From Halolamina sediminis (GTDB lineage: Archaea; Halobacteriota; Halobacteria; Halobacteriales; Haloferacaceae), in NCBI RefSeq assembly GCF_001282785.1, contig NZ_CVUA01000001.1:1798001-1862000 (forward strand): DNA of 64,000 nucleotides, written 5' to 3'. A model generated the notes under the pieces. It was not told where the DNA came from, made no database searches, and saw only the letters and a list, made by a program, of their open reading frames with translations. Positions 1 to 64,000 of this stretch are shown here, piece after piece. A program made the translations under genes and the position numbers. Every line of letters starts with the position of its first letter. The first letter of the stretch is position 1.

Positions 1-116
1 GCCGGTAGCGCGGATCGGCGACGTTACCCTCCGTTCCGGGCGATCCCGGCAGCTGCTGCCGGTTACAGCACCCGGCTTCGATGGGTTCTTCCGGTGGCGC
101 GGGGTTTCGCTTCGTA

Positions 117-2072
117 ATGAGTGCGGAGGAGGGGAGCGTGTTCGACGTGTACCGGGAGCGCGTCGAGCGGCCGCTCTACCGTCTTTTCACGGAGTACAGC
201 GCGGGACGGATACGCTGGCTGATCCTGGGAATGATGGGCAACATCGTCGCCCGGTCGGCGAGCCTGTTGCCGCCGGTGGTCCTCGGTGCAGCGCTGGACA
301 GCGTGTTCCAGGACACCAGCGCGTTCACGATTCCGTTCTTCCCGGGGGCGTGGATCCCGGCGACCGACACCGCGCAGTTCTGGTTCTCGGTGGAGCTGAT
401 ACTGGGCTCGTTCGTCGTGACCGCGGTGTTCACCACGCTGTACGGCATCGCCGCCAACAACTACGCCCACCGCGTGATGCACGCGGTCCGGACGGACAGC
501 TTCGAGACGATGCAGCGGCTGGACATGACCTTCTTCGACGACAAGCAGACCGGGGAGGTCATGTCCGTGCTGAACAACGACGCCAACAACCTCGAGAACT
601 TCCTCGACAACGGGCTTCAGAACTCGATCCGGCTGACGGTGATGATCGTCGGGATCGCGATGATCCTGTTCTCGCTGAACTGGCAGTTGGCGCTCGTGAC
701 GCTGGTCGTCGTCCCCGCGATCGTCGGGCTGACGATGTGGTTCATGCGCGCCGTCGAGCCTCGGTACGTCGACCGACGGGCGAGCGTCGGCAACCTCAAC
801 ACGCGGCTGGAGAACGCGCTCGCCGGCGTCGAACTGGTCAAGACCAGCGGCACCGAGTCCTACGAGAGCGACCGCGTCGAGAACGCGTCGTGGCGCTACT
901 TCCGGGACACGATGGCGGTGCTACGGCTGAGCTACATCTACCGGCCCGGGATGGAGCTGCTGGCGGGACTCTCCTTCGCGGTGACGTTCATCGTCGGCGG
1001 GCTCTGGGTGTTTCAGGGCCCGCCGCTGTTTTTCAGCGGCGATCTCAGCGGCGGGGATCTGGTGGTGTTCGTCCTGATGACCCAGCGCATCGTCACACCG
1101 CTGGCGCAGGTGTCGAACATCATTGACCAGTACGAGAACGCCAAGGCGTCCTCCGAGCGCATCTTCGGGCTAATGGATATCCCCTCCCAGATCACCGAGA
1201 CCGACGACCCGATCGAACTTGACGAGGTCGAGGGCCGCGTCGAGTACGACGACGTGAGCTTCGGCTACGCCGACGTGGAGCAGGACGGGCCCGAGGAGAT
1301 GGTGCTCGAGAACGTCGACTTCGAGGCCAAGCCCGGCGAGGACGTGGCGCTGGTCGGCCCGACCGGCGCCGGGAAGTCGACGCTGCTCAAACTGCTACTG
1401 CGGCTGTACGACCCCGTCGACGGCGAGGTGCGCATCGACGGTCACGACCTGCGCGAGCTATCCCTCGAGACGCTGCGGAGCCACGTCGGCTACGTCTCCC
1501 AGTCGACGTTCCTGTTCGACGGCACCGTCGCAGAGAACATCCGGTACGGCCGGTTCGACGCCGACCGCGAGGCGGTCGTCGAGGCCGCGAAGGCCGCGGA
1601 GGCTCACGCGTTCATCGAGTCGCTGCCGGAGGGGTACGACACCCGGATCGGCGAGCGCGGCGTGAAGCTCTCAGGCGGGCAGCAGCAGCGGCTCTCGATC
1701 GCCCGGACGATGCTGCAGGACCCCGACGTGCTCGTGCTCGACGAGGCCACCAGCGCGGTCGACACGGAGACGGAGATGCTGATCCAGCGCAGCCTCGACC
1801 GCCTGAGCGAGGACTGCACCACCTTCGAGATCGCCCACCGGCTCTCGACGGTGCGGGACGCCGACACGATCCTCGTGCTCGAGGACGGGGAGATCGTCGA
1901 ACGCGGCGATCACGAGGAACTGCTCGAAGCCGACGGCCTCTACGCGAAGCTCTGGGGCGTCCAGGCCGGCGAGATCGACGACCTGCCGGAGGAGTTCGTC
2001 CAGCGCGCCCGCGAACGCGCCGCCCAGCGCACGGACATGCTCGAAGAGGACATCGACGCCGACGACGACTGA
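117..2072 (+). CDS. ABC-type exporter, fused permease and ATPase
   Basis: Half-transporter of the ABCB/MsbA type, expected to act as a membrane homodimer exporting a lipid, peptide or drug; the substrate cannot be read from sequence. The first ~330 residues hold six hydrophobic segments. The nucleotide-binding domain follows, with Walker A GPTGAGKST at residues 414-422, a Q-loop (YVSQSTFLFDG), the signature LSGGQQQR near 518, Walker B VLVLDEATSAVD and the H-loop AHRLSTV. The tail is acidic. The frame is open from an ATG at 81, but I chose the ATG at 117 because the extra residues (MGSSGGAGFRF...) are not acidic, whereas MSAEEGSVFD is typical of haloarchaea. It stands alone, with no partner half-transporter. 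The family call is firm; the substrate is unknown. Confidence 0.93.
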   Translation: MSAEEGSVFDVYRERVERPLYRLFTEYSAGRIRWLILGMMGNIVARSASLLPPVVLGAALDSVFQDTSAFTIPFFPGAWIPATDTAQFWFSVELILGSFVVTAVFTTLYGIAANNYAHRVMHAVRTDSFETMQRLDMTFFDDKQTGEVMSVLNNDANNLENFLDNGLQNSIRLTVMIVGIAMILFSLNWQLALVTLVVVPAIVGLTMWFMRAVEPRYVDRRASVGNLNTRLENALAGVELVKTSGTESYESDRVENASWRYFRDTMAVLRLSYIYRPGMELLAGLSFAVTFIVGGLWVFQGPPLFFSGDLSGGDLVVFVLMTQRIVTPLAQVSNIIDQYENAKASSERIFGLMDIPSQITETDDPIELDEVEGRVEYDDVSFGYADVEQDGPEEMVLENVDFEAKPGEDVALVGPTGAGKSTLLKLLLRLYDPVDGEVRIDGHDLRELSLETLRSHVGYVSQSTFLFDGTVAENIRYGRFDADREAVVEAAKAAEAHAFIESLPEGYDTRIGERGVKLSGGQQQRLSIARTMLQDPDVLVLDEATSAVDTETEMLIQRSLDRLSEDCTTFEIAHRLSTVRDADTILVLEDGEIVERGDHEELLEADGLYAKLWGVQAGEIDDLPEEFVQRARERAAQRTDMLEEDIDADDD

Positions 2073-2263
2073 CCGCCGGCAGCACCGATCCCGCCGCCCC
2101 GATTTTCAAGTACGATCCCGCGAGCAGCGGCGCCGTGGTCTGAACGACGCCCGGGGCGGGGAGCGCCTGTGCGGTGTGTCGCTCCGGGCCGGGAAGCACC
2201 GCCTGTTCGCCACCGCGGAGGGGAGTAGGAACTCTTTCCTCCGCGACCGAGAAACGTCGGGTA

Positions 2264-2554
2264 GTGGAGACCACGACCAAGTGGCTGACGGCGGCCGTCG
2301 CAGCGGGGGTGTTCCTGGCGAGCGCCTTCCTCCTCGGAAACGCGCTGTTGGGCGCCGTCGCGGCGGTGACGGTGGTGTGGGCAGCCATCACCCACGACCG
2401 CGACGGGAGCCTCTCCGCGTTCCCCGTGCTGATCGCCGGGGCGGTGGTCTGTATGGGCATCCTGAGCGACGGCTACCTCATCTACGCGCTGGTCGGCGCG
2501 AACGTCGTGCTCTGGGTCGGGCGGAACGGCCTCCCCGAACTCCGAAGTTCCTAA
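2264..2554 (+). CDS. Small membrane protein
   Basis: A 96-residue protein with three hydrophobic stretches (about residues 8-25, 28-42 and 50-85) and a short polar tail; a small integral membrane protein of unknown function. The GTG at 2264 was chosen because a TATA-like run (actctttcc) ends about 25 bases upstream, as expected for a leaderless haloarchaeal transcript. Further upstream the frame holds cysteine- and arginine-rich residues of non-coding character. The next gene starts 25 bp downstream and may be cotranscribed. No family recognised. Confidence 0.65.
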   Translation: METTTKWLTAAVAAGVFLASAFLLGNALLGAVAAVTVVWAAITHDRDGSLSAFPVLIAGAVVCMGILSDGYLIYALVGANVVLWVGRNGLPELRSS

Positions 2555-2579
2555 CCCCGTGTGGGGGCTCCCAGCGGGC

Positions 2580-3368
2580 ATGTCCGATTCGAGCGAGACT
2601 GCGAACGACGAGGAGCCACAGCGCCGCGAACTGCTGATCGTCGGCGGCGGGATCGCCGGCCTGACCGCCGCGCTGTTCACCGCTCGCGCGGGGCTCGACA
2701 CGCTGGTGTACGACGGCGGGGAGTCGATCCTGCGCCGGAACGCCCACTTGGAGAACTTCCCGGGGTTTCCCGCGGGCGTCAACCCCCGACTCTTCGCCGA
2801 CATGCTCCACGCACAGGCGACGAGAAACGGCGTCGATCTGGTCGCCGGCCGGATCACGGAGCTTCGGCACGCCGAGGGCGAGGGGTTCGTTGCGGTCGCC
2901 GAGGACGGCGACGAGGTTCGCGCCGAGAAGGTGATCGCCGCCTCGTGGTCGAACACCGACTACCTCGACCCGGTCGGCCCGGCGATCCGGTCGGCAGGCA
3001 GCAAGCAGTTCCTCGAGGACGAGGACGGCCGGACCGGCGTCGACGGGCTCTACGCGGCGGGTCGGCTCGCCGAGCGCTACCACCAGGCCGTCGTCGCGGC
3101 CGGCGACGGTGCGCGAACGGCGATCACGCTAATCCACGACTCCGATACGCCGTTCTACCACGACTGGGTGACTCCGGAGGGGTACTTCACCGATCGCGAC
3201 CGCGAGGTGCCGCCGGGCTGTGAGGAGATCGGCGAGGCCGAGTGTGCGGCTCGGCGGGCGGAGTCCCGCGCGGCGATGCGGGAGTACTTCGCCGAGGCAC
3301 ACGAGCAGCGCCAGCGAACCCACCCGAGCCTCGTCGACGACGAGAAGGGGCGACTCGACGGGGAGTGA
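2580..3368 (+). CDS. FAD-dependent oxidoreductase, thioredoxin-reductase-like, lacking the NADPH domain
   Basis: 262 residues. The N-terminal Rossmann motif is VGGGIAGLTAALFTARAG, and a second FAD contact block around DGLYAAGRLAE follows about 150 residues later. The NFPGFP segment is typical of thioredoxin reductases. The inserted NADPH-binding domain and redox CxxC of true thioredoxin reductases (about 310 residues) are absent, so it is not a standard TrxR. The last ~70 residues are charged and probably helical. ATG 2580 was preferred over the upstream GTG at 2559 because MSDSSETANDEE has normal acidic composition. A second protein of this shortened type is encoded at 11616. Electron donor and acceptor are unknown. 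Confidence 0.85.
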   Translation: MSDSSETANDEEPQRRELLIVGGGIAGLTAALFTARAGLDTLVYDGGESILRRNAHLENFPGFPAGVNPRLFADMLHAQATRNGVDLVAGRITELRHAEGEGFVAVAEDGDEVRAEKVIAASWSNTDYLDPVGPAIRSAGSKQFLEDEDGRTGVDGLYAAGRLAERYHQAVVAAGDGARTAITLIHDSDTPFYHDWVTPEGYFTDRDREVPPGCEEIGEAECAARRAESRAAMREYFAEAHEQRQRTHPSLVDDEKGRLDGE

Positions 3369-3533
3369 TACCGACCACGGCGCGTGACCCGTCGCGGGTT
3401 CCGTCCCGCGACGACGGAACTATTGCCGTGATCGTGTCACACCAAATCGACGGCGCGAGAGCCATCGTCGATAACTCAAACGGCTCTTTGTGGTTAGCCA
3501 ACCCTTTAGCGAGTTCCGCCGAGAGAGACGGGT

Positions 3534-4475
3534 ATGCGAGGCAAACGGCCGCTCGCCGCCGTCGGGGTCGCGCTCCTGCTCGTGCTCGCGGGCTGTGCGG
3601 GCGGGGGGAACCCCGGCGACGGCGCCACGCAGGCGGCGCTAGGCGGCGACGAGCCCGAGTACCAGCAAGCGACCGGAACGGCCGCGGAGGCCGACAGCGA
3701 GAGCGCGTCCGCGAGCAACCGGATGCGGATCTACACCGCCAAGCTCACCGTCCGCGTCGACGAGTTCGAGCCGAGCCGGTCGAACCTCTCGACCGCGGCC
3801 GAGGCCCACGGCGGCTACGTCGGAAACTCACAGATCACGAGCAACGACTGGGACGACGCGACCTACCGCGACGGCCGCTTCACCTACCGCGTGCCCGCGG
3901 AGAACTACTCCGCGTTCCTCGAGGAAGTGCGGGCTGAGGGCACCGTCGTCCGTGAGGAGGAGAACGTACAGGACGTGACCGGTCAGCACGCCGACCTCGA
4001 AGCCCGGCTCTCGAACCTCCGCGCCGAGCGCGATCGGCTCCGCGAGCTGTACGAGGAGGCCAACGACACCGAGGACGTGCTGGCGGTCCAACGCGAGCTC
4101 TCGGACGTGCAGGGCGAGATCGAGTCGATCGAGGCCCGGCTGGAGTCGCTTGAGAACCGCGTCGCATACGCCACGGTGACCGTCGAACTCCGCGAGGAAC
4201 GCCCCGACGATCCGGTCAATACCGAGAACTGGTACGACACCGGCGTGATCGCCGCGTTCCTCGAATCCGTCGACGGCGCCGTAGTCGCGCTCCGAGCCGC
4301 GGTAGTCGGGCTGGCGTACGCCCTCCCGTACCTGATCGCGTTCGGCGTGCCGCTGTTCGGCCTCGGACTGGTGTTCAAGCGCTACGTCGTCGGTGACAGG
4401 TCGATACGCGGCGGTGGCGGGGGAGAGTCGCCGGTCGACGAGGGCGACGAGCCACCGAACGAGGGCGAAGGGTAG
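3534..4475 (+). CDS. DUF4349 domain lipoprotein with C-terminal membrane anchor
   Basis: 313 residues. The N-terminus is a lipoprotein signal ending LVLAGC, with Cys21 as the lipidation site. An alpha/beta domain (about 65-140) precedes a coiled coil (about 145-215, heptad-like ELEARLSNLRAERDRLRE) and a beta segment; a hydrophobic helix near 250-290 and an acidic, glycine-rich tail end the protein. This is the arrangement of DUF4349 proteins, which are surface-exposed and of unknown role. A TATA-like ctttag lies about 28 bases before the ATG, directly after a short dyad ggttagccaacc at 3492-3503 that could be an operator. Family assignment is good; function is open. Confidence 0.85.
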   Translation: MRGKRPLAAVGVALLLVLAGCAGGGNPGDGATQAALGGDEPEYQQATGTAAEADSESASASNRMRIYTAKLTVRVDEFEPSRSNLSTAAEAHGGYVGNSQITSNDWDDATYRDGRFTYRVPAENYSAFLEEVRAEGTVVREEENVQDVTGQHADLEARLSNLRAERDRLRELYEEANDTEDVLAVQRELSDVQGEIESIEARLESLENRVAYATVTVELREERPDDPVNTENWYDTGVIAAFLESVDGAVVALRAAVVGLAYALPYLIAFGVPLFGLGLVFKRYVVGDRSIRGGGGGESPVDEGDEPPNEGEG

Positions 4476-4530
4476 CCGCCCGCGCTTCCGCTTGCCGAAC
4501 GCTTTTCGCGCTCCGGGTAAACGCCGCCCC

Positions 4531-6726
4531 ATGAGCGAACTCCCGCTCCACGCGTACTACGACCTCACGCAGATCGGCGAGATCGCCGTCTCCCCCGACG
4601 GCGACCGCGCCGCCTTTACCACTACCGAGTCCGACCCCGACGCCGACGAACCGGTGTCGTCGCTGTTCGTCGTCCCCACCGACGGCAGTCGCGATCCCCA
4701 CCGACTGACCCGCGTCTCCGGTGCCGGATCGCCGCAATGGTCGCCCGGCGGCGACCGCCTCGGCTTCCTCGCGGCCCGCGACGAGGACAGCGACCTCCGG
4801 GTCGGCCGTGACGAGGACGAAGAAGAGGACGAGGAGGAGGAAGCCGGACCGAACGGTGCCGGCGGCGGCAGCGACGAGGAACCGAACTCCCAGCTCTGGG
4901 TGTTCGACCTCGCACTCGGCGGCGACGCCCAGCAGATCACCGAGTTCGAGGAGGGCGTCCGTGAGTTCGACTGGGCGCCCGACGGCGAGCGTATCGTCGT
5001 CACCGCCCGGGACCCGACCGAGGCCGAATCGGCCTACCTCGACGAACGCCGCGACGGCGGGCCCGTCGAGACCGAGCGCGTCCAGCACAAACTCGACGGC
5101 GCCGGCTACCTCGACACCGTCACCAGCTACCTGTTCGTGGTGGGCGAGGACGCGGTGCGCGGCGACGACGCCGCGGACGCCGACTCCGCACGGAAGCTCG
5201 AGGACGCCTACGGCCGCGGCGCGTTCGAGGGGCTGAGCGGGCTCCAGCCCGACTGGGGCGCCGGCGGGGAGATCGCGTTCGTCTCCTACCGCGGCGACGA
5301 CCCCGACAGCACGCTGGAGACCGACGTGTTCACCGTCTCCCCGGACGGCGGCGACGCGACGGCGATCACCGACGGCGGGCTGAGCTGCAACAGCCCGACG
5401 TGGTCCCCCAACGGGGAGCGCCTCGCCTTCTCGGCGGGCGACGACGAGAACTGGTGTATCCCGACCGAGGCCCGCGTCTGGGACGGCGAAGAGCACGTCT
5501 CGGTCACGGGCGATCTCGACCGCACGCTCGCACGCGGCGCGTCGTTCGAGTGGGTAGACGACCAGACGTTCTACACGCTGGTCGGCGACGAAGCCCGGAC
5601 GCGGCTGATTCGGTGTGACGTTCACGAATCGCGAAGCGATTCGTTAGCCAGCCAGAACGCGGAGCGTTCTGGCGACGCCGCCGACGCCGACTGGGAACGC
5701 ACGTTCGAGGCCCAGGGCGACGATCGCGCCGTCGCCGGCCTCTCGATCGGCGGCGAAACGGCGGCGATGGGGCTCGCCCACCCCAGCGAGGGCCACGACC
5801 CCTACGCCCTGCCCGTCGACGATCTCGCAGCCGACGAGGAGCCCGAGTCGCTCACGCAGCTGGCCGAGGTGAACGCCGAGCTCACCGAGGAGTACGAGAT
5901 GCCCGAAGTCCGCCGCGTGACGTTCGAGAACGACGGCTGGGAGATTTCGGGCGTGCTGTACCATCCGCCGGAGTACGAACCCGGGAAGTCCGAGCCGGCG
6001 CCGACGGTGTGTGCGATCCACGGCGGGCCGGTGTCCTACGACGAGCCCACGTTCAGCTTCGCCCACGCGGCACTCACCACCCGCGGCTATCTGGTGTTCC
6101 GACCGAACTACCGCGGCGGCTCCTCGTTCGGCCGGAAGTTCTGCGAGACGCTTCACGGCCAGTGGGGGACCGTCGAGGCCAGCGACATCGCCGCCGGGAT
6201 CGAGTCGCTGGTCGACCGCGGCTGGACCGACCCCGATCGTGTGTTCGGCTACGGCTTCTCCTACGGCGGGATCGCACAGGGGTACCTGGTGACGCAGTAC
6301 CCCGACCTGTTCACCGCCGCGGCGCCCGAACACGGCATCTACGACCTGCGCTCGGCGTACGGCACCGACGACTCCCACATCTGGATGGAGAACGAGTACG
6401 GCTACCCGTGGGAGAACCCCGAGGACATCGACGCCTCCTCGGCGATCACGGATATCGGGAGCGTGGAGACGCCGCTGCTCGTCGCCGCCGGGGGGCAGGA
6501 CTGGCGCTGTCCGCCCTCCCAGTCCGAACAGCTCTACGTCGCGGCCCAGCAGGCCGGCGCGGACTGTCGGCTCGTCGTCTACGAGGACGAACACCACAAC
6601 ATCGGCGACCCCGACCGCGCGATCCACCGGCTGGAGGAGATCACGGCGTGGTACCGTCGGCACGATCCGGCGGTGAGCGATCCCGACGCCGCCGACCCCC
6701 ACGGTCGCGAAGCGGACGGAGAGTAG
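4531..6726 (+). CDS. S9 family peptidase (prolyl oligopeptidase / acylaminoacyl-peptidase type)
   Basis: 731 residues. WD40-like beta-propeller blades fill roughly the first 430 residues (repeated ...SPDGDRxAF... units), followed by an alpha/beta-hydrolase domain. The catalytic triad is visible: Ser577 in GFSYGG, Asp657 in GGQDWRCPP and His688/689 in EDEHHN. No signal peptide is seen, so it is probably a cytoplasmic oligopeptidase. A very acidic linker (residues ~95-115) interrupts the propeller. A double-hairpin insertion sits in frame at residues 365-381. ATG 4531 starts the family-like MSELPLHAYYDL; the longer upstream frame belongs to the previous gene's end. Close paralogue of the gene at 42884, and a third S9 peptidase lies at 61167. 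Confidence 0.93.
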   Translation: MSELPLHAYYDLTQIGEIAVSPDGDRAAFTTTESDPDADEPVSSLFVVPTDGSRDPHRLTRVSGAGSPQWSPGGDRLGFLAARDEDSDLRVGRDEDEEEDEEEEAGPNGAGGGSDEEPNSQLWVFDLALGGDAQQITEFEEGVREFDWAPDGERIVVTARDPTEAESAYLDERRDGGPVETERVQHKLDGAGYLDTVTSYLFVVGEDAVRGDDAADADSARKLEDAYGRGAFEGLSGLQPDWGAGGEIAFVSYRGDDPDSTLETDVFTVSPDGGDATAITDGGLSCNSPTWSPNGERLAFSAGDDENWCIPTEARVWDGEEHVSVTGDLDRTLARGASFEWVDDQTFYTLVGDEARTRLIRCDVHESRSDSLASQNAERSGDAADADWERTFEAQGDDRAVAGLSIGGETAAMGLAHPSEGHDPYALPVDDLAADEEPESLTQLAEVNAELTEEYEMPEVRRVTFENDGWEISGVLYHPPEYEPGKSEPAPTVCAIHGGPVSYDEPTFSFAHAALTTRGYLVFRPNYRGGSSFGRKFCETLHGQWGTVEASDIAAGIESLVDRGWTDPDRVFGYGFSYGGIAQGYLVTQYPDLFTAAAPEHGIYDLRSAYGTDDSHIWMENEYGYPWENPEDIDASSAITDIGSVETPLLVAAGGQDWRCPPSQSEQLYVAAQQAGADCRLVVYEDEHHNIGDPDRAIHRLEEITAWYRRHDPAVSDPDAADPHGREADGE
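5624..5673. repeat. In-frame double-hairpin element, copy 1
   Basis: Two consecutive palindromes inside the first S9 peptidase gene. Hairpin 1 is ACGAATCGC-GAA-GCGATTCGT (5624-5644, 9 bp stem). The spacer is TAGCCA. Hairpin 2 is GCCAGAACGC-GGA-GCGTTCTGGC (5651-5673, 10 bp stem). GACG occurs just before (5617) and again just after (5674), 57 bases apart, a multiple of three, so the reading frame is kept. Copies 2 (44103-44152) and 3 (30514-30570) share the layout but not the stem sequences. It encodes a hydrophilic loop between beta-propeller strands. Confidence 0.8.
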
Positions 6727-6757
6727 ACCGAAGTAGCCGGAGCCACGACCGGGGGCT

Positions 6758-6952
6758 GTGGAAGTCCCGGAAGACGCCCCCGCGAACTGCCCCGTCTGTG
6801 GCGCGGCGTACGACTCGGTCTCCCGCCACGCCGAGGGAGTGATGGTGTCGCTACAAGCGACCGAACGCTACGCACGTGTCTGTTTCGAGCCGGTAACCGT
6901 CGGCGCGACCGCCCGGATCGACTTCTATCACCACACCCACGAGCAAGCGTAG
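6758..6952 (+). CDS. Small CPxC-containing protein
   Basis: 64 residues beginning at GTG. One CPVC pair near residue 12 suggests a metal or redox site, with further ligands possible among the C-terminal His residues (FYHHTHEQ). There is no membrane segment. It lies 31 bp behind the S9 peptidase and may be cotranscribed with it. The next gene runs in the opposite direction and the two 3' ends nearly touch. Haloarchaea carry many such tiny zinc-finger-like proteins; no specific role can be assigned. Confidence 0.65.
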   Translation: MEVPEDAPANCPVCGAAYDSVSRHAEGVMVSLQATERYARVCFEPVTVGATARIDFYHHTHEQA

Positions 6953-6953
6953 C

Positions 6954-7406
6954 TCACTCCTTCCAGCGCTTGCGTGCCGCTTCGAGCTCGGCGTCGCCGC
7001 CCTGACCGTGGAGCGTCGACGAGCCGAAGCCGGCGAGCAGGGCGACGAACGTCAGCACGGCCAGCACCGAGAGCAGCGGCGTCGGCTGGCGCAACAGCGT
7101 CGCGCCGATCCCGTCGAGCGCGAGGAGGAAGCCGTACACGACGGCCGAGAGCGCGGAGATTAGGGCGCCGACGCCGTCGAACGCACGGACGGCGTAGCCG
7201 AACGTCGCGGCCACGAACACGAACGGCACCGGCGCGAACGAACGGAGCGTAAAGGAGGGGCTCGTAGTGAGTAGCACGAGCACGAAGATTACCGCCAGCA
7301 GCGGCACGAGCCGCAGAATCGCTGCCCAGAACGACCAGTAGGTCACCGGCCGCTCGACGGTCAGCCAGCGGTCCACCGGATCCGGGAATCTCGACACACA
7401 CGACAA
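6954..7406 (-). CDS. Four-helix membrane protein of unknown function
   Basis: 150 residues with four predicted membrane helices (about 28-48, 52-70, 75-105 and 110-130) and a short basic tail (AARKRWKE). There are no recognisable catalytic motifs. ATG 7406 is followed by a soluble lead of some 20 residues. The gene lies upstream-adjacent (34 bp, same strand) to the start-distal end of hpt, so read-through from hpt is possible. Family not recognised. Confidence 0.7.
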   Translation of the reverse strand: MSCVSRFPDPVDRWLTVERPVTYWSFWAAILRLVPLLAVIFVLVLLTTSPSFTLRSFAPVPFVFVAATFGYAVRAFDGVGALISALSAVVYGFLLALDGIGATLLRQPTPLLSVLAVLTFVALLAGFGSSTLHGQGGDAELEAARKRWKE

Positions 7407-7440
7407 CTGGACGAGCAGTCCCTAAAGCGTGACTGTCGGC

Positions 7441-8004
7441 CTACCCGTCGCCGTTCTCGTCGACGATCACGACCTCGCCGTCCTCGACGCGGACGTTGAT
7501 CAGCGTCTTGTAGTCGACCTGCCCGTCGAGCTCGTTCTCGCCGGCCTTCTTGATCACCGCCACCACGTCGGTCACGTCGGCGCCGATGCCGTCGAGCGCC
7601 TCGCAGATCGCCGAGAGCGTGCCACCCGTCGAGAGCACGTCGTCGATCACGAGCACCGAGTCGCCGGCCTCCACGTCGTTGATGTACATCTCCGACTCCG
7701 AGTAGCCGGTCTGCTGGGAGAGCGACACCTCACCCTCCAGCCCGTACTGGCGCTTGCGAATCACGACGATCGGCACGTCGGTCATCAGCGAGAGCGCGGT
7801 CGAGATGTGGATCCCCATCGCCGCGGGGGTGACGATCTTGTCAACGTCCTCGAGCTCCACTTTCCGGCAGATCTTGATCACGATCTCCCGGAGCAGCCCC
7901 GGCTCCAGCGTCGGAACGCCGTCGCTGATCGGGTGGACGAAGTACTGGTACTCGCCTTTCTCGATGATCGGCGCCTCCAGAAGCGACCGGCGGAGTTGAT
8001 CCAT
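7441..8004 (-). CDS. hpt: HGPRTase-like purine phosphoribosyltransferase
   Basis: 187 residues, the usual length for the archaeal HGPRTase-like family of purine salvage enzymes, which transfer a phosphoribosyl group from PRPP to a purine base. The PRPP-binding loop [14 protein letters not shown] (about 127-140) is intact, as is the upstream [12 protein letters not shown] block. The open frame extends to 8109, but the ATG at 8004 ([12 protein letters not shown]) matches the conserved start and the extension is arginine- and histidine-rich. Base specificity (hypoxanthine, guanine or adenine) is uncertain in haloarchaeal members. Divergent from the DUF2071 gene. Confidence 0.92.
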
Positions 8005-8152
8005 GTCGCCCGTTCCGCAGGTGGCCGGTAAAACGTGGCGGTCTGCGACGGGGGGTGGGGGCGAGTTGCACGGTGTGCGTCGCCACAGACCCGCGTACCC
8101 GTCACACACCCACAGCCGACACCGGGAAAGGCGAGGCGGCCGAACGCCGGGT

Positions 8153-8905
8153 ATGGAGCGTCACTACCTCTCGATGGGCTGGCGGGACGCGCTGTTCGCC
8201 CACTGGCCCGTCGACGCCGCGGTCGTCGATGACCGGCTCCCGGCCGGGCTCACTGCCCGGACCCACGACGGCAGCGCGTGGCTGGGGATCATCGCGTTCG
8301 TGATGGAGGACATCCGGCCGCGGGGGGTTCCAACACCGCTCGGGCTCACGTTCGGCGAGGCGAACCTCCGAACGTACGTCGCGGGCCCGGACGGCGGCGA
8401 GGGGATCTACTTCTTCAACCTCGACGCCGACGACCGGCTGAGCGTCAGAATCGCCCGGCAGTTCTACCAGCTCCCCTACTACACCGCCCACATGGAGATC
8501 GACCGGGCGAGTGAGGCCCCGGGCGAGACCGGCCCCCACGAGCGGACGATCGAGCTGGCCAGCCACCGCGCCCACGCCGGCGTTCCGGACGCCCACCTCG
8601 ACGCCACCTACGGCCCGGTAGGCGAGCGGTTCCGACCCGAAGACGGGACGCTCGAACAGTTCCTCGTCGAGAACTACCGGTTCTACCTCGCCGAGGGGGA
8701 CGTGGGCGAGCGGGACGGAACCGACCCCAGCCTCTTCTACGGCGACGTCGCCCACCCGCCGTGGGATCTCTACGAGGCGGACCTCGACCTCCGCTCGACG
8801 GACTTCTTCGAGGCCAACGGGTTCGAGCGCCCCGACACGGCGCCGCTAGCACACTACTCGCCGGGCGTTCCGGTGCGGGCCGATCGGATCAGGAAAGTCG
8901 ACTGA
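8153..8905 (+). CDS. DUF2071 (YqjF-like) protein
   Basis: 250 residues. The opening [20 protein letters not shown] and the downstream [13 protein letters not shown] and [11 protein letters not shown] blocks are characteristic of the YqjF/DUF2071 family, a single-domain fold resembling acetoacetate decarboxylase. The biochemical role is unknown. ATG 8153 was chosen from family similarity; the frame is open upstream to 8003 but that part reads as shadow of the hpt promoter. It ends one base before the stop codon of the convergent VOC gene. Confidence 0.85.
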
Positions 8906-9271
8906 TCAGTGGAACGTCTGGAACTCCGCCGTCCGGCCGTCGGGATCGCTCGCGAAGAACTGGTAGATGTCGTACGTCTCGTTCTCGTGGGGCTCCTCGT
9001 CGGCAGCATCGCCGACGCGCTCGTGCATCGCGTCGACGGCCGCCGCGTCGTCGTAGACGAACGTCAGGATCCCTTCGGTCTCCGTCTCCTCGCCGCCACA
9101 GAAGCCGAACCGGAACCCCCGGAAGGAGAGGATCGTACAGCCCGGCTGTTCGAGCCATGTCTCGGCGCCGACGACGTCGCGGTACCAGTCGACGACCGTC
9201 TCGCGGTTCTCGGTTCGGAAGAAGACGATTCCGCCGGTTCCGTCGGGCAGATCGGCGTCGGAGTCGACCAT
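8906..9271 (-). CDS. VOC / glyoxalase-fold protein
   Basis: 121 residues forming the paired beta-alpha-beta-beta-beta units of the vicinal-oxygen-chelate fold. GGIVFFRTENRETVVDWYRDVV (split here as GGIVFFRTENRE and TVVDWYRDVV) opens the first unit and DIYQFFASDPDGRTAEFQTF closes the second, with a terminal Glu at a usual metal-ligand position. It may be a glyoxalase/dioxygenase relative or a resistance protein. The ATG at 9271 was preferred to the very long upstream frame, which overlaps the ABC permease antisense-like and is compositionally wrong. Substrate unknown. Confidence 0.85.
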   Translation of the reverse strand: MVDSDADLPDGTGGIVFFRTENRETVVDWYRDVVGAETWLEQPGCTILSFRGFRFGFCGGEETETEGILTFVYDDAAAVDAMHERVGDAADEEPHENETYDIYQFFASDPDGRTAEFQTFH

Positions 9272-9339
9272 ACCCCGGTTGGTCGCGTCGAGGACATAAA
9301 TCCCGTCGACTGCGTCCACCCGGCCGTCGGCGACAACCG

Positions 9340-10125
9340 TCAGTCGCCGCGCGGCACCGCGTACGCGCCGGCGAGGAAGAACACCGTCGACAGCGCCGCG
9401 AGCATACCCAGATCTCCCAGTGCGAGCGCGACCGGATCGACGCCGGCCGACGTTTGGGCGCCCGTGTAGGTCAGCGATCGCACGCCGCGAGCGAAGTACG
9501 TTAGCGGCGAGAGGTTCGTGATCGGGCGGAACCACGTCGGTAGTAGCGCCGGGGTGACGAACGTCTCCGAGAGGAACAGCAGGGGAAGCGCCACTGAGTT
9601 GCTCGCGGCGATGACGCCGTCCTGTGAGTCTGCCAGTCGGCCGAGAACCGCCCCCAGCCCGCAGAACAGCGCAACGCCCAGCGCGACGAAGGGAATCAGG
9701 AACAGTAGGTGGGCGCCGACGGCGATCTGCGCGTCGACGAGCGCGACCACGAGGCCGAAGATCAGCAGCGAGGCGGCGCCGATCACGAACACGTTCACGA
9801 GCGTGTGTGCGAGCAGCCACTCCCAGCGGCGCAGCGGCGTCGTCGCCAGCTTCTCGAAGCGGCTCCCCTCGCAGTGGCGCGCGAACTCGCTGCCCACCCG
9901 CGACAGCGGCGTGAACAGCACGACGACGGCGAGGTAGCCGGGGAGGTAGTAGCCCGGCGGCTCCGCGAACAGCCCGCCGCCGGTGGGCTGAGTGCCCACG
10001 AGTACGCCGAAGATCAGCACGATGATCACCGGGAAGAAGAAGGTAAAAAACACCGCCGTGCGCCGGCGCAGGAACGCCTTCGCGCCCGCGCGGCACTCGC
10101 TACCGATCCGGCCGAAGCGGCTCAT
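9340..10125 (-). CDS. ABC-2 type transporter permease
   Basis: 261 residues, six hydrophobic segments. A basic, amphipathic N-terminus (MSRFGRIGSECRAGAKAFLR) precedes the first helix FTFFFPVIIVLIFG, typical of ABC-2 permeases of drug or polymer exporters. Its ATG overlaps the stop of the ATPase gene by 4 bp, so the two are translationally coupled and surely form one exporter. Substrate unknown; multidrug or lipid export is usual for the family. Confidence 0.9.
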   Translation of the reverse strand: MSRFGRIGSECRAGAKAFLRRRTAVFFTFFFPVIIVLIFGVLVGTQPTGGGLFAEPPGYYLPGYLAVVVLFTPLSRVGSEFARHCEGSRFEKLATTPLRRWEWLLAHTLVNVFVIGAASLLIFGLVVALVDAQIAVGAHLLFLIPFVALGVALFCGLGAVLGRLADSQDGVIAASNSVALPLLFLSETFVTPALLPTWFRPITNLSPLTYFARGVRSLTYTGAQTSAGVDPVALALGDLGMLAALSTVFFLAGAYAVPRGD

Positions 10126-11063
10126 CGCTCCACCTCCGCCTCGGCGGGGGGTTCTGCGGGCCCCGCGACGCCGTCTCCACGGAACGACTCACCCGTGAGT
10201 TCGAGGTAGACGTCCTCGAGCGTCGGTTCCGTCCAAGTGAACGACTCGTACTCGATCCCGGCGGCCGCGAGCACGTCGACCGCGTCGTCGATCTCCGCGG
10301 CGTCGACGTCGTGAAGCGTGAGCCGGCCGGCGGACGCTTCGACGCGGAAACCGTGGTCAGCGAGGGGGTCGGCACCGGCCTCGGTCCGGATTTCGAGGCG
10401 CGACTCGCCGCCGTGTTCCGCGATCAGCGCGGCGGGCGATCCCTCGGCCACGACCTCGCCGTCGGCCAGCATCGCCACCTCGTCGGCGAGCCGTTCGACC
10501 TCGTCCATCGAGTGGCTGGTGAGCACGACCGTCGTCCCCGCGGCCGCGAGTTCCTCGATCAGCGTCCAGAGGTCCCGGCGGCCCGCGGGGTCGATCCCGG
10601 TGGTCGGCTCGTCGAGGAACAGCACGTCCGGATCGTTGACGAGCGTGATGCCCACGCAGGCCCGGCGCTGCTGGCCGCCGGAGAGTTCCTCGTACCACGT
10701 GCCCGCCGACTCGTCGAGGCCGACCTCGGCGATAACCGAGGACACGTCGCGGGCCTCGTCGTAGAGGTCGGCGTAGTAGCCCAGCAGCTCCCGGACGGTG
10801 AGGCGTTCCGGTGGGGAGAACGACTGCGGGAGCAGGCCGATCCACGATCGGTCGACGGTCTCGGGCGAGCTACCGAGCAGCGACACCTCGCCCTCGTAGT
10901 TGGTCGTGCCGGTGAGACAGCGTACGAGGGAGGTCTTCCCCGCGCCGTTCGGGCCGATGAGCCCGAACACCGTCCCGGCGGGCACCGACAGCGAGACGCC
11001 GTCGACGGCGACGAGGTCGCCGTAGCGTTTGGTCACGTCGTCAGCGACGACTGCCGCGTCCAT
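10122..11063 (-). CDS. ABC transporter ATP-binding protein (drug/ABC-2 exporter type)
   Basis: 313 residues. Walker A GLIGPNGAGKTS at about 34-45, signature LSGGQQRR near 127-134, Walker B VLFLDEPTTGIDPAGRR near 150 and the H-loop LTSHSMDEVE near 183 are all present. A C-terminal regulatory region of about 100 residues follows, as in CcmA/DrrA-type exporter ATPases. First gene of a two-gene operon with the permease at 9340-10125. The start at 11063 has a short leader. Confidence 0.93.
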   Translation of the reverse strand: MDAAVVADDVTKRYGDLVAVDGVSLSVPAGTVFGLIGPNGAGKTSLVRCLTGTTNYEGEVSLLGSSPETVDRSWIGLLPQSFSPPERLTVRELLGYYADLYDEARDVSSVIAEVGLDESAGTWYEELSGGQQRRACVGITLVNDPDVLFLDEPTTGIDPAGRRDLWTLIEELAAAGTTVVLTSHSMDEVERLADEVAMLADGEVVAEGSPAALIAEHGGESRLEIRTEAGADPLADHGFRVEASAGRLTLHDVDAAEIDDAVDVLAAAGIEYESFTWTEPTLEDVYLELTGESFRGDGVAGPAEPPAEAEVER

Positions 11064-11114
11064 GGTCGGGGTGGGCGACGGCGGGAGGAAAAGCGTTCGT
11101 TCTCGGCGGGAGCA

Positions 11115-11456
11115 TCAGACCGCGGCCGGGGCACCGGTCGACAGCGTGAGCCGTGCCGACGTCGGCATCGGGTAGTCGGCCATTGGGCTCCGAGCGGCGA
11201 CGGACTCTAGGGACTCGGCAATCCAGGACTGCGTCAGCGTCAGCGAGCCGGCGCGCCAACGCCGGAGCAGGATCGCCGCGGAGAGCCCTCCGCGACCCCA
11301 CGCGTAGGCGCCGCCGACGACCGCGGCCGGGAGCTCCCCTAGCCCCATCGCGGCGAGGAACTCGGCCCCACCGATCCACGTCGGCGCGAGCAGCACGACC
11401 GAGGCGAGAAGCAGTAGATCGCCCGTCACCCCCGTGTACCCATCGCTCGGCGTCAT
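11115..11456 (-). CDS. Small membrane protein, hypothetical
   Basis: 113 residues. Two hydrophobic stretches (about 12-35 and 40-62) are followed by a short basic loop (LLRRWRAG) and a polar tail rich in Ser, Ala and Pro. The GC-biased third codon position across the frame argues it is real. It is 51 bp upstream of the ABC ATPase on the same strand and may be read with it. No recognised family. Confidence 0.55.
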   Translation of the reverse strand: MTPSDGYTGVTGDLLLLASVVLLAPTWIGGAEFLAAMGLGELPAAVVGGAYAWGRGGLSAAILLRRWRAGSLTLTQSWIAESLESVAARSPMADYPMPTSARLTLSTGAPAAV

Positions 11457-11615
11457 TCACTCGTGCCGAGGGAGCTATCGGTGATAAATGTTTTGTGGTG
11501 ACTATCAGGGTCGATACTGGCCACCTCCGGCGGACGACCCATCGGGAGAGAGACGGTTACGTACTACACCTGCCACCGTGCAAAGAGTTAGGGGTCGAGC
11601 GGCCAACTTTCGAAC

Positions 11616-12203
11616 GTGACCGACGTAATCGTCGTCGGCGGTGGTCCCGCCGGACTGAGCGCTGCACTGTTCGCCGAGAAGAACGGCCTCGAAACCACGG
11701 TGTTCGACACCGACAAGACGTGGATGCACAAGGCCCACCTGTTCAACTACCCCGGCGTGGGCTCACAGGACGGGACGGCCTTCCTCGATACGCTGCGCAC
11801 ACAGGTCGACAGCTTCGGCGTCGACCGGAAGCAGGGCGTCGAGGTGACCGACGTGACGACGACCGACGACGGGTTCGCCGTGACCACCGAGGACGGTGAG
11901 CACGAGGCGCCGTACGTGGTGCTCGCGACGGGTGCGAACCGCGACCTCGCGGAGGATCTGGGCTGTGAACTCACCGACGAGGGCGTCGTCGACGCCGACG
12001 TGACGATGGAGACCAGTGTCGAGAACGCCTACGCCACGGGCGCGATGATCCGCGCCGAGGAGTGGCAGGCGGTCATCTCCGCGGGCGACGGCGCCGCCGC
12101 CGCGCTCAACATCCTCAGCAAGGAGAAAGGCGAACACTACCACGACTTCGACGTGCCCGCCGACGCCGAGTCGACGTTCGGGGCGATGACCGACGAGGAG
12201 TAA
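11616..12203 (+). CDS. Single-domain FAD oxidoreductase, thioredoxin-reductase-like
   Basis: 195 residues from a GTG start (TDVIVVGGGPAGLSAALFAE). It carries the N-terminal dinucleotide motif GGGPAG, the LFNYPG segment seen in thioredoxin reductases, an ATG motif (VLATGAN) and the C-terminal FAD contact (YATGAM...SAGDGAAAALNI). About 115 residues are missing relative to TrxR: the whole NADPH domain with its CxxC. It may therefore be reduced by another protein. A terminator hairpin follows at once. Related in kind to the protein at 2580. Confidence 0.85.
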   Translation: MTDVIVVGGGPAGLSAALFAEKNGLETTVFDTDKTWMHKAHLFNYPGVGSQDGTAFLDTLRTQVDSFGVDRKQGVEVTDVTTTDDGFAVTTEDGEHEAPYVVLATGANRDLAEDLGCELTDEGVVDADVTMETSVENAYATGAMIRAEEWQAVISAGDGAAAALNILSKEKGEHYHDFDVPADAESTFGAMTDEE

Positions 12204-12205
12204 CG

Positions 12206-12225
12206 CGTTCACACGAACGTTTTTT
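12206..12225 (+). terminator. Hairpin plus T6 terminator
   Basis: CGTTC-ACAC-GAACG followed directly by TTTTTT, three bases after the flavoprotein stop codon. Resembles a bacterial intrinsic terminator; in archaea the T-run itself is the main signal. It separates the flavoprotein from the zinc-ribbon gene at 12252. Confidence 0.7.
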
Positions 12226-12251
12226 CGCCGGGCGTCCCCGTACCGCCCGCC

Positions 12252-12359
12252 ATGGGTGACGACGCGTGCTATCGGGAGTTCTGCCCCGAGTGCGACCTGC
12301 AAGAGACTGTCGTCGACGAGGCGTGTCCGGAGTGTGGGGCGGACCTCCCGACGGAGTGA
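12252..12359 (+). CDS. 35-residue double zinc-ribbon microprotein
   Basis: Reads MGDDACYREFCPECDLQETV and then a second knuckle CPECGADLPTE. Two CPEC motifs 14 residues apart form a complete four-Cys zinc ribbon; Cys6 may also take part. Acidic and soluble, with a clean ATG 27 bases behind a T-run. Too short for most gene finders. Very small zinc ribbons are frequent in haloarchaea and probably bind nucleic acid or protein partners; the role here is unknown. Confidence 0.75.
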   Translation: MGDDACYREFCPECDLQETVVDEACPECGADLPTE

Positions 12360-12391
12360 GGGCCGAAGGGGAGGGGGGTGACCGACCCGTC

Positions 12392-12733
12392 TCAGAGGTT
12401 GACCGCGAGCAGCCACGCCTGCCCGAGCGCGAGCGTCCCGAGGAGGAGATGCGCCAGTACGTCGAACAGCCGGGGGTCCAGCCCGTAATCTCTCTCGGTG
12501 ACGAGGCGCGTGATCCGCAGCACGACGTACGTGACGACCGTGACCGCAGGGATGGCGACCAGCCCCAGCAGCCGGGGGCCGCGCGTGGTCGATATCTGTC
12601 CGTCGAGCCCCACGTGCCAGCCGACGATCATCTGCTCGGGGAGCGCGGGCGCGACGACGACGCCGGCCGCGACAGTCGCGATCACCAGCGCGAGCGACGT
12701 GAGCTCCGGGAGCGCACGACGGGGGAGAGTCAC
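12392..12733 (-). CDS. DUF1648 membrane protein (SdpI N-terminal-like)
   Basis: 113 residues, three membrane helices. PALPEQMIVGWHVGLDGQ is the DUF1648 signature (P...HW...G) found at the N-terminus of SdpI, the Bacillus immunity protein against the SDP peptide toxin. The C-terminal SdpI domain is missing. Its ATG overlaps the stop of the CPBP gene by 4 bp, so both are made together. A role in immunity or in signalling with the CPBP protein is inferred from the family and context only. Confidence 0.8.
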   Translation of the reverse strand: MTLPRRALPELTSLALVIATVAAGVVVAPALPEQMIVGWHVGLDGQISTTRGPRLLGLVAIPAVTVVTYVVLRITRLVTERDYGLDPRLFDVLAHLLLGTLALGQAWLLAVNL

Positions 12734-13602
12734 GCCTCCACCCCCGCCGTCTCGGCCGTCGCACGCCGTTCCGGCCGATCACCCGTCCACGTCGGCGTCC
12801 GTCTCTCCCCTGCGGAGAGCGTCTCGGGGCCGTAGCGAGCCACCAGTCCGAGCGCCGACAGGCCGAAGCCGGCGACCAGCAGGGCAGTGAACGGCACCGG
12901 GAGCGCCGACGGCCCACCGACGGCTTGCAGCGGGAGGTTCACGCTCGCGTTGAGCATCCCGTGCATCAGGATCGCCGCGGGCACACAGCCCCGCGAGCCG
13001 TTGTACAGCCACGTGAACGCGACCGAGGCGACGACGACAAACGCTGCGTAGCCCGCGGGTGCCGTCTCGTACACGCCGAAGACGAACATCGGTGCGTGCC
13101 ACAGCGCCCAGACGGCGCCGACAACGACGCTCGCAGTCAGCGCGCTGTAGCGGGCCTGCAGGTGTGGGAGCGCGAACCCACGCCAGCCGAACTCCTCCTG
13201 TCCGCCGCCGAGCAGCGTAGCGAAGACGACGTTGATCGCGAACGCCGCGAGCGCGGGACGGAGAGTTCCCTTCGCGAGGCCGTCCGCGAGCACGAACATC
13301 GCGACGCCCATCGCCGAACTGACCCCGAGGGGAAGCGCCAGCGCGGCGGCGTACCACCGCGGCGAGCGCCGCCAGTCGAGCGTCGACACGAGCCAGCCCC
13401 GAACGGACTCGCCGCGCAGGCGGGTAACGACGGCGGCGGCGGCCAGCGGCCCGAACGCGCCGGGAAGGGCCGCGACTTTCACCATCGGCCCGTCGACGGC
13501 CGGGAGAACGGGGAGCCACACGCCCCACGAGAACGCGAGCGTGAGTGCGAAGTACGTTGCGGCGGGGTGTCGGTCGACCGCGTCGAGTGGAGAGTCGGAC
13601 AT
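12730..13602 (-). CDS. CPBP family intramembrane protease
   Basis: 290 residues with about eight membrane helices. Motif 1 is GGGQEEFGWRG, carrying the Glu-Glu and Arg of the CPBP/Abi (CAAX protease and bacteriocin-processing) family; motif 2 is WALWHAPMF and motif 3 ILMHGMLNASVN. All metal or catalytic residues are thus retained. First gene of an operon with the DUF1648 protein and divergent from an HTH regulator, which may control it. The substrate is unknown: prenyl-protein maturation, peptide-toxin immunity or signalling are the known roles in this family. Confidence 0.9.
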   Translation of the reverse strand: MSDSPLDAVDRHPAATYFALTLAFSWGVWLPVLPAVDGPMVKVAALPGAFGPLAAAAVVTRLRGESVRGWLVSTLDWRRSPRWYAAALALPLGVSSAMGVAMFVLADGLAKGTLRPALAAFAINVVFATLLGGGQEEFGWRGFALPHLQARYSALTASVVVGAVWALWHAPMFVFGVYETAPAGYAAFVVVASVAFTWLYNGSRGCVPAAILMHGMLNASVNLPLQAVGGPSALPVPFTALLVAGFGLSALGLVARYGPETLSAGERRTPTWTGDRPERRATAETAGVEA

Positions 13603-13647
13603 CGCTACCAGTCACATTGCGGGGAGGGTCAATAGAGGCGGAGCCAG

Positions 13648-13666
13648 CGCTTCACGCGCTGAAGCG
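13648..13666. promoter_or_regulatory. Hairpin dyad between divergent CPBP and HTH genes
   Basis: CGCTTCA-CGCGC-TGAAGCG, a 7 bp inverted repeat midway between the CPBP start (13602) and the HTH start (13709). It lies ahead of the HTH gene's TATA-like ctttagg (about -29). A plausible operator for the neighbouring regulator; a transcript hairpin is the alternative. Confidence 0.4.
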
Positions 13667-13708
13667 TCCGGTAGCTCTTTAGGTGGTTTTCCCGACAACG
13701 CCCACACA

Positions 13709-14047
13709 GTGAGTGAGGAGCTCGAGGCGGTCGCCGGGCTGCTGGAGGACGAGACAGCCCGGGCTATCCTCACTCGAACGAACAGAGAACCCATGTCCGC
13801 AAGCGAACTCGAACAGCGGTGTGACGCGTCGGGGCCGACGATCTACCGGCGGCTCGAACGGCTCCGGGAGCACGACCTGATCGAGGAACGGACCCGGCCG
13901 GATCCGGAGGCTGGCCACCACAAGCAGGTGTACGCCCCGAACCTCCGGCGGGTGACCGTCGAGCTCGTCGACGGCGAACTCCACCTCGAGATCGACCGCC
14001 GGGAGGACATGTCCGACCGATTCACGCGATTGATCGAGGGGATCTGA
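13709..14047 (+). CDS. Winged-helix (ArsR/MarR-like) transcriptional regulator
   Basis: 112 residues from GTG 13709. LLEDETARAILTRTNREPMS and ASELEQRCDASGPTIYRRLE give the winged-helix DNA-binding domain with its recognition helix, followed by a beta wing (EERTRPDPEAGHHKQVYAP) and a short domain ending DMSDRFTRLIEGI. The start is set by a TATA-like box 29 bases upstream; the frame is open much further but reads as shadow of the CPBP gene. The stop is one base from the next ATG, giving an operon with the DUF7521-type membrane protein. Probably autoregulatory and possibly controls the divergent CPBP operon. Confidence 0.88.
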   Translation: MSEELEAVAGLLEDETARAILTRTNREPMSASELEQRCDASGPTIYRRLERLREHDLIEERTRPDPEAGHHKQVYAPNLRRVTVELVDGELHLEIDRREDMSDRFTRLIEGI

Positions 14048-14048
14048 G

Positions 14049-14351
14049 ATGTTCGAACCACTCCAAGTGGGCGCGACCACCGGCGCGTTCCTGCAGGCCT
14101 ACGAGATGGTCGGCGCGGCGCTGGGGCTGTTCATCGCCTATCTCGCCTACCGCGGCTACCGGCGCAACGACAGCCGACCGATGCTGTACCTCGCGATCGG
14201 CTTCGGGATCATCCTCGGACTCCCGGTTCCGGTCGTGGCGGTCTCGCTACTGTTCCCGTCGATCCCCGGTCCCGTGAATCAGGCGTTCATCCAGACGCTG
14301 GAGATTGGTGGGCTGCTCTGTATCATCTACGCGCTCCGTATGGAGCCGTAG
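14049..14351 (+). CDS. Three-helix membrane protein partner of the HTH regulator (DUF7521-like)
   Basis: 100 residues, three hydrophobic helices (about 18-36, 46-75, 82-97) with a basic loop YRGYRRND between the first two. It starts 1 bp after the regulator's stop codon. Winged-helix plus small membrane protein pairs are common in haloarchaea and may sense membrane state or a ligand and pass this to the regulator. The DUF7521 assignment is from memory of the family's look. Confidence 0.75.
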   Translation: MFEPLQVGATTGAFLQAYEMVGAALGLFIAYLAYRGYRRNDSRPMLYLAIGFGIILGLPVPVVAVSLLFPSIPGPVNQAFIQTLEIGGLLCIIYALRMEP

Positions 14352-14466
14352 CCGGGATCGTCGGGCCCTACACTTTTACTGACTGGGTGTCGTGTCACCC
14401 CTACTGTATGTTCTCGAGACGGTCCCCGTCCACCGGCACCGAAGGGCAAACCACCCCGGAGACCGG

Positions 14467-15147
14467 ATGAGCCTCGTCACCACCGCCGGCGGCCTCGTCG
14501 TCGCGTTCGCCGGCTACCCCACCGCACGCCGGATCGGCGGGCGGTTCGCCACGCCCGCGGTGCTTCCGGACGACGAGACAGTCCGGGAGCACCTGCTGAA
14601 GTGGTTCGTAACGGGCGTACTGCTGGCGTATGTGGTGGGCGTCGAGGGAAACTCGTTTGCCTCGCTCGGGGCGACGCTGCCGCCGTCGATACCGATCGCC
14701 GGCGGCGTCGGCGGCGTCGCCGGCCTGCTCGTCTGGTGGATCGGCGGGCTCGTCGGCACGATCGCGCTCTCGACGGTCGCGTACAACCTCTTCCGGCATT
14801 TCGAGTGGGACACGGGCGAGGCGTTCTCCGCGGAGCAGGGCGAGCGACCGGCCGCGGTGTTCCTGTTCACCGCGGTCACCGCCGGGCTCACCGAGTCCCT
14901 CCTCTATCAGGCCTACCCGATCGAGCGGCTCGCCGCACTGTCGGGGTCGGTCGTCATCGCTGGCGTCGTCTCGTGGCTCGTCTTCACCGTAGTCCACTAC
15001 GCGACCGGCCGATTCTCGCTGCAGGCGACAGTGTACACGAGCGTGCCCGCACTGGCAGTGACGGTGCTGTACGTGCTTTCGGGCAGCGTCTACGTCATCG
15101 TGCTCGTCCACGCGACGGTGAACGCGCTCAGCTTCCTCTCGCAGTAG
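14467..15147 (+). CDS. CPBP-like membrane protein with altered motif 1
   Basis: 226 residues, about seven helices. The positions expected for CPBP motifs read TESLLYQAYPIERL (motif 1), FTVVHY (motif 2) and VLVHATVNAL (motif 3). The usual EExxxR of motif 1 is replaced by TESLLYQ, keeping one Glu but losing the second Glu and the Arg, so proteolysis may be lost or changed. ATG 14467 follows from the first membrane helix. Second of three CPBP-type genes within 6 kb. A repeat region lies immediately downstream. Confidence 0.75.
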   Translation: MSLVTTAGGLVVAFAGYPTARRIGGRFATPAVLPDDETVREHLLKWFVTGVLLAYVVGVEGNSFASLGATLPPSIPIAGGVGGVAGLLVWWIGGLVGTIALSTVAYNLFRHFEWDTGEAFSAEQGERPAAVFLFTAVTAGLTESLLYQAYPIERLAALSGSVVIAGVVSWLVFTVVHYATGRFSLQATVYTSVPALAVTVLYVLSGSVYVIVLVHATVNALSFLSQ

Positions 15148-15154
15148 GGAGTCG

Positions 15155-15302
15155 TAGTTGGCTACACACAGCCACGGCAACGACTCCGAGCGAGCGGCCG
15201 ACGCCGCTTGCTGGTCACGCGCCGTGATCGGCTATACACAGCTACGGCATCGGTTCGGAGCCTGCGCGACGGAGCGCGCAGGCGCTCACGCGCCGTAGCT
15301 GG
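15155..15302. repeat. Imperfect ~70 bp tandem repeat with variable hairpins
   Basis: Two full units (about 15155-15224 and 15225-15294) and a partial third. Each starts with GTnnTYGGYTAYACACAGC and ends TCACGCGCC, but the middle differs: unit 1 holds the near-palindrome GCGAGCGGC-CGAC-GCCGCTTGC, unit 2 holds GCCTGCGCG-ACGGAG-CGCGCAGGC (15262-15285). Different sequences giving a hairpin at the same place suggest structure is conserved. It lies between two convergent genes, so it may act as a bidirectional terminator or transcript barrier. Confidence 0.6.
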
Positions 15303-16094
15303 TTACAGGTTGCTCGCGCCGGCACCGCCCTCGATCGGGAGCGCGACGCCGTTGATGTAGGAGGACTTCGGCGAGGAGAGGAAGGCGACGGTGTCGCCCA
15401 GCTCCATCGGCTCGCCGATGCGCTCCATCGGGATGCCGTCGCCCCAGTCGGCCAGCCCTTCCTCGTAGTCGTCGTAGTCGCCGCGGTCGACCGCCTGCTC
15501 GACGAGCTCCTCGATCCGCGAGGTCTCGTGAGGGCCGGGCAGCACCGCGTTCGAGCGGACCTCCGGCGCGAGCTCCTTCGAGAGCGTCTTCTCCAGCCCG
15601 ATCACGGCCATCCGGACGGAGTTCGAGAGGACGAGCGAGTCGATCGCCTCCTTCACCGAGCGGGAGGTGACGAACGTCATCGTCCCGTGGTCGGACTCCT
15701 TCAGATGCGGCGCCGCCGCCCGGACCGTCCGGACCGCGCTCATCACCAGCAGGTCGAACGCCTCGTACCAGTCCTCGTCGTCAGTCTCGAGGAACGCGCC
15801 GCTGGGCGGGCCGCCGGCGCTGGTGACCAGTGTGTCGATCCCGCCGAACTCCTCGACCGTCCGCTCGACGAGGTGTTCGATGTCGTCTTTCTCCGTCAGG
15901 TCGCCCTGGACGCCGACGACCTCGCCGTCGCCGACGCCGTCGATCTCCTCGACGGCCTCGGCGAGTCGATCCTCGTCTCGACCGTTGACGACGACGTTGG
16001 CGCCCTCGCGAGCCAGCGCCGTCGCCGACGCCTTGCCGAGACCGCTGCTCGATGCCGTCACCAGTGCGCTCGTGTCGTCGAGTTCCAGATCCAT
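15303..16094 (-). CDS. SDR family oxidoreductase
   Basis: 263 residues. The cofactor loop is TASSSGLGKASA, preceded by a beta strand, and NAG-equivalent is TSAGGPP. The catalytic Ser lies in FVTSRSVKEA; the position normally holding Tyr (YxxxK) appears as LVLSNSVRMAVIGLEKTLS, i.e. Ser in place of Tyr, so catalysis may be atypical. The C-terminus (SSYINGVALPIEGG) is standard. ATG 16094 begins MDLELDDTSALVTA; the upstream extension is compositionally foreign. Substrate unknown. Confidence 0.88.
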   Translation of the reverse strand: MDLELDDTSALVTASSSGLGKASATALAREGANVVVNGRDEDRLAEAVEEIDGVGDGEVVGVQGDLTEKDDIEHLVERTVEEFGGIDTLVTSAGGPPSGAFLETDDEDWYEAFDLLVMSAVRTVRAAAPHLKESDHGTMTFVTSRSVKEAIDSLVLSNSVRMAVIGLEKTLSKELAPEVRSNAVLPGPHETSRIEELVEQAVDRGDYDDYEEGLADWGDGIPMERIGEPMELGDTVAFLSSPKSSYINGVALPIEGGAGASNL

Positions 16095-16169
16095 ACCGTA
16101 CTCTGCACTCGGGGAGACCTTAAACCCGACTCGCTCCGGAAACGCCTGCGGGGTTCTCCGAGCAGAGTT

Positions 16170-16185
16170 TTTCGGCAAGCCTAAA
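16170..16185. promoter_or_regulatory. TTTCGG-N4-CCTAAA dyad upstream of GT2 gene
   Basis: TTTCGG-CAAG-CCTAAA, differing at one position from the perfect dyad at 26389-26404. CCTAAA falls at -30 to -25 from the GT2 start codon, so the site overlaps the core promoter. It also lies 76 bp ahead of the divergent SDR gene. Similar half-sites occur in DtxR/IdeR-type metal-regulator operators. Single-copy evidence is weak on its own. Confidence 0.35.
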
Positions 16186-16209
16186 CCATCTCCTCTCCTC
16201 CGAGTATCC

Positions 16210-16911
16210 ATGAGCGAGTACACGCTCGCGGACGTGAGCGTCGTGATGGGCAGCTACAACGAGGCGGAGGCAATCGGACCAGTGCTGGAGGATATCGACG
16301 AGGCCACCGACGGACAAGCCGAGGTCGTCGTCGTCGACAGTTCGAGCGACGGCACTGCCGAGATCGCCCGCGACCACGGCGCGACCGTGATCGAGCAGGA
16401 GCCCCAGGGGTACGGGTACGCGGTGTGTAAGGCGCTGCTGTCGGCGACCAACCCCGTACGGATCACCACCGACTGCGACGGCACCTACCCGATGGCGCGG
16501 ATCCCGGACTTCCTCGACCTCATCAACGAGGGGTACGACGTGGTCAGCGGCGACCGGCTCTACCACGGTGCGGACACGATGCCGACGCTGAACCGCTTCG
16601 GCAACTACGCCTTTGCGGGGCTGTCGAGCGTGCTCTCGGGGGAGTACCTCCACGACGTGACGACGGGGATGCGCGCCTACCACGAGGACGTGATCGAGGA
16701 GATCACCTGGACGGAGAACACCGGGCTCTCGGCGGAGCTGCTGATCCGGCCGGCGATGCGCGGGTACGAGATCCGCGAGGAGCCGATCGCCTACGACGAA
16801 CGGCTGGGCGAGACGAAGCTCGACCCGTTCTCCGGCGGCGCCGAGATCGCGGGTTCGATCCTGGGAGTGTGTGCGGCGGAGCGCAAGCGGCAGTTGACGA
16901 GTCTGTTCTAA
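16210..16911 (+). CDS. Family 2 glycosyltransferase (dolichol-phosphate-sugar synthase type)
   Basis: 233 residues. The GT-A fold begins VSVVMGSYNEAEAIGPVL, with VVVVDSSSDGT as the nucleotide-binding strand, TDCDGTYP as the DxD-like metal site and SGDRL after it. There is no C-terminal membrane domain. This is the arrangement of soluble dolichol-phosphate mannose/glucose synthase-like enzymes, which charge lipid carriers for glycosylation. It is alone on its strand. The product sugar cannot be inferred. A possible functional link to the GT39-like and GT75-like genes at 18.9-26.4 kb rests only on the shared upstream dyad and related chemistry. Confidence 0.88.
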   Translation: MSEYTLADVSVVMGSYNEAEAIGPVLEDIDEATDGQAEVVVVDSSSDGTAEIARDHGATVIEQEPQGYGYAVCKALLSATNPVRITTDCDGTYPMARIPDFLDLINEGYDVVSGDRLYHGADTMPTLNRFGNYAFAGLSSVLSGEYLHDVTTGMRAYHEDVIEEITWTENTGLSAELLIRPAMRGYEIREEPIAYDERLGETKLDPFSGGAEIAGSILGVCAAERKRQLTSLF

Positions 16912-17049
16912 CCGTCTCTGTGACGCCGTTCGGTTCTCTCGGGCCGAGTAGCGAGGGGTACGGCTGAACGGATCGACCCCTGTCGACAACTCGAGTACGT
17001 GACTGAATGGAGCAGCTACTACCCATTTTGGAAAATACTTATTACACTG

Positions 17050-17067
17050 TGTCAGATATACCCGACA
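17050..17067 (+). promoter_or_regulatory. TGTC-N10-GACA operator candidate
   Basis: TGTC-AGATATACCC-GACA directly ahead of the ATG at 17072 and just after a TATA-like aatacttatta (17034-17044). Position over the start point would suit autorepression by the XRE protein encoded two genes on. Only this one copy was seen. Confidence 0.4.
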
Positions 17068-17071
17068 TACG

Positions 17072-17464
17072 ATGCTGAAGCTGCAACGGGACGTTCCGCT
17101 CGCAGTCGCGGTGATCGGGATGGTGCTCGCGACTGTCGGCGCGGATCTGGCGTCGTCGCCGGAGCTCGCGCTCGGGTTGGTGATCGGCGGCTCGGCGCTC
17201 ACCTGGGGGACGCTCCTCGTGATGGCGCTGTTCATCGACGACAGAGTGTGGGGCCGCCTGATGAGCGACGAGCGCATGAACCGAATCACCCACCGTGCGG
17301 GCGCCGCGGCGTGGCTCTGCACGCTGGCGACGCTCGTCACGCTGGCACGGGCGGTCGACTACTCCCCGGTGGGCGTCTCGACCCAGAACGCGCTGCTGGC
17401 GGCGGCAGCCGTCGCGATCGTGGCGTTCCTCGGGTCGATGGGCTACCACAGCCGGCGGATGTGA
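17072..17464 (+). CDS. DUF2178-like membrane protein
   Basis: 130 residues with four membrane helices (about 8-26, 32-55, 75-95, 105-125) and a charged loop DDRVWGRLMSDERMNRITHR between helices 2 and 3. Haloarchaeal and bacterial proteins of this type are regularly paired with a small XRE regulator, as here (3 bp gap). The loop SDERxxxI is typical of DUF2178. Probably a membrane partner or sensor; function unproved. Confidence 0.78.
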   Translation: MLKLQRDVPLAVAVIGMVLATVGADLASSPELALGLVIGGSALTWGTLLVMALFIDDRVWGRLMSDERMNRITHRAGAAAWLCTLATLVTLARAVDYSPVGVSTQNALLAAAAVAIVAFLGSMGYHSRRM

Positions 17465-17467
17465 CCG

Positions 17468-17674
17468 ATGGAGAACGATCTCAAAGTCTGGCGAGCGAAA
17501 GCGGACGTGACACAGGCGGAGCTCGCGAAGGAACTCGACGTGGCGCGACAGACGATCAACGCGATCGAGCGCGGTCGGTACGACCCCTCGCTCGAACTCG
17601 CCTTCAAGCTCGCCCGTTACTTCGACTGTTCGATCGAAGAGATATTCACGTACGAACCGGACGACGGCACCTGA
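17468..17674 (+). CDS. XRE family (Cro/CI-type) transcriptional regulator
   Basis: 68 residues, essentially one helix-turn-helix domain: LKVWRAKADVTQAELAKELD then VARQTINAIERGRYDPSLEL, ending with the IEEIFTYEPDD tail seen in the YozG/SpaR-like group. Located between a DUF2178-like protein (3 bp upstream) and a CPBP gene (15 bp downstream), forming one operon. Likely an autoregulator. Confidence 0.92.
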   Translation: MENDLKVWRAKADVTQAELAKELDVARQTINAIERGRYDPSLELAFKLARYFDCSIEEIFTYEPDDGT

Positions 17675-17689
17675 TTCACCCCACTCACG

Positions 17690-18436
17690 ATGCCCTCCAC
17701 GAACGACAGTTCGAACGCACAGTCTGACGATCACTCCACCCTCCGCCCGGTCGGCGTCGCGATCGGACTCGCGGTAGCGGGCCTCGTCGTCAACGTCGGC
17801 GCGAGTTTCCTCGCCGGCCTGATCGCTGCCCTCGCCCTCGGGCCGGAAGCGGTGCTGAACGACGGGACGGTGCAGTTCGCGCTCGGGCTCCCGGGCCAAC
17901 TGCTCGTGTTCGCGTTCGCGCTCGGCTACGTCCGCTGGCGGTCGCTGGACCTCCCTATCAGTCTGCCCTCGCGGAACGGATCGCTGCTGGTCGGCGCGAT
18001 CGTGGCCGCCTCCGTCGCCGCCGCGTTCGGCCTGACGCTGCTCCGGCAGGCCGTGTCGGGCAGCATCACGTCGACGATCGGCGGCATGGTGTCGGCGACC
18101 CCGTCGCTTACGCTGTGGATCGGCGTCACGTCGGTCCTCCTGATCGCCCCCGCCGAAGAGCTCCTGTTTCGCGGCGCAGTGCAGGGCCGCCTCGGCGAGC
18201 AGTTCGGCACGTGGCCGGCGGTGGCGGGCGCGAGCACGCTGTTCGCGGGGTGGCACCTCCTCAACTTCGACGGAACGGCGCTCGGAACGCTGCTGGCCGC
18301 CGGCGTCGTCGGCGCCGTCTCGCTCCTCTGGGGGTACGCCTACGAGCGCACCGGAAACTTCGCCGTTCCCGTCCTCACCCACGGGCTGTACAATCTGACG
18401 CTGATGGCGATCACGTACGCGCAACTGACCGCGTAG
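17690..18436 (+). CDS. CPBP family intramembrane protease
   Basis: 248 residues, about seven helices after a polar, Ser/Asp-rich N-terminus. Motif 1 APAEELLFRGAVQGRL holds the Glu-Glu and Arg, motif 2 FAGWHLLNF a His, and motif 3 VLTHGLYNLTL the His and Asn. All expected active-site residues are present. Third gene of the XRE operon, which suggests the regulator controls it. Related proteins act in CAAX processing or in self-protection from peptide toxins. Confidence 0.9.
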   Translation: MPSTNDSSNAQSDDHSTLRPVGVAIGLAVAGLVVNVGASFLAGLIAALALGPEAVLNDGTVQFALGLPGQLLVFAFALGYVRWRSLDLPISLPSRNGSLLVGAIVAASVAAAFGLTLLRQAVSGSITSTIGGMVSATPSLTLWIGVTSVLLIAPAEELLFRGAVQGRLGEQFGTWPAVAGASTLFAGWHLLNFDGTALGTLLAAGVVGAVSLLWGYAYERTGNFAVPVLTHGLYNLTLMAITYAQLTA

Positions 18437-18463
18437 TCACGACGAACACACCCACTCAGACCG

Positions 18464-18649
18464 ATGTTCGAGAACGCAGTTCCGAAAGTCGACGTCGAGA
18501 AACGAGTAACGATCGCGCTGTCACTGATCGCCGTCGCGGCGGGAGTGATCGCCGCGTACTACACGGGACAGACCGGGGAGCCGCACCCGCTGTTCGTGGG
18601 CTGTGCGGGCCTGACCGTGTTCGTGCTGTTGTTCACGTCTGACGAGTAG
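18464..18649 (+). CDS. 61-residue two-helix membrane protein
   Basis: Two hydrophobic helices (about 15-33 and 42-57) after a charged N-terminus (FENAVPKVDVEKR). Starts 27 bp after the CPBP stop, so it is likely the fourth gene of the XRE operon. No recognised family. Confidence 0.6.
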   Translation: MFENAVPKVDVEKRVTIALSLIAVAAGVIAAYYTGQTGEPHPLFVGCAGLTVFVLLFTSDE

Positions 18650-18700
18650 CACCACCGGCGAACGAACAGTTTCACGGACCGGCCCTCCGAACGGGGCGTC

Positions 18701-18904
18701 GTGTCCCGCGACCAGTTCCTCCCCACTCGACTCCTCCTCTTCGTCGCCCTGCTCGTCGTCCTCCCCGCCTACGGGCTCTACACGGGCGATATCGCCGTTC
18801 TCTGGACCTCGGTACTACTCGGCGGCGCACTGTTCGTCTGGAAGTGGCGCTGGTGGTGGATGCCCATCCGGGAGTACGTCAGCCCCGGCGCAGACCAGCC
18901 GTAA
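18701..18904 (+). CDS. 67-residue two-helix membrane protein
   Basis: GTG start; two hydrophobic helices (about 10-28 and 33-47) ending in an aromatic, basic stretch (WKWRWWWMPIREY) likely at the membrane face. May be the last gene of the XRE/CPBP operon (51 bp gap). It converges on the GT39-like gene with an 11 bp gap. Unknown function. Confidence 0.6.
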   Translation: MSRDQFLPTRLLLFVALLVVLPAYGLYTGDIAVLWTSVLLGGALFVWKWRWWWMPIREYVSPGADQP

Positions 18905-18915
18905 ACCCGCGAACA

Positions 18916-21114
18916 CTATCCGGAAACGGCCTCTACCGTCGCGTTCGCGAACTGCCCGGGCGGCGACGGGCCCAGCCCCGCCGGCACACAGCGATCCGGC
19001 ACCGGACAGCGCTCCCGTGTCGGCGACAGCGCGCGCACCTCGTCGCCGGCGGTGTCGATCGGGAACACGAGCTGGTAGCTGAACCCCGCGCTCGGCCCGG
19101 TGGAGACGAACACCGTGACACGAAGCTCGTCGCGGTCCTCAACCTCGAACGTGCCCGGCTGTCGGATCCCCTCGCCGGCGAGTCGCGCCGTGCTCTCGTT
19201 GACGGTGAGCGTCAGCCCGAGGGTCCCCGGACTCTCGGTCGCGGCGGCGTACGTCTGCCCGCCGTCGCCGCCGGCGCGGATCGACACCGACTGGGCGCCC
19301 TCGGGGACGCCGACCGCCGCGTCAATCCTGACCGACTCCCCCGAGATACGCTCGACGGGGCGCAGTTCGGCTGTCACGCGCTCGCCGTCGACGGGGTTCC
19401 ACGGGCCGCGCATCACGTACCGCCGGAGCTCGTGGTCGGGGTTAGCGGCGGCCACGTCGAGCTCGTCGTAGTCGCCGATGGCGTACAGCGACGGGCCGTC
19501 GAACTCCGGGTCGTTCCGGACCGCCTGGAACGGGTGGTTCAGCCACGGGCCGTACACCGGGGTGAGGAACGTGAGCGTCTGCTCGTCGGTCTGATTACCG
19601 CCGAGGGCGGCGTTGCCCATCGAGAGCCCGCCTTCCTCCTCGAACGGTTCGTAGGCGGCCGCGAGCTCCTCGCTGACCCCCGCGTTGTGCTCCAGCGGGC
19701 GCTCCGCCGCGTCGGCAGCGACGGGCGCGGCGACCCCCGCCGCCACGATCACGACGGCAAGCGCGACTCGGCCGGCCGTCAGCGCGTCCGGAAGTCGCCG
19801 GGCGGCGACACTCCCCAGCCTGTCGGCACCCCACACGACGGCGACAGCGCCGAACACCGCAGTCGGGACGAGCACGTCGTAGTGGTAGTACGGGCCGAGG
19901 CTGTGGATCAACCCGTCGTCCTGCGCGGTGAGCGCGCCGAGGATGTTGAAGTTCCCCCAGAACGCGACGTTGCCCGCCGCGATCGAGACGAACATCCCCG
20001 CGACGGTCGCGCGCCGGCGGGTGAGCGCTGCGGACGCGCGCTCGCTCGCGTCCTGCACGCGGCCGAGCACTGCCGATCCCGCGGTCGCGGCGACGCCGGC
20101 GGCGGCGAGTGCGGCGCCCACCGTCCCCATCGCGACCCACTCGGTGAACAGCTGGGAGAGCACGCGGCGGTTCGACTCGATCCCGAGTTCGAGCGTGTAG
20201 TTCTCCTCGTGGCCGAGGATCTCGCGGTGGCCGAAGCCGGGGCCGTCCTCCGGCGCGAACGCTTGGTACGGGAACACGAGGGGCTCGCCCGTCACGAGCA
20301 CGTTGTACCCCAGCGCGACCAGCACGCCGACGATGCCGAGCCCCGCAGTCAGGAGGCGGCGGACGAACAGCTCCTGCTGGGCATCGGTCACGTCGTCGAA
20401 CGGCGCCCGCCACGCGCCCGAGCGGAGGAGCGTCCCGACCGCGTGGAGGATGAACGGCGACGCGAACAGCACGGCGGTGTACGGTCGGGCGAAGAAGGCG
20501 GTCGCGATCGCGGCGCCGGCGACCGCCGCCATTCGCCGGCTCCCGGTCCGCTCCCCGCGGAGGTACCCCACCGCGAAGCAGAGTTCGAACGCCGCCGTCG
20601 CCGCGTAGGGGAGGTACACCCCCGAGTGGATCAGGAACAGCGGCGACGCGAGCACGAGGACGCCCGCGACGGCGCCGACCCGCCAGTCGAACAGCTCGCG
20701 GGCCAGCGCCGCGGTGCCGGCGACGACGGCCGCCGAAATCCCCGCCAGCGCGATCGGGTAGCCGCCCAGAACGCGTCCCAGCGCGAACACGGCGGCCGGG
20801 ACGGGCTGGTACTTCGAGTACAGCCCGCGCGCGCTCTCGACGAAGAACCACGGGTGGAACGGCCCGTCGACCGGCGGTTGGAGGAACAGCTTTCCGGAGA
20901 GCAGCAGCTCGGCCTGCTGGAGGTAGACGCCCTCGTCGTGGTTGATCGAGTGGTACGGAAAGACGCGGGTCGCGACGAGGAACGAGATGACCGCGGCGAC
21001 GAGCGCGAGCAGGAGGATCGCGACCCGGCCGCGGTCGAGGCGGTCCCGGGCAGCGTCGACGGCGGTTCGGAGCGTCGCAGTCACCGCGGCGGAGTCGGCG
21101 GGCTGCCCGGACAT
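18916..21114 (-). CDS. GT39-like membrane glycosyltransferase
   Basis: 732 residues. About ten membrane helices fill the first ~480 residues. The motif INHDEGVYLQQAELLLSG after the first helix carries the acidic pair typical of the first extracytoplasmic loop of GT39/ArnT-type enzymes, which move a sugar from a lipid-phosphate carrier to a protein or lipid. A soluble, beta-rich C-terminal domain of some 230 residues follows, presumably outside the cell. Its ATG directly abuts the stop of the iron ABC ATPase gene (TAG then ATG), so it is the last gene of that operon. Acceptor and donor are unknown. Confidence 0.85.
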   Translation of the reverse strand: MSGQPADSAAVTATLRTAVDAARDRLDRGRVAILLLALVAAVISFLVATRVFPYHSINHDEGVYLQQAELLLSGKLFLQPPVDGPFHPWFFVESARGLYSKYQPVPAAVFALGRVLGGYPIALAGISAAVVAGTAALARELFDWRVGAVAGVLVLASPLFLIHSGVYLPYAATAAFELCFAVGYLRGERTGSRRMAAVAGAAIATAFFARPYTAVLFASPFILHAVGTLLRSGAWRAPFDDVTDAQQELFVRRLLTAGLGIVGVLVALGYNVLVTGEPLVFPYQAFAPEDGPGFGHREILGHEENYTLELGIESNRRVLSQLFTEWVAMGTVGAALAAAGVAATAGSAVLGRVQDASERASAALTRRRATVAGMFVSIAAGNVAFWGNFNILGALTAQDDGLIHSLGPYYHYDVLVPTAVFGAVAVVWGADRLGSVAARRLPDALTAGRVALAVVIVAAGVAAPVAADAAERPLEHNAGVSEELAAAYEPFEEEGGLSMGNAALGGNQTDEQTLTFLTPVYGPWLNHPFQAVRNDPEFDGPSLYAIGDYDELDVAAANPDHELRRYVMRGPWNPVDGERVTAELRPVERISGESVRIDAAVGVPEGAQSVSIRAGGDGGQTYAAATESPGTLGLTLTVNESTARLAGEGIRQPGTFEVEDRDELRVTVFVSTGPSAGFSYQLVFPIDTAGDEVRALSPTRERCPVPDRCVPAGLGPSPPGQFANATVEAVSG

Positions 21115-22359
21115 CTACGCCGCGGGGTACCAAGCGAGGGTGTGGTCGGCGACGAGACGGACGCGCACGCGCTCGCCCACGTCGACCTCCTCGGCGTGGT
21201 TGTGCAGGCAGCGCACCACGGGGCCGTCGTCGAGCTCGACGTGGTAGACGAACGAGGGGCCGGTGTACTGGCGGCGGACCACCACGCCGTCCGCAGTTGG
21301 GGCCGAGGGCGTCCCCCCGTCGGCGGCCGAATCCGTCGGCGCCCCCCCGTCCGCGCTCGCTCTGACGGCCTCGGTCTCGGCGGAGATGGGGCCGGCCTCG
21401 CCGTCGACCGGCGCGAGCCGGAGGTCGTCGGGGCGGACCAGCACGTCCACCTCTGCGCCGACGTACTCGTCGGTCACGCCTTTCAGCAGGTCGCGGCCGT
21501 AGGAGCCGATCGTCGTGTCGACGGAGCTGTCGGTGATCTCCCCGGGGACGAAGCTGGCCTGGCCGAGAAAGGAGGCGACGAAGCGGGACTCGGGGTGTTC
21601 GAACAGCGACTCGGGGCTGCCGACCTGTTCGACGTGGCCGTCGGACATCACCGCCACGCGGTCGGAGATCGACAGCGCCTCCTCCTGATCGTGGGTGACC
21701 GAGACCGCGGTGACGCCGGCCTCGTTGAGGATCCGAGTCACCTCCTCGCGCATCTCGACTCTGAGCGCCACGTCGAGGTTCGAGAACGGCTCGTCGAGCA
21801 GCAACACGTCGGGTTCGGGGGCGAGCGAGCGCGCGAGCGCGACCCGCTGGCGCTGCCCGCCGGAGAGTTCCGTCGGGGAGCGGTCGCCGTACCCCTCGAG
21901 CCCGACGAGGTCGAGCAGGTCGGCGACGCGTTGCTGTGCGACGTCGCCGTCGCGGTCGTCGAGGCCGAACGCGACGTTCTCGGCGACCGAGAGGTGGGGG
22001 AACAGCGCGAACTCCTGGAACACCATCCCCACGTCGCGCTCCTCCGGCGGGACCGTTCGTCCCTCGCCGGCGACGACCTCGCCGCCGACGCGGACGGTGC
22101 CCTCGGTGGGCGATTCGAGGCCGGCGATCGTGCGCAGCGTGGTGGTCTTCCCACAGCCCGACGGCCCGAGGAGCGTGAGAAGTTCGCCCTCCCGGACTGC
22201 GAGATCGACGCCGTCGACGGCCCGCTCGCCCGCGAACTCCTTGGCGACGTTCGAGAGTTCGAGCACCGTCTCGGCGTCGTCGTCGACGCTCGTGTCCGCC
22301 CGCTCGGCTGCTCGCTCCGCCGCTCGCTCGTCGGTCGTGGGGGTGTATTCGTTGCTCAT
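21115..22359 (-). CDS. ABC transporter ATP-binding protein, ferric-iron importer type
   Basis: 414 residues. Walker A LLGPSGCGKTTTLRT (about 64-78), signature LSGGQRQRVALARS, Walker B VLLLDEPFSNLD and switch His VTHDQEEALS identify a PotA/FbpC-class importer ATPase. The C-terminal ~140 residues form the OB-fold (TOBE) regulatory domain, interrupted by a low-complexity stretch (ADGGAPTDSAADGGTPS). The start is MSNEYTPTTDE at 22359, overlapping the permease stop by 4 bp. Fourth gene of the five-gene operon. Confidence 0.92.
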   Translation of the reverse strand: MSNEYTPTTDERAAERAAERADTSVDDDAETVLELSNVAKEFAGERAVDGVDLAVREGELLTLLGPSGCGKTTTLRTIAGLESPTEGTVRVGGEVVAGEGRTVPPEERDVGMVFQEFALFPHLSVAENVAFGLDDRDGDVAQQRVADLLDLVGLEGYGDRSPTELSGGQRQRVALARSLAPEPDVLLLDEPFSNLDVALRVEMREEVTRILNEAGVTAVSVTHDQEEALSISDRVAVMSDGHVEQVGSPESLFEHPESRFVASFLGQASFVPGEITDSSVDTTIGSYGRDLLKGVTDEYVGAEVDVLVRPDDLRLAPVDGEAGPISAETEAVRASADGGAPTDSAADGGTPSAPTADGVVVRRQYTGPSFVYHVELDDGPVVRCLHNHAEEVDVGERVRVRLVADHTLAWYPAA

Positions 22360-24023
22360 TGATCGCGTCCCTGAACGAGGAGGGGGATCATCGAGAGTCC
22401 GGACACCACCACCAGCACCAGCGCCGGCAGCGCCGCCCGGCCGTAGTAGCCGCCCTCCTGAACTCGCCAGATGTACGTCACCAGCGTTGTAAACCCTGTC
22501 GGGTGGAGGATCAGTGTCGTGTCGAGCTCCTTCATCGTCGTCAGGAAGACGAGCGCCGCGCCAGCGAGCACGCCTGGGGCGATCAGCGGCAGCGTCACCC
22601 GCCGGAACACTCGCCGCGGCGGCTCGCCGAGCACGCGCGCGGCGCCGAGCAGCGACGGATCGACCCCGAGCACCGACGACCGGGTCGCGCCGACGGCTTG
22701 GGGCAGGAACCGCACGACGTAGGCGAACACCAGCAGCGGGAGTGACTGGTACACCGCCCGCGCGGCGGTGGGCCCGAACCACTCCGCCAGCTGATTGCTG
22801 CTGAAGAACACCAGTGCGAGCGCGAGCACGACCCCCGGCATCGCGTAGCCCAGATACGTCGCCCGCTCGGTCAGCCACGCGAACGTGGACCGTGAACGGC
22901 CGGAGTAGTACGCCACGGGGATCGCCAGCGCGAGCGTCACGGCCGCCGCCAGCGCGGCGACGTAGACGGAGTTGAGCGCGAAACCGGCCTCGAACGCCCG
23001 GCCGCCCACCTCGTACGCCAGCGCCTCGGCGCGGACGAACCACATCGTCAGGATGCCGACCGGGAGCGCGAGCGTGAACGTCGACACGAGGGCGGGCAGC
23101 AGCATCGCCGGCCAGCGGAACCGCCCCAGCGAGATCAACACCGACGACGAGGAGGCCGCGCCGTAGCCCGAGTCCTCGCCGTCACCGATTCGGGACTCCA
23201 GCGCGACCACGACGGCGGTGACGGTCAACAGCTGCAGCGACAGCAGGGTGGCGTTGTTCCGGCCGTCGCCGAAGCTGTTGAGCTCGACGTAGATCATCCG
23301 CGTGAACACGTCGTACTGCATGATCGTCGGCGTCCCGAAGTCCGACAGCGCGTACAGCGCGACGAGCAGCGCACCCGCGGTCACGGCGGGGAGGATCTGT
23401 GGCAGTATCACCCGCCGGAACGCCGCGAAGTAGTCGACGTTGAGCGTGCGCGCGGCCTCCAGTTGGGTCTCGTCGAAGGAGAGCAGCGCCGCGCGGGCGG
23501 TGAGGAACACGTACGGGTAGACAAACAGCGTCAGCACCAGCGCGGTGCCACCGAGCCCGTACACCTCGGGGATCTGGACGCCCAGCGGCGCGAGCGCGTC
23601 CGCGAGCTCGCCGTCGGGACCGAACGCCGAGACGTACGCGAACGCGCCGACGTAGCTGGGGATCACCAGCGGGAGCGCGATGACGACGGTCCAGAACCGG
23701 CGGAACGGCAGGTCGGTCTGGACGGTCAACACCGCAAGCGGGACGCCCAACAGCACCGAGGCGGTCGTGACGATCGCGACGAGCGCGAGGCTGTTGGCGA
23801 ACACGTCGCCCGACGAACCGATCAGCGACCGTGCCTCCGCGAGCGGCACCTCGCCGGCTCGCAGCAACAGCCAGAGCAGCGGCGACAGCACCGCGGCTGC
23901 GATGGCTCCCGAGAGCAGGACCAGCGGCGTCGAGACGCCGTCGTCGTCCAGCCCGAGGAACCGCCGAGCGAACAGCCGGAGGCGCCCCTCCGGTTCGCGA
24001 GTGGTGTCGCCAGCGGCGCCCAT
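22356..24023 (-). CDS. Fused two-domain ABC permease, ferric-iron type
   Basis: 555 residues with about twelve membrane helices in two repeats. Each half carries the EAA loop: first EAARTLNVDYFAAFRRVILP near 185, second GAARVLGEPPRRVFRRVTLP near 455. This fused FbpB/CysW-like arrangement is standard for ferric-iron importers, and it needs only the ATPase and the binding protein beside it. Its ATG shares one base with the stop of the binding-protein gene (TAATG). Inner-membrane translocation pore. Confidence 0.92.
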   Translation of the reverse strand: MGAAGDTTREPEGRLRLFARRFLGLDDDGVSTPLVLLSGAIAAAVLSPLLWLLLRAGEVPLAEARSLIGSSGDVFANSLALVAIVTTASVLLGVPLAVLTVQTDLPFRRFWTVVIALPLVIPSYVGAFAYVSAFGPDGELADALAPLGVQIPEVYGLGGTALVLTLFVYPYVFLTARAALLSFDETQLEAARTLNVDYFAAFRRVILPQILPAVTAGALLVALYALSDFGTPTIMQYDVFTRMIYVELNSFGDGRNNATLLSLQLLTVTAVVVALESRIGDGEDSGYGAASSSSVLISLGRFRWPAMLLPALVSTFTLALPVGILTMWFVRAEALAYEVGGRAFEAGFALNSVYVAALAAAVTLALAIPVAYYSGRSRSTFAWLTERATYLGYAMPGVVLALALVFFSSNQLAEWFGPTAARAVYQSLPLLVFAYVVRFLPQAVGATRSSVLGVDPSLLGAARVLGEPPRRVFRRVTLPLIAPGVLAGAALVFLTTMKELDTTLILHPTGFTTLVTYIWRVQEGGYYGRAALPALVLVVVSGLSMIPLLVQGRDQ

Positions 24024-25219
24024 TACAGGACGCCGACCTCACGCATGAGTTCGACCGTCGGCCCGATCTCGGAGAGCCGCGCGAGGTCGAACTCGGGGGG
24101 GTTGAGCTCGTCGATACGCGGGAGGTCGCCAACCGGCGGCACGCCCGGGATCATCGGGTAGGCGTACGCGCGGGTCGCGAAGTACTCCTGGGCCTCCGCC
24201 GAGAGCAGGTGCCGGACGAAGGTCCGTGCAAGCTCCTGCTGGGGGCTCGGCTCCAGCACCGCGGCGCCGGCGACGTTGATCAGCGCGCCCGCGTCGCCGC
24301 TGGTAAAGGCGAGGTCGATCGGCGCGCTCGGTCGCGCGGCCTGTACGCGGAGCGCGTAGTAGTGGTTCGCGAAGCCGGCCTGGATCTCGCCGTCGGCGAC
24401 GGCGTTGGAGACGAAGAACTCGTTCGCGTACTCGGTGATGCCAGCGTCGACCATCCCCTGCAGCCACTGCCGGGTGGCCTCCTTGCCCTCCGTGATCCGC
24501 ATCGCGGTGATGAACGCTTGGAACGCGCCGTAGGTCGGGCCCCAGCCCATGTTGCCCGCGATGCCGGAGTCGGGCAGGTCCATCACGTCGTCCGGGATGT
24601 CGCTCTCGTCGAGCGCCTCCGTGTTGTACGGGATCGCCCGGGCGCGGCCGGCGGTGCCGACCCACGCGCCGTTGGGGTGGAACTCCTCGGGCACGGGGTC
24701 GGTCACCTCGCTCGGGAGCTCGCTGGTCAGCTCCTCGGCGGCGACGGCCGCGAGCGAGCCGGCGTCGACCGACCAGAACACGTCGGCGGGCGTCGCCGAC
24801 CCCTCGGTGATGATCGTGTTCGCGGCGTCGGCGGTGCCGGAGACCCGGGGGGTCGCCGAGAAGTCGGGGTAGATCTCCTCCAGCTTGTTGATCAGGTCGC
24901 GGTAGAGGCCGCCCTCCCCGCCGCCGAGGTAGATGGTGAGCTCGCCCTCGAGGTTCGGCAGTTCCTCGATCCGGGTGCCGCCGACCTCGTCACGGCCCTG
25001 CGCGAGCACGCCCGAGCCACGGAACTCCGAGAACTCGGCGCCCAGGCTGCCGTCGCCGCCGCTCCCGCTCGGCGTGTCGGTGGCGGTGCCGTTCCCGTCA
25101 GCCGGCGTGCCCTCGGTTTCGGTCCCGCCGCCGTTACAGCCGGCGACGCCGACGAGGCCGGCGCTCGCGAGGCTCGCGAGCAGCCGGCGGCGGCGCTTGG
25201 AAGTCGGTTCGTCAGTCAT
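24023..25219 (-). CDS. ABC substrate-binding lipoprotein, ferric-iron type
   Basis: 398 residues. A Tat-like signal (SKRRRRLLASLASAGLVGVAGC) leads to lipidated Cys28 and a Thr/Ser/Gly-rich linker. The mature domain opens ELTIYLGGGEGGLYRDLINK, as in FbpA-type proteins, and carries the paired tyrosines FANHYYALR that bind Fe(III) in that family. The neighbours are a matching permease and ATPase, so ferric-iron uptake is the best reading; thiamine or phosphonate binding in the same superfamily is the alternative. Confidence 0.9.
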   Translation of the reverse strand: MTDEPTSKRRRRLLASLASAGLVGVAGCNGGGTETEGTPADGNGTATDTPSGSGGDGSLGAEFSEFRGSGVLAQGRDEVGGTRIEELPNLEGELTIYLGGGEGGLYRDLINKLEEIYPDFSATPRVSGTADAANTIITEGSATPADVFWSVDAGSLAAVAAEELTSELPSEVTDPVPEEFHPNGAWVGTAGRARAIPYNTEALDESDIPDDVMDLPDSGIAGNMGWGPTYGAFQAFITAMRITEGKEATRQWLQGMVDAGITEYANEFFVSNAVADGEIQAGFANHYYALRVQAARPSAPIDLAFTSGDAGALINVAGAAVLEPSPQQELARTFVRHLLSAEAQEYFATRAYAYPMIPGVPPVGDLPRIDELNPPEFDLARLSEIGPTVELMREVGVL

Positions 25220-26375
25220 CGGCGGGCACCTCCACGGTGTCCGCGGCGGTCGGTTCGATCGCGTCGAGACAGTCGATCCAGTCGTTCATGTATTCACCAC
25301 AGTAGTTCAGGAACGCGCCGTTGTTCCACTCCTCGAAATCGCCGGTCGCGAGCGCGTCGGCCATCGACGCGAACGCCTCGCGGTAGGACGTCGCGCCGGC
25401 GGCGGCGTCGTCGATCACTTCCCAGACGTGCTCGTTGAGCTCGAGCCCGGCGACCTCGTTCTGGAGGTCGTCAAACGTCGAGCGCGGCGCCTTGTTGTGC
25501 TCACACAGCGGGCCGCCGTTGTACACCTGCTTGCCCAGCACGTCGGCGGCGCGCTTCAGGAACAGCCCCGACCAGATGTCGTCGAAGCGGCCCACGTCCC
25601 AGCGGTTGTCGTCCATCGGTAGCTGGTAGAACGCGGGGATCACCTCGCGGCGGAACGCGAGGTTCATCGAGCAGACGGTCAGGTACTGGCCCTCTGCGGC
25701 GACGAAGTCCTCGCCGAAGTCGTCGCGAGTCGTGCGACTCTGGGCCTGCCCCTGCAGGTCGCCGTCCATCAGGATTCGCACTGCGTCGAGGTCGGGGACG
25801 TTCGTCCAAAGACCCTGCGAAGCGACGACGTCGTCGACGTGGGTGGGCTCGCGGTCGACGTCCTCGTCCATCGCCGCGTAGGGGTAGCCACGCGGGTAGA
25901 GGTCGCCGTCGGCGTCGTCGAGCACGTTCACCCACGACTCGTCTGAGGCGCGGGACTCGATCTCGCCCTCGTAAGAGAGGTTCTCCATGTGGGTGCCGAA
26001 GAAGTCCTCGTCATCGTGGGGCAGCGTGTCGTCGTCGATGAACACGCCGTAGTCGAAGCGCTCGTGGGCCCACATGTACAGCAGCCCGAAGGAGGTCTGG
26101 GCGTGGCTGGCCTCGGGAATTAGGTGTGCGTACTCACTGGCACCCTGCTCGGCGAACCACTCCTCGCGGGCGGTACCGTCGAAGACGGCGCCATCGACGC
26201 CGAGCTGGTCGAGCATCGTCGCCATCTCGTCGGTGTCACAGAAGTCCTCCGTGACCAGCACGACGAACAGGCGGTCGGTGTCGAACCCGTGTTCGCGGGC
26301 GTTGGCGATGTACGCCTCCATACACTCGTACTCCCGTATCGTGGGGACGATCACGCAGATGTCCTGCTCACTCAT
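25212..26375 (-). CDS. GT75 / reversibly glycosylated polypeptide (UDP-arabinopyranose mutase-like) protein
   Basis: 387 residues. It starts DICVIVPTIREYECMEAYI; the acidic site is GVFIDDDTLP, then DLYPRGYPYAA, GLWTNVPDLDAVRI, SMNLAFRREVIPAFYQLP and RFDDIWSGLFLKR. These blocks match in order the plant RGP/UDP-arabinopyranose mutase family (called alpha-1,4-glucan-protein synthase in older annotation). It likely interconverts or carries a nucleotide sugar in the cytoplasm. It is the first gene of the operon, overlapping the binding-protein gene by 8 bp, with a perfect dyad 14-29 bases before its ATG. Its link to iron transport is unexplained. Confidence 0.85.
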   Translation of the reverse strand: MSEQDICVIVPTIREYECMEAYIANAREHGFDTDRLFVVLVTEDFCDTDEMATMLDQLGVDGAVFDGTAREEWFAEQGASEYAHLIPEASHAQTSFGLLYMWAHERFDYGVFIDDDTLPHDDEDFFGTHMENLSYEGEIESRASDESWVNVLDDADGDLYPRGYPYAAMDEDVDREPTHVDDVVASQGLWTNVPDLDAVRILMDGDLQGQAQSRTTRDDFGEDFVAAEGQYLTVCSMNLAFRREVIPAFYQLPMDDNRWDVGRFDDIWSGLFLKRAADVLGKQVYNGGPLCEHNKAPRSTFDDLQNEVAGLELNEHVWEVIDDAAAGATSYREAFASMADALATGDFEEWNNGAFLNYCGEYMNDWIDCLDAIEPTAADTVEVPADD

Positions 26376-26388
26376 TGCTCGCCGATTG

Positions 26389-26404
26389 TTTAGGGAGTCC
26401 TAAA
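26389..26404 (-). promoter_or_regulatory. Perfect TTTAGG-N4-CCTAAA operator candidate
   Basis: TTTAGG-GAGT-CCTAAA, a perfect 6+6 inverted repeat at -14 to -29 from the first ATG of the iron/GT operon. On the reverse strand the upstream arm (preceded by gtt) sits where a TATA box is expected, so a bound protein would block the core promoter. TTAGG/CCTAA half-sites are typical of DtxR/IdeR-type metal repressors, fitting an iron-uptake operon. A near copy lies at the same distance before the gene starting at 28610. Confidence 0.65.
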
Positions 26405-26457
26405 ACGTTGCCGATTTTTCGGGCAGCCAAAACCAGTTGGGCGATCGACAGTCCGAG

Positions 26458-28065
26458 TCAGAGGCGCGACTCGATCGCGTCGGCGGCTCTCAGCGACAGC
26501 GCGGCGATGGTGAGCGTGGGGTTCATCGCGCCGCCGGTGACGAAGGTCGAGCTGCCGGCGATCGTGAGGTTCCCGAGGTCGTGGGTGCGGAGGTCGGGGT
26601 CGACGACGCTCGACTCGGGGTCGGTACCCATCCGGGTCGTGCCCATGTGGTGGTAAGCGGGGCCCGTCGAGTCCGGGCCGACGACCCACTCGATTTCGGC
26701 GCCCATCTCCTCCAAGACGGCGCGCTGGATCTCGTTGGCCCGCTCGATCGTCCGGCGGGTGCGCTCGTCGAGCGACCAGACGACCTCGGGCACGGGGTTG
26801 CCGTGGTCGTCGGTGCGCGAGCGGTCGAGCGTGACGCGGTTCTCCGCACGGGGGAGCTGTTCGACGAGCGCGCCCATCGCGACGTGATTCCCGTAGCCCG
26901 CGCGGATCTCTTCGAGCAGGTCGTCGCCGAAGCTCTCCGCCCCCATCGCGATGTCCGCGGGCGCGGGGCCGGCGTAGTTGAGACACTCCAGCTTGATCGC
27001 CCCGCGGCTCGCGTCCTCGCGGTCGTAGAACTGGTGGCTCTCGGTGGTGTTGAAGCCGACGTGTTTCTGCCGGGTGCGTTCGTCGAGGCGGCCGCCGACG
27101 CCGGCGAACAGGTGGTCCATGAAGTACCGCCCGACCGCGCCGGAGCCGTTCGCGAGCCCGTCGGGGTACTGCTCGCTTTCCGAGAGCAGCAGCAGGCGTG
27201 GCGTCTCCACGCCGCCCGCCGCGAGCACGAACTCCTCGGCCTCCTGTCGGTACGTCTCGCCCTCAGGCGTGACGTACACCGCAGCGGTGACGCGCTCGCC
27301 CGACGAATCGTGTTCGAGCCGCTGGACGGGCACCTCGTCGATCACACGAGCGCCCTCGCCCTCGGCGCTGTCGACGTGTCGCAGCGCGTGGTACTTCGCG
27401 CCCGAGGGACAGATCGGCCGGCAGGTGCCGTAGCCGACGCAGGCGCTCTCGCCGTCGGTCGGTTCGGAGTTGCGAGCGTTGGGCACCGAGTGGGTCGTGA
27501 TCTCCAGTTCCTCACACGCCTCGGCGAACAGCGAGTCGCTGTAGGACGGCGGGAACGCGGGCAGCGGGTGGGGCTGCTCCCGCGGCGGCGCGAAGGGGTT
27601 GTCCGACGCGCCCGCGACCGCGAGCGCCTCCTCCGCGGCGGCGTAGTAGGGACGGAGGTCCGCGTAGTCGATGGGCCAATCCTCGGCGATGCCGAGCTCC
27701 GAGTCGAGTCGGAAGTCCTGCTCGTGCAGGCGCATCACCATCCCCTGCCAGTGGAGCGTCGAGCCGCCGACGCCCTTCACGCGGGCGGCGTTGAGTGGGT
27801 AGAACCGATCACCGCCGGAGGTGTACGCGTCGCGGGGGCCGCCCATCCCCCAGATCGGCGTGTCGTCGCCGGGCCGGAGGTGGGTCTCCATCCGTTCCTC
27901 GCGGTCGTCGGGGTCGAACCGCGGGCCCGCTTCGAGCACGACCACTTCGTGCCCGGCCGCGGCGAGACGGTCCGCGACGATCGCGCCCGCGGGGCCGGCG
28001 CCGACGATACACACGTCGGCGTTCTCGGTGGGCGTGCGATCCTGAGAGGACTGGACTCTGCTCAT
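26458..28065 (-). CDS. GMC family oxidoreductase (gluconate 2-dehydrogenase-like catalytic subunit)
   Basis: 535 residues. The FAD motif is CIVGAGPAGAIVADRLAAAG near residue 18. A Cys-rich segment CVGYGTCRPICPSGAKYHA (about 210-230) is typical of this GMC subgroup, and the C-terminal TAYHHMGTTRM-like block (PAYHHMGTTRMGTDP) carries the catalytic His region. The family oxidises sugars or alcohols. ATG 28065 overlaps the stop of the subunit-3 gene by 4 bp, so the two proteins form one enzyme. No cytochrome c subunit follows, so the electron acceptor is unknown. The signal sequence is on the partner, which would carry both out by Tat. Confidence 0.92.
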   Translation of the reverse strand: MSRVQSSQDRTPTENADVCIVGAGPAGAIVADRLAAAGHEVVVLEAGPRFDPDDREERMETHLRPGDDTPIWGMGGPRDAYTSGGDRFYPLNAARVKGVGGSTLHWQGMVMRLHEQDFRLDSELGIAEDWPIDYADLRPYYAAAEEALAVAGASDNPFAPPREQPHPLPAFPPSYSDSLFAEACEELEITTHSVPNARNSEPTDGESACVGYGTCRPICPSGAKYHALRHVDSAEGEGARVIDEVPVQRLEHDSSGERVTAAVYVTPEGETYRQEAEEFVLAAGGVETPRLLLLSESEQYPDGLANGSGAVGRYFMDHLFAGVGGRLDERTRQKHVGFNTTESHQFYDREDASRGAIKLECLNYAGPAPADIAMGAESFGDDLLEEIRAGYGNHVAMGALVEQLPRAENRVTLDRSRTDDHGNPVPEVVWSLDERTRRTIERANEIQRAVLEEMGAEIEWVVGPDSTGPAYHHMGTTRMGTDPESSVVDPDLRTHDLGNLTIAGSSTFVTGGAMNPTLTIAALSLRAADAIESRL

Positions 28066-28610
28066 TCCGGCCCCCGCTGGTAACTGGCTGTGCCGCCCGG
28101 ATACCCCGGCGGGTTCTCGAGACCCGCCAGCGACGCGCCCGTGGGCGACGCGTACAGGCCGAACAGGAGGTCGTTCACGAGATAGTAGCGCACCCGCTGG
28201 TCGTCGTCGCCGTCCGGGTCGGGATCGGCGGTGTCGACGGCCATATAGGAGAGCAGTTCCTCGCGGGTCCCGGCGTCGAGGTCGGCGTACGCCGCCCCTT
28301 CGAGGCTCTCGGCGTACTCGTTCAGCGTCGCGACCGCGTCGAGCATCCCGCGGCCGTGCTCGGGACGCTCGCGCACGCGGGGTCGAACCCACTCCGTGAC
28401 GAACTCGCCGACGTTCTCCACCTCGCTGGGGTAGAGCACGCCCGCGAGTGCCACGAGCGTCTCCAGATCGTCGTCACCCAGTTCGGGATCGGCGTCGCCG
28501 CTGGGTTCCCCCTCGTCCCACGAGTCGGCGTCCGGTGCGGAACAGCCCGCGACGCTGCCAATCCCCGCCGCCGACAGCGCCGCGAGCGCGTCCCGTCGAG
28601 TCAGCTGCAT
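28062..28610 (-). CDS. Gluconate 2-dehydrogenase subunit 3 family lipoprotein
   Basis: 182 residues. Twin-arginine signal LTRRDALAALSAAGIGSVAGC with lipidation at Cys23, then an acidic linker and a helical domain (LETLVALAGVLYPSEVENVG onward) ending in GLENPPGYPGG, the hallmark of the subunit 3 family. It escorts and anchors the GMC subunit encoded next. Start fixed by the signal peptide. A TTTAGG-type dyad lies 14-29 bases upstream. Confidence 0.92.
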   Translation of the reverse strand: MQLTRRDALAALSAAGIGSVAGCSAPDADSWDEGEPSGDADPELGDDDLETLVALAGVLYPSEVENVGEFVTEWVRPRVRERPEHGRGMLDAVATLNEYAESLEGAAYADLDAGTREELLSYMAVDTADPDPDGDDDQRVRYYLVNDLLFGLYASPTGASLAGLENPPGYPGGTASYQRGPE

Positions 28611-28623
28611 CCCTCGACGGAGG

Positions 28624-28639
28624 ATTTGGTCAGCCTAAA
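28624..28639 (-). promoter_or_regulatory. TTTAGG-N4-CCAAAT dyad before the GMC operon
   Basis: On the reverse strand TTTAGG-CTGA-CCAAAT, two mismatches from the perfect dyad at 26389-26404. It occupies -14 to -29 from the ATG at 28610, exactly the spacing of the 26389 site from its ATG. This could be one shared regulator for both operons, or a common TATA element with a chance second arm. Confidence 0.4.
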
Positions 28640-28663
28640 GAAGAGCGTTGTGGAAGCGGTCGG

Positions 28664-29821
28664 CTACCGGAGTCGTTCCGAGGCGATCTCGGCGCCCTCG
28701 ACGAGCGCTTCGAGTTTGGGCCACGCGATGTCGGGGTGGACCATCCCGAGACCGGCCTGCGTGCCGAACCCGCAGTCGGGCGCGGCGACGATCTCGGTGT
28801 CGTCGGGGACGACGGTCGCGACGCGCTCGATGCGGTCGGCGATCGTCTCCGGGTGGTCGATGATGTTCGTCTTCACGTCGACGACGCCGGGGATCAGCGT
28901 CCAGCCGTCGGGCAGGGGGTGCTCGGCGAAGGCGCGGTACTCGTGCTGGTGGCGGGGGTTGGCCTGCTCGACGCTCAGCCCCGAGATGTCGGCCTCGTAC
29001 AGCGTGGGCAGCATGTCGACAAGGTCGGTGTCGAGGTGGTGGGGGCCCTCGTAGCTCCCCCAACAGGTGTGGAGGCGGACCTGCTCCTCGGGGATGCCCG
29101 AGAGCGCCTCGTTGAGCGCGTCGACGTGGAGCTCGACGACCTCGCGGAACTCCTCGACGCTGTCGTCGGCGAACAGGTGGCTGTGGCCCGTCGCGAGCAG
29201 GTCCGGCGCGTCGATCTGGATCGTCGCGCCCGTCTCCGCGAAGAGCTCGTACTCCTCGGCCATCGCGTCGGCGATGTCGAACACGTACTCCGCGTGGTCG
29301 TCGTAGTGCTCGTCGACGTGGGTCGCCGCGACGACGCTGGGGGAGGCGGTCGTGAAGAACGTGTTCTCGATGTCGACGCCCGTACCCTCCAGCGCTTCGC
29401 GGAGCTGTTCGACTTCCTGCTCGGCGGCGTCGTGGCCCTCGTAGCGGATCTCGCCGGTCACCGCGGGCTGTTTCGCGAGGTCGATCACGTCGGTCTCGAA
29501 CGTGTCCTCCGCGACGGCGGGGTACTCCTCCAGATCGGCCCACAGCTCCTGCTCGCGCTTGCCGCCGATGTTGGTGAGTCGATCGCCCACGTAGTAGTTG
29601 AACGAGACGCGGGGCTGCTCGCCGTTGTTGATCTCGTCGATGCCCGTTTCGAGCTGGCGGTCGACGATGTCGTGGGTGGCCTCGCGGCTCACGCGGTCCC
29701 ACTCCTCGGGGTCCACGTCGCCGCCGGCCTCGCGGGTCCGCAGCAGGTCGAGCAGCTCCGGGGGCCGCGGGAGGCTGCCGATGTGTGTCGTCTGGATCCG
29801 ATCGCCGTCGTGAGTCGACAT
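28664..29821 (-). CDS. MetE-type cobalamin-independent methionine synthase family protein
   Basis: 385 residues, single-domain (half the size of full MetE, corresponding to its catalytic half). TTHIGSLPRPPELLDLL opens the protein; HTCWGSYEGPHHLDTDL carries a conserved zinc-site region and VAAPDCGFGTQAGLG the C-terminal Cys ligand. Archaeal members transfer a methyl group from a methylated corrinoid or folate donor to homocysteine, or act on other thiols. Lies 53 bp upstream of the subunit 3 gene on the same strand, with that gene's promoter between. Role in methionine synthesis is likely but a related thiol transferase is possible. Confidence 0.88.
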   Translation of the reverse strand: MSTHDGDRIQTTHIGSLPRPPELLDLLRTREAGGDVDPEEWDRVSREATHDIVDRQLETGIDEINNGEQPRVSFNYYVGDRLTNIGGKREQELWADLEEYPAVAEDTFETDVIDLAKQPAVTGEIRYEGHDAAEQEVEQLREALEGTGVDIENTFFTTASPSVVAATHVDEHYDDHAEYVFDIADAMAEEYELFAETGATIQIDAPDLLATGHSHLFADDSVEEFREVVELHVDALNEALSGIPEEQVRLHTCWGSYEGPHHLDTDLVDMLPTLYEADISGLSVEQANPRHQHEYRAFAEHPLPDGWTLIPGVVDVKTNIIDHPETIADRIERVATVVPDDTEIVAAPDCGFGTQAGLGMVHPDIAWPKLEALVEGAEIASERLR

Positions 29822-29925
29822 ACTCGGTAATAATTTTACTCACAAATATAACCAGTGGTTTTGCAGAGGGCGATAGACCGGCCGGAAACCGTCCATTCAA
29901 GCGGGTCCGTGCCGGGGTGGGCAAC

Positions 29926-31227
29926 ATGGACGGAAACGACCGGCGGATCGTGGGGCTGGCGGGGGCGGCCCACGCGCTGGTCCACACGTACGAACTCTCG
30001 GTGCCCATCCTCGTGGGGATCTGGCTGGCAGAGTTCGCGACGACGGCGGCCGAGCTCGGTATCGTCGTCGCGGTCGGGATGGCGCTGTTTGGTATCGGCG
30101 CGCTGCCGGGCGGTGTGCTCGCGGACCGCTACGGCTCGCGGAAGCTGATCGCGCTCTGTCTGGTCGGCATGGGAGGGTCGTTCCTCGTGCTCTCGGTCGC
30201 GCCTGGCGCCGCCGCGGGGGCGATCGGCTCGGTCCCCGTGATCTCGACCAGCCCCGCGGTGATCGCGATCGCGGTCGCGCTGGTGCTGTGGGGCGCCGCG
30301 GCCAGCGTCTACCACCCCGCGGGGCTCGCGCTGATCAGCAAGGGCGTCTCCGAGCAGGGCCGGGGCTTCGCGCTGCACGGGATGGCCGGCAACATCGGCA
30401 TCGCGGCGGGGCCGCTGGCGACGACGGTGATGCTCGCGTTCCTCGACTGGGAGACGGTCGCGGCGGTGCTGGCGGTACCGGCGTTCGTCGCGGCCGCCGC
30501 TACGCTGTTCGTCGACGTCGACGAGCGAAGCTCGTCTGCCAGTCAGACGCAGTCTGACGACGTCGACGAGTCGACCCACCGGAGCGACGACGACGAGGAG
30601 GACGACACGCCCGACACCATCGGCGAGTTCCTCGACGTGTCGATGATGGTCGCAAAGAGCGCGTTCGCGTTCGTGTTCGTCGTCGTGATGATGAACGGGC
30701 TCTACTACCGCGGCGTGCTGACGTTCCTGCCCGAACTGCTCGCGGGACTGGAGACGTTCCAGCCGATCGAGATCGCCGGCGAACCGCAGGAGCCGGCGAA
30801 CTACGTCTACTCGGGCCTGCTCGCAGTCGGTATCGCCGGCCAGTACGTCGGCGGCCGGCTGACCGAGCGGCTCTCGCCGGGGCAGGGGATCGCGTACGCC
30901 TTCGGCGCGCTGGCGGTGCTTGCGGTGCTGTTCCTCCCGCTGGCGTCGATGGGCGCGGCGCCGCTGCTGCTGGTGAGTGCGGTGCTCGGCTTCGCGCTGT
31001 TCATCGTCCAGCCGATCTATCAGGCCGCCGTCGCGGAGTACACTCCCGAGTCCGCCCGCGGGCTCTCCTACGGCTACACCTACCTCGGCAACTTCGGCGT
31101 CGGCGCGCTCGGCGCGGGGCTGGCCGGCGTGATCCTGACGTACTCGAACCAGACAGTGCTGTTCCTCGTGTTCGCGCTGATCGCCGGGATCGCCAGCGGC
31201 GTCGGCGTGCTGTTGCTGCGGCGGTAG
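29926..31227 (+). CDS. MFS transporter
   Basis: 433 residues, twelve membrane helices in two halves. GVLADRYGSRKLIAL between helices 2 and 3 is the MFS loop motif. The central loop is highly acidic (DDDEEDDTPD) and is extended by an in-frame double-hairpin element. ATG 29926 starts MDGNDRRIVGLAGAAHALVH; upstream frame is promoter, with AT-rich taataattttactcacaaatataa at 29828-29852. Substrate unknown. Confidence 0.9.
   Translation: MDGNDRRIVGLAGAAHALVHTYELSVPILVGIWLAEFATTAAELGIVVAVGMALFGIGALPGGVLADRYGSRKLIALCLVGMGGSFLVLSVAPGAAAGAIGSVPVISTSPAVIAIAVALVLWGAAASVYHPAGLALISKGVSEQGRGFALHGMAGNIGIAAGPLATTVMLAFLDWETVAAVLAVPAFVAAAATLFVDVDERSSSASQTQSDDVDESTHRSDDDEEDDTPDTIGEFLDVSMMVAKSAFAFVFVVVMMNGLYYRGVLTFLPELLAGLETFQPIEIAGEPQEPANYVYSGLLAVGIAGQYVGGRLTERLSPGQGIAYAFGALAVLAVLFLPLASMGAAPLLLVSAVLGFALFIVQPIYQAAVAEYTPESARGLSYGYTYLGNFGVGALGAGLAGVILTYSNQTVLFLVFALIAGIASGVGVLLLRR
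30514..30570. repeat. In-frame double-hairpin element, copy 3, with 12 bp flanking direct repeat
   Basis: Hairpin 1 is GACGAGC-GAA-GCTCGTC (30520-30536). The spacer is TGCCA. Hairpin 2 is GTCAGAC-GCA-GTCTGAC (30542-30558). The sequence GACGTCGACGAG is present on both sides (30514-30525 and 30559-30570), 45 bases apart, so the element adds 15 codons without a frame change. The direct repeat looks like a target duplication. It sits in the MFS central loop, where length change is tolerated. Confidence 0.75.
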
Positions 31228-31279
31228 TCGGCTGACGGTGGAGATCCCCACCGTGTCGGTCTCACGACACGGTTTCGGT

Positions 31280-31408
31280 TCAGAGTTTGCTGATCGTCAC
31301 GACGTACTGGCTCCCACAGTCACACTCGAGGAGTTCGTCACAGTTCGACCCGCCGGCGTGACTGAGCGTTCCCGCACAGTCATCGCACTCGATCTGGACG
31401 CCAGTCAT
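31280..31408 (-). CDS. 42-residue Cys-rich microprotein
   Basis: Reads MTGVQIECDDCAGTLSHAGG, then a second part with NCDELLECDCGSQYVV and the end TISKL. The Cys pairs (CDDC; C...CDC) could form a small zinc site. On the reverse strand a TATA-like atttattcc lies about 25-30 bases upstream, suggesting a leaderless transcript. It is absent from length-limited gene calls. It lies between a transporter and a Gfo/Idh/MocA gene. Function unknown. Confidence 0.65.
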   Translation of the reverse strand: MTGVQIECDDCAGTLSHAGGSNCDELLECDCGSQYVVTISKL

Positions 31409-31493
31409 GTTGCTCAACTAACTTTTCTGCGAGGGAATAAATGTTGGCCAATAACTACGTCCCGCCTCCCCGGGAGGTGGCGCGGATCGACCC

Positions 31494-32462
31494 TCACTCG
31501 GTGTCGACGAGCACTCGCTCGCCGTCGGACGCGAACACCGCGTCGACCACGTGCTGCACGCGGTTCGCTTCCGCGAAGCTTACCAGATCGCCGCCGTCGC
31601 CGTCCAACTCGGCGACGAACTCCTCGACTAACTGCAGCGTCGTCTCGCCGGGTTCGTCCACGGCCACCTGCTGCTCGGTCCCCTCGCTACTCTCGGCGAG
31701 TCGGTACCAGTCGAGCAGCGTCAACGACCCCTCGGTACCGACGACGGTCATCGAGTTCTGCTCGTCCGCGCCGCAGTCGGTCAGCAGGTCGATCGTTCCC
31801 GGGACGCCGTCGGCCGCGAAGTAGCCCGTGATCGACGCCTCGTAGCGCCCGGGGGCGGTGTACTCGACCGCGGTGTCCACCCAGTCGACGCCGCCGAACG
31901 CCTCCTGTACCCCGAACAGGTAGTGGGTGCCGACCTCCCGGAGGGGGCCACCCTGCTCGCGGCCGGCGAGCCACTCGACGTCCTGCCACTCGCGAGGCCA
32001 CTGCGGGAAGCGGAACGTGAGCTCGATCCGCCGGGGCTCGCCGATATCGCCGGCGTCGATTCGGTCGATCAGCTCCCGGACGCCCGGCGTGTAGCGGAAC
32101 GGGAGGTTGATCGCCGTCGGCTGGTCGCTCCGGTCGGCCAGCGCCACAAGCTCGGCGCCGACGCTTGCGTCCTCGGCGATCGGCTTCTCACAGAGCACCG
32201 GCTTCCCGGCGTCGACAGCGGCCTCGACCACCTCGCGGTGGGCGTTCGGCGGTACGCCGACGTAGACAATGTCGACCGCGTCCTCGGCGACCATCGTCTC
32301 GTGGTCGGTGTAGGCCGCGCAGTCGTACTCCGCGGCGAACGATTCGACCTTCGACTCCAGCAGATCGCAGGCGGCGTGGAGGGTCGTCCCGACGTGTGCC
32401 TCGAACGCGTCGGCCAGCCGGTGGCCGATGACCCCACAGCCGACGACGGCAACGTTGTACAC
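31494..32462 (-). CDS. Gfo/Idh/MocA family oxidoreductase
   Basis: 322 residues from GTG 32462. The N-terminal NAD(P) fold opens YNVAVVGCGVIGHRLADAFE; VYVGVPPNAHREVVEAAVDAGKPVLCEKP is the family's EKP motif region (CEKPIAEDA), and GTHYLFGVQ supplies the catalytic-loop area. It likely oxidises or reduces a sugar or cyclitol. The frame is open upstream to 32567 but this is arginine-rich shadow. Divergent from a small membrane protein gene. Confidence 0.9.
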   Translation of the reverse strand: MYNVAVVGCGVIGHRLADAFEAHVGTTLHAACDLLESKVESFAAEYDCAAYTDHETMVAEDAVDIVYVGVPPNAHREVVEAAVDAGKPVLCEKPIAEDASVGAELVALADRSDQPTAINLPFRYTPGVRELIDRIDAGDIGEPRRIELTFRFPQWPREWQDVEWLAGREQGGPLREVGTHYLFGVQEAFGGVDWVDTAVEYTAPGRYEASITGYFAADGVPGTIDLLTDCGADEQNSMTVVGTEGSLTLLDWYRLAESSEGTEQQVAVDEPGETTLQLVEEFVAELDGDGGDLVSFAEANRVQHVVDAVFASDGERVLVDTE

Positions 32463-32547
32463 AGCGGGCGGAGGGAACGAGAGGGTTTCAGCCTTCGGTC
32501 GGCGGCGACCGCTGCGGGTCGGCCACCGACCGCGCTCCGCCGGGGTT

Positions 32548-32787
32548 ATGTCCCCAGCCGGCGACACCGGAGACGTGCAGACGACCGACGACGGCGTGTT
32601 CGGCCGGCTTCCCGGACGGTACGCACACGCCTATCTGGTGCTGACGTTTTTCGTCCTCCCGGCGGTGGCGGTGGTGCTGAGCGGCGGCGGCGTACAGCGG
32701 CCGCCCGGCCCGATCGCGACCGCGCTGCTCGTCGCGATCGTCGTCCACCACGGCCTGTTCCTCGTCGCGTCGGTGCTGCTGGACTAG
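32548..32787 (+). CDS. 79-residue membrane protein
   Basis: Two hydrophobic helices (about 28-45 and 55-77) with a Thr/Asp-rich N-terminus. ATG 32548 is the first start in coding-like composition. Its TAG stop lies inside the 4 bp CTAG shared with the stop of the convergent gene. Unknown function. Confidence 0.6.
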   Translation: MSPAGDTGDVQTTDDGVFGRLPGRYAHAYLVLTFFVLPAVAVVLSGGGVQRPPGPIATALLVAIVVHHGLFLVASVLLD

Positions 32788-33224
32788 ACGTCCAGCGGCG
32801 GCTCCCGCCCGTCGGCGACCACGTAGGCGTCGTACACCGCGTACAGCCAGACGGCGGGGTAGAGTACGATCCCGACCAGCGCCAGCACCGACAGCATCGC
32901 GACGAAGCTGGCGACGACGATCGTCGCACCCTTCGCGGGCTCGCGGTTGTAGAACTGCCCGAGCCCCGGCAGGATCGCGGAGTACACCGCGGCCACGAAC
33001 GGGTTCTCCCCGTTGGTCAACACCTCGATCAGGTCGTCCATCGACGACCCCGGCGACTGCTGGCGGACGCCACACTTCGGGCAGATCTCCGCCTTCTCGG
33101 TGATGATCGCGCCGCAGTCCCGGCAGTACACCTGCCCGTCGTCGGGCGTCGATCCGTCGTCGCTGTCGGGAGTCCTCGACCCGTCGTCGCTGGAGGGGTT
33201 CTCGCAGGGACCGTCGTCAGTCAT
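32784..33224 (-). CDS. Zinc-ribbon membrane protein (TM2/DUF5683-like)
   Basis: 146 residues. An Asp/Ser-rich N-terminus is followed by a zinc ribbon YCRDCGAIITEKAEICPKCG (about 34-53), then a domain with AAVYSAILPGLGQFYNREPA, the glycine-rich signature of TM2/DUF5683-type proteins, and two membrane helices ending near AVYDAYVVADGR. Haloarchaea have several of these; the function is unknown. ATG 33224 starts MTDDGPCENPSS. Confidence 0.85.
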   Translation of the reverse strand: MTDDGPCENPSSDDGSRTPDSDDGSTPDDGQVYCRDCGAIITEKAEICPKCGVRQQSPGSSMDDLIEVLTNGENPFVAAVYSAILPGLGQFYNREPAKGATIVVASFVAMLSVLALVGIVLYPAVWLYAVYDAYVVADGREPPLDV

Positions 33225-33305
33225 ACCCCGTACTGGGCGTCCGAAGGGGGTAGCTCTTGTGGCATACCCGGGGGCTTTTGCTGCTGGCGCTGCCCGGTTC
33301 GACCG

Positions 33306-34493
33306 ATGCCATCGGCCGCCGTCGCGCGTTACTACGCGTACAAGGCAACGAAAGCGGTCGAGCTCTACCGGCCGATCATGTACCTCTACTTCGCGAGCGC
33401 CGGGCTCTCCTTCTTCCAGATCACGGTGCTCGAAGCCGCCTACAACGTGACGACGGTGCTGGGGGAGATCCCCACGGGCTACCTCGGTGACTGGCTCGGC
33501 CGGCGCAACGGGCTGATCGTCGGCACGTCCACGATCGCACTCACGCTGCTGGGGCTCGGACTGGCCGGGGGACTCGACGAATCGCTGACGTTCCCCGCCT
33601 TCCTCGGGCTGTACGTCTGCTGGTCGCTGGGCTACACGTTCCGCTCGGGCACGGAGGACGCGTGGCTCTACGACTCGCTGGTCGGCGACGGCCGCTCCTT
33701 CTCGGATCTGCGGGGCCGCGGCGAGTCGTTCGCGCTCGCGGCGGGCGTCGTCGCCGCGGTCGTCGGCGGCTACCTCGCGTCGGCCGACCTCGCCTACCCC
33801 TTCTACGCGGCGGCGGCAGTGACGGGCGTCGGCGCTCTGATTCTGCTGACCGTCGACGACGACGGCGACGATCCCGCCGACCGGACCACGCTGTCGGCCA
33901 GCCTCGACGCGGTGCGGGCGGCGTTTGCCGACCGGCGGCTCCGCTCGTTCCTCGTGCTCTACTACGTGCTGTTCGCGGCGGCGACGTATCTCGCGTTCAT
34001 CTTCCTCCAGCCTCGGATCGAGACCGTCGCCGCGGGCTACGGGTTGGGCGACGTGGAGACGCTGTTGGGGTGGTACTACGGCGCGATCAGCCTCGTGGCC
34101 GCGGCGGTCACGTACCGGGCGGAGTGGATCCGATCGACTGTGGGGCTTCGCTCGTGGTTCCTCGTCGTCCCGCTCGCGGTGGGGCTGCTGCTCGTCGGCC
34201 AGTGGGTGCTGCCGGTGTCTGCGTTCATCGCGTTCGTGCTCGTGCGGGGGCTCTCGGAGGCGACCAGGGTGTTCGCGAGCCAGTACGTCAACGACAGGAT
34301 CGATGCCGTCGGGCGTGCGACGGCGCTGAGCGCGATGTCGATGGTGAGCGGGCTGGCCGTCGTCCCGTTCCAGCTCGGCAGCGGGCTGCTCTCCGACGCT
34401 GTCTCCCCGGGCGTCGCCCTCGCCGCGGCGGGCGCGGTGCTGTTCGTCGGGAGCGTCGTCGTCCACCTCCTCAGCGTGCCCGTCGACGAGTAG
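33306..34493 (+). CDS. MFS transporter
   Basis: 395 residues, about twelve helices. YLGDWLGRRNGLIVG is the MFS signature loop after helix 2, and GEIPTGYLGD precedes it. ATG 33306 begins MPSAAVARYYAYKATKAVEL. It is followed, 58 bp on, by the MATE gene. Similar proteins are multidrug exporters, but no substrate can be read. Confidence 0.9.
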   Translation: MPSAAVARYYAYKATKAVELYRPIMYLYFASAGLSFFQITVLEAAYNVTTVLGEIPTGYLGDWLGRRNGLIVGTSTIALTLLGLGLAGGLDESLTFPAFLGLYVCWSLGYTFRSGTEDAWLYDSLVGDGRSFSDLRGRGESFALAAGVVAAVVGGYLASADLAYPFYAAAAVTGVGALILLTVDDDGDDPADRTTLSASLDAVRAAFADRRLRSFLVLYYVLFAAATYLAFIFLQPRIETVAAGYGLGDVETLLGWYYGAISLVAAAVTYRAEWIRSTVGLRSWFLVVPLAVGLLLVGQWVLPVSAFIAFVLVRGLSEATRVFASQYVNDRIDAVGRATALSAMSMVSGLAVVPFQLGSGLLSDAVSPGVALAAAGAVLFVGSVVVHLLSVPVDE

Positions 34494-34551
34494 GAGCGAA
34501 GCTGGCGGGATTGGTAAGCCTCTTCGCGGTCCGGGAAGAACGCCGGAACGA

Positions 34552-36009
34552 GTGTCCCGCACTGCAGACGTCCTCCGGCTGCCCATCCTCTACATCGGGC
34601 TGGCGCTGGCACGCTTCGGCCTGATCGACCGCGAGCGGGCGATCGAGACTGCCGATCTGGCGTGGCCCCGCATCGTCACCGGCGTCGCCCGGATGTCGAA
34701 AAACGCCGCCGACGTGGCGATGGTCGGCGCGGTACTCGGCGCCGACGCGATCGCCGGCGTCGGGGTGGCGGGCCCGTTCTGGGGACTCGCGTTCGCGATC
34801 GGCGGCGGCGTCGCCGGCGGGACGATCGCGCTGGTCTCCCAGCGCTACGGCGCGGACGCCTACGAGAAGCTCGGGCTGGCGGTCCGCTCCAGCACGCTGC
34901 TGGTGATCGTCGTCTCGCTCCCCGTGACGCTCACGTTCTGGCTGGTGCCCGAGCAGTTGGTCAGGCTGATCAACAGCGACCCGACCCAGATCGACTACGC
35001 CGCACGCTACCTCCGGGTCGTCGGGCTGGGCATCCCCTTCGCGGGGCTGAACCTCGTGGGGAGCCGCGTGCTCGTCGGCGCCGACGACGCCTACACCGCG
35101 ATGCAGGTCCGGGCCGGCGGCGCGGTCGTCAACGTCGTCCTCAACGCCGTGTTCATCGTCGTCCTCGGCTGGGGCGTCGAGGGTGCGGCGCTGGGCACCG
35201 TGCTCTCGAACGTGTTCGCGGTGACCGCGTTCGCGCTCGGGCTCTCGCGTGGGGCGATCCCCGGCTTCGGCGACTTCCCCGTCGAGATCGACCCTGTCGG
35301 GACGTACGTCGACCCCGGGACGCTGCGCGATCTGGTCCGGATCGGCACCCCCGTCGGCGCGCGCAACCTCGTCTGGACCGCCGCGGAGTTCCCGATGCTC
35401 GCCTTCCTCGGGAACTACCGCGACGGCACGCTCGCGGCCTTTGTCGTCGCACGACGCATCTGGGGGATCATGAACACGCCCGGCTGGGGGTTCGGCCTCG
35501 CGGCCTCCAGCCTCTCCGGGCAGGCGCTCGGACAGGGGAAGGAGGCGCTCGCGGAGGCGTACGGCCGTGACATCATCCGCTTCTCGGTCGCGACGTACGC
35601 GGTCTCGGCGGCGATCACTGCGGCCTTCGCCGGGCCGCTGGTGAGCCTGTTCATCAACAGCGACTCCCCGCCCGCGACCGAACCGATCGCTGTCAGCCTG
35701 ATCTACGCGGCCTGTGTCGCGCTGCTGTTCCGGGGAATCTCGGGCTCCTCGATCGGCCCGCTGGACGCCAGCGGCGACACCCGCGTCCCGTTCCTGAGCC
35801 AGTTCCTCGGGATGTTCTGCTGTTCGATCCCGCTGGTCTACCTCGGCTCGGTGACCGCGCTGGGCATCTGGGGCGTGTATCTCGCGTTCATGGCAGAGAC
35901 GATCGTCCCCGCGGCGATCAACTACTGGCGGTTCAACAGCGGGAAGTGGAAGGAGATCAGCCGCGACATCCGGCCCGAGCAGGACGACCCGGCGACGACG
36001 GTCGACTGA
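34552..36009 (+). CDS. MATE family efflux transporter
   Basis: 485 residues from GTG 34552, twelve membrane helices. The N-terminal lobe runs ITGVARMSKNAADVAMVG (read in the sequence as VTGVARMSKN...) and GGGVAGGTIALVSQRYGA; the C-terminal lobe repeats the pattern near GFGLAASSLSGQALGQG. The tail is soluble and acidic. The family exports cationic drugs or metabolites by Na+ or H+ exchange; Na+ would suit a halophile. Substrate unknown. Confidence 0.92.
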   Translation: MSRTADVLRLPILYIGLALARFGLIDRERAIETADLAWPRIVTGVARMSKNAADVAMVGAVLGADAIAGVGVAGPFWGLAFAIGGGVAGGTIALVSQRYGADAYEKLGLAVRSSTLLVIVVSLPVTLTFWLVPEQLVRLINSDPTQIDYAARYLRVVGLGIPFAGLNLVGSRVLVGADDAYTAMQVRAGGAVVNVVLNAVFIVVLGWGVEGAALGTVLSNVFAVTAFALGLSRGAIPGFGDFPVEIDPVGTYVDPGTLRDLVRIGTPVGARNLVWTAAEFPMLAFLGNYRDGTLAAFVVARRIWGIMNTPGWGFGLAASSLSGQALGQGKEALAEAYGRDIIRFSVATYAVSAAITAAFAGPLVSLFINSDSPPATEPIAVSLIYAACVALLFRGISGSSIGPLDASGDTRVPFLSQFLGMFCCSIPLVYLGSVTALGIWGVYLAFMAETIVPAAINYWRFNSGKWKEISRDIRPEQDDPATTVD

Positions 36010-36068
36010 CTCCCCGGAGCCATTGGCGGCGTGAGAACGCTTAACTCCGAGCCACCCCCCGCGCCGGT

Positions 36069-37628
36069 ATGTCCGAACTCCTGTTGTGTGGCGGCACCGT
36101 CCACACGCTCGACGACGATCGACGGGTCGCCGACAGCGTCCTGTTCCGCGACGGTCGCGTGGCCGCAGTCGGCGACACCGCGACGGTCGAGGAGGCCGCG
36201 ACCGATGCCGAGACGATCGATCTTGCTGGACGGACTGTTCTCCCGGGGTTCAACGACGCCCACACCCACGTGTTCTCGGTTGGGATCGGCCTGCTGGAGA
36301 CCGACCTCTCGGCAGCCGACGACCGCGGGGAAGCGCTGGCGCTGCTGGCCGAGAATGCGGAGTCGACGCCGGCCGGGGAGTGGGTGCTCGGCTTCCAGTA
36401 CGACGAGAGCACCTGGCCCGCGGGCGGGCGCGACTACCTCACGAAGGCCGAACTCGACGCGGTCTCCGAGGAGCACCCGATCGTCGCGGTCCGCGTCGAC
36501 GGCCACTCGGCGACGCTCAACAGCCGCGCGCTCGAAGCAGTCGACTTCGCCGGCGTCGAACACGACGTGCGAACCGAGAGCGGCGAGCCGACCGGCCGAG
36601 TCGTCGAGGACGCCACGGGCCGCGTGCGGGCGGCCTCCTACCCGGACGTGCCGAAAGCCCGCGAGGCGCTGGACGCCGCAATCGATCGCTACCACGAACT
36701 CGGCGTCACGTCGATCCAGACCGTCGCGGGGCTGACCCGCGTCCGAGACCACGGCTACGTCCAGCAGGAGGCGCTGTTCGCCCACTGGCGCGACGACGAC
36801 CTCGACCTCCGGACGACGTTCTACGTGCCGCAGTGGCAGGCGGCGTCGCTGTCGGACCTGGAGATCGCCTCGGGGTTCGGCGACGACTGGCTGCGCGTCG
36901 GCGGGCTGAAGACGTTCTCCGACGGCTCGATCGGCTCCGAGACCGCCAAGACCCACCGCGAGTACGCCGGCGGCGGCCACGGGGAGATGGTGAACGACCG
37001 CGAGCAGCTCCGGGAGTGGTTCGCCCGCGCCGCGCGCACGAACCAGCAGATCGCGACCCACGCGATCGGTGGCGCGGCGATCGACGTGGTGATCGACGAG
37101 TACGAGCGTGCCCTCGAATCGTACGACGAGGAGTTCGACCCGCGGCTCCGGATCGAGCACGCCGAACTCGCGACCGACGAGGCGATCGATCGCATGGCCG
37201 ACCTCGGCATCGTCGCGTCGATGCAGCCCAACTTCCTCCAGTGGAACGGCGCGGACGGGCTGTACGAGAACCGCCTCGGGAGCGACGTACGCCCCGAGAA
37301 CAACCGCTACCGCGACGTGCTCGACGCCGGCGTCCCGCTGGCCTTTGGCAGCGACAAGATGCCGCCCGGACCGCTGTACGGGATGAGCTTCGCCGTCGAG
37401 TCTCCCTACGAGAGCCAGCGGCTCACCGTCGACGAGGCGCTCGTTGCCTCCACGCGCGGCGCCGCCTACGCGGAGTTCCAAGCGGACGAGAAAGGCGTCC
37501 TCGAACCGGGGCGCTTCGCCGACGCGGTCGTGCTCGATTCCGACCCCTACGAGAACGCCGACTCGTTCGAGGAGATCGGCGTCGAACTGACGGTGCTCGA
37601 CGGCGACGTGGTGTACGACGGCCGATGA
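36069..37628 (+). CDS. YtcJ-like metal-dependent amidohydrolase
   Basis: 519 residues. LPGFNDAHTHVFSVG gives the HxH metal ligands near residue 66; later ligand regions are THAIGGAAID, LRIEHAELATDE and FGSDKMPPGP with the final Asp. The N- and C-terminal strands form the small beta domain of the superfamily (GRTVLPGF and VVLDSDPYENADSFE). YtcJ-type enzymes hydrolyse amide or imine bonds of small molecules. The stop overlaps the ATG of the cyclase gene (ATGA), so the two act together. Confidence 0.9.
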   Translation: MSELLLCGGTVHTLDDDRRVADSVLFRDGRVAAVGDTATVEEAATDAETIDLAGRTVLPGFNDAHTHVFSVGIGLLETDLSAADDRGEALALLAENAESTPAGEWVLGFQYDESTWPAGGRDYLTKAELDAVSEEHPIVAVRVDGHSATLNSRALEAVDFAGVEHDVRTESGEPTGRVVEDATGRVRAASYPDVPKAREALDAAIDRYHELGVTSIQTVAGLTRVRDHGYVQQEALFAHWRDDDLDLRTTFYVPQWQAASLSDLEIASGFGDDWLRVGGLKTFSDGSIGSETAKTHREYAGGGHGEMVNDREQLREWFARAARTNQQIATHAIGGAAIDVVIDEYERALESYDEEFDPRLRIEHAELATDEAIDRMADLGIVASMQPNFLQWNGADGLYENRLGSDVRPENNRYRDVLDAGVPLAFGSDKMPPGPLYGMSFAVESPYESQRLTVDEALVASTRGAAYAEFQADEKGVLEPGRFADAVVLDSDPYENADSFEEIGVELTVLDGDVVYDGR

Positions 37629-38284
37629 CGATGCAGGACCTCACCCACCCCATCGAGTCCGGGATGCCCGTCTACCCCGGCGACCCCGCGGTCAGCGTCG
37701 ACGCCGCGGACACGTTCGCGGCCGACGGCTGCCGGGTCAGCGAACTCACCTGCGGGAGCCACGCGGGCACGCACGTCGACGCGCCATCTCACACCGAGAA
37801 GGACGGCGACACGCTCGGTTCCTACCCCGTCTCGGCGTTCGTCCGCGACGCCGTGGTCGTCGACTGCACCGACCTCGACGCGCGGGAGCCGATCCCCGCC
37901 GGCCGCGTGCCGGATCCGGCCGGCGCGGACTGTGCGGTGTTCCGGACCGGCTGGGACCGTCACTGGGAGTGCGAGCGCTACCGCGACCACCCCTACCTCT
38001 CGGTGGCCGCCGCCGAGCGCTGTGCCGACCGCGGGCTCGCCGTCGCGATCGACGCGTTCAGCCCGGATCCGACGCCGCCGGCCGAGGGAGAGATGCACCT
38101 CGACGGCCGCGATCCCTTCGGCGCCCACCACGCGCTGCTCGGGGCGGGCGTGCTGGTGTTCGAGAATCTCACGAACCTCGGTAGCGTCTCCGAGCGCTTC
38201 GAGCTCCGGGCCCAGCCGATCGCACTGGGCGGCGACGGCGCGCCGGTCCGAGCGGTGGCGGTCGATGGAGCGGACCGAGAGTAG
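37625..38284 (+). CDS. Cyclase family protein (kynurenine formamidase-like)
   Basis: 219 residues. LTHPIESGMPVYPGDPAV and SHAGTHVDAPSHTEKDG carry the HxGTHxDxPxH metal-binding motif of the cyclase/KynB family, a manganese or zinc hydrolase fold acting on formamides or cyclic imides. Translationally coupled to the amidohydrolase, so a two-step breakdown of an amide or cyclic amide is likely. No tryptophan-degradation genes are near, so kynurenine itself is not indicated. Confidence 0.9.
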   Translation: MTMQDLTHPIESGMPVYPGDPAVSVDAADTFAADGCRVSELTCGSHAGTHVDAPSHTEKDGDTLGSYPVSAFVRDAVVVDCTDLDAREPIPAGRVPDPAGADCAVFRTGWDRHWECERYRDHPYLSVAAAERCADRGLAVAIDAFSPDPTPPAEGEMHLDGRDPFGAHHALLGAGVLVFENLTNLGSVSERFELRAQPIALGGDGAPVRAVAVDGADRE

Positions 38285-38337
38285 CGCGGGAGGGAGCCGA
38301 GCGAAAGCGGTTTCGGCGTCGGCGTCGAATCTCGAAC

Positions 38338-39171
38338 ATGGATCGACGCGAGTTCCTCGCTACGCTCGGGGCGGCGTCGACGGTCGCCGTCGCGGGCTGT
38401 TCCTCCGACGACGCCGGAGAGACCGGCGGCGCGCCGTTCGAACACCCCGGTAGCATCGACGAGACGATGGTCGCGAACGGCGACTACCCCGACGACGGTG
38501 ATCCGACCGACGGGCGCCCGCCGGCGTTCCCGGACCCACCCGAGTCGCCGGGCGTCGACCCCGACGCACTGGAGACGCTGACGGTCAACGACGAGGCGGT
38601 CCGGCTGCTCCCGATCGAATCGGCCCGGGCGTGGTACCTGCGTGCCGAGGCCCGGTTCGTCGACGCACGCGGGCTGAGACAGTACACGCGCTCACACCTC
38701 TACGGCAGCGTGCTCTCGCCGGCGCAGCAGGGCTCGACCGGCGGCGGCATCGACGGCTGGCCGACCGACGCGCGCATCGTCGCCTACTGTGGCTGCCCGC
38801 ACCACCTCTCCTCGCTCCGGGCCGCCGGGCTCCAGAAGGCCGGTTACGAGGACGTGTACGTCATCGACGAGGGGTTCCGCGAGTGGTCAGATCATGGCTA
38901 CCCGATGGCCGGCACGGCGTTCGGCGAGAGTGACGACGCGGCGCTCTCTGAGTGGCGGATCGACGGCGAGGTCGCCGCGGAGTACGCGGGTGAGTACGCT
39001 TGGGCGTCGGTCGATCGACAGTACGAGGCCGCCCCGATCGGCGACGACGGCCGCTTCTCGATCCACCTGCGCTTCGCCGGCGTCGACGCCGACACCGAGG
39101 TTCGGGTCTCGACGCCGGCGTTCACCCGCACGCGACCGCTGGGCGAGCTCGCGGAGAGCACGGTCCGCTGA
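38338..39171 (+). CDS. Rhodanese-like lipoprotein
   Basis: 277 residues. Twin-arginine signal DRREFLATLGAASTVAVAGC with Cys21 lipidated. A rhodanese fold occupies roughly 90-200: ARFVDARGLRQYTRSHLYGS is the CH2A region and IVAYCGCPHHLSSLRAA the active-site loop, in which Cys is present but the loop is unusual (CGCPHHLS). The block VYVIDEGFREWSDHGYPMAG closes the domain. A beta-sandwich tail of some 70 residues follows. Probably a surface sulfur-transfer or sulfide-handling protein. Confidence 0.85.
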   Translation: MDRREFLATLGAASTVAVAGCSSDDAGETGGAPFEHPGSIDETMVANGDYPDDGDPTDGRPPAFPDPPESPGVDPDALETLTVNDEAVRLLPIESARAWYLRAEARFVDARGLRQYTRSHLYGSVLSPAQQGSTGGGIDGWPTDARIVAYCGCPHHLSSLRAAGLQKAGYEDVYVIDEGFREWSDHGYPMAGTAFGESDDAALSEWRIDGEVAAEYAGEYAWASVDRQYEAAPIGDDGRFSIHLRFAGVDADTEVRVSTPAFTRTRPLGELAESTVR

Positions 39172-39358
39172 CGCCGCCGGTCTCGTACCGGGCGTCCGGT
39201 AACACTGATGTCACCGACTTACCTCAGGGTCAAGAACTGCTTAAGGGTCGCGCGCGCATACGGGCATCCGTGCGCGAGAATATTGTTCGATCTATCGGTA
39301 CCGACGCCCCGCCGGCGCGCGGGCGCCCGGCGACAACCACCCGCAGCGTGGGGCGACA

Positions 39359-39655
39359 GTGAGCGACGTCGCCACCGAGGCCGAGATGGCCGACCTGCCC
39401 CCCAGCGCGAAGCTGGTCCACCTCGTCCTCCAAGAGAACGACCGCATGACCCAGAGCCAGGTCACCGAGGAGACCCAGCTCGCCGGCCGCACCGTGCGCG
39501 ACGCGCTCGGCCGCCTCGAGGACGCCGGGCTGGTGACCGAGGAGATCTGCTTGAAGGACGCCCGCAAGCGAGTGTACACCGCGAACAGCCCCGAGTCCGG
39601 CGAGGTCGACCACGCCGAATCCGACGCCCCCGAAGGCGCCGCGACGGGCGACTAG
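39359..39655 (+). CDS. Winged-helix (MarR-like) regulator with structured leader
   Basis: 98 residues from GTG. LPPSAKLVHLVLQENDRMTQ and SQVTEETQLAGRTVRDALGR form the winged helix, followed by an acidic tail. Proteins of this form are widespread and conserved in haloarchaea. The upstream 187 bp is unusual: a TATA-like gcttaagg (39238-39245) predicts a start near 39267 and thus a leader of about 90 nt containing the inverted repeat CGCGCA...TGCGCG and a GC-rich palindrome near the start codon. Possible leader-based control. Target genes unknown. Confidence 0.82.
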   Translation: MSDVATEAEMADLPPSAKLVHLVLQENDRMTQSQVTEETQLAGRTVRDALGRLEDAGLVTEEICLKDARKRVYTANSPESGEVDHAESDAPEGAATGD

Positions 39656-39813
39656 CGACGCATTCTGCCAGTCGACGCTGGATCGCCCCCGGTTGCTGAA
39701 AGCGTTCTGTCCACTCGGGGAACCGACCGACGGCACCGTGACTGGCGAGTCCGTTCTCGATGGCGTGGAGAGCGTTGCCGGACGACGGCCAGCGCTGTTC
39801 GAGTTAGTCGGCG

Positions 39814-40146
39814 TCAGTCCTGCTCGCGTTCGTCGAGAATCCGCTCGACGATCTCGTCGGCGTGCTCGGCCAGCACGCGGACGGCAGCGTCGTGGAACTC
39901 GCGGCCGGTCACGTCGCGGATCCCGTGTTCCCGGCGGAGCAGGCTCTCCACCTCGAACTCGGCGTCCTCGAGCAGTTCCAGCGTCTCCGGCCGGACGTAG
40001 ATGCTCTTTGCGGTGGTCACGTCGAACTCAAAGGCAGGTCCAGCGCCGGACTCCTCGGCGTCGTCAGCGTCCGCCGGCTCCTCGGGCTCGGCGTCGGTCT
40101 CCTCGTCGGCATCGGAGAGACCGGCGAAGCGGTTGTCGTCAGGCAT
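39814..40146 (-). CDS. Small acidic protein downstream of ParA (possible ParB-like partner)
   Basis: 110 residues. The N-terminal 40 residues are almost wholly acidic (DADEETDAEPEEPADADD); the rest is helical: TAKSIYVRPETLELLEDAEF resembles the N-terminus of ribbon-helix-helix/ParB-like partner proteins. Its ATG overlaps the ParA stop by 8 bp, which points to a partition or positioning partner. The protein is not a canonical ParB. Function inferred from context. Confidence 0.75.
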   Translation of the reverse strand: MPDDNRFAGLSDADEETDAEPEEPADADDAEESGAGPAFEFDVTTAKSIYVRPETLELLEDAEFEVESLLRREHGIRDVTGREFHDAAVRVLAEHADEIVERILDEREQD

Positions 40147-40951
40147 TCTCCTCCACGGTCTCGGCGAGTTTGTCGAGTCTGTCGAGCATGTCGTTGTCGG
40201 GGTCGTACTCCCGGAGCGTCTGGCCGTCGCGCCACGCGCGGCTGAACGCGATGCGGTGGCGGATCCCCGGCCCCGGGGAGTCGGGGTCGTCGAACTCGGC
40301 GGACCGGCAGAACTCGGGCAGGTGCTCCGCGAACGGCGAGTTCTCTAGGTCCTCGATGATGCGTCGCTCCTCGTTGTTGCCCGTGAGATCGTTCGGGACG
40401 ATCGCGAGCAGCTCCAGATCCACCTCGTTGCGGATGGGGACGATCTGCTGGTCCCACATACGCTCGAAGCCGCTGACGCTGGGTTCGCTCATCAGCAGCG
40501 GGACGATCACGTTGCCGGCGCCGATCAGCGCGGCATCGGACAGCGGCCCCAAGCTCGGCGGCGAGTCGACGACGACGTAGTCGTACGTCTCCTCGAGCAG
40601 CGGTTCGACGATCCGGCGGCGCACCCAGAGCATCCCGAACGTGGAGTTCCGAACGCGGTCGGCGATCTCGTCGAGGTCGACGTGGGCGGGGAACACGTCG
40701 AACCCATCCCGCTCGACGACCACCTCGCTCGCGTCGACGGGATCGTCGTCGGTCAGCACGTCGCCGACGTGGGGGCTCGCCCGCTCGTACTCCTCCTTGA
40801 GGCCGACGCCCTCCGTGGCGTTGCCCTGCTGATCGAGGTCGACCAGCAGCACGTCGTGGCCACGGACCGCGAGCGCGTCCGCGAGATTGATCGCGACGGT
40901 GGTCTTTCCCACACCCCCCTTCTGAAGCGAGACGGCCACGGCGCCACCCAT
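40139..40951 (-). CDS. ParA family ATPase
   Basis: 270 residues. Deviant Walker A QKGGVGKTTVAIN near residue 10, switch I-like DLDQQGNATEG, Walker B-like VVVDSPPSLGPLSDAAL. This is the small ParA/Soj class that positions DNA or protein cargo. ATG 40951 (MGGAVAVSLQ) gives the conserved start; the open frame above it is arginine-rich. Followed by an overlapping acidic partner and preceded by an AT-rich palindromic region. A chromosomal or plasmid partition role is possible. Confidence 0.9.
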   Translation of the reverse strand: MGGAVAVSLQKGGVGKTTVAINLADALAVRGHDVLLVDLDQQGNATEGVGLKEEYERASPHVGDVLTDDDPVDASEVVVERDGFDVFPAHVDLDEIADRVRNSTFGMLWVRRRIVEPLLEETYDYVVVDSPPSLGPLSDAALIGAGNVIVPLLMSEPSVSGFERMWDQQIVPIRNEVDLELLAIVPNDLTGNNEERRIIEDLENSPFAEHLPEFCRSAEFDDPDSPGPGIRHRIAFSRAWRDGQTLREYDPDNDMLDRLDKLAETVEENA

Positions 40952-41115
40952 CAGGCTGCCACCCCGCGATCCGACCCGGGTGGACGGCTCTCGCGCTCGC
41001 CCGCCCGTGCGGTCGCTGCGTCCCGAATCATACGTTCGGGGATCCGCCGCGGAGTACTTAAGAGTTCTCACGATGCGTGAACCGCCGATACTCCGAGAGC
41101 AGTCTAGAATTCTCA

Positions 41116-41131
41116 AAATTTTCGAAAATTT
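41116..41131. promoter_or_regulatory. AT-rich perfect palindrome upstream of ParA
   Basis: AAATTTTCGAAAATTT, a perfect 16 bp palindrome within tagaattctc...cgaatag, in the 391 bp between the divergent ParA gene (40951) and cation exchanger (41343). The stretch 41095-41145 is far more AT-rich than its surroundings. It may be the ParA-system centromere, an operator, or part of the promoter. The rest of the intergenic region shows nothing else recognisable. Confidence 0.4.
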
Positions 41132-41342
41132 CGAATAGTGTAAGTCGTTCCGCCATCACATCGTTCGTTTTCGCCCAATACCCACGATATCCCGGCGTTG
41201 TACCCCCGATACCGCGTGAATTCGCCCGTGAGCGGGATCGTGGCCGAACAGCCGCCAGCGGCCCCGAGACTGCGAAAAACCGCCGTGGCTTCGGTATCCT
41301 GTGATTTTTATCAACTCCGGTGCTCGCTCCGTCCAGACCCGA

Positions 41343-42674
41343 ATGAACACGAGAAAGCTTGGAATGCTCGTCGTCGCAACGGTACTCACCCTCCCGTGGC
41401 TGGGCGGGTGGCTGAGCGGGGCGGCCGGCGGTCTGGCAGCCCTCCCGACCGTCGCCGTCGCCGGCGTCGGCATCCTCGGCGCCTCGTTCCTGCTGACGTG
41501 GGGCGCCGAGACCGCCGAGAAAGACGTGCCACGGGCGTTCGCGATCGCGGTGCTCGCAGTGCTCGCGGTCGCGCCGGAGTACGCCGTCGACGCGCTGTAC
41601 GCGTGGCAGGCCGGCGTGCAGGCCGGCACGCCTGCCGGCGCCGAGGCCGGCAACCTCGCGGTCGCGAACATGACCGGCGCGAACCGCATCCTGATCGGTA
41701 TCGGCTGGGCCGGCGTCGCGCTGTACACGGTGTTCCGCTCGGGCGCCGACGAGGACCCCGCCGTGAAGGATCGTAGCGGCTTCCTCAAAGACGCCGTCTC
41801 GCTCGACCGCGACATCAGCCTCGAAATCGCGTTCCTGCTGGCCGCGACCGCGTGGGCGTTCCTCGTCCCGCTCGGCCCCGGGATCGACATCTTCGACATG
41901 GCGTTCCTCGTCGGGTTGTACATCCTCTACATCGGGGTCGTACTCCGCGGTGAGCCCGAAGAGCACGCCGAACACGTCGGCGTCCCGGCGATGCTGGGGA
42001 GGATCCCCAACCCGTATCGGGCGCTGACGGTGATCACGCTGTTCGCGTTCTCGGGCATGATCATCTTCACCGCCGTCGAGCCGTTCGCCCACAGCCTCGA
42101 ACTGCTGGGCGAGGACATCGGCATCCCCTCCTTCTTCATGATCCAGTGGATCGCGCCGCTGGCTTCGGAGTCGCCGGAGCTCATCGTCGTCGTCGTGCTG
42201 GTCCGGAAGGCCCGCTCGACCGCGGGGTTCAACGCGCTGATCTCCTCGAAGCTGAACCAGTGGACCCTGCTGATCGGGACGCTGGTGATCGTCCACTCGA
42301 TCGCGCTGGGCGAGTACGGCGCGCTGGCGTTCGACGCGAAGCAGGAGGCCGAGATCTGGATCACCGCGGCGCAGTCGCTGTTCGCGCTCGCGCTGATCAT
42401 CAACTTCGAGATCGACGTGCGGGAGGCGGTCGGGCTGTTCCTCCTGTTCATCTCGCAGGTGGTGCTCGAGTTCCTCGCGCTCCGGGAGATTGTCCACCTT
42501 CCGGTCACGGAGATCCAGCTGCTACACCTGTTCACTGCGACGTACATCCTGCTCGCACTCGGGCTGTTCGCCGCCCGCCGCGAGGCACTGGTCCAGCTCG
42601 TCCACGACACGCGCGGGATCATCGAGAGCGCCGTCCACGGCGAGCCCGAGGAGAACCCCGTGGCGGACGACTGA
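41343..42674 (+). CDS. Sodium/calcium exchanger family (CaCA) transporter
   Basis: 443 residues, ten or eleven membrane helices. The two alpha repeats read AVAPEYAVDALYAWQAG...NLAVANMTGANRILIG and APLASESPELIVVVVLVRKA...NALISSKLNQWTLLIG; the acidic residues in APEYAVD and ESPELIV match the ion-binding Glu pair of CaCA exchangers. Cytoplasmic loop in the middle. Probably exchanges Ca2+ for Na+ or H+. ATG 41343 precedes the first helix. Confidence 0.9.
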   Translation: MNTRKLGMLVVATVLTLPWLGGWLSGAAGGLAALPTVAVAGVGILGASFLLTWGAETAEKDVPRAFAIAVLAVLAVAPEYAVDALYAWQAGVQAGTPAGAEAGNLAVANMTGANRILIGIGWAGVALYTVFRSGADEDPAVKDRSGFLKDAVSLDRDISLEIAFLLAATAWAFLVPLGPGIDIFDMAFLVGLYILYIGVVLRGEPEEHAEHVGVPAMLGRIPNPYRALTVITLFAFSGMIIFTAVEPFAHSLELLGEDIGIPSFFMIQWIAPLASESPELIVVVVLVRKARSTAGFNALISSKLNQWTLLIGTLVIVHSIALGEYGALAFDAKQEAEIWITAAQSLFALALIINFEIDVREAVGLFLLFISQVVLEFLALREIVHLPVTEIQLLHLFTATYILLALGLFAARREALVQLVHDTRGIIESAVHGEPEENPVADD

Positions 42675-42713
42675 GGTGCGGCGACTGTCAGCCACACCTC
42701 TGTAACGGGGAAC

Positions 42714-42787
42714 TGATCGTCACGGCACGCGGTCAGCCGTGGCGGGCGAGTGATCGTCACGGCACGCGGTCAGCCGTGGCGGGCGAG
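42714..42787. repeat. Two exact tandem copies of a 37 bp unit
   Basis: The unit 42714-42750 is repeated without change at 42751-42787, then TGATC begins a third. Each begins TGATCGTCACGGCACGCGG and contains the inverted repeat CACGGC-N9-GCCGTG. It lies 97 bp ahead of the second S9 peptidase, after the exchanger gene's stop. Perfect identity indicates a recent duplication. Confidence 0.85.
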
Positions 42788-42883
42788 TGATCTCGCCGAC
42801 GACTTTCTGCCGGTGAAGCCGACCGAAGCCGTAGGAACGGCCGCGGGGCGTACGTTTTTGATGCCGCCACGCCCATCGGAGCC

Positions 42884-44998
42884 ATGGACGAACTGTCCCC
42901 GGAGCGGTTCTACGATTTCTCGATCGCGACCGGCGCCACCGTTTCCCCCGACGGGGAGCGGGTGGCGTTCCTGGTCAGCGAGTTCGACGCCGAGGAGGAC
43001 GACCGCCACACGTCGCTGTTCGTCGCACCGACCGACGGCTCCGCCGATCCCTACCGGCTCACCCGCGCCTCCAGCGCGTCCTCGCCGCAGTGGTCGCCCG
43101 ACGGCGACCGCCTCGCGTTCGTCGCGGCCCGCGAGACCGACGCCGGCGTCGCCGTCGAGAACGGGGCGGAGGAAGGCGCGGACGACGAGGAGGAGAACGG
43201 CGGCCCGGTGGGCGAGGGACCGAAACCGCAGGTCTGGTCGTTCGACATGGAGCGCGGCGGCGACGCCCGCCAGCTCACCGACCGCGACTACGGCGTCGCG
43301 GAGTTCGACTGGGGCCCGGACGGCGAGCGCCTCGTGATCGCCGCCCGCGATCCCACCGAGGAGGACGAGGAGTACCTGCAGCAGCGCAACGAGGACGGGC
43401 CGATCGAGATCGACCGACTCCAGCACAAAGGCGACGGTGCGGGCTGGATGGACGAGGTGTCCAGCTACCTGTTCGTCGTCGACGCCGACAGCCGCGAGAC
43501 GGTCCGGCTCGACAACGCCTACGACGACGAGGAAAAGGGCGACCGCCGGGGGCTCCAGCCCGCGTGGTCGCCCGACGGCGACCGGATCGCGTTCGTCGCC
43601 CAGCACGAGGAAGACCCCGACGACACCCACGTCCGGAACGTCTACACGATCCGCCCGGACGGCACGGGGTACCAGCAGCTGACTGACGCCGGAATGCGCG
43701 TCCAGCAGCCGCGATGGTCGCCCGACGGGAGCCGGATCGCCGTCGGCGGCGGTGACCCGTACAACTGGTACAAGCCGACCGAGGCGTACGTGCTCGACGT
43801 GGAGAGCGGCGATTTTCGGTCGGTCTCGGAGTCGCTCGACCGCACGATCGCGTTCGGCGGCAACCCCCACTGGCTCGACGACGACACGCTCGTCGGCCTG
43901 TTCGGCGACGAGGGGAACACCCGGATGGTCCGCCTCGACGCCGAGGAAGACGATCCCGAGCGTGTGTTCGTCGCGCAGGGCCGGAGCAGATCCGTCTCGG
44001 GGCTCTCGGTCTCGGCGGACGGCGACACGCTCGCGTTCCGAATGGCCGATCCCACGGCGGGCGCCGACATCTACGCGATGGGGCGTGAGGGGCTCGACGT
44101 TGACGGGAGCGAAGCTCCCGTTCGCCAACCGGAAACGGGGACCGTTTCCGGTGACGCGGAGAAGGGCGCCGATGCCGACGAGGCGGGACTTGCACGCGTC
44201 AGCGAGGTCAACGCCGATCTGGTCGACGAACACCACGACTGCGTGCGCGTCTCCTGGGAGAACTCCGACGGCGTCACTATCCACGGGCTGGCGTACCTCC
44301 CGCCGGGATTCGATCCGGAGGATCCCGACCCGCGTCCGGTGGTCTCCTCGGTCCACGGCGGGCCGATGTCGTACGACTCGCCGGCGTTCGGCTTCGATCA
44401 ACTGTTCTGGACGAGCAACGACTACATCGTCCTCCGAACCAACTACCGCGGCTCGACCTCCTACGGGCAGGAGTTCGCCGAGCGACTGCGCGGGACTCGG
44501 GGTGACAAGGAGGTCGACGACGTGGTCACGGGCGTCGAACACCTCGTCGAGGAGGGGTGGGCCGACGAGGACCGACTCTACCTCACCGGCTTCTCCTACG
44601 GCGGCGTCACCACCGCCGCGACGGTGACGAAGTCCGACGTCTTCGCCGCTGCGGCGGCCGAGCACGGCATCTACGACTTCTACGCCACGTTCGGCACCGA
44701 CGACAACCACCTCTGGCACGAGGACGAGTTCGGCCTACCGTGGGAGAACGTCGACACGTACCGCGAGATCTCCTCGATCACCGACGTCGGCGGCGTCGAC
44801 ACGCCGCTTCTGGTCACCGCCGGCGAGAACGACTGGCGCTGCCCGCCGACGCAGGCCGAACAGCTGTTCGTCTCGGTGCGAAAGCAGGGCGTCGACTCGC
44901 GGCTGGTGATCTACCCCGACGAACACCACAACATCGGCGATCCCGACCGCGCGATCCACCGGCTCGAGGAGCTGGAGCGCTGGTTCGCCGAGCACTGA
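42884..44998 (+). CDS. S9 family peptidase, paralogue of the gene at 4531
   Basis: 704 residues. Beta-propeller N-domain (about 1-420) and alpha/beta-hydrolase C-domain. Triad: Ser571 in LTGFSYGG, Asp650 in ENDWRCPP, His681/682 in DEHHNIG. The ending GDPDRAIHRLEEL is shared with the paralogue. An acidic insert (GAEEGADDEEENGG) interrupts the propeller, and a double-hairpin element adds residues 407-423 just before LARVSEVNADL. A cytoplasmic oligopeptidase is likely. A 37 bp tandem duplication precedes the promoter. Confidence 0.93.
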   Translation: MDELSPERFYDFSIATGATVSPDGERVAFLVSEFDAEEDDRHTSLFVAPTDGSADPYRLTRASSASSPQWSPDGDRLAFVAARETDAGVAVENGAEEGADDEEENGGPVGEGPKPQVWSFDMERGGDARQLTDRDYGVAEFDWGPDGERLVIAARDPTEEDEEYLQQRNEDGPIEIDRLQHKGDGAGWMDEVSSYLFVVDADSRETVRLDNAYDDEEKGDRRGLQPAWSPDGDRIAFVAQHEEDPDDTHVRNVYTIRPDGTGYQQLTDAGMRVQQPRWSPDGSRIAVGGGDPYNWYKPTEAYVLDVESGDFRSVSESLDRTIAFGGNPHWLDDDTLVGLFGDEGNTRMVRLDAEEDDPERVFVAQGRSRSVSGLSVSADGDTLAFRMADPTAGADIYAMGREGLDVDGSEAPVRQPETGTVSGDAEKGADADEAGLARVSEVNADLVDEHHDCVRVSWENSDGVTIHGLAYLPPGFDPEDPDPRPVVSSVHGGPMSYDSPAFGFDQLFWTSNDYIVLRTNYRGSTSYGQEFAERLRGTRGDKEVDDVVTGVEHLVEEGWADEDRLYLTGFSYGGVTTAATVTKSDVFAAAAAEHGIYDFYATFGTDDNHLWHEDEFGLPWENVDTYREISSITDVGGVDTPLLVTAGENDWRCPPTQAEQLFVSVRKQGVDSRLVIYPDEHHNIGDPDRAIHRLEELERWFAEH
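44103..44152. repeat. In-frame double-hairpin element, copy 2
   Basis: Hairpin 1 ACGGGAGC-GAA-GCTCCCGT (44103-44121), spacer TCGCCA, hairpin 2 ACCGGAAACGG-GGA-CCGTTTCCGGT (44128-44152, 11 bp stem). GACG flanks it at 44096 and 44153, 57 bases apart, the same size as copy 1. Layout, loops and spacer match copies 1 and 3, but stems differ. It lies in a different propeller loop from copy 1, so the two paralogues were hit independently. Confidence 0.8.
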
Positions 44999-45327
44999 GC
45001 CGCGCTAGTCGACGGCGTCCGGAACGCGAACGGAACCATCCGTTCTCCCTTCTGTCGGTCGGTTTCACACCATCACGAACCGAACGGAACCACCCGAAGA
45101 GGCTTCATTGCGATACCGAACCGAGAGGGCGTATGGCGACCCATCGACCGACTGGTACGCACAAAGGCCGAGAACACGTACAGGAGTCGAACGGGAAGAG
45201 GAGCAGTGACCCAGGAGGAGATCGGCGACGACGCGTCCGCCGTGGCGCAGTACCGGCGCGTCGGCGGCGGGGGCAGTCGCGGACCATCGGCGCTCGGGAC
45301 GACCGCTCAGCACGGGGGAGCCGACCC
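44999..45327. other. Intergenic region with repeated CGAACGGAACC
   Basis: No convincing gene in these 329 bp. The 11-mer CGAACGGAACC occurs at 45027-45037 and 45081-45091 and, inverted, at 46735-46745, upstream of the orc1/cdc6 gene. The first copy is part of a hairpin GAACGGA-ACCA-TCCGTTC. The rest reads as non-coding in all frames I checked; an acidic-looking frame from 45206 decays after about 25 residues. Confidence 0.5.
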
Positions 45328-45696
45328 GTGCGACGACGAGCCGAACGGGACGCCCGCGTCCCGCCGGTTGTCCGGGCGCTCGCGCGACTGTTCGGGATCG
45401 AACCGCCGCGCGGGCTGGGTCGACTGCTCGGCACGTCCACGAACGGTTCGACCAGCGCGATCGCGACTGGCGCGCTGCTCTGGATCGCACTCTACGCGGG
45501 CTGGCACGCCGGCGTCGTCGATGCCGAGGCGGCGATCTGGCTCTCCGCGGGCGCCGTCGTCGCCGCGCTCCACACTTTGGGGCTGGACCGTCGAGACAGT
45601 GTCCGGCCGCGGAATCGGACCGAGCATCGGCGCCGGCGTGACCGAGCGACATCTCGGGAAGCGGCGCCTCAGGCGTCCTGCGAAGCGAGCCGGTAG
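45328..45696 (+). CDS. Possible two-helix membrane protein overlapping orc1 3' end
   Basis: 122 residues from GTG. Basic N-terminus with ARLFGIEPPRGLGRLLG, then two hydrophobic segments SAIATGALLWIALYAGWHAG and AAIWLSAGAVVAALHTLGLD with normal codon bias. The C-terminal ~40 residues are arginine-rich and overlap the end of the convergent orc1/cdc6 gene by 28 bp; they may be a frameshifted tail. Uncertain. Confidence 0.4.
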   Translation: MRRRAERDARVPPVVRALARLFGIEPPRGLGRLLGTSTNGSTSAIATGALLWIALYAGWHAGVVDAEAAIWLSAGAVVAALHTLGLDRRDSVRPRNRTEHRRRRDRATSREAAPQASCEASR

Positions 45697-46679
45697 CGCT
45701 TCCCCCGAGCGCCGCGCTCGGTCTCGATCAGGTTGTAGTGTTCCAGCTTCGGCAGGTGGCTCTTCCGAAGCGCGCGGAGCGTGATGGGGTCGGCGTGGGC
45801 CCGCTCGTACCGCTCGTACAGCTCCTTCTGGATCAGCGGGCCCTCGTCCTCGATACACTCGTACAGCACGCGCTGGTGGTCGTTGAGCTTCGAGATAGTC
45901 TTCTGGCGGACCTCGGCCTCGGCGTCGAAGACGGCGTCCTCGACGAGCCGCGACGGGATCGCCGACAGCCCCTCCCGCTCGCTCTTGCGGGCGGCCACGC
46001 GGAGCGCGGTGATCGCCTGCCGGGCGTCACCGTCGACGCGTTCGGCGATGCGTTTCAGCGTCTCGCGCTCGACGGTACCGGCTTCCAGACCCTGTGCGGC
46101 CCGACGGTCGAGGATTTCCGTGACCGTCTCGACGGTGTAGCGGTCGAACTGCACGCGATAGCCCACGGAGACGCGGGAGTGGACGCGCTCGTCGAGCCGC
46201 GCGAGCAGGTCCACCTCGCGGTTCGCGATGCAGATCCACGCCAGGCCGGGCACCGAGTGGAGGTCGTACAGCGTGTTCGGCTCCTGGAGCTGGTCGACCT
46301 CGTCGAGCACGACGACGCTTGGCCCGTCGAGGCCGGTCTGGAGCGCGTCGATCAGGTCACGAGTCGCCGCGTTCTTCGGGACCACGGCGTCGACGAGTTC
46401 GTTCGCCGCGCGTTCGAGCACGCTGCGCCGCGTGTAGTCCGTCCAGCAGTTGACGTAGGCGGTCGGCACGTCGAGCACCTCGCGGCGGAGCGCCCGAACG
46501 GCGGCGCGGGCGACGGTGGTCTTGCCGGCGCCGCTTGGGCCGAACAGGAAGCAGTTCTCGGCGCGTGCGCCGTGCTCGACGGGCGCGAGCGCGTCGGTCA
46601 CCTCGTTCATCTGGCTGTTGCGCCCGACGATCTCCCGGGGGAGATGCTCGTCTTCGAAGACCGTCCCGTCTCGCAGCAT
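45669..46679 (-). CDS. Orc1/Cdc6 family replication initiator
   Basis: 336 residues. AAA+ ATPase: Walker A FLFGPSGAGKTTVARA near residue 49, Walker B SVVVLDEVDQLQEP near 122, sensor 1 LAWICIANREVD. A C-terminal winged helix (KELYERYERAHADPITLRAL onward) would bind origin DNA. Preceded by EDEHLPREIVGRNSQM as in archaeal Orc1. Haloarchaea carry many paralogues, some tied to nearby origins and some not. Repeats of CGAACGGAACC lie on both sides of the gene, but canonical origin-recognition boxes were not identified. Confidence 0.92.
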   Translation of the reverse strand: MLRDGTVFEDEHLPREIVGRNSQMNEVTDALAPVEHGARAENCFLFGPSGAGKTTVARAAVRALRREVLDVPTAYVNCWTDYTRRSVLERAANELVDAVVPKNAATRDLIDALQTGLDGPSVVVLDEVDQLQEPNTLYDLHSVPGLAWICIANREVDLLARLDERVHSRVSVGYRVQFDRYTVETVTEILDRRAAQGLEAGTVERETLKRIAERVDGDARQAITALRVAARKSEREGLSAIPSRLVEDAVFDAEAEVRQKTISKLNDHQRVLYECIEDEGPLIQKELYERYERAHADPITLRALRKSHLPKLEHYNLIETERGARGKRYRLASQDA

Positions 46680-46820
46680 CTACCCGGATCGGTGGGCCGA
46701 CGACGGCATAAGTGCCCCCCCTGTCGTTCCGATCGGTTCCGTTCGGGGTCGTCCCCAGTAGTTGAGACTGCTCTCTCAATACATAGGCCGCGGGCACAGT
46801 TTGCTCACTGACAACGGGTA

Positions 46821-49800
46821 CTACGTCGATCGCTTGAACTCGAAGCGCGCCCCGCCATCGGTTCCGTCCGTCACCGAAACCGTCCAGCCGTGTGCCTTCG
46901 CGATATCGGCCACGATCGAGAGCCCGAACCCGGTTCCCCCTTCACTGGAGGTGACACCGTGTTTGAACACGTCGTCTCGCCTCTCTTGGGGAATCCCGCT
47001 GCCGGTATCCTCGACGTAGAACCCGTTGTGCTCATCTAGTCGACCCACAGTCACCATGACGTCAGCACCCCCGTGTTCGACTGCGTTCCGGAACAGATTC
47101 TCGAAGAGTTGGGTCAGGCGCCCTGCATCGCCAGTGACCGTCGGAACTCCATCTTCGACTGTAAGCGTTGCCTCCTCAGTGTCGACGTATCCCCACGCCT
47201 CCGTCGTAATACTCTCGAGGTCGATCTCTTCTGGATTCTCGATCGTCGTCTCCCCACGTGCCAGCGTCAGGAGGTCCTCGATGAGTCGTTGTATTCGGTC
47301 GTGTGCGGACTCGACTTTTTCAAAGTGCTCCGCGTTCCCCGTCTCCTCTGCGATTTCGAGGAACCCCATTGCGACGGAGAGCGGGTTCCGAAGGTCGTGG
47401 GCAACGACGCTCGCGAACTGGTCGAGTCGTTCGTTCTGTCGGTGTAGTTCTTCCTCCCTGCTCGCTCGTGCGAGTGCTGCCTCGACAGTCGCGCCGAGGA
47501 TCCGGAACAGGTCGACGTCCGTCTCGGAAAAGACCTGCGTGGAAACTGACCCCGTCGACATGAGTCCATACTCACCCAGTGGGACGAGAATCTCACTCCG
47601 TATCTCTGTGTCCGGATTGTAGGGTTGACCCTGGGCTTGGACATCATCATATATCTGGGTTTCTCCGGACTCGAACACCTCCCAAGCGAGACTGTCTCCC
47701 GGAGTGAACCGGGGAGGCTCACCAAACAGGTCTCGTGCTGCGGACGTTTCCGTGATCGGGACGAGCACGTTCTCCCGGTCGTCGTACTCCCAAATGCCGG
47801 TGATATCGAGGTCGAGTATCTCGGCCGCGGCATCGACGGCGATTGCTCCGATCTCGTCGCTCGATTCAGCGCCGCTAAGCTGCTGTGCGGTGTCCTGAAG
47901 CGAACGGAGGCGAGCTTCCAGCTCTTTCTGTTCGGTGATGTCCTCCAAGACGGCGAGGATGCTCGTGGTTTCTCCGTCTGAATCTGTAACCAGCGCGACC
48001 GACAAGAGCAGGTCCAGTTCGTCCCCGGCCTTCGTCTCTCGCCGTATCTCCTTCGCTCGGATTCGCTCGCCGTTCAGGACGCGCTGGCGGTGTGAGGCGA
48101 ACTCTTCTTGCTGCTCGTCCGGGACTATCGGATTGAACTCCCCAAGCACTTCTTCGCGCGACCAGCCGAACATGGTTTCAGCCTCGTCGTTCCAGCGGAT
48201 GACGGCCCCGTCGGTGTCGATCTCCATGACGGTGAGTGGTGTGGCCTCGATGAGTGACTCCAGTCGCTGGTTCGTCGCTTCGAGTTCGCGCTCCCGTTCG
48301 ACCTGCTCGGTGACGTTTCTGGCGATGCCCACGACGCGAACGGTCTCGCCATCGACGACGACCGGTGCGAGGCTGGTCTCCCAGAACTGCGCACCGTCAC
48401 CGATGTCGAGCTCTTCGCGGTACGAGATCGGGGCACCCTGATCGACGCAGCGAGTGTAATTAGCCTCGAGTTCAGCACCCTCCTGGTCGCCGAACACGTC
48501 TCGTGGCGTCTTGCCGCGAACTTCCTCGGTCGTAATTCCGGTCTGTGACTCGTAGCCGGGGCTGAGTCTGGCGAACTCGAACGACGGGTCCTCACCAGCG
48601 GTATCGACGTCAAGCAAGAATATCGCGTCCCCGGACGTTTCGAGCAACGCTTCGTATTCCTTCGCGAGCTCTCGGTGCTCACGGCGTTCCGCTTTTCGCT
48701 CCGTTATATCCTGAAAAACACCCCGAAGTGCTGAGTCACCGCGCTGTGTGTCGTCGACGTATTCTCCCCAAGCCTGGACGTCACGCACCTCCCCGTCGGG
48801 CCGAACGATTCGGAGGTCGAGGTCGTACGGTTCCCCGTCTTCGATCGCTCGGTCGACTGCTGCGGTAATCGCCTCTCTGTCGTCGGGGTGGTAGAACTCG
48901 ATCGCGTCGTCGAGCGTTGGCTCGAAGTCCTCGTCGACACGGTGAATCTGACGGACCCCGTCAGACCAGACGAGTTCGCCACTCGATGGGAAGTATTCCC
49001 AGATTCCGATGTCTGCGATATCCTGGACGTGGTCGAACAGGAACTCCTGACGTTCGAGTTCGGTACGGTCACGACGACGCGAGAGTTCGGTACTCACGAG
49101 TTGTGCTACCAGCTCGACGAACGTTCGTTCGAGCGCTCCGAACGGTGCGGCCCGCGTCGTTGGACTCGAGAAATTGACTGTTCCGTAGCGAGTGTCGTCG
49201 ACGACGAGTGGCACGCCGATGTACGACGCTAACTCGAACTCACGGTAGGCAGGATGCGTCTCTTTTCCGTCGCTAACGGCGTCTGCGAACGAACAGACCG
49301 AATCCGTACCGACGACTTCCGCACAGTACGTCGATTCGAGGTCGAACTGATCGCCAGCTTCGATGTCGGCCTCCGGTGCGTGAACTGCTTCGACCGTGTA
49401 GTCGCTGTCCTGGATTCGCGAGACGATGCCGATTTCGAGTCCGAGCGTCTGACAGCCGACTTCCAGTAGCTTCTGGAGGCGTGATTCGGCCGAGACGTCG
49501 CTTTCTGCCATGACGGCTTGGAGGTCCTCGAGTGCGTCCCGCTCTCGTTCCAGTTGCCGCTTCACCTCGCTCTCTTCGGTGACGTCTCGAGCGACAACGA
49601 GCACCTGCTTGCTCTGTTTACTCTGGAACGGGGTTACTCGGACGTCGAACGTCCGCTCGCCGGTCCCGGCCACGACGTCGAGTTGGAGGTCTGCATCGTA
49701 CAACCCGGGGGGCCCGCCATCGCTCTCGATCTCGTCGAGCGTCGATTCGACTGCTTGGGAGAATCGTGTTACATCGGGATCGCTAACGCGGTCACCGACG

Positions 49801-50726
49801 ACCGTTTCGAGCTGTTGTCCTGTGAGTTGGGCCGACTGATCCCCTGCGAGCAACCGCTTCGCGGCCGTATTCGCGAACTCGACGTTCCCCGTCTCGTCGA
49901 GGACGAACACGACGTCGTGGATGTTCTCCAGAATCGCGTCACTGCGCTCTAGCTCCAGTTCCCGTTCTCGCTCGGTAGTAATGTCGCGTGAAAAGACGCT
50001 CAGCCCGTCGTCATCCGGGAACGCTCGCACTTCGACCCAGTAGTCGAACGGCTCTTCCAGACGCTGTTCGAACGATACCGGCTCACCAGTCTCCATCGCC
50101 GTTCGATACTTGTCTTCGAGTTCCGTCCCGACGATCGACGGAAACTCCTCCCAGATGGTTTCTCCGACGACCGCGCTGGGGTCACGATCGACTCGCTCGG
50201 CCATTTTGTCGTTCATATACTCGATTCGCCACTCGGTATCGACAGCGTAAATCGCGTCAGTTGCGCGTTCGAGCGTTCGCCGGAAGCGCCGTTTCGTCTG
50301 CTCGGCCTCCGTTCGTTTACGAGCAGCCTTCGTGAGCGTTCGGATTCGGGCCGCGAGCAGTGTGAAGTTATCACGCTCCGATCGGACTGGGATGTAGTCC
50401 GAGACGCCGGCACGAGTCGCTTCGCTCGCGATTTCCTCGCTTCCCTGTCCAGTAAAGAGGAGTATCGGAACATCGTCGTTCTGCTGGCGAACCGACTCTG
50501 TGAGCTCGATGCCGTCGGAACCTTCGATCGAATACGCCGTTACGATACAGTCGATCCGGTCCGCAGCAAGATATTGCAGTGCTTCGTCGGTACTGTCGGC
50601 AGGTATACAGTCGATCTCGGTACTCGTCTGTTGGAGCTTGGTTTGAACCAACTCCGCGAACGCGGGATCGGAGTTCACGTAGAGGACGCGGATTGGATCG
50701 TCCAGTTCGTCAGTAGTACCGAGCAC
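46821..50726 (-). CDS. Multi-PAS/GAF sensor histidine kinase with a degenerate receiver domain
   Basis: 1,301 residues. Order: response-regulator-like domain (about 12-130), two PAS domains (about 150-370), GAF (about 385-555), three PAS domains (about 560-930), GAF (about 945-1090), HisKA with VVAHDLRNPLS, and HATPase ending NLFRNAVEHGG...DTGSGIP...GFGLSIV. In the receiver the phosphoacceptor Asp is Ala (CIVTAYSIEGSDG). No membrane segments, so it senses cytoplasmic cues such as redox or small ligands. GTG 50726 was chosen because a TATA box lies 32 bases upstream. GC is lower than in neighbours, hinting at acquisition. Confidence 0.9.
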   Translation of the reverse strand: MLGTTDELDDPIRVLYVNSDPAFAELVQTKLQQTSTEIDCIPADSTDEALQYLAADRIDCIVTAYSIEGSDGIELTESVRQQNDDVPILLFTGQGSEEIASEATRAGVSDYIPVRSERDNFTLLAARIRTLTKAARKRTEAEQTKRRFRRTLERATDAIYAVDTEWRIEYMNDKMAERVDRDPSAVVGETIWEEFPSIVGTELEDKYRTAMETGEPVSFEQRLEEPFDYWVEVRAFPDDDGLSVFSRDITTERERELELERSDAILENIHDVVFVLDETGNVEFANTAAKRLLAGDQSAQLTGQQLETVVGDRVSDPDVTRFSQAVESTLDEIESDGGPPGLYDADLQLDVVAGTGERTFDVRVTPFQSKQSKQVLVVARDVTEESEVKRQLERERDALEDLQAVMAESDVSAESRLQKLLEVGCQTLGLEIGIVSRIQDSDYTVEAVHAPEADIEAGDQFDLESTYCAEVVGTDSVCSFADAVSDGKETHPAYREFELASYIGVPLVVDDTRYGTVNFSSPTTRAAPFGALERTFVELVAQLVSTELSRRRDRTELERQEFLFDHVQDIADIGIWEYFPSSGELVWSDGVRQIHRVDEDFEPTLDDAIEFYHPDDREAITAAVDRAIEDGEPYDLDLRIVRPDGEVRDVQAWGEYVDDTQRGDSALRGVFQDITERKAERREHRELAKEYEALLETSGDAIFLLDVDTAGEDPSFEFARLSPGYESQTGITTEEVRGKTPRDVFGDQEGAELEANYTRCVDQGAPISYREELDIGDGAQFWETSLAPVVVDGETVRVVGIARNVTEQVERERELEATNQRLESLIEATPLTVMEIDTDGAVIRWNDEAETMFGWSREEVLGEFNPIVPDEQQEEFASHRQRVLNGERIRAKEIRRETKAGDELDLLLSVALVTDSDGETTSILAVLEDITEQKELEARLRSLQDTAQQLSGAESSDEIGAIAVDAAAEILDLDITGIWEYDDRENVLVPITETSAARDLFGEPPRFTPGDSLAWEVFESGETQIYDDVQAQGQPYNPDTEIRSEILVPLGEYGLMSTGSVSTQVFSETDVDLFRILGATVEAALARASREEELHRQNERLDQFASVVAHDLRNPLSVAMGFLEIAEETGNAEHFEKVESAHDRIQRLIEDLLTLARGETTIENPEEIDLESITTEAWGYVDTEEATLTVEDGVPTVTGDAGRLTQLFENLFRNAVEHGGADVMVTVGRLDEHNGFYVEDTGSGIPQERRDDVFKHGVTSSEGGTGFGLSIVADIAKAHGWTVSVTDGTDGGARFEFKRST

Positions 50727-50753
50727 AGTTACAGAGACTTGACTGTCTAACTG

Positions 50754-50761
50754 GTTAAATA
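50754..50761 (-). promoter_or_regulatory. TATA box for the large histidine kinase
   Basis: Reverse-strand aatatttaacc centred near 50758, 32 bases before GTG 50726. This spacing fits a leaderless start and argues against the longer frame to 50810, which would run through the promoter itself. The 50811-50985 region beyond contains a 5+5 dyad AGTTC-N9-GAACT (about 50852-50870) and TCAACC-ACCG-GGTTGA, with no gene. Confidence 0.55.
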
Positions 50762-50985
50762 TTCCTTGCGAGACCCACTCGTAGTCTATTGAGGTCGCTG
50801 TCGACTGCAAAGCGAAATGAAAGAGTAGCCGGTTGGAGAGCGATCTGGGTTAGTTCCTACAAATAGAACTGGCAAAATTCACGGACGACAGCTCGGCTAA
50901 ATACCGTATATCCTCAACCACCGGGTTGATATCGTCCTATACGGTTTGTTTGTTCGAACGGGGCCACGACGGCCGACAGCCCGAC

Positions 50986-51912
50986 CTACCCCCGAAGCGC
51001 GTCGCTGAGATCCCGCCCGACGCGCGAGGCGACCGTCTCGGCGGCGTCGATCTCCATCGTCGCGAACCCGTGGACCTGTGCAGGGTAGTTCTCGTAGCGG
51101 ACGTCGACGCCGTCGGCCAGCAGCTGTTCAGCGTACCTCTTGCCGGCGTCCCGAAGCGGGTCGAACCCCGCGGTGACTACCGTCGCGGGCGCGACGCCCG
51201 AGAGGTCGTCAGCCCGTGCGGGGTCGGCGTAGGGGTTGCGCTGGTGGATCTCGCTGCCGTAGTAGCACTTTTCGAAGAAACGCAGGTCCCCTTCGTTCAG
51301 CACGATTCCCGCGTTCTGTCGGACCGACTCCTGTTCCTCTTCGGCGCCGGTCGCCGGGTAGATAAGCGCCTGATGGGCCAGGTCTGGCCCGCCGCGTTCG
51401 GCGGCCATCAGCGCGACGATGGCCGCGAGCGTCCCGCCCGCGCTGTCGCCCGCGACCGCGAGCCCCTCGGCGCCACCGAGGGAGCCGGGGTTGGATGCGG
51501 CCCACTCCGTCGCCGCGTACGCGTCTTCGACGGCCGCGGGGAACGGATTTTCCGGCGCGAGCCGGTAGGCGACCGAGAGCACCGCACAGCCGCTCTCGCG
51601 GGCCAGCCGCCGGCAGAGGACGTCGTGGGTCTCCAGGCCACCGAAGACGTAGCCCCCACCGTGGAAGAACACGACCGTCGGACCGTCGCCCGTGTCGGCC
51701 GGCCGGTATCGGCGGGCCCTGAGCTCCCCGTCTGGGCCGGGGATCGTGAGGTCGGTGACGCTGCCGACCGCCGGGGGGTTCCGGTTCCCGTACTTCGCCG
51801 CTAGCCGGGCGACGGGACGGAGCAGCTTCAGCCCGAGCCGGCTGTGTGGAAGCGAGAATCGCTGCCTGTCGAGTGCCGCCTTCGCCTGCGGGTCGATCTC
51901 GTCTGCCTGCAC
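50986..51912 (-). CDS. Alpha/beta hydrolase, hormone-sensitive-lipase type esterase
   Basis: 308 residues. The oxyanion motif is VVFFHGGGYVFG (about 93-104), the nucleophile elbow AGDSAGGTLAA (Ser near 170), acid in TAGFDPLRDAG and His in QVHGFATM. This is the HSL (family IV) carboxylesterase pattern. GTG 51912 fits a TATA-like ctatatcc about 28 bases upstream; the frame is open to 52026 but lacks normal composition. It acts on short-chain acyl esters, probably in the cytoplasm. The substrate is unknown. Confidence 0.9.
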   Translation of the reverse strand: MQADEIDPQAKAALDRQRFSLPHSRLGLKLLRPVARLAAKYGNRNPPAVGSVTDLTIPGPDGELRARRYRPADTGDGPTVVFFHGGGYVFGGLETHDVLCRRLARESGCAVLSVAYRLAPENPFPAAVEDAYAATEWAASNPGSLGGAEGLAVAGDSAGGTLAAIVALMAAERGGPDLAHQALIYPATGAEEEQESVRQNAGIVLNEGDLRFFEKCYYGSEIHQRNPYADPARADDLSGVAPATVVTAGFDPLRDAGKRYAEQLLADGVDVRYENYPAQVHGFATMEIDAAETVASRVGRDLSDALRG

Positions 51913-51988
51913 GCGCCGACGTTCGACCGGCGGCGGGATATAGCCACCGAGCGGAAAATTCACACCGCTCCAGCGTGGAAGGGCAGAT

Positions 51989-52234
51989 ATGGCCCAGATC
52001 GAAGTCGACCTGCCCGACCGTATCACCGGCGAACTCGACCGACTCGTCGAATCCGGCGAGTTCCTGAACCGTGAGCGTGCCGTCGAGGACTTGCTCCAGC
52101 GCGGCGTCTCCGCCTACGACATCGAGGAGGAGCCCACCGAGGAACTGGACAGCGACCTGTTCACCCAGACCGTCGAGGACCAGCAGGACCCCGCGATGCA
52201 GGAGGGAAGCAACGAGGACGAACCGACGTTCTGA
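51989..52234 (+). CDS. Ribbon-helix-helix (CopG/DUF7120-like) protein
   Basis: 81 residues. AQIEVDLPDRITGELDRLVE and SGEFLNRERAVEDLLQRGVS make the beta-helix-helix DNA-binding fold. The acidic C-terminus (EEEPTEELDSDLFTQTVEDQ) is disordered. Similar small proteins are conserved in haloarchaea as putative transcription factors. The 3' end is followed by a T-run (ctttttcc at 52253-52260) that may terminate it. Confidence 0.82.
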   Translation: MAQIEVDLPDRITGELDRLVESGEFLNRERAVEDLLQRGVSAYDIEEEPTEELDSDLFTQTVEDQQDPAMQEGSNEDEPTF

Positions 52235-52326
52235 GCGCTCCCGCCGTCCCAGCTTTTTCCACGCGTCGTCGTTCCCCGAGCGTCGACGCCACGCTCGCTA
52301 CCGAGCAGTGACTACCGGGCGTAGAA

Positions 52327-52450
52327 GCAAGTAAGGAGGACGACGCCCGATGTGGGGCGGGCGAACGTGAAGATCACGCCGGACCGTTGGGATGTGGGGT
52401 GGGGGATGCCGGAATGCGTCGGCGGAACGGTCCAGTGTCCTCCTTACTGC
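52327..52450 (-). ncRNA. Candidate structured RNA, 124 nt, five helices
   Basis: The ends pair as P1: GTAAGGAGGAC (52331-52341) with GTCCTCCTTAC (52437-52447), extended outward by one A-T and two G-C pairs around a bulged A to 52327/52450. Inside lie P2 CGCCCG-N8-CGGGCG (52344-52363), P3 CGTGA-AGA-TCACG (52366-52378), P4 GGACCGTT (52381-52388) with AACGGTCC (52426-52433), and P5 GCCG-N8-CGGC (52408-52423). On the reverse strand TTAAATA (52475-52481) lies 27 bases before 52450, so a transcript would begin at the base of P1. CCCCACATC appears twice in loops. It is not a tRNA or 5S RNA. A small palindromic mobile element is the alternative reading. Confidence 0.6.
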
Positions 52451-52826
52451 ATCGAAACTAACGGGCTGCTGCATTATTTAACTGTCGGCTATACTGACCG
52501 AGCTGAAAGCTCACAGGGGCTATCAGGTCATCAGTTAGTCGGCGCCCCGTCGGGAAGCCGTTCGTCGTCGTCGGCTCGGGTCCGCCGTCGACCGCGGTGT
52601 CGGTAGTCTGCCGACGCGTCTGGTCCCTCGGTAGAACCGATGGCTTCCCCCATTTTCGGGAGACGTACCGGCCTCCTCTCAACGTCTATCCTCGTTGTTC
52701 AGCTGTGATCAGTGTTGCTCGCCCACAGTGCCCTCAAACAGCGTCTAAAACACCGGCTACATGGCCGTATACGCGATAGGAGGACCTGTGGTTACGCATT
52801 AATCGAAAAAGTGACTGTGCCTATTA
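52451..52826. other. Intergenic, no gene recognised
   Basis: About 375 bp of lower GC. One reverse frame of 74 codons (52458-52682) is open but has no family resemblance and is arginine-rich. It is too short and odd to call. It contains the putative reverse-strand TATA element (52475-52481) of the RNA candidate and, to the right, the start of the katG control region. Confidence 0.5.
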
Positions 52827-52840
52827 GAAAATATATTTTC
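52827..52840 (+). promoter_or_regulatory. GAAAATATATTTTC palindrome upstream of katG
   Basis: A perfect 14 bp palindrome 106-119 bases before the katG ATG, inside an AT-rich block (about 52800-52880) that stands out from the surrounding DNA. A likely binding site for a peroxide or metal regulator; none is encoded next to it. Confidence 0.5.
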
Positions 52841-52861
52841 ATAGTGGCTATTTTGATTTAA

Positions 52862-55105
<2,244 letters not shown>

Positions 55106-55120
55106 ACGCGACACCCTCAG

Positions 55121-55138
55121 TTTTCGAGTTTTTCTTCG
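55121..55138 (+). terminator. T-rich terminator after katG
   Basis: TTTTCGAGTTTTTCTTCG starts 15 bases after the katG stop; stacked T-runs are the usual archaeal termination signal. Confidence 0.6.
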
Positions 55139-55263
55139 ACGGTTAGCCGCCGGGCTCGGGAGTGGAAGGCGGCGAGTACACAACAGGAGCCGGCCTGGGG
55201 ACCGGACCATTGTCACATACCACAACTATATGCCCACCGGGAAGCCAGGGGAATCACATCGAG

Positions 55264-56375
55264 ATGGCCGACACCGACGGTGCCGAACGGGGGTGGGCGC
55301 CGCCCCGACTGGTGAGGCTGGTTCCACACCTCGTTTTCGCCGCGGCGGGCTGGTGCTGTTCGTCGGGCTCTCCCAGTTCGCGCTGCTGCTGCTCGACGGC
55401 GGGTCGGCGACGATCGCGCTGCTCGATCTGGTGTTCATCGGCGGCCCGGGGGCGATACTCGTGTACGCCGGCTACTGGCTTCCGGGGTCGGAGATACCCG
55501 CGAACTACTACCCCCGAATCCTCGGCTGGATCAGCGGCGGCGTGGCCGTGATGTTCGGCTTCATCCTGCTGTGCGACCTCCACCCGGGCGTCAGCGCCGA
55601 TTGGTCCGTCGGAACCCAGGCCATCGCGCTGATGATCGGCTCGATCGGCGGGCTGATGATCGGCGTCGAGCAGACGACCGCGAGGGTCCGCGCCGAGGAG
55701 CTCGAAACGCGGGCCCGCGAACTCACCGAACAGGAGCGCCGGCTCACCCGGCAGAACGAACAGTTAGAGCAGTTCGCCGACGTTGTCTCCCACGACCTGC
55801 GGAACCCGCTGAACGTCGCACAGGGCCGGCTGACGCTTGCCCAGGAGGAGTGTGACAGCGAGCACCTCGACGACGTCGATCAGGCCCACGCTCGGATGGA
55901 AACACTCATCGAGGACCTGCTCACGCTGTCCCGGCAGGGGGACACCGCCGTCGATCCGGAGCCGATCGACCTCGCGACCGTGGCCCGGAACTGTTGGTCG
56001 AACGTAAAAACGGGCGACGCCGAGCTGTCGGTCGCCCTCGACCGAGCCATCCTCGCCGACGAGAGCCGCGTGAAACAGCTCCTGGAGGACCTCGTTCGGA
56101 ACGCGATCGAACACGGGGCGGCGGGGGAGCCCGTGACGATCACCGTCGGGGAGCTGCCCGAGGGGTTCTACGTCGAGGACACCGGGCCCGGGATCCCCGA
56201 GCCGGAGCGCGGCGACGTGTTCGAGGCCGGCTACTCGACCAACCGGAACGGGACGGGGTTCGGTCTGAGCATCGTCGCGGAAGTCGTCGACGCCCACGGG
56301 TGGGAGATCAGCGTCGTCGAGGGGACAGAGGGGGGCGCCCGGTTCGAGATCACCGGCGTCGAGTTCGCCGGATAG
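55264..56375 (+). CDS. Membrane sensor histidine kinase, apparent frameshift near 55350
   Basis: Two frames join: MADTDGAERGWAPP...PHLVFAAAG from ATG 55264, then GLVLFVGLSQFALLLLDGG in another frame that runs to the stop. A single missing base around cgcggcgggctgg (about 55340-55353) would explain this. The predicted product has four membrane helices, a coiled linker, HisKA with VVSHDLRNPLN and an HATPase ending NAIEHGA...DTGPGIP...GFGLSIV. ATG 55264 fits a TATA-like actatat some 35 bases upstream. If the shift is real, GTG 55353 could restart a shortened but active kinase. A sequencing error is equally possible. Confidence 0.75.
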
Positions 56376-56382
56376 CCGTCGG

Positions 56383-57070
56383 TCAGGCCCACCGCCCGGC
56401 GATCCCGACCGCACCGGCGCCGGCGACGAGAAACGCCGGCTCGTACGTCCCGAGCGCGTCGTACGTCGCGCCCGCGGCGGCGGGCGCGAGCAGCCCTGAA
56501 ACCGCGAACGCCACGGAAACGAGGCCGAACACCGCGTTGATGTTCTCGCGACCGAACAGCGCCGCGACCAGCGGCGACAGCAGCGCGCCGTTGCCGCCGT
56601 AGGCCAGCCCGAACACGAGTGCGAACGCGCCGACCCCGGCCGTCGACGACGCGACCGCCAGCCACAGCGTCGCCAGCCCCATCACCACGGAACAGGCCAC
56701 AAACACCCGTACCCGCCCAACGGTGTCGGCGACGTGCCCGATCGCGACGCGGCCGAGCGCGCTCGTGAGGCCGACCGTCGCCAGCGCCCACGGTCCGACC
56801 GCGGCCGGCAGGCCCATCCCCGACGCGTAGAGCACGAGATGTGCGAGGACGGCGTACAGCGAGCCATAGATCAGCACCCAGCCCGCCCGCTCAGAGGTAG
56901 ATCGCAACCGTCTGGACGGCGAACGCGAGCGAGGCTGGCCCACGCGCGCCGCCGAAGGCGTCAACGATCCGTTCGAGGAAAACCCCGAAGGAGTAGCTCA
57001 GGCCGAAAACGACGAACGTCCCCAGAAACGAGGCCGCGACGACCGCCCAGCCGTAGTACGGACGCCGCAT
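56383..57070 (-). pseudogene. Internally deleted MFS transporter
   Basis: The N-terminal fragment RRPYYGWAVVAASFLGTFVV...GPASLAFAVQTVAIYL (57070-56891) looks like the start of an oxalate/formate-type MFS protein and then hits a stop. In another frame, RAGWVLIYGSLYAVLAHLVL...GRVAIGHVADTVGRVRV (about 56884-56383) gives its C-terminal half. Some 150 residues covering helices 2-6 and the central loop are gone, so no working transporter is possible. Substrate of the ancestor unknown. Confidence 0.75.
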
Positions 57071-57145
57071 CGGTAACGGGCTGTCCCGCCGGGAAGAAAA
57101 CGGTTCGGTCGGGATGTCCCCACCCCCAGCCCGCATCTCGGCCAG

Positions 57146-59998
57146 TCAGTAGCTGTAACTGTCCACGGTTTCGCCGTCGGCGTCGGCCAGGGTCGCCGTA
57201 TCTCCGCCGTTGTTCCAGACGTAGCCTTCATCCCAGTTCCGGAGGATATCGGCGTCGGGGACCGTGCCGCCAGACTTCCCGTCGTTGGAGACGACGACCG
57301 TCTCGCCCGCACCGAGCGCGGTGGCGGGGAACGTGTAGGTATGGTCGGCCGCGTCGCCAACGCTCCAGTTCTCCATCTCGACGGTGGCCGAGCCGGTGTT
57401 CTCCATCAGCACGTACTCGGTTTCACCGCTGACTTCGACGATAGTGACGCTCGGACTCTCGCCGCCGCCGTCCGTTGACGCCGTGAACGGGTCGAACAGC
57501 TCCGTCCCGTCGGCGAAGTTCGTGGTCGCCGGGTTGCTCGCCCCGGCGAGGTTGTCGTCGCCGTCGGTGACCGCGGTAGTAGTGAAGCCGACGTCGGCGT
57601 CGAGATCGGCGAGGAGTGGGTCGAAGTTGCCGAGCGCATCGGTGTCCGCGGCGGTCCCCAACAGGACGATCGCGCCGCCGGCGTCCGCGAACGTCGTGAT
57701 ACGGTCGCGCTCGTCGGTGGAGAGCGCCTCCGTCGGCGTCGAGACGACCAGGGCGCTCGCGACCGTCTCGTCGCCGTCGAGCAGTGCGGGGCCGTTGTCG
57801 TCCAGCAGGTCGTTGGTGGGCTGGAACGCGATCGAGTCGAGCGCGGCCGTGGACTGGCCTTCGAGGTAGCGCTGGTAGTAGGCGGCGTCCTCGGCGGCGA
57901 TCGAGAAGCCGGCATTGAACTGGCCGTGGCCGCCGTCGATCAGCACGCGCCCGTCGATGCCGCCTGCGAGGCGGTCGATCACGTTGGTCAGGAACGGGTA
58001 CTGGCCGTAGCCCTCGATGCCGGGGCCACCCTCGTCCGACTCGAACTCCTCGTCGACGATCGGCCCGCCGAGGACTGCAACGCCGGCGTCGTCGTCGAGC
58101 GCGACGAGCGGGTCGTCGCCCTCGGAGGAGACGACGGTCGTGCCACCCGACACCGCGACCGGCTCGGGGAAGAACAGCGACTCGACGGCCGAATCGCCGG
58201 ACTCCGGCACCGCGCTCGTGTCGGAGACGGACCAGAGGTTCGTGCCGGCGTCACGTGCGGCCCGCTCGTGGTCCCAGTACCGATCGTGGTTCGCGAACCC
58301 CGAGGAGTAGAGCCGGGCGTAGCCGTCTTCGATCACGCGTTCGTTGTACACGTCGCCGTTGGGGAGTTCGAGATACCCCAGCAGGCGCCCGTAGCTCCCA
58401 CGAAGCGGCTCGTTGTCGTCGAACGTGAGCGTGACCGTCTCGCCGTTCAGGAGATCCTCCGCGTACGCCGAGGCGGCGTCGGCCTCCTCCCGGAGCGCAT
58501 CGCCGTCGGTGACGCCCTCGTACTCTTCGATCCGCTCCTCGGTGTCGCCCGTCTCGGCCGTGTCGACGCCGAGGATCCGAACGGTCTTTTCGGTGCCGTC
58601 GGCGAACTGGACGTCGGCCGTGTCGCCGTCCGCGACGCTGACAACGTCCACCTCGTAGGACTCGTCACGATCCAGTTCGAGACCAATCCCCGCGCGTTCC
58701 CCAAACAGGCTGGGATGGTCGTCGGTGTTGAACTGTGTCGTCGTGAACGCGAAGTCGCCGTCACCGTTCAACACCTGATTGTCGTTGAACCGGATCGCCG
58801 TCGACAGCGCCGCCGCGATCTCGTTGAGGTTGCTCGTCGCGTCGAAGTTGTTGTAGTCGGACTGATCCATGAGGACGACCAGCCCGCCGTCGTCGGCAAA
58901 CGACGCGAGCGCCTCGAGCTCCGCGTCCGAGAACGTGTCCGCGGGGGAGGTGATCACGACACCGTCAGCGTCGGCCAGATCGGCCGCGATGTCGGTGGTC
59001 GCCGACAGCGTGTAGTCGGCGTCCTCGACGTACGTCTCGATCGCGGTGTGTGCCGCCAGATCGTAGAACTGCCCGTGGCCCTCGTCCCAGAGTACCGTCC
59101 CCGACCCCAGCTCGCGGTCGAAGAGATTCAGGAACAGCTCGTCGTTACCGTACTGGGCGAACGCCGTGTCGTCTTGGACGAACGGGACGCCGGCCGCGAA
59201 GATCCCGTCGTCGTACGCCATCAGCGGCAACGGGTCGTCGTCGCCGTAAGGAACGGAGTCGCCGTTGCCGTCCTCATCGACGGACTGTGCACCGGCCTCG
59301 GCCCTAACGACGATTTGTTCGTCAGTGAGGCCACCGGGGTCGCCCGGCAGTTCGCCGTCGGGGAGCGAGCCCGGGGTGTCGGTACCGAGCAAGCTGGCCG
59401 TCGAGTCGAAGCTGAGCGTCCCGATCAGCTCCTCCGGGACGGGCTCGGACTCCTCGTCGCCCCCGTCGTCGGACCCGTCCTGTGGCGGCTCCCCTGCGCC
59501 GTGGATCGTCAGGTCCACGTCGTAGCTGTCGGTCGATATCTCGGTCGTGTCGATGTAGACGCCCAAGGGGATCGACTCCCCGATACCCAGCTCTACTGCA
59601 TCACCTTCCGAGAACTGCGTGTCACGGTTCGAGTGAGTGTAGAGATAGAACGCCCCGTCGGCGAACGTCGACGACTCGACGCTCGTCCAGACGTACGTCG
59701 ACGACGTTCCCTGGTTCTGGACCCACAGCGTGTCGTCGAACGTGTACGTCGAGTCTCCGCCGACGCCCACCCCACCGTTGCTGTTGCCGCTGAAGTCTAG
59801 CACCACCTGTCCGTCGTCCTCGTCGACGAACGCCCCGTTCTGGTCACCCGGCCCCAACGCGAGGTAGGCGTTCGAGTCGCCCGTGACGGTGACCTCCGCC
59901 TGTCGATTCGCCTCCACTGTCGAGAACGCGCCGGATCCGAGAGCCATGCTCGTTCCCGCCGCCGTCCCGACCCCGATGAGTAGATTACGCCGTTTCAT
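57146..59998 (-). CDS. Secreted multidomain protein with staphylococcal-nuclease and lamin-tail domains
   Basis: 950 residues. A Tat-less or atypical signal KRRNLLIGVGTAAGTSMALG with AFST, then a DUF1102-like domain (about 25-165), a D/E/S-rich linker, and a GATase/DUF4350-like domain (about 200-440, with LWDEGHGQFYD). A staphylococcal-nuclease domain follows (about 448-590), in which DGDT, VRILGVDTAE and YGRLLGYL keep the Arg, Glu and Arg of the active site. A second DUF4350-like domain (about 600-840, VLIDGGHGQFN) and a lamin-tail domain (about 846-950) end it. Probably an extracellular or surface nuclease. Translation starts 46 bases after a strong leader hairpin. Confidence 0.85.
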   Translation of the reverse strand: MKRRNLLIGVGTAAGTSMALGSGAFSTVEANRQAEVTVTGDSNAYLALGPGDQNGAFVDEDDGQVVLDFSGNSNGGVGVGGDSTYTFDDTLWVQNQGTSSTYVWTSVESSTFADGAFYLYTHSNRDTQFSEGDAVELGIGESIPLGVYIDTTEISTDSYDVDLTIHGAGEPPQDGSDDGGDEESEPVPEELIGTLSFDSTASLLGTDTPGSLPDGELPGDPGGLTDEQIVVRAEAGAQSVDEDGNGDSVPYGDDDPLPLMAYDDGIFAAGVPFVQDDTAFAQYGNDELFLNLFDRELGSGTVLWDEGHGQFYDLAAHTAIETYVEDADYTLSATTDIAADLADADGVVITSPADTFSDAELEALASFADDGGLVVLMDQSDYNNFDATSNLNEIAAALSTAIRFNDNQVLNGDGDFAFTTTQFNTDDHPSLFGERAGIGLELDRDESYEVDVVSVADGDTADVQFADGTEKTVRILGVDTAETGDTEERIEEYEGVTDGDALREEADAASAYAEDLLNGETVTLTFDDNEPLRGSYGRLLGYLELPNGDVYNERVIEDGYARLYSSGFANHDRYWDHERAARDAGTNLWSVSDTSAVPESGDSAVESLFFPEPVAVSGGTTVVSSEGDDPLVALDDDAGVAVLGGPIVDEEFESDEGGPGIEGYGQYPFLTNVIDRLAGGIDGRVLIDGGHGQFNAGFSIAAEDAAYYQRYLEGQSTAALDSIAFQPTNDLLDDNGPALLDGDETVASALVVSTPTEALSTDERDRITTFADAGGAIVLLGTAADTDALGNFDPLLADLDADVGFTTTAVTDGDDNLAGASNPATTNFADGTELFDPFTASTDGGGESPSVTIVEVSGETEYVLMENTGSATVEMENWSVGDAADHTYTFPATALGAGETVVVSNDGKSGGTVPDADILRNWDEGYVWNNGGDTATLADADGETVDSYSY

Positions 59999-60043
59999 TG
60001 GTGTCTCCCCGAACTGGCCGCTCCGACCGCCCGGGATACCGCC

Positions 60044-60063
60044 GACGGTCCACACGGACCGTC
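60044..60063 (-). promoter_or_regulatory. 8 bp leader hairpin before the nuclease gene
   Basis: GACGGTCC-ACAC-GGACCGTC, perfectly paired with a 4-base loop, 46 bases before ATG 59998. A reverse-strand TATA-like tattatatagg (about 60112-60122) predicts a transcript start near 60090, so the hairpin lies in an unusually long 5' leader. Could affect translation or processing. The remaining DNA to 60221 holds no gene. Confidence 0.55.
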
Positions 60064-60221
60064 CACGTGTCTGACATTCGCAAAGAAACGTGGATAAACG
60101 TAGCTATTACCCCTATATAATACCTACAAACATGAGATACTGCGATGGACGGCTCGCTACCCAAACAGCGACGCAACCCCAGAGAACGACCACCGACGAG
60201 GACGGAACTCTCCCGTCGTGA

Positions 60222-60467
60222 TCAGTACGGCACTGCGTACAGCACGATCGCGAGGAACGGGACCAGCGCCAGCAGCATCGCGATCGCGTAGCCGAACATC
60301 TCCCGCGCTTTCACGCCGGTGATTGCCAGCAACGGCAGCGCCCAGAACGGGTTCAGCAGGTTCGTGTGGGCGTCGCCGACCGCGTACGCGATCGTCGCCT
60401 GCCCGTAGGGAACGCCGAGATCCTGTGCAGCCTGCAGCACCGAGGGGCCGACGACTCTCACGCCCAC
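60222..60467 (-). pseudogene. C-terminal remnant of an AtoE-type short-chain fatty acid transporter
   Basis: About 81 codons with GVPYGQATIAYAVGDAHTNL, LLNPFWALPLLAITGVKARE and a last membrane helix, matching the conserved end of AtoE/TIGR00366 family proteins, which run to about 450 residues. Nothing resembling the rest lies upstream; the next gene begins within 110 bp on the other strand. A 5'-truncated relic. Confidence 0.7.
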
Positions 60468-60571
60468 CGGTCCCGCGACGGAACGTATCCGCTCAGTCCG
60501 ACTTCTCAGGCGGGTGCAGGCTTCCGTGTGAACGCCGAACTATTGATACGCTGTCAGTGCTACGTGTTCGT

Positions 60572-60814
60572 ATGGACAATTCGATCCAACAGCTCCGGGA
60601 CTTCGGGACGCGATCGCTGGTGCTCCACGGGCTGATGGGGCTCTCGTTCGTCTGTGCGGTCGCCTCGGCGTTCACACTCTCCGGACAGGTGGGGCTGGTG
60701 TCGTTCGTCGCCTTCGTCAACCTCACCGCGGGGCTGTGGATCTCCCACTCCGTCCACTCGCTGGGTAACTCCTTCACCGACGACGACTACGACGGGGTGT
60801 TGAGCCACCTATGA
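60572..60814 (+). CDS. 80-residue two-helix membrane protein
   Basis: Two hydrophobic helices (about 18-37 and 45-62), acidic C-terminus (TDDDYDGVLSHL). ATG 60572. The stop overlaps the start of the next gene by 4 bp, giving a coupled pair of small membrane proteins. No family recognised. Confidence 0.7.
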   Translation: MDNSIQQLRDFGTRSLVLHGLMGLSFVCAVASAFTLSGQVGLVSFVAFVNLTAGLWISHSVHSLGNSFTDDDYDGVLSHL

Positions 60815-61125
60815 GCAGTTCCCCTGGCATCTTCGACGACGTGGCTTGGGAGCGGTTCCTCCGCATCGGCGCGCTCATCGCGTTCGTCACGGCGACGTTC
60901 GTCTTCACCGCCTCCGAAATACTTCCGGGCGACCTGTCGACGATCGCGATCGGCGCCATCGGGTCGGTCGGGGTCGTGACCGCGATCATCGGCTTCCTGA
61001 TCGCCGCGGCGTCGACGTTCGACCACGCCGAGGAGCGGGCCGAAGGCGCCTCGAATCCGGAAGCCGACCCCAACCGAGAGCGAGACGAGAGTCCGCGAGC
61101 GAGCGACAGCAAAGAAGCCGAGTAG
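60811..61125 (+). CDS. 104-residue membrane protein with charged tail
   Basis: Two membrane helices (about 18-36 and 45-68), the second glycine/isoleucine-rich (AIGAIGSVGVVTAIIGFLIA), then a 35-residue charged tail (HAEERAEGASNPEADP). Coupled to the preceding gene by a 4 bp overlap. They may form one complex. Function unknown. Confidence 0.72.
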   Translation: MSSSPGIFDDVAWERFLRIGALIAFVTATFVFTASEILPGDLSTIAIGAIGSVGVVTAIIGFLIAAASTFDHAEERAEGASNPEADPNRERDESPRASDSKEAE

Positions 61126-61166
61126 GCCGTCCCGGGAACGATCGGCCGAACCGTGGGCGCCGTCGC

Positions 61167-63011
61167 CTACAGTTCGGGCGTCGTCGTCGCCTGCGGTAGC
61201 CGACGCTTGAGGAAGTCATCCAGCGTGCGCAGCATCCGGATCTTCTGGTCGATGTCCGAGGAGGCGTGGCCCTCCTCGCCGAGCTCGACGTATTCGTAGT
61301 CCGCGTCTTCGCCTTCCTCGAACCCGGCTTCCTCCAGCGCGTCCCGGAAGATTCGGGCCTGCGAGACGGGGACGCGGCGGTCGTTGACGCCGTGGACCAT
61401 CAGCAGCGGCGCCGCGAGGTTCTCGACGTGGGTCACCGGCGAGCGCTCCCGGTAGAGCTCGGGGTTCTCCGTGGGCGTGCCGAGGTACTTCTCCATGAGC
61501 TCGGTCCGGAAGTGCGGCATCGTGTTCTCGAACATGTCTTCCAGATCGGTCACGCCGATCCACGCGATCCCCGCGGCGTACAGCTCGGGGTACTGGACCA
61601 TCTGCCAGTACGCCGAGTAGCCGCCGTAGGAGCCGCCGAACACGACGACGCGCTCCTCGTCGACCCAGTCCTCGGCGGTGACCTGTCGGACGGCCTCGGC
61701 GATGTCCGCCTGCTCGCCGCCGCCCCAGTCGTCGTAGAGGCGCTCGACGAACTCCCGGCCCCGACCGGTCGAGCCGCGATAGTTCACTTTCAGCACCGAG
61801 TACCCCCGTGAGAGCAGGAACTGGGTGTACATGTCGAACGTCTTGTAGTCCGCGGCTCGGGGGCCACCGTGAGGGTTGACCACCAGCGGCGACGGCCGTT
61901 CGCCGGAGTCGTACAGCAGCGCGCCGATCTCGAGGCTGTCGTGGCTCTCGAAGGTGAAGTACTCGGCCGGGACGAAGCGGGCGGGGTCGAACTCGCCGTA
62001 CTCCGCGGCCAGTAGCGTCTCCGTCCCGCCCGTCCTGAGGTCGTGGGCCAGCAGGTCCGACCGGCTGTCGGAGGTGGTGTGGTTCACGAGCACGCGGTCG
62101 CCGTCGAGGGCCGGGGCACGGGCGCCGGAGAACGCGGCGACGCCCTCGGGTACGTCGAGTTCGCGGCTCTCGCCGCTCTCGATGTCGTACACCAGCGGCA
62201 CGACCGCAGCATCGCGGGTCCGGAGCGCGAGGAACCGCTCGCCGTCGGGGAGGAACGCCACCGGGCTCTCCTCGGCGGTCAGATCGCCGAACCACGCCAC
62301 GTCGTCGCTCTCCAGATCGTAGACGCCACAGCGACTGAAGTTCTCGGTGTTGTCCGAGACCAGCAGGCGGCCGCCGTCGGGACTCCAGTCGGCGAAGCTG
62401 GCCTCGGCGCCGTCCTCGCCGATGTGGAGGTTCCGCGGGTCGGAGCCGTCGGCGGCGGCGACGTACACGTCCTGATTGTTGTAGTCGTCGGACTCGTTGG
62501 TCGTGTACGCCAGCCGATCGACGTCGGGCGAGAAACCGCCGCTGCCGGCCGCACGGTCGTAGTCGGTCAGCTTCGACACCTCACCCGAGGGGAGGTCGTA
62601 CGCGAAGAGGTTCATCTGGCCGTCGCGGTTCGAGCCAAGCAGGAGCGTCTCGCCGTCGTCGGCCACCTCGACCAGCGCGGTCTGCCCGTCAAGCTCGGTG
62701 AGCTGTTCGACCTCGCCCTCCCGCTCGCCGCGGACGCCGATCCGGTAGATGTCGTTCTGCTCGTTACCGCCCTCGTCGTCGTGAAAGTACACCCAGTCGC
62801 CGTCGGCGCTCCAGTCGACGTGCCAGCGGGCGTTGCGGGGCACTTCGCCGTCGCTGATCTGTCGGCGCTCGCCGGTCTCCACGTCGAGGACGTGGAGTTC
62901 GTTCCGGCCGGTGACGTCGTAGTAGAGGGCGACGCGGTCGCCGTCGGGGGACGCGACGGCGTGCTGGAAGCTCGGAAGGCTCGCGAGGCGTTCGAGGAAG
63001 TCGTCTGCCAT
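61167..63011 (-). CDS. S9 family peptidase (dipeptidyl/acylaminoacyl type)
   Basis: 614 residues. Beta-propeller N-domain and hydrolase C-domain with Ser461 in FGGSYGGYS, Asp544 in VNDRRVP and His582 in EEGHAS. Shorter, and distinct from the close pair at 4531 and 42884: GGPRAADY replaces their GGPxSYD region. ATG 63011 starts MADDFLERLASLP; an in-frame GTG six bases upstream is less likely. No secretion signal. A dyad TGACTG-AA-CAGTCA lies 33-46 bases upstream. Broad-specificity peptidase of the cytoplasm. Confidence 0.92.
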   Translation of the reverse strand: MADDFLERLASLPSFQHAVASPDGDRVALYYDVTGRNELHVLDVETGERRQISDGEVPRNARWHVDWSADGDWVYFHDDEGGNEQNDIYRIGVRGEREGEVEQLTELDGQTALVEVADDGETLLLGSNRDGQMNLFAYDLPSGEVSKLTDYDRAAGSGGFSPDVDRLAYTTNESDDYNNQDVYVAAADGSDPRNLHIGEDGAEASFADWSPDGGRLLVSDNTENFSRCGVYDLESDDVAWFGDLTAEESPVAFLPDGERFLALRTRDAAVVPLVYDIESGESRELDVPEGVAAFSGARAPALDGDRVLVNHTTSDSRSDLLAHDLRTGGTETLLAAEYGEFDPARFVPAEYFTFESHDSLEIGALLYDSGERPSPLVVNPHGGPRAADYKTFDMYTQFLLSRGYSVLKVNYRGSTGRGREFVERLYDDWGGGEQADIAEAVRQVTAEDWVDEERVVVFGGSYGGYSAYWQMVQYPELYAAGIAWIGVTDLEDMFENTMPHFRTELMEKYLGTPTENPELYRERSPVTHVENLAAPLLMVHGVNDRRVPVSQARIFRDALEEAGFEEGEDADYEYVELGEEGHASSDIDQKIRMLRTLDDFLKRRLPQATTTPEL

Positions 63012-63043
63012 AGCCACACTCTCTCACCCCGGGGGTAAAGTGT

Positions 63044-63057
63044 TGACTGAACAGTCA
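63044..63057 (-). promoter_or_regulatory. TGACTG-AA-CAGTCA operator candidate
   Basis: A perfect 6+6 dyad 33-46 bases before the S9 peptidase start, where the core promoter should be. Symmetry and spacing look like a TetR-type site, but the regulator is not encoded nearby. Stands between the peptidase and the end of the helicase gene. Confidence 0.45.
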
Positions 63058-63071
63058 GTATGGGCCGGCTT

Positions 63072-64000
63072 TCAGCGGTGCTGGTCCCAGAAGCGCTCGA
63101 CGCCGAAATCCAGCATATCCGGCGAAACGGGCTGGAACTCCTCTCGCTCCCGTTCGGGCAGGTACTCCCGGACCGAGTTCCAGGATGCCCGCGCATAGCG
63201 GGCGTCGACGAGCGCACGGATGCCGACTTCCTCGGGGCCGCGGATCACGCGGCCGATGGCCTGCCGGGCTTTGCGGACCGCCGGGACCGTCAACGCAGTT
63301 TCGAACCCATCTCCAAACTCGCGGTCGTAGGCGGTCCGAACCGCCCGCGTGCGCGGCGAGGCGGTGTTGATGATCGGCACACCGCAGACGACCGCCGCCG
63401 CGAGTCGGTCGCCCTGATAGTCGACGCCCTCGGTCAGCGTCCCGCGGATGCTCGTCACCAGGGCTTTCGGCTCGCCCTGGAAGAACTCGGCTTTCAGTTC
63501 CTCGGTCACTTCGTCCGTCGAGGAACTGTCGAGCAGCACGGGCTTCTCGAGGCGGTCCTCGAGTTCGGCGGCCATCCACTCGGCTTCGCCGTAGCTGGGC
63601 ATTCCCACGAGCACGTTCCCCGGCGAGCGCGCGACGGTGGCAGCGGCGTCGACGTGCATCCGACGGCACTCGGTCCCCTCGCCCGGTTCACCCCGGTTCC
63701 CGTACGTGAACTTCGGTGCGTCGACGGCGAAGGAGGCGCGGTTCCCCTCGGGGAACCCCAGCCCGTAGCTCCGAGTCGTGACCGGCCGCCCCTCCGATTC
63801 GAGGTGGTTCAACCCCGTCACCTCCCGGAACACGTCGAGCGGCTCGAGCGTCGCGCTCATCAGGACGCCGCCGCCGAACTCCGCGAGTTGGTCGCCGATC
63901 GCGCGACTGGGGACGCAGTTGTGCAGGGAGAGCCGCGCGTTGTACGCCCGGCGCCAGGAGTCCGGCCGCTCCGTCTCGTCCCATGTCCGCGAGAGTTCGA
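63072..64000 (-). CDS. XPD/Rad3-like DNA helicase, C-terminal part (5' end outside window)
   Basis: About 309 codons before the edge of the window, ending FGVERFWDQHR. GGGVLMSATLEPLDVF is helicase motif III-like (SAT), VLVGMPSYGEAEWM the start of the second RecA domain, GTLTEGVDYQGDRLAAAVV motif V, and ARQAIGRVIRGPEEVG motif VI (QxxGRxxR). This is the superfamily 2 XPD/DinG class, active on DNA repair substrates. The Walker and iron-sulfur-cluster regions should lie beyond 64000. Its start cannot be seen. Confidence 0.85.
   Translation of the reverse strand, partial: ELSRTWDETERPDSWRRAYNARLSLHNCVPSRAIGDQLAEFGGGVLMSATLEPLDVFREVTGLNHLESEGRPVTTRSYGLGFPEGNRASFAVDAPKFTYGNRGEPGEGTECRRMHVDAAATVARSPGNVLVGMPSYGEAEWMAAELEDRLEKPVLLDSSSTDEVTEELKAEFFQGEPKALVTSIRGTLTEGVDYQGDRLAAAVVCGVPIINTASPRTRAVRTAYDREFGDGFETALTVPAVRKARQAIGRVIRGPEEVGIRALVDARYARASWNSVREYLPEREREEFQPVSPDMLDFGVERFWDQHR

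Follow-up and report, generated by a model that had tools for sequence, protein, structure and literature searches.

Three double hairpins in protein-coding genes

The window, i.e. the whole stretch of DNA analysed, comprises 64,000 nucleotides (C1:1798001-1862000) of the 2.84 Mb genome of Halolamina sediminis (G000), to which the nearest named species are Halolamina species. Two S9 peptidase genes and one MFS transporter gene in this window each contain a pair of triloop hairpins, H1 and H2, in an insert here named E1, E2 or E3 (Table 1). The first-pass annotation had placed these double hairpins at 5624-5673, 30520-30558 and 44103-44152 and had given insert lengths of 57, 45 and 57 bp; positions and lengths were found to be correct, and all stems are perfectly paired. 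Hairpin H1 of E1 folds as single-stranded DNA. E1 (match at C1 1803617-1803679) and E2 matched the covariance model described below with 73 and 46.7 bits, respectively. The residues encoded by E3 (approximately 405-424) lie within a low-confidence loop of an AlphaFold model whose overall quality is low (mean pLDDT 61.8).

Table 1. Positions of the three inserts and their parts in the window
Feature	Position	Strand	Description
E1, 57-bp insert	5621..5677	+	S9 peptidase gene 4393-6726; adds 19 codons; peptide across insert DVHESRSDSLASQNAERSGDA
E1 target CG	5619..5620 (left copy), 5676-5677 (right copy)		CG present at relatives' empty sites
E1 hairpin H1	5624..5644	+	ACGAATCGC-GAA-GCGATTCGT; 9 bp + GAA + 9 bp
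E1 spacer	5645..5650	+	TAGCCA; (N)GCCA in most family copies
E1 hairpin H2	5651..5673	+	GCCAGAACGC-GGA-GCGTTCTGGC; 10 bp + GGA + 10 bp
E2, 45-bp insert	30518..30562	+	MFS transporter gene 29785-31227
E2 hairpin H1	30520-30536	+	7 bp, GAA loop
E2 spacer	30537-30541	+	TGCCA
E2 hairpin H2	30542-30558	+	7 bp, GCA loop
E3, 57-bp insert	44100..44156	+	S9 peptidase gene 42884-44998
E3 hairpin H1	44103-44121	+	8 bp, GAA loop
E3 spacer	44122-44127	+	TCGCCA
E3 hairpin H2	44128-44152	+	11 bp, GGA loop

Single triloop hairpins with stems of at least 7 bp were no more common in the window than expected (19 observed, approximately 15 expected under a Markov model), as would be the case if the palindromes had arisen by chance in GC-rich coding DNA. 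Three hairpin pairs with a GCCA spacer were present in the real window and none in 60 simulated windows, which together yielded only two pairs with any spacer; shuffling the synonymous codons of the three host genes 300 times produced no double hairpin. Hence, the signal above chance lies in the closely spaced pair with its GCCA spacer and not in the single hairpins, and random sequence, which the annotation had named as a possible source, does not give the pattern as often. Together with the family-wide homology and the empty sites reported below, which refute it, this leaves a chance origin practically without probability.

Anatomy, distribution and insertion sites of the family

A covariance model was built from five copies, namely E1, E3 and three derived from a pattern search and a neighboring array, some of which were shortened by one base pair to align. 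In the source genome it gave more than 70 matches at E < 1e-3, both strands counted, at about 50 distinct places. Among 99 relatives, matches were obtained in 93 genomes representing 52 of 54 genera; copy counts per genome in this set refer to the best approximately 54 scored candidates and are thus minimum values. At a threshold of 1e-6, 47 of 53 genomes of the same order matched among 295 genomes of the phylum, compared with one of about 242 others. This lone match outside the haloarchaeal order (G238, E 9.5e-8) belongs to another family of the phylum and may be due to contamination, transfer or chance. All of the 32 matches among 72,556 plasmid records were haloarchaeal. No match was found by BLAST among 50,697 phages, in viral contigs with a strict pattern, or in the one Nocardiopsis genome searched, and a search of the PDB with the consensus peptide found nothing. 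The family to which the three double hairpins belong is near-universal in the Halobacteria tested.

On one strand the consensus reads CG, T, C/T, one or two bases, H1, (N)GCCA, H2, GA and CG, giving the scheme CG-TY(N)-[H1]-(N)GCCA-[H2]-GA-CG with the tags outward. The consensus of H1 is ACGAGAGC-NNN-GCTCTCGT and that of H2 is A(C/T)CAGAACGC or A(C/T)CAGAAATC, followed by NNN and the complement. Stem lengths range from 7 to 11 bp across the family (7-10 bp for H1, mostly 10 bp for H2). About 95% of 103 aligned copies have CGT at the left and ACG at the right end, the fourth base being mostly C/T; H1 begins with AC or GAC, the outer pair of H2 is A-U in 74 copies, and its second pair is C-G in 52 and U-A in 41. 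As judged by eye, T(T)CACGAGAGC at one end of the element resembles TCACCAGAACGC at the other over approximately 10 nt, as terminal inverted repeats of a MITE might. An outer GCCGT/ACGGC stem that had been used in the covariance model does not belong to the element, because the bases beyond CGT/ACG follow the target; the base pair just outside is unpaired in 45 of the 103 copies.

This consensus corrects the initial description in several points. The stems had been called unrelated in sequence, but H1 copies share ACG...CGT and H2 copies share (A/G)YC(A/G)GA...TC(T/C)GR(T/C), and mainly the tips vary across the family. A rule of GAA and GNA loops does not hold, since any three bases occur, GAA/TTC and GGA/TCC being the commonest. 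GNA triloops form stable DNA mini-hairpins, and an explanation on this basis was dropped because the loops are free. Nor does the GACG on either side represent a box specific to the element: the left one is target sequence that ends in CG, and the right one is made up of the GA of the element and CG.

Each of the 40 H2-type hairpins in the genome was part of a double or multiple hairpin and none was solitary, which identifies the dimer as the unit. Two stem pairs had been left open in the H2 search pattern; they were complementary at 36 of the 40 places and fell into three sequence types by inspection. A control pattern read backward had no match in the genome. A strand bias, hinted at by six pattern matches on the plus strand only, was abandoned as the covariance model detects both strands. 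The genome contains tandem arrays at C1:170579-170741 and 2255884-2256011, with separators alternating between GACGT and GCCA; these two and C1:2125821-2125911 are compound multi-hairpin arrays. Such arrays would be expected if newer elements insert at a CG beside older ones.

Insertion was examined by searching joined-flank queries against six other Halolamina genomes and by alignments. Clean 57-bp gaps were found in relatives at E1, E3, dapA, a glyoxalase-like gene, and the 3'-end of a helix-hairpin-helix gene. Six other Halolamina orthologues of E1 and E3 have no insert at the same point, and neither have the E3 orthologues of H. pelagica, H. rubra, and H. salifodinae. Relatives are also without the element in the MFS gene (45 bp) and in dapF (51 bp), where the gaps are less sharp and lie in variable stretches. 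Several relatives have one CG at the empty site, and one CG is found on each side of the insert. These empty sites thus represent precise insertions at a CG, which is then present on both sides, either as a 2-bp target duplication, as would be expected of a MITE, or because the element brings its own CG. The expectation of an element family that spreads was borne out, as copies are inserted in frame in genes whose orthologues are without it.

Identical stems at one and the same site in a relative had been regarded by the annotation as evidence against such a family, and one case of this kind exists. In dapA, G003 (C3:133993-134375, L129) carries the element at the same point as the source genome. 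All 49 stem and spacer positions are identical between the two, the flanks have diverged by about 16%, one loop differs by a single change, and the other is an exact reverse complement. G000 and G003 are not each other's nearest relatives, and the common site requires a parallel insertion (hot spot), a loss, or gene transfer. The remaining empty sites indicate that insertion, and not inheritance alone, is at work. In the source genome, dapA (C1:1063980-1064042, L043) and dapF (1067244-1067300, L085) each contain their own element; as they are located 3.2 kb apart, they probably belong to one lysine-pathway cluster.

Most copies lie outside genes, at odds with the preference for coding DNA that had been implied. 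A group of intergenic copies (C1 near 188380, 280468, 467010, 705413, 1507750, 2354266, and 2418404) is found within a larger dispersed repeat with a left flank like GTGCGGTGGCGGTGGACGCCTCGCG. Six loci from several genera (L050, L051, L055, L057, L065, and L066) have a common outer flank, GACGACGCAAGCAC or close to it, which suggests a longer intergenic repeat carrying the element. Many intergenic copies have long flanks in common and may have spread as passengers of larger repeats. The copies at C1:2018896 and 845760, which have similar flanks, begin a few bases past a TGA resembling a gene stop, a placement like that of bacterial REPs 3' of genes. Long common flanks and tandem arrays would also fit a spread without any mobility enzyme, by capture or recombination of hairpin DNA during repair of breaks combined with the spread of longer carrier repeats. 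This is unlikely in our view, as intragenic copies share no flank sequence beyond the CG and five sites have clean inserts.

Stem conservation, loop inversion and reading frame

In the alignment of 103 copies fitted to the covariance model, 96.1% of the cells were paired compared with 79.8% in shuffles, and covariation was 0.453 compared with 0.155. The mode of change was derived from 13 independent pairs in which both copies have homologous flanks; perfect stems were no criterion for their selection. Changed positions amounted to 14 out of 616 in stems and spacer (2%), 32 out of 78 in loops (41%), and 212 out of 1170 in flanks (18%). Among 14 changed loops 6 were exact reverse complements, a result that random change would give in 1 of 63. 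Template switching of the polymerase between the arms of inverted repeats has been reported to homogenise the arms and to invert what lies between them, for example from GAA to TTC in genes of yeast, and proteobacterial short inverted repeats have been described as better conserved than the sequence around them (PMC8604942). Such switching explains both the perfect arms and the inverted loops, so that no selection on structure is needed. The inverted loops would then be a signature of template switching or, alternatively, of cruciform resolution.

It had been argued that changing stems with preserved pairing indicate selection on structure. If so, the hairpins might act as structured RNA in the mRNA, in stability, processing, or termination, with the pairing kept by selection. 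Strong pairing and covariation agree with this, the elements fold well as RNA too, and several intergenic copies come after genes. On the other hand, arm homogenisation yields covariation without selection (PMC8604942), and 6 of 14 changed loops are exactly inverted, which points to processes at the DNA level. Furthermore, G-U pairs are few in the two hairpins, presence is patchy among close species, and no Rfam model matched at its gathering score anywhere in the window. A role as structured RNA is therefore considered very unlikely.

Intragenic copies were called by a codon model trained on the window in combination with homology and frame; dapF, the glyoxalase-like and tnpB-like genes, L054, L063, L064, and L073 scored below the cut-off of the codon model and were included because of their frame and homology. 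Gene names outside the window come from reading the sequences rather than from a family search. The length of all 20 copies called intragenic is a multiple of three, and in 19 of them frame and orientation are the same and the encoded peptides are polar and similar to one another. These are E1-E3 of the window, dapA, dapF, and the glyoxalase-like and tnpB-like genes of the source genome, dapA of G003, and 11 loci of other genomes (L054, L059, L063, L064, L067, L069, L073, L076, L078, L159, and L167). The single reversed copy is located in a YchF-like GTPase gene (L162). The number of events is smaller than that of copies, because L063 and L064 look orthologous and the dapA copies share a site. 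Copies of 55 bp would shift the frame if intragenic, and all 33 of those sampled lie outside genes. Of 96 copies, 44-74 are also open in other frames, and the two frames most like the used one are more hydrophobic or more basic; in host genes the CG spans a codon boundary in 615 out of 1006 cases. The choice of frame thus seems to depend partly on the CG phase and partly, as we infer, on selection on the peptide.

Relation to known repeats and proposed mode of spread

The superfamily of CGTC-tagged REPs (Di Nocera et al. 2013) is characterized by a CGTC tag, a tail near CCA, head-to-head dimers, and intragenic copies; it includes RPE-4 and RPE-6 and is without known transposase (PMC3733652). 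Rickettsial palindromic elements, which had been proposed as the nearest parallel, were thus rightly placed among the nearest ones. Like these REPs, among them also dRS3 of Neisseria, the haloarchaeal element has short hairpins with a CGTC-like outer tag, and its inner sequence may correspond to their CCA-like tail. Most of the REPs, and all full copies here, are head-to-head dimers with the tags outward. Intragenic copies and host genes of genome maintenance are further common features; bacterial REPs have been reported in replication and repair genes, and insertions in MutS-like (L069) and DnaG-like (L059) genes of other haloarchaeal genera echo this. A dedicated transposase is not known for the REPs, and counts of Y1 transposase genes do not track copies here.

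Differences concern the loops (4-5 nt in the REPs, three here), in part the stems (7-11 bp here, a range that includes the 8-9 bp of the REPs), and stem positions 1-2, which are complementary A and T in the REPs and not constantly A-T in the haloarchaeal element. The two 3-nt tails near CCA would here be combined in a single (N)GCCA, which follows H1 directly and appears as TGGC after H2 when read from its own tag. In addition, our element is archaeal and Halobacteria-wide, has no solitary H2, and its tag CG coincides with the insertion site. Since loop length and the A-T rule fail, it is best described as a variant that resembles the CGTC superfamily and is not a proven member; it works like these REPs and may belong to them. 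The paper on the superfamily names no haloarchaeon (PMC3733652), none was included in a later survey of archaeal REPs (PMC12306157), and no account of haloarchaeal CGTC-tagged REPs was found in open-access papers, although one may exist in a subscription journal.

Other systems share single traits. Compared by description, rickettsial palindromic elements are also palindromic and occur as in-frame insertions, with a recurring peptide, in genes unrelated to one another, but they are rickettsial and approximately 150 bp long (PMC10969869), whereas the haloarchaeal element measures 45-57 bp. Mitochondrial double-hairpin elements and the GC clusters of yeast are likewise small palindromic or double-hairpin mobile units, and in the case of GC42 a 2-nt direct repeat (AG) stands on both sides and differences between species are located in the loops (PMC4478555). 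In contrast to our family, they are organellar, unrelated in sequence, mostly intergenic, and without a single reading-frame rule. The yeast inverted repeats subject to template switching have perfect arms and exact spacer inversion (GAA to TTC) in coding DNA as well; there, mutation occurs at existing inverted repeats (PMC8604942), while the haloarchaeal element is a dispersed family.

The REPIN or BIME units of GTAG-tagged REPs are also inverted hairpin dimers that are mobile as such and dispersed in tens of copies. They are mostly extragenic and are associated with a GTAG tag and a RAYT, which is not reported in Archaea. Y1 HUH transposases of the RAYT or IS200/IS605 type might mobilise the haloarchaeal hairpins as single-stranded DNA, as the tag with its hairpin dimer is similar to REP/REPIN. 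One copy on the Halorientalis plasmid pHOS100 (1501-1559, L172) is located about 110 bp before an IS200/IS605 tnpA, and a degenerate copy lies inside the tnpB-like gene. The plasmid copy overlaps the annotated start of orc1/cdc6. Insertion of IS200/IS605 is not known to be accompanied by a target duplication, which counts against this mode, as do the absence of the GTAG tag and the ends CGTY/RACG. No Y1 genes were found in 44 of the 99 genomes, 29 of which hold at least 5 copies, and among the best approximately 54 candidates per genome Y1 counts were poorly correlated with copy number (Spearman 0.19, p 0.06). G018 contains 19 copies and no Y1_Tnp match, and the same applies to other near-complete genomes with many copies. 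Moreover, in Archaea only the IS200 subclass of Y1 proteins has been reported, not RAYTs (PMC6006769). Mobilisation by a Y1 enzyme is thus doubtful, to about the same degree as a spread without any enzyme.

The interpretation we favor, and consider probable, is that of one non-autonomous mobile family of Halobacteria that inserts at CG, is subject to purifying selection in genes, and has its stems maintained by template switching. The unit would be a dimer in which (N)GCCA links two triloop hairpins and the tags point outward, and it would insert as a whole at a CG. A nuclease or transposase acting in trans might recognize tag and hairpins, probably as single-stranded DNA, and join the unit to the CG, a step on which our judgment is evenly balanced. 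After insertion, purifying selection would remove gene-breaking copies. Those kept in genes would contribute 15-19 codons each, in almost all cases in the frame that yields a polar, less basic peptide. Polymerase template switching between the arms would keep the stems perfect and the loops variable and often inverted, as the pattern of change suggests. Copies outside genes, the majority, are probably near-neutral.

A more far-reaching view, which is speculative and in our estimate rather improbable, is that of a hairpin-dimer transposable class that is old and near-universal in Halobacteria and has its own CG-integrating enzyme. The bacterial CGTC tag would then consist of the target CG and the TC of the element, one chemistry would serve RPE-4/6, dRS3 and the archaeal family, and the elements would repeatedly build surface loops in essential enzymes. 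The family extends CGTC-type palindromic repeats, for which the mobility enzyme is not known, to a whole archaeal class that includes genetically tractable groups. It offers up to tens of copies per genome, clean empty sites, and a testable target rule (CG), and provides a natural record of template switching within protein-coding genes. It is also a steady source of insertions of 15-19 residues in conserved enzymes such as dapA, dapF, MutS-like, and DnaG-like proteins, which annotators and structural biologists would otherwise take for lineage-specific loops.
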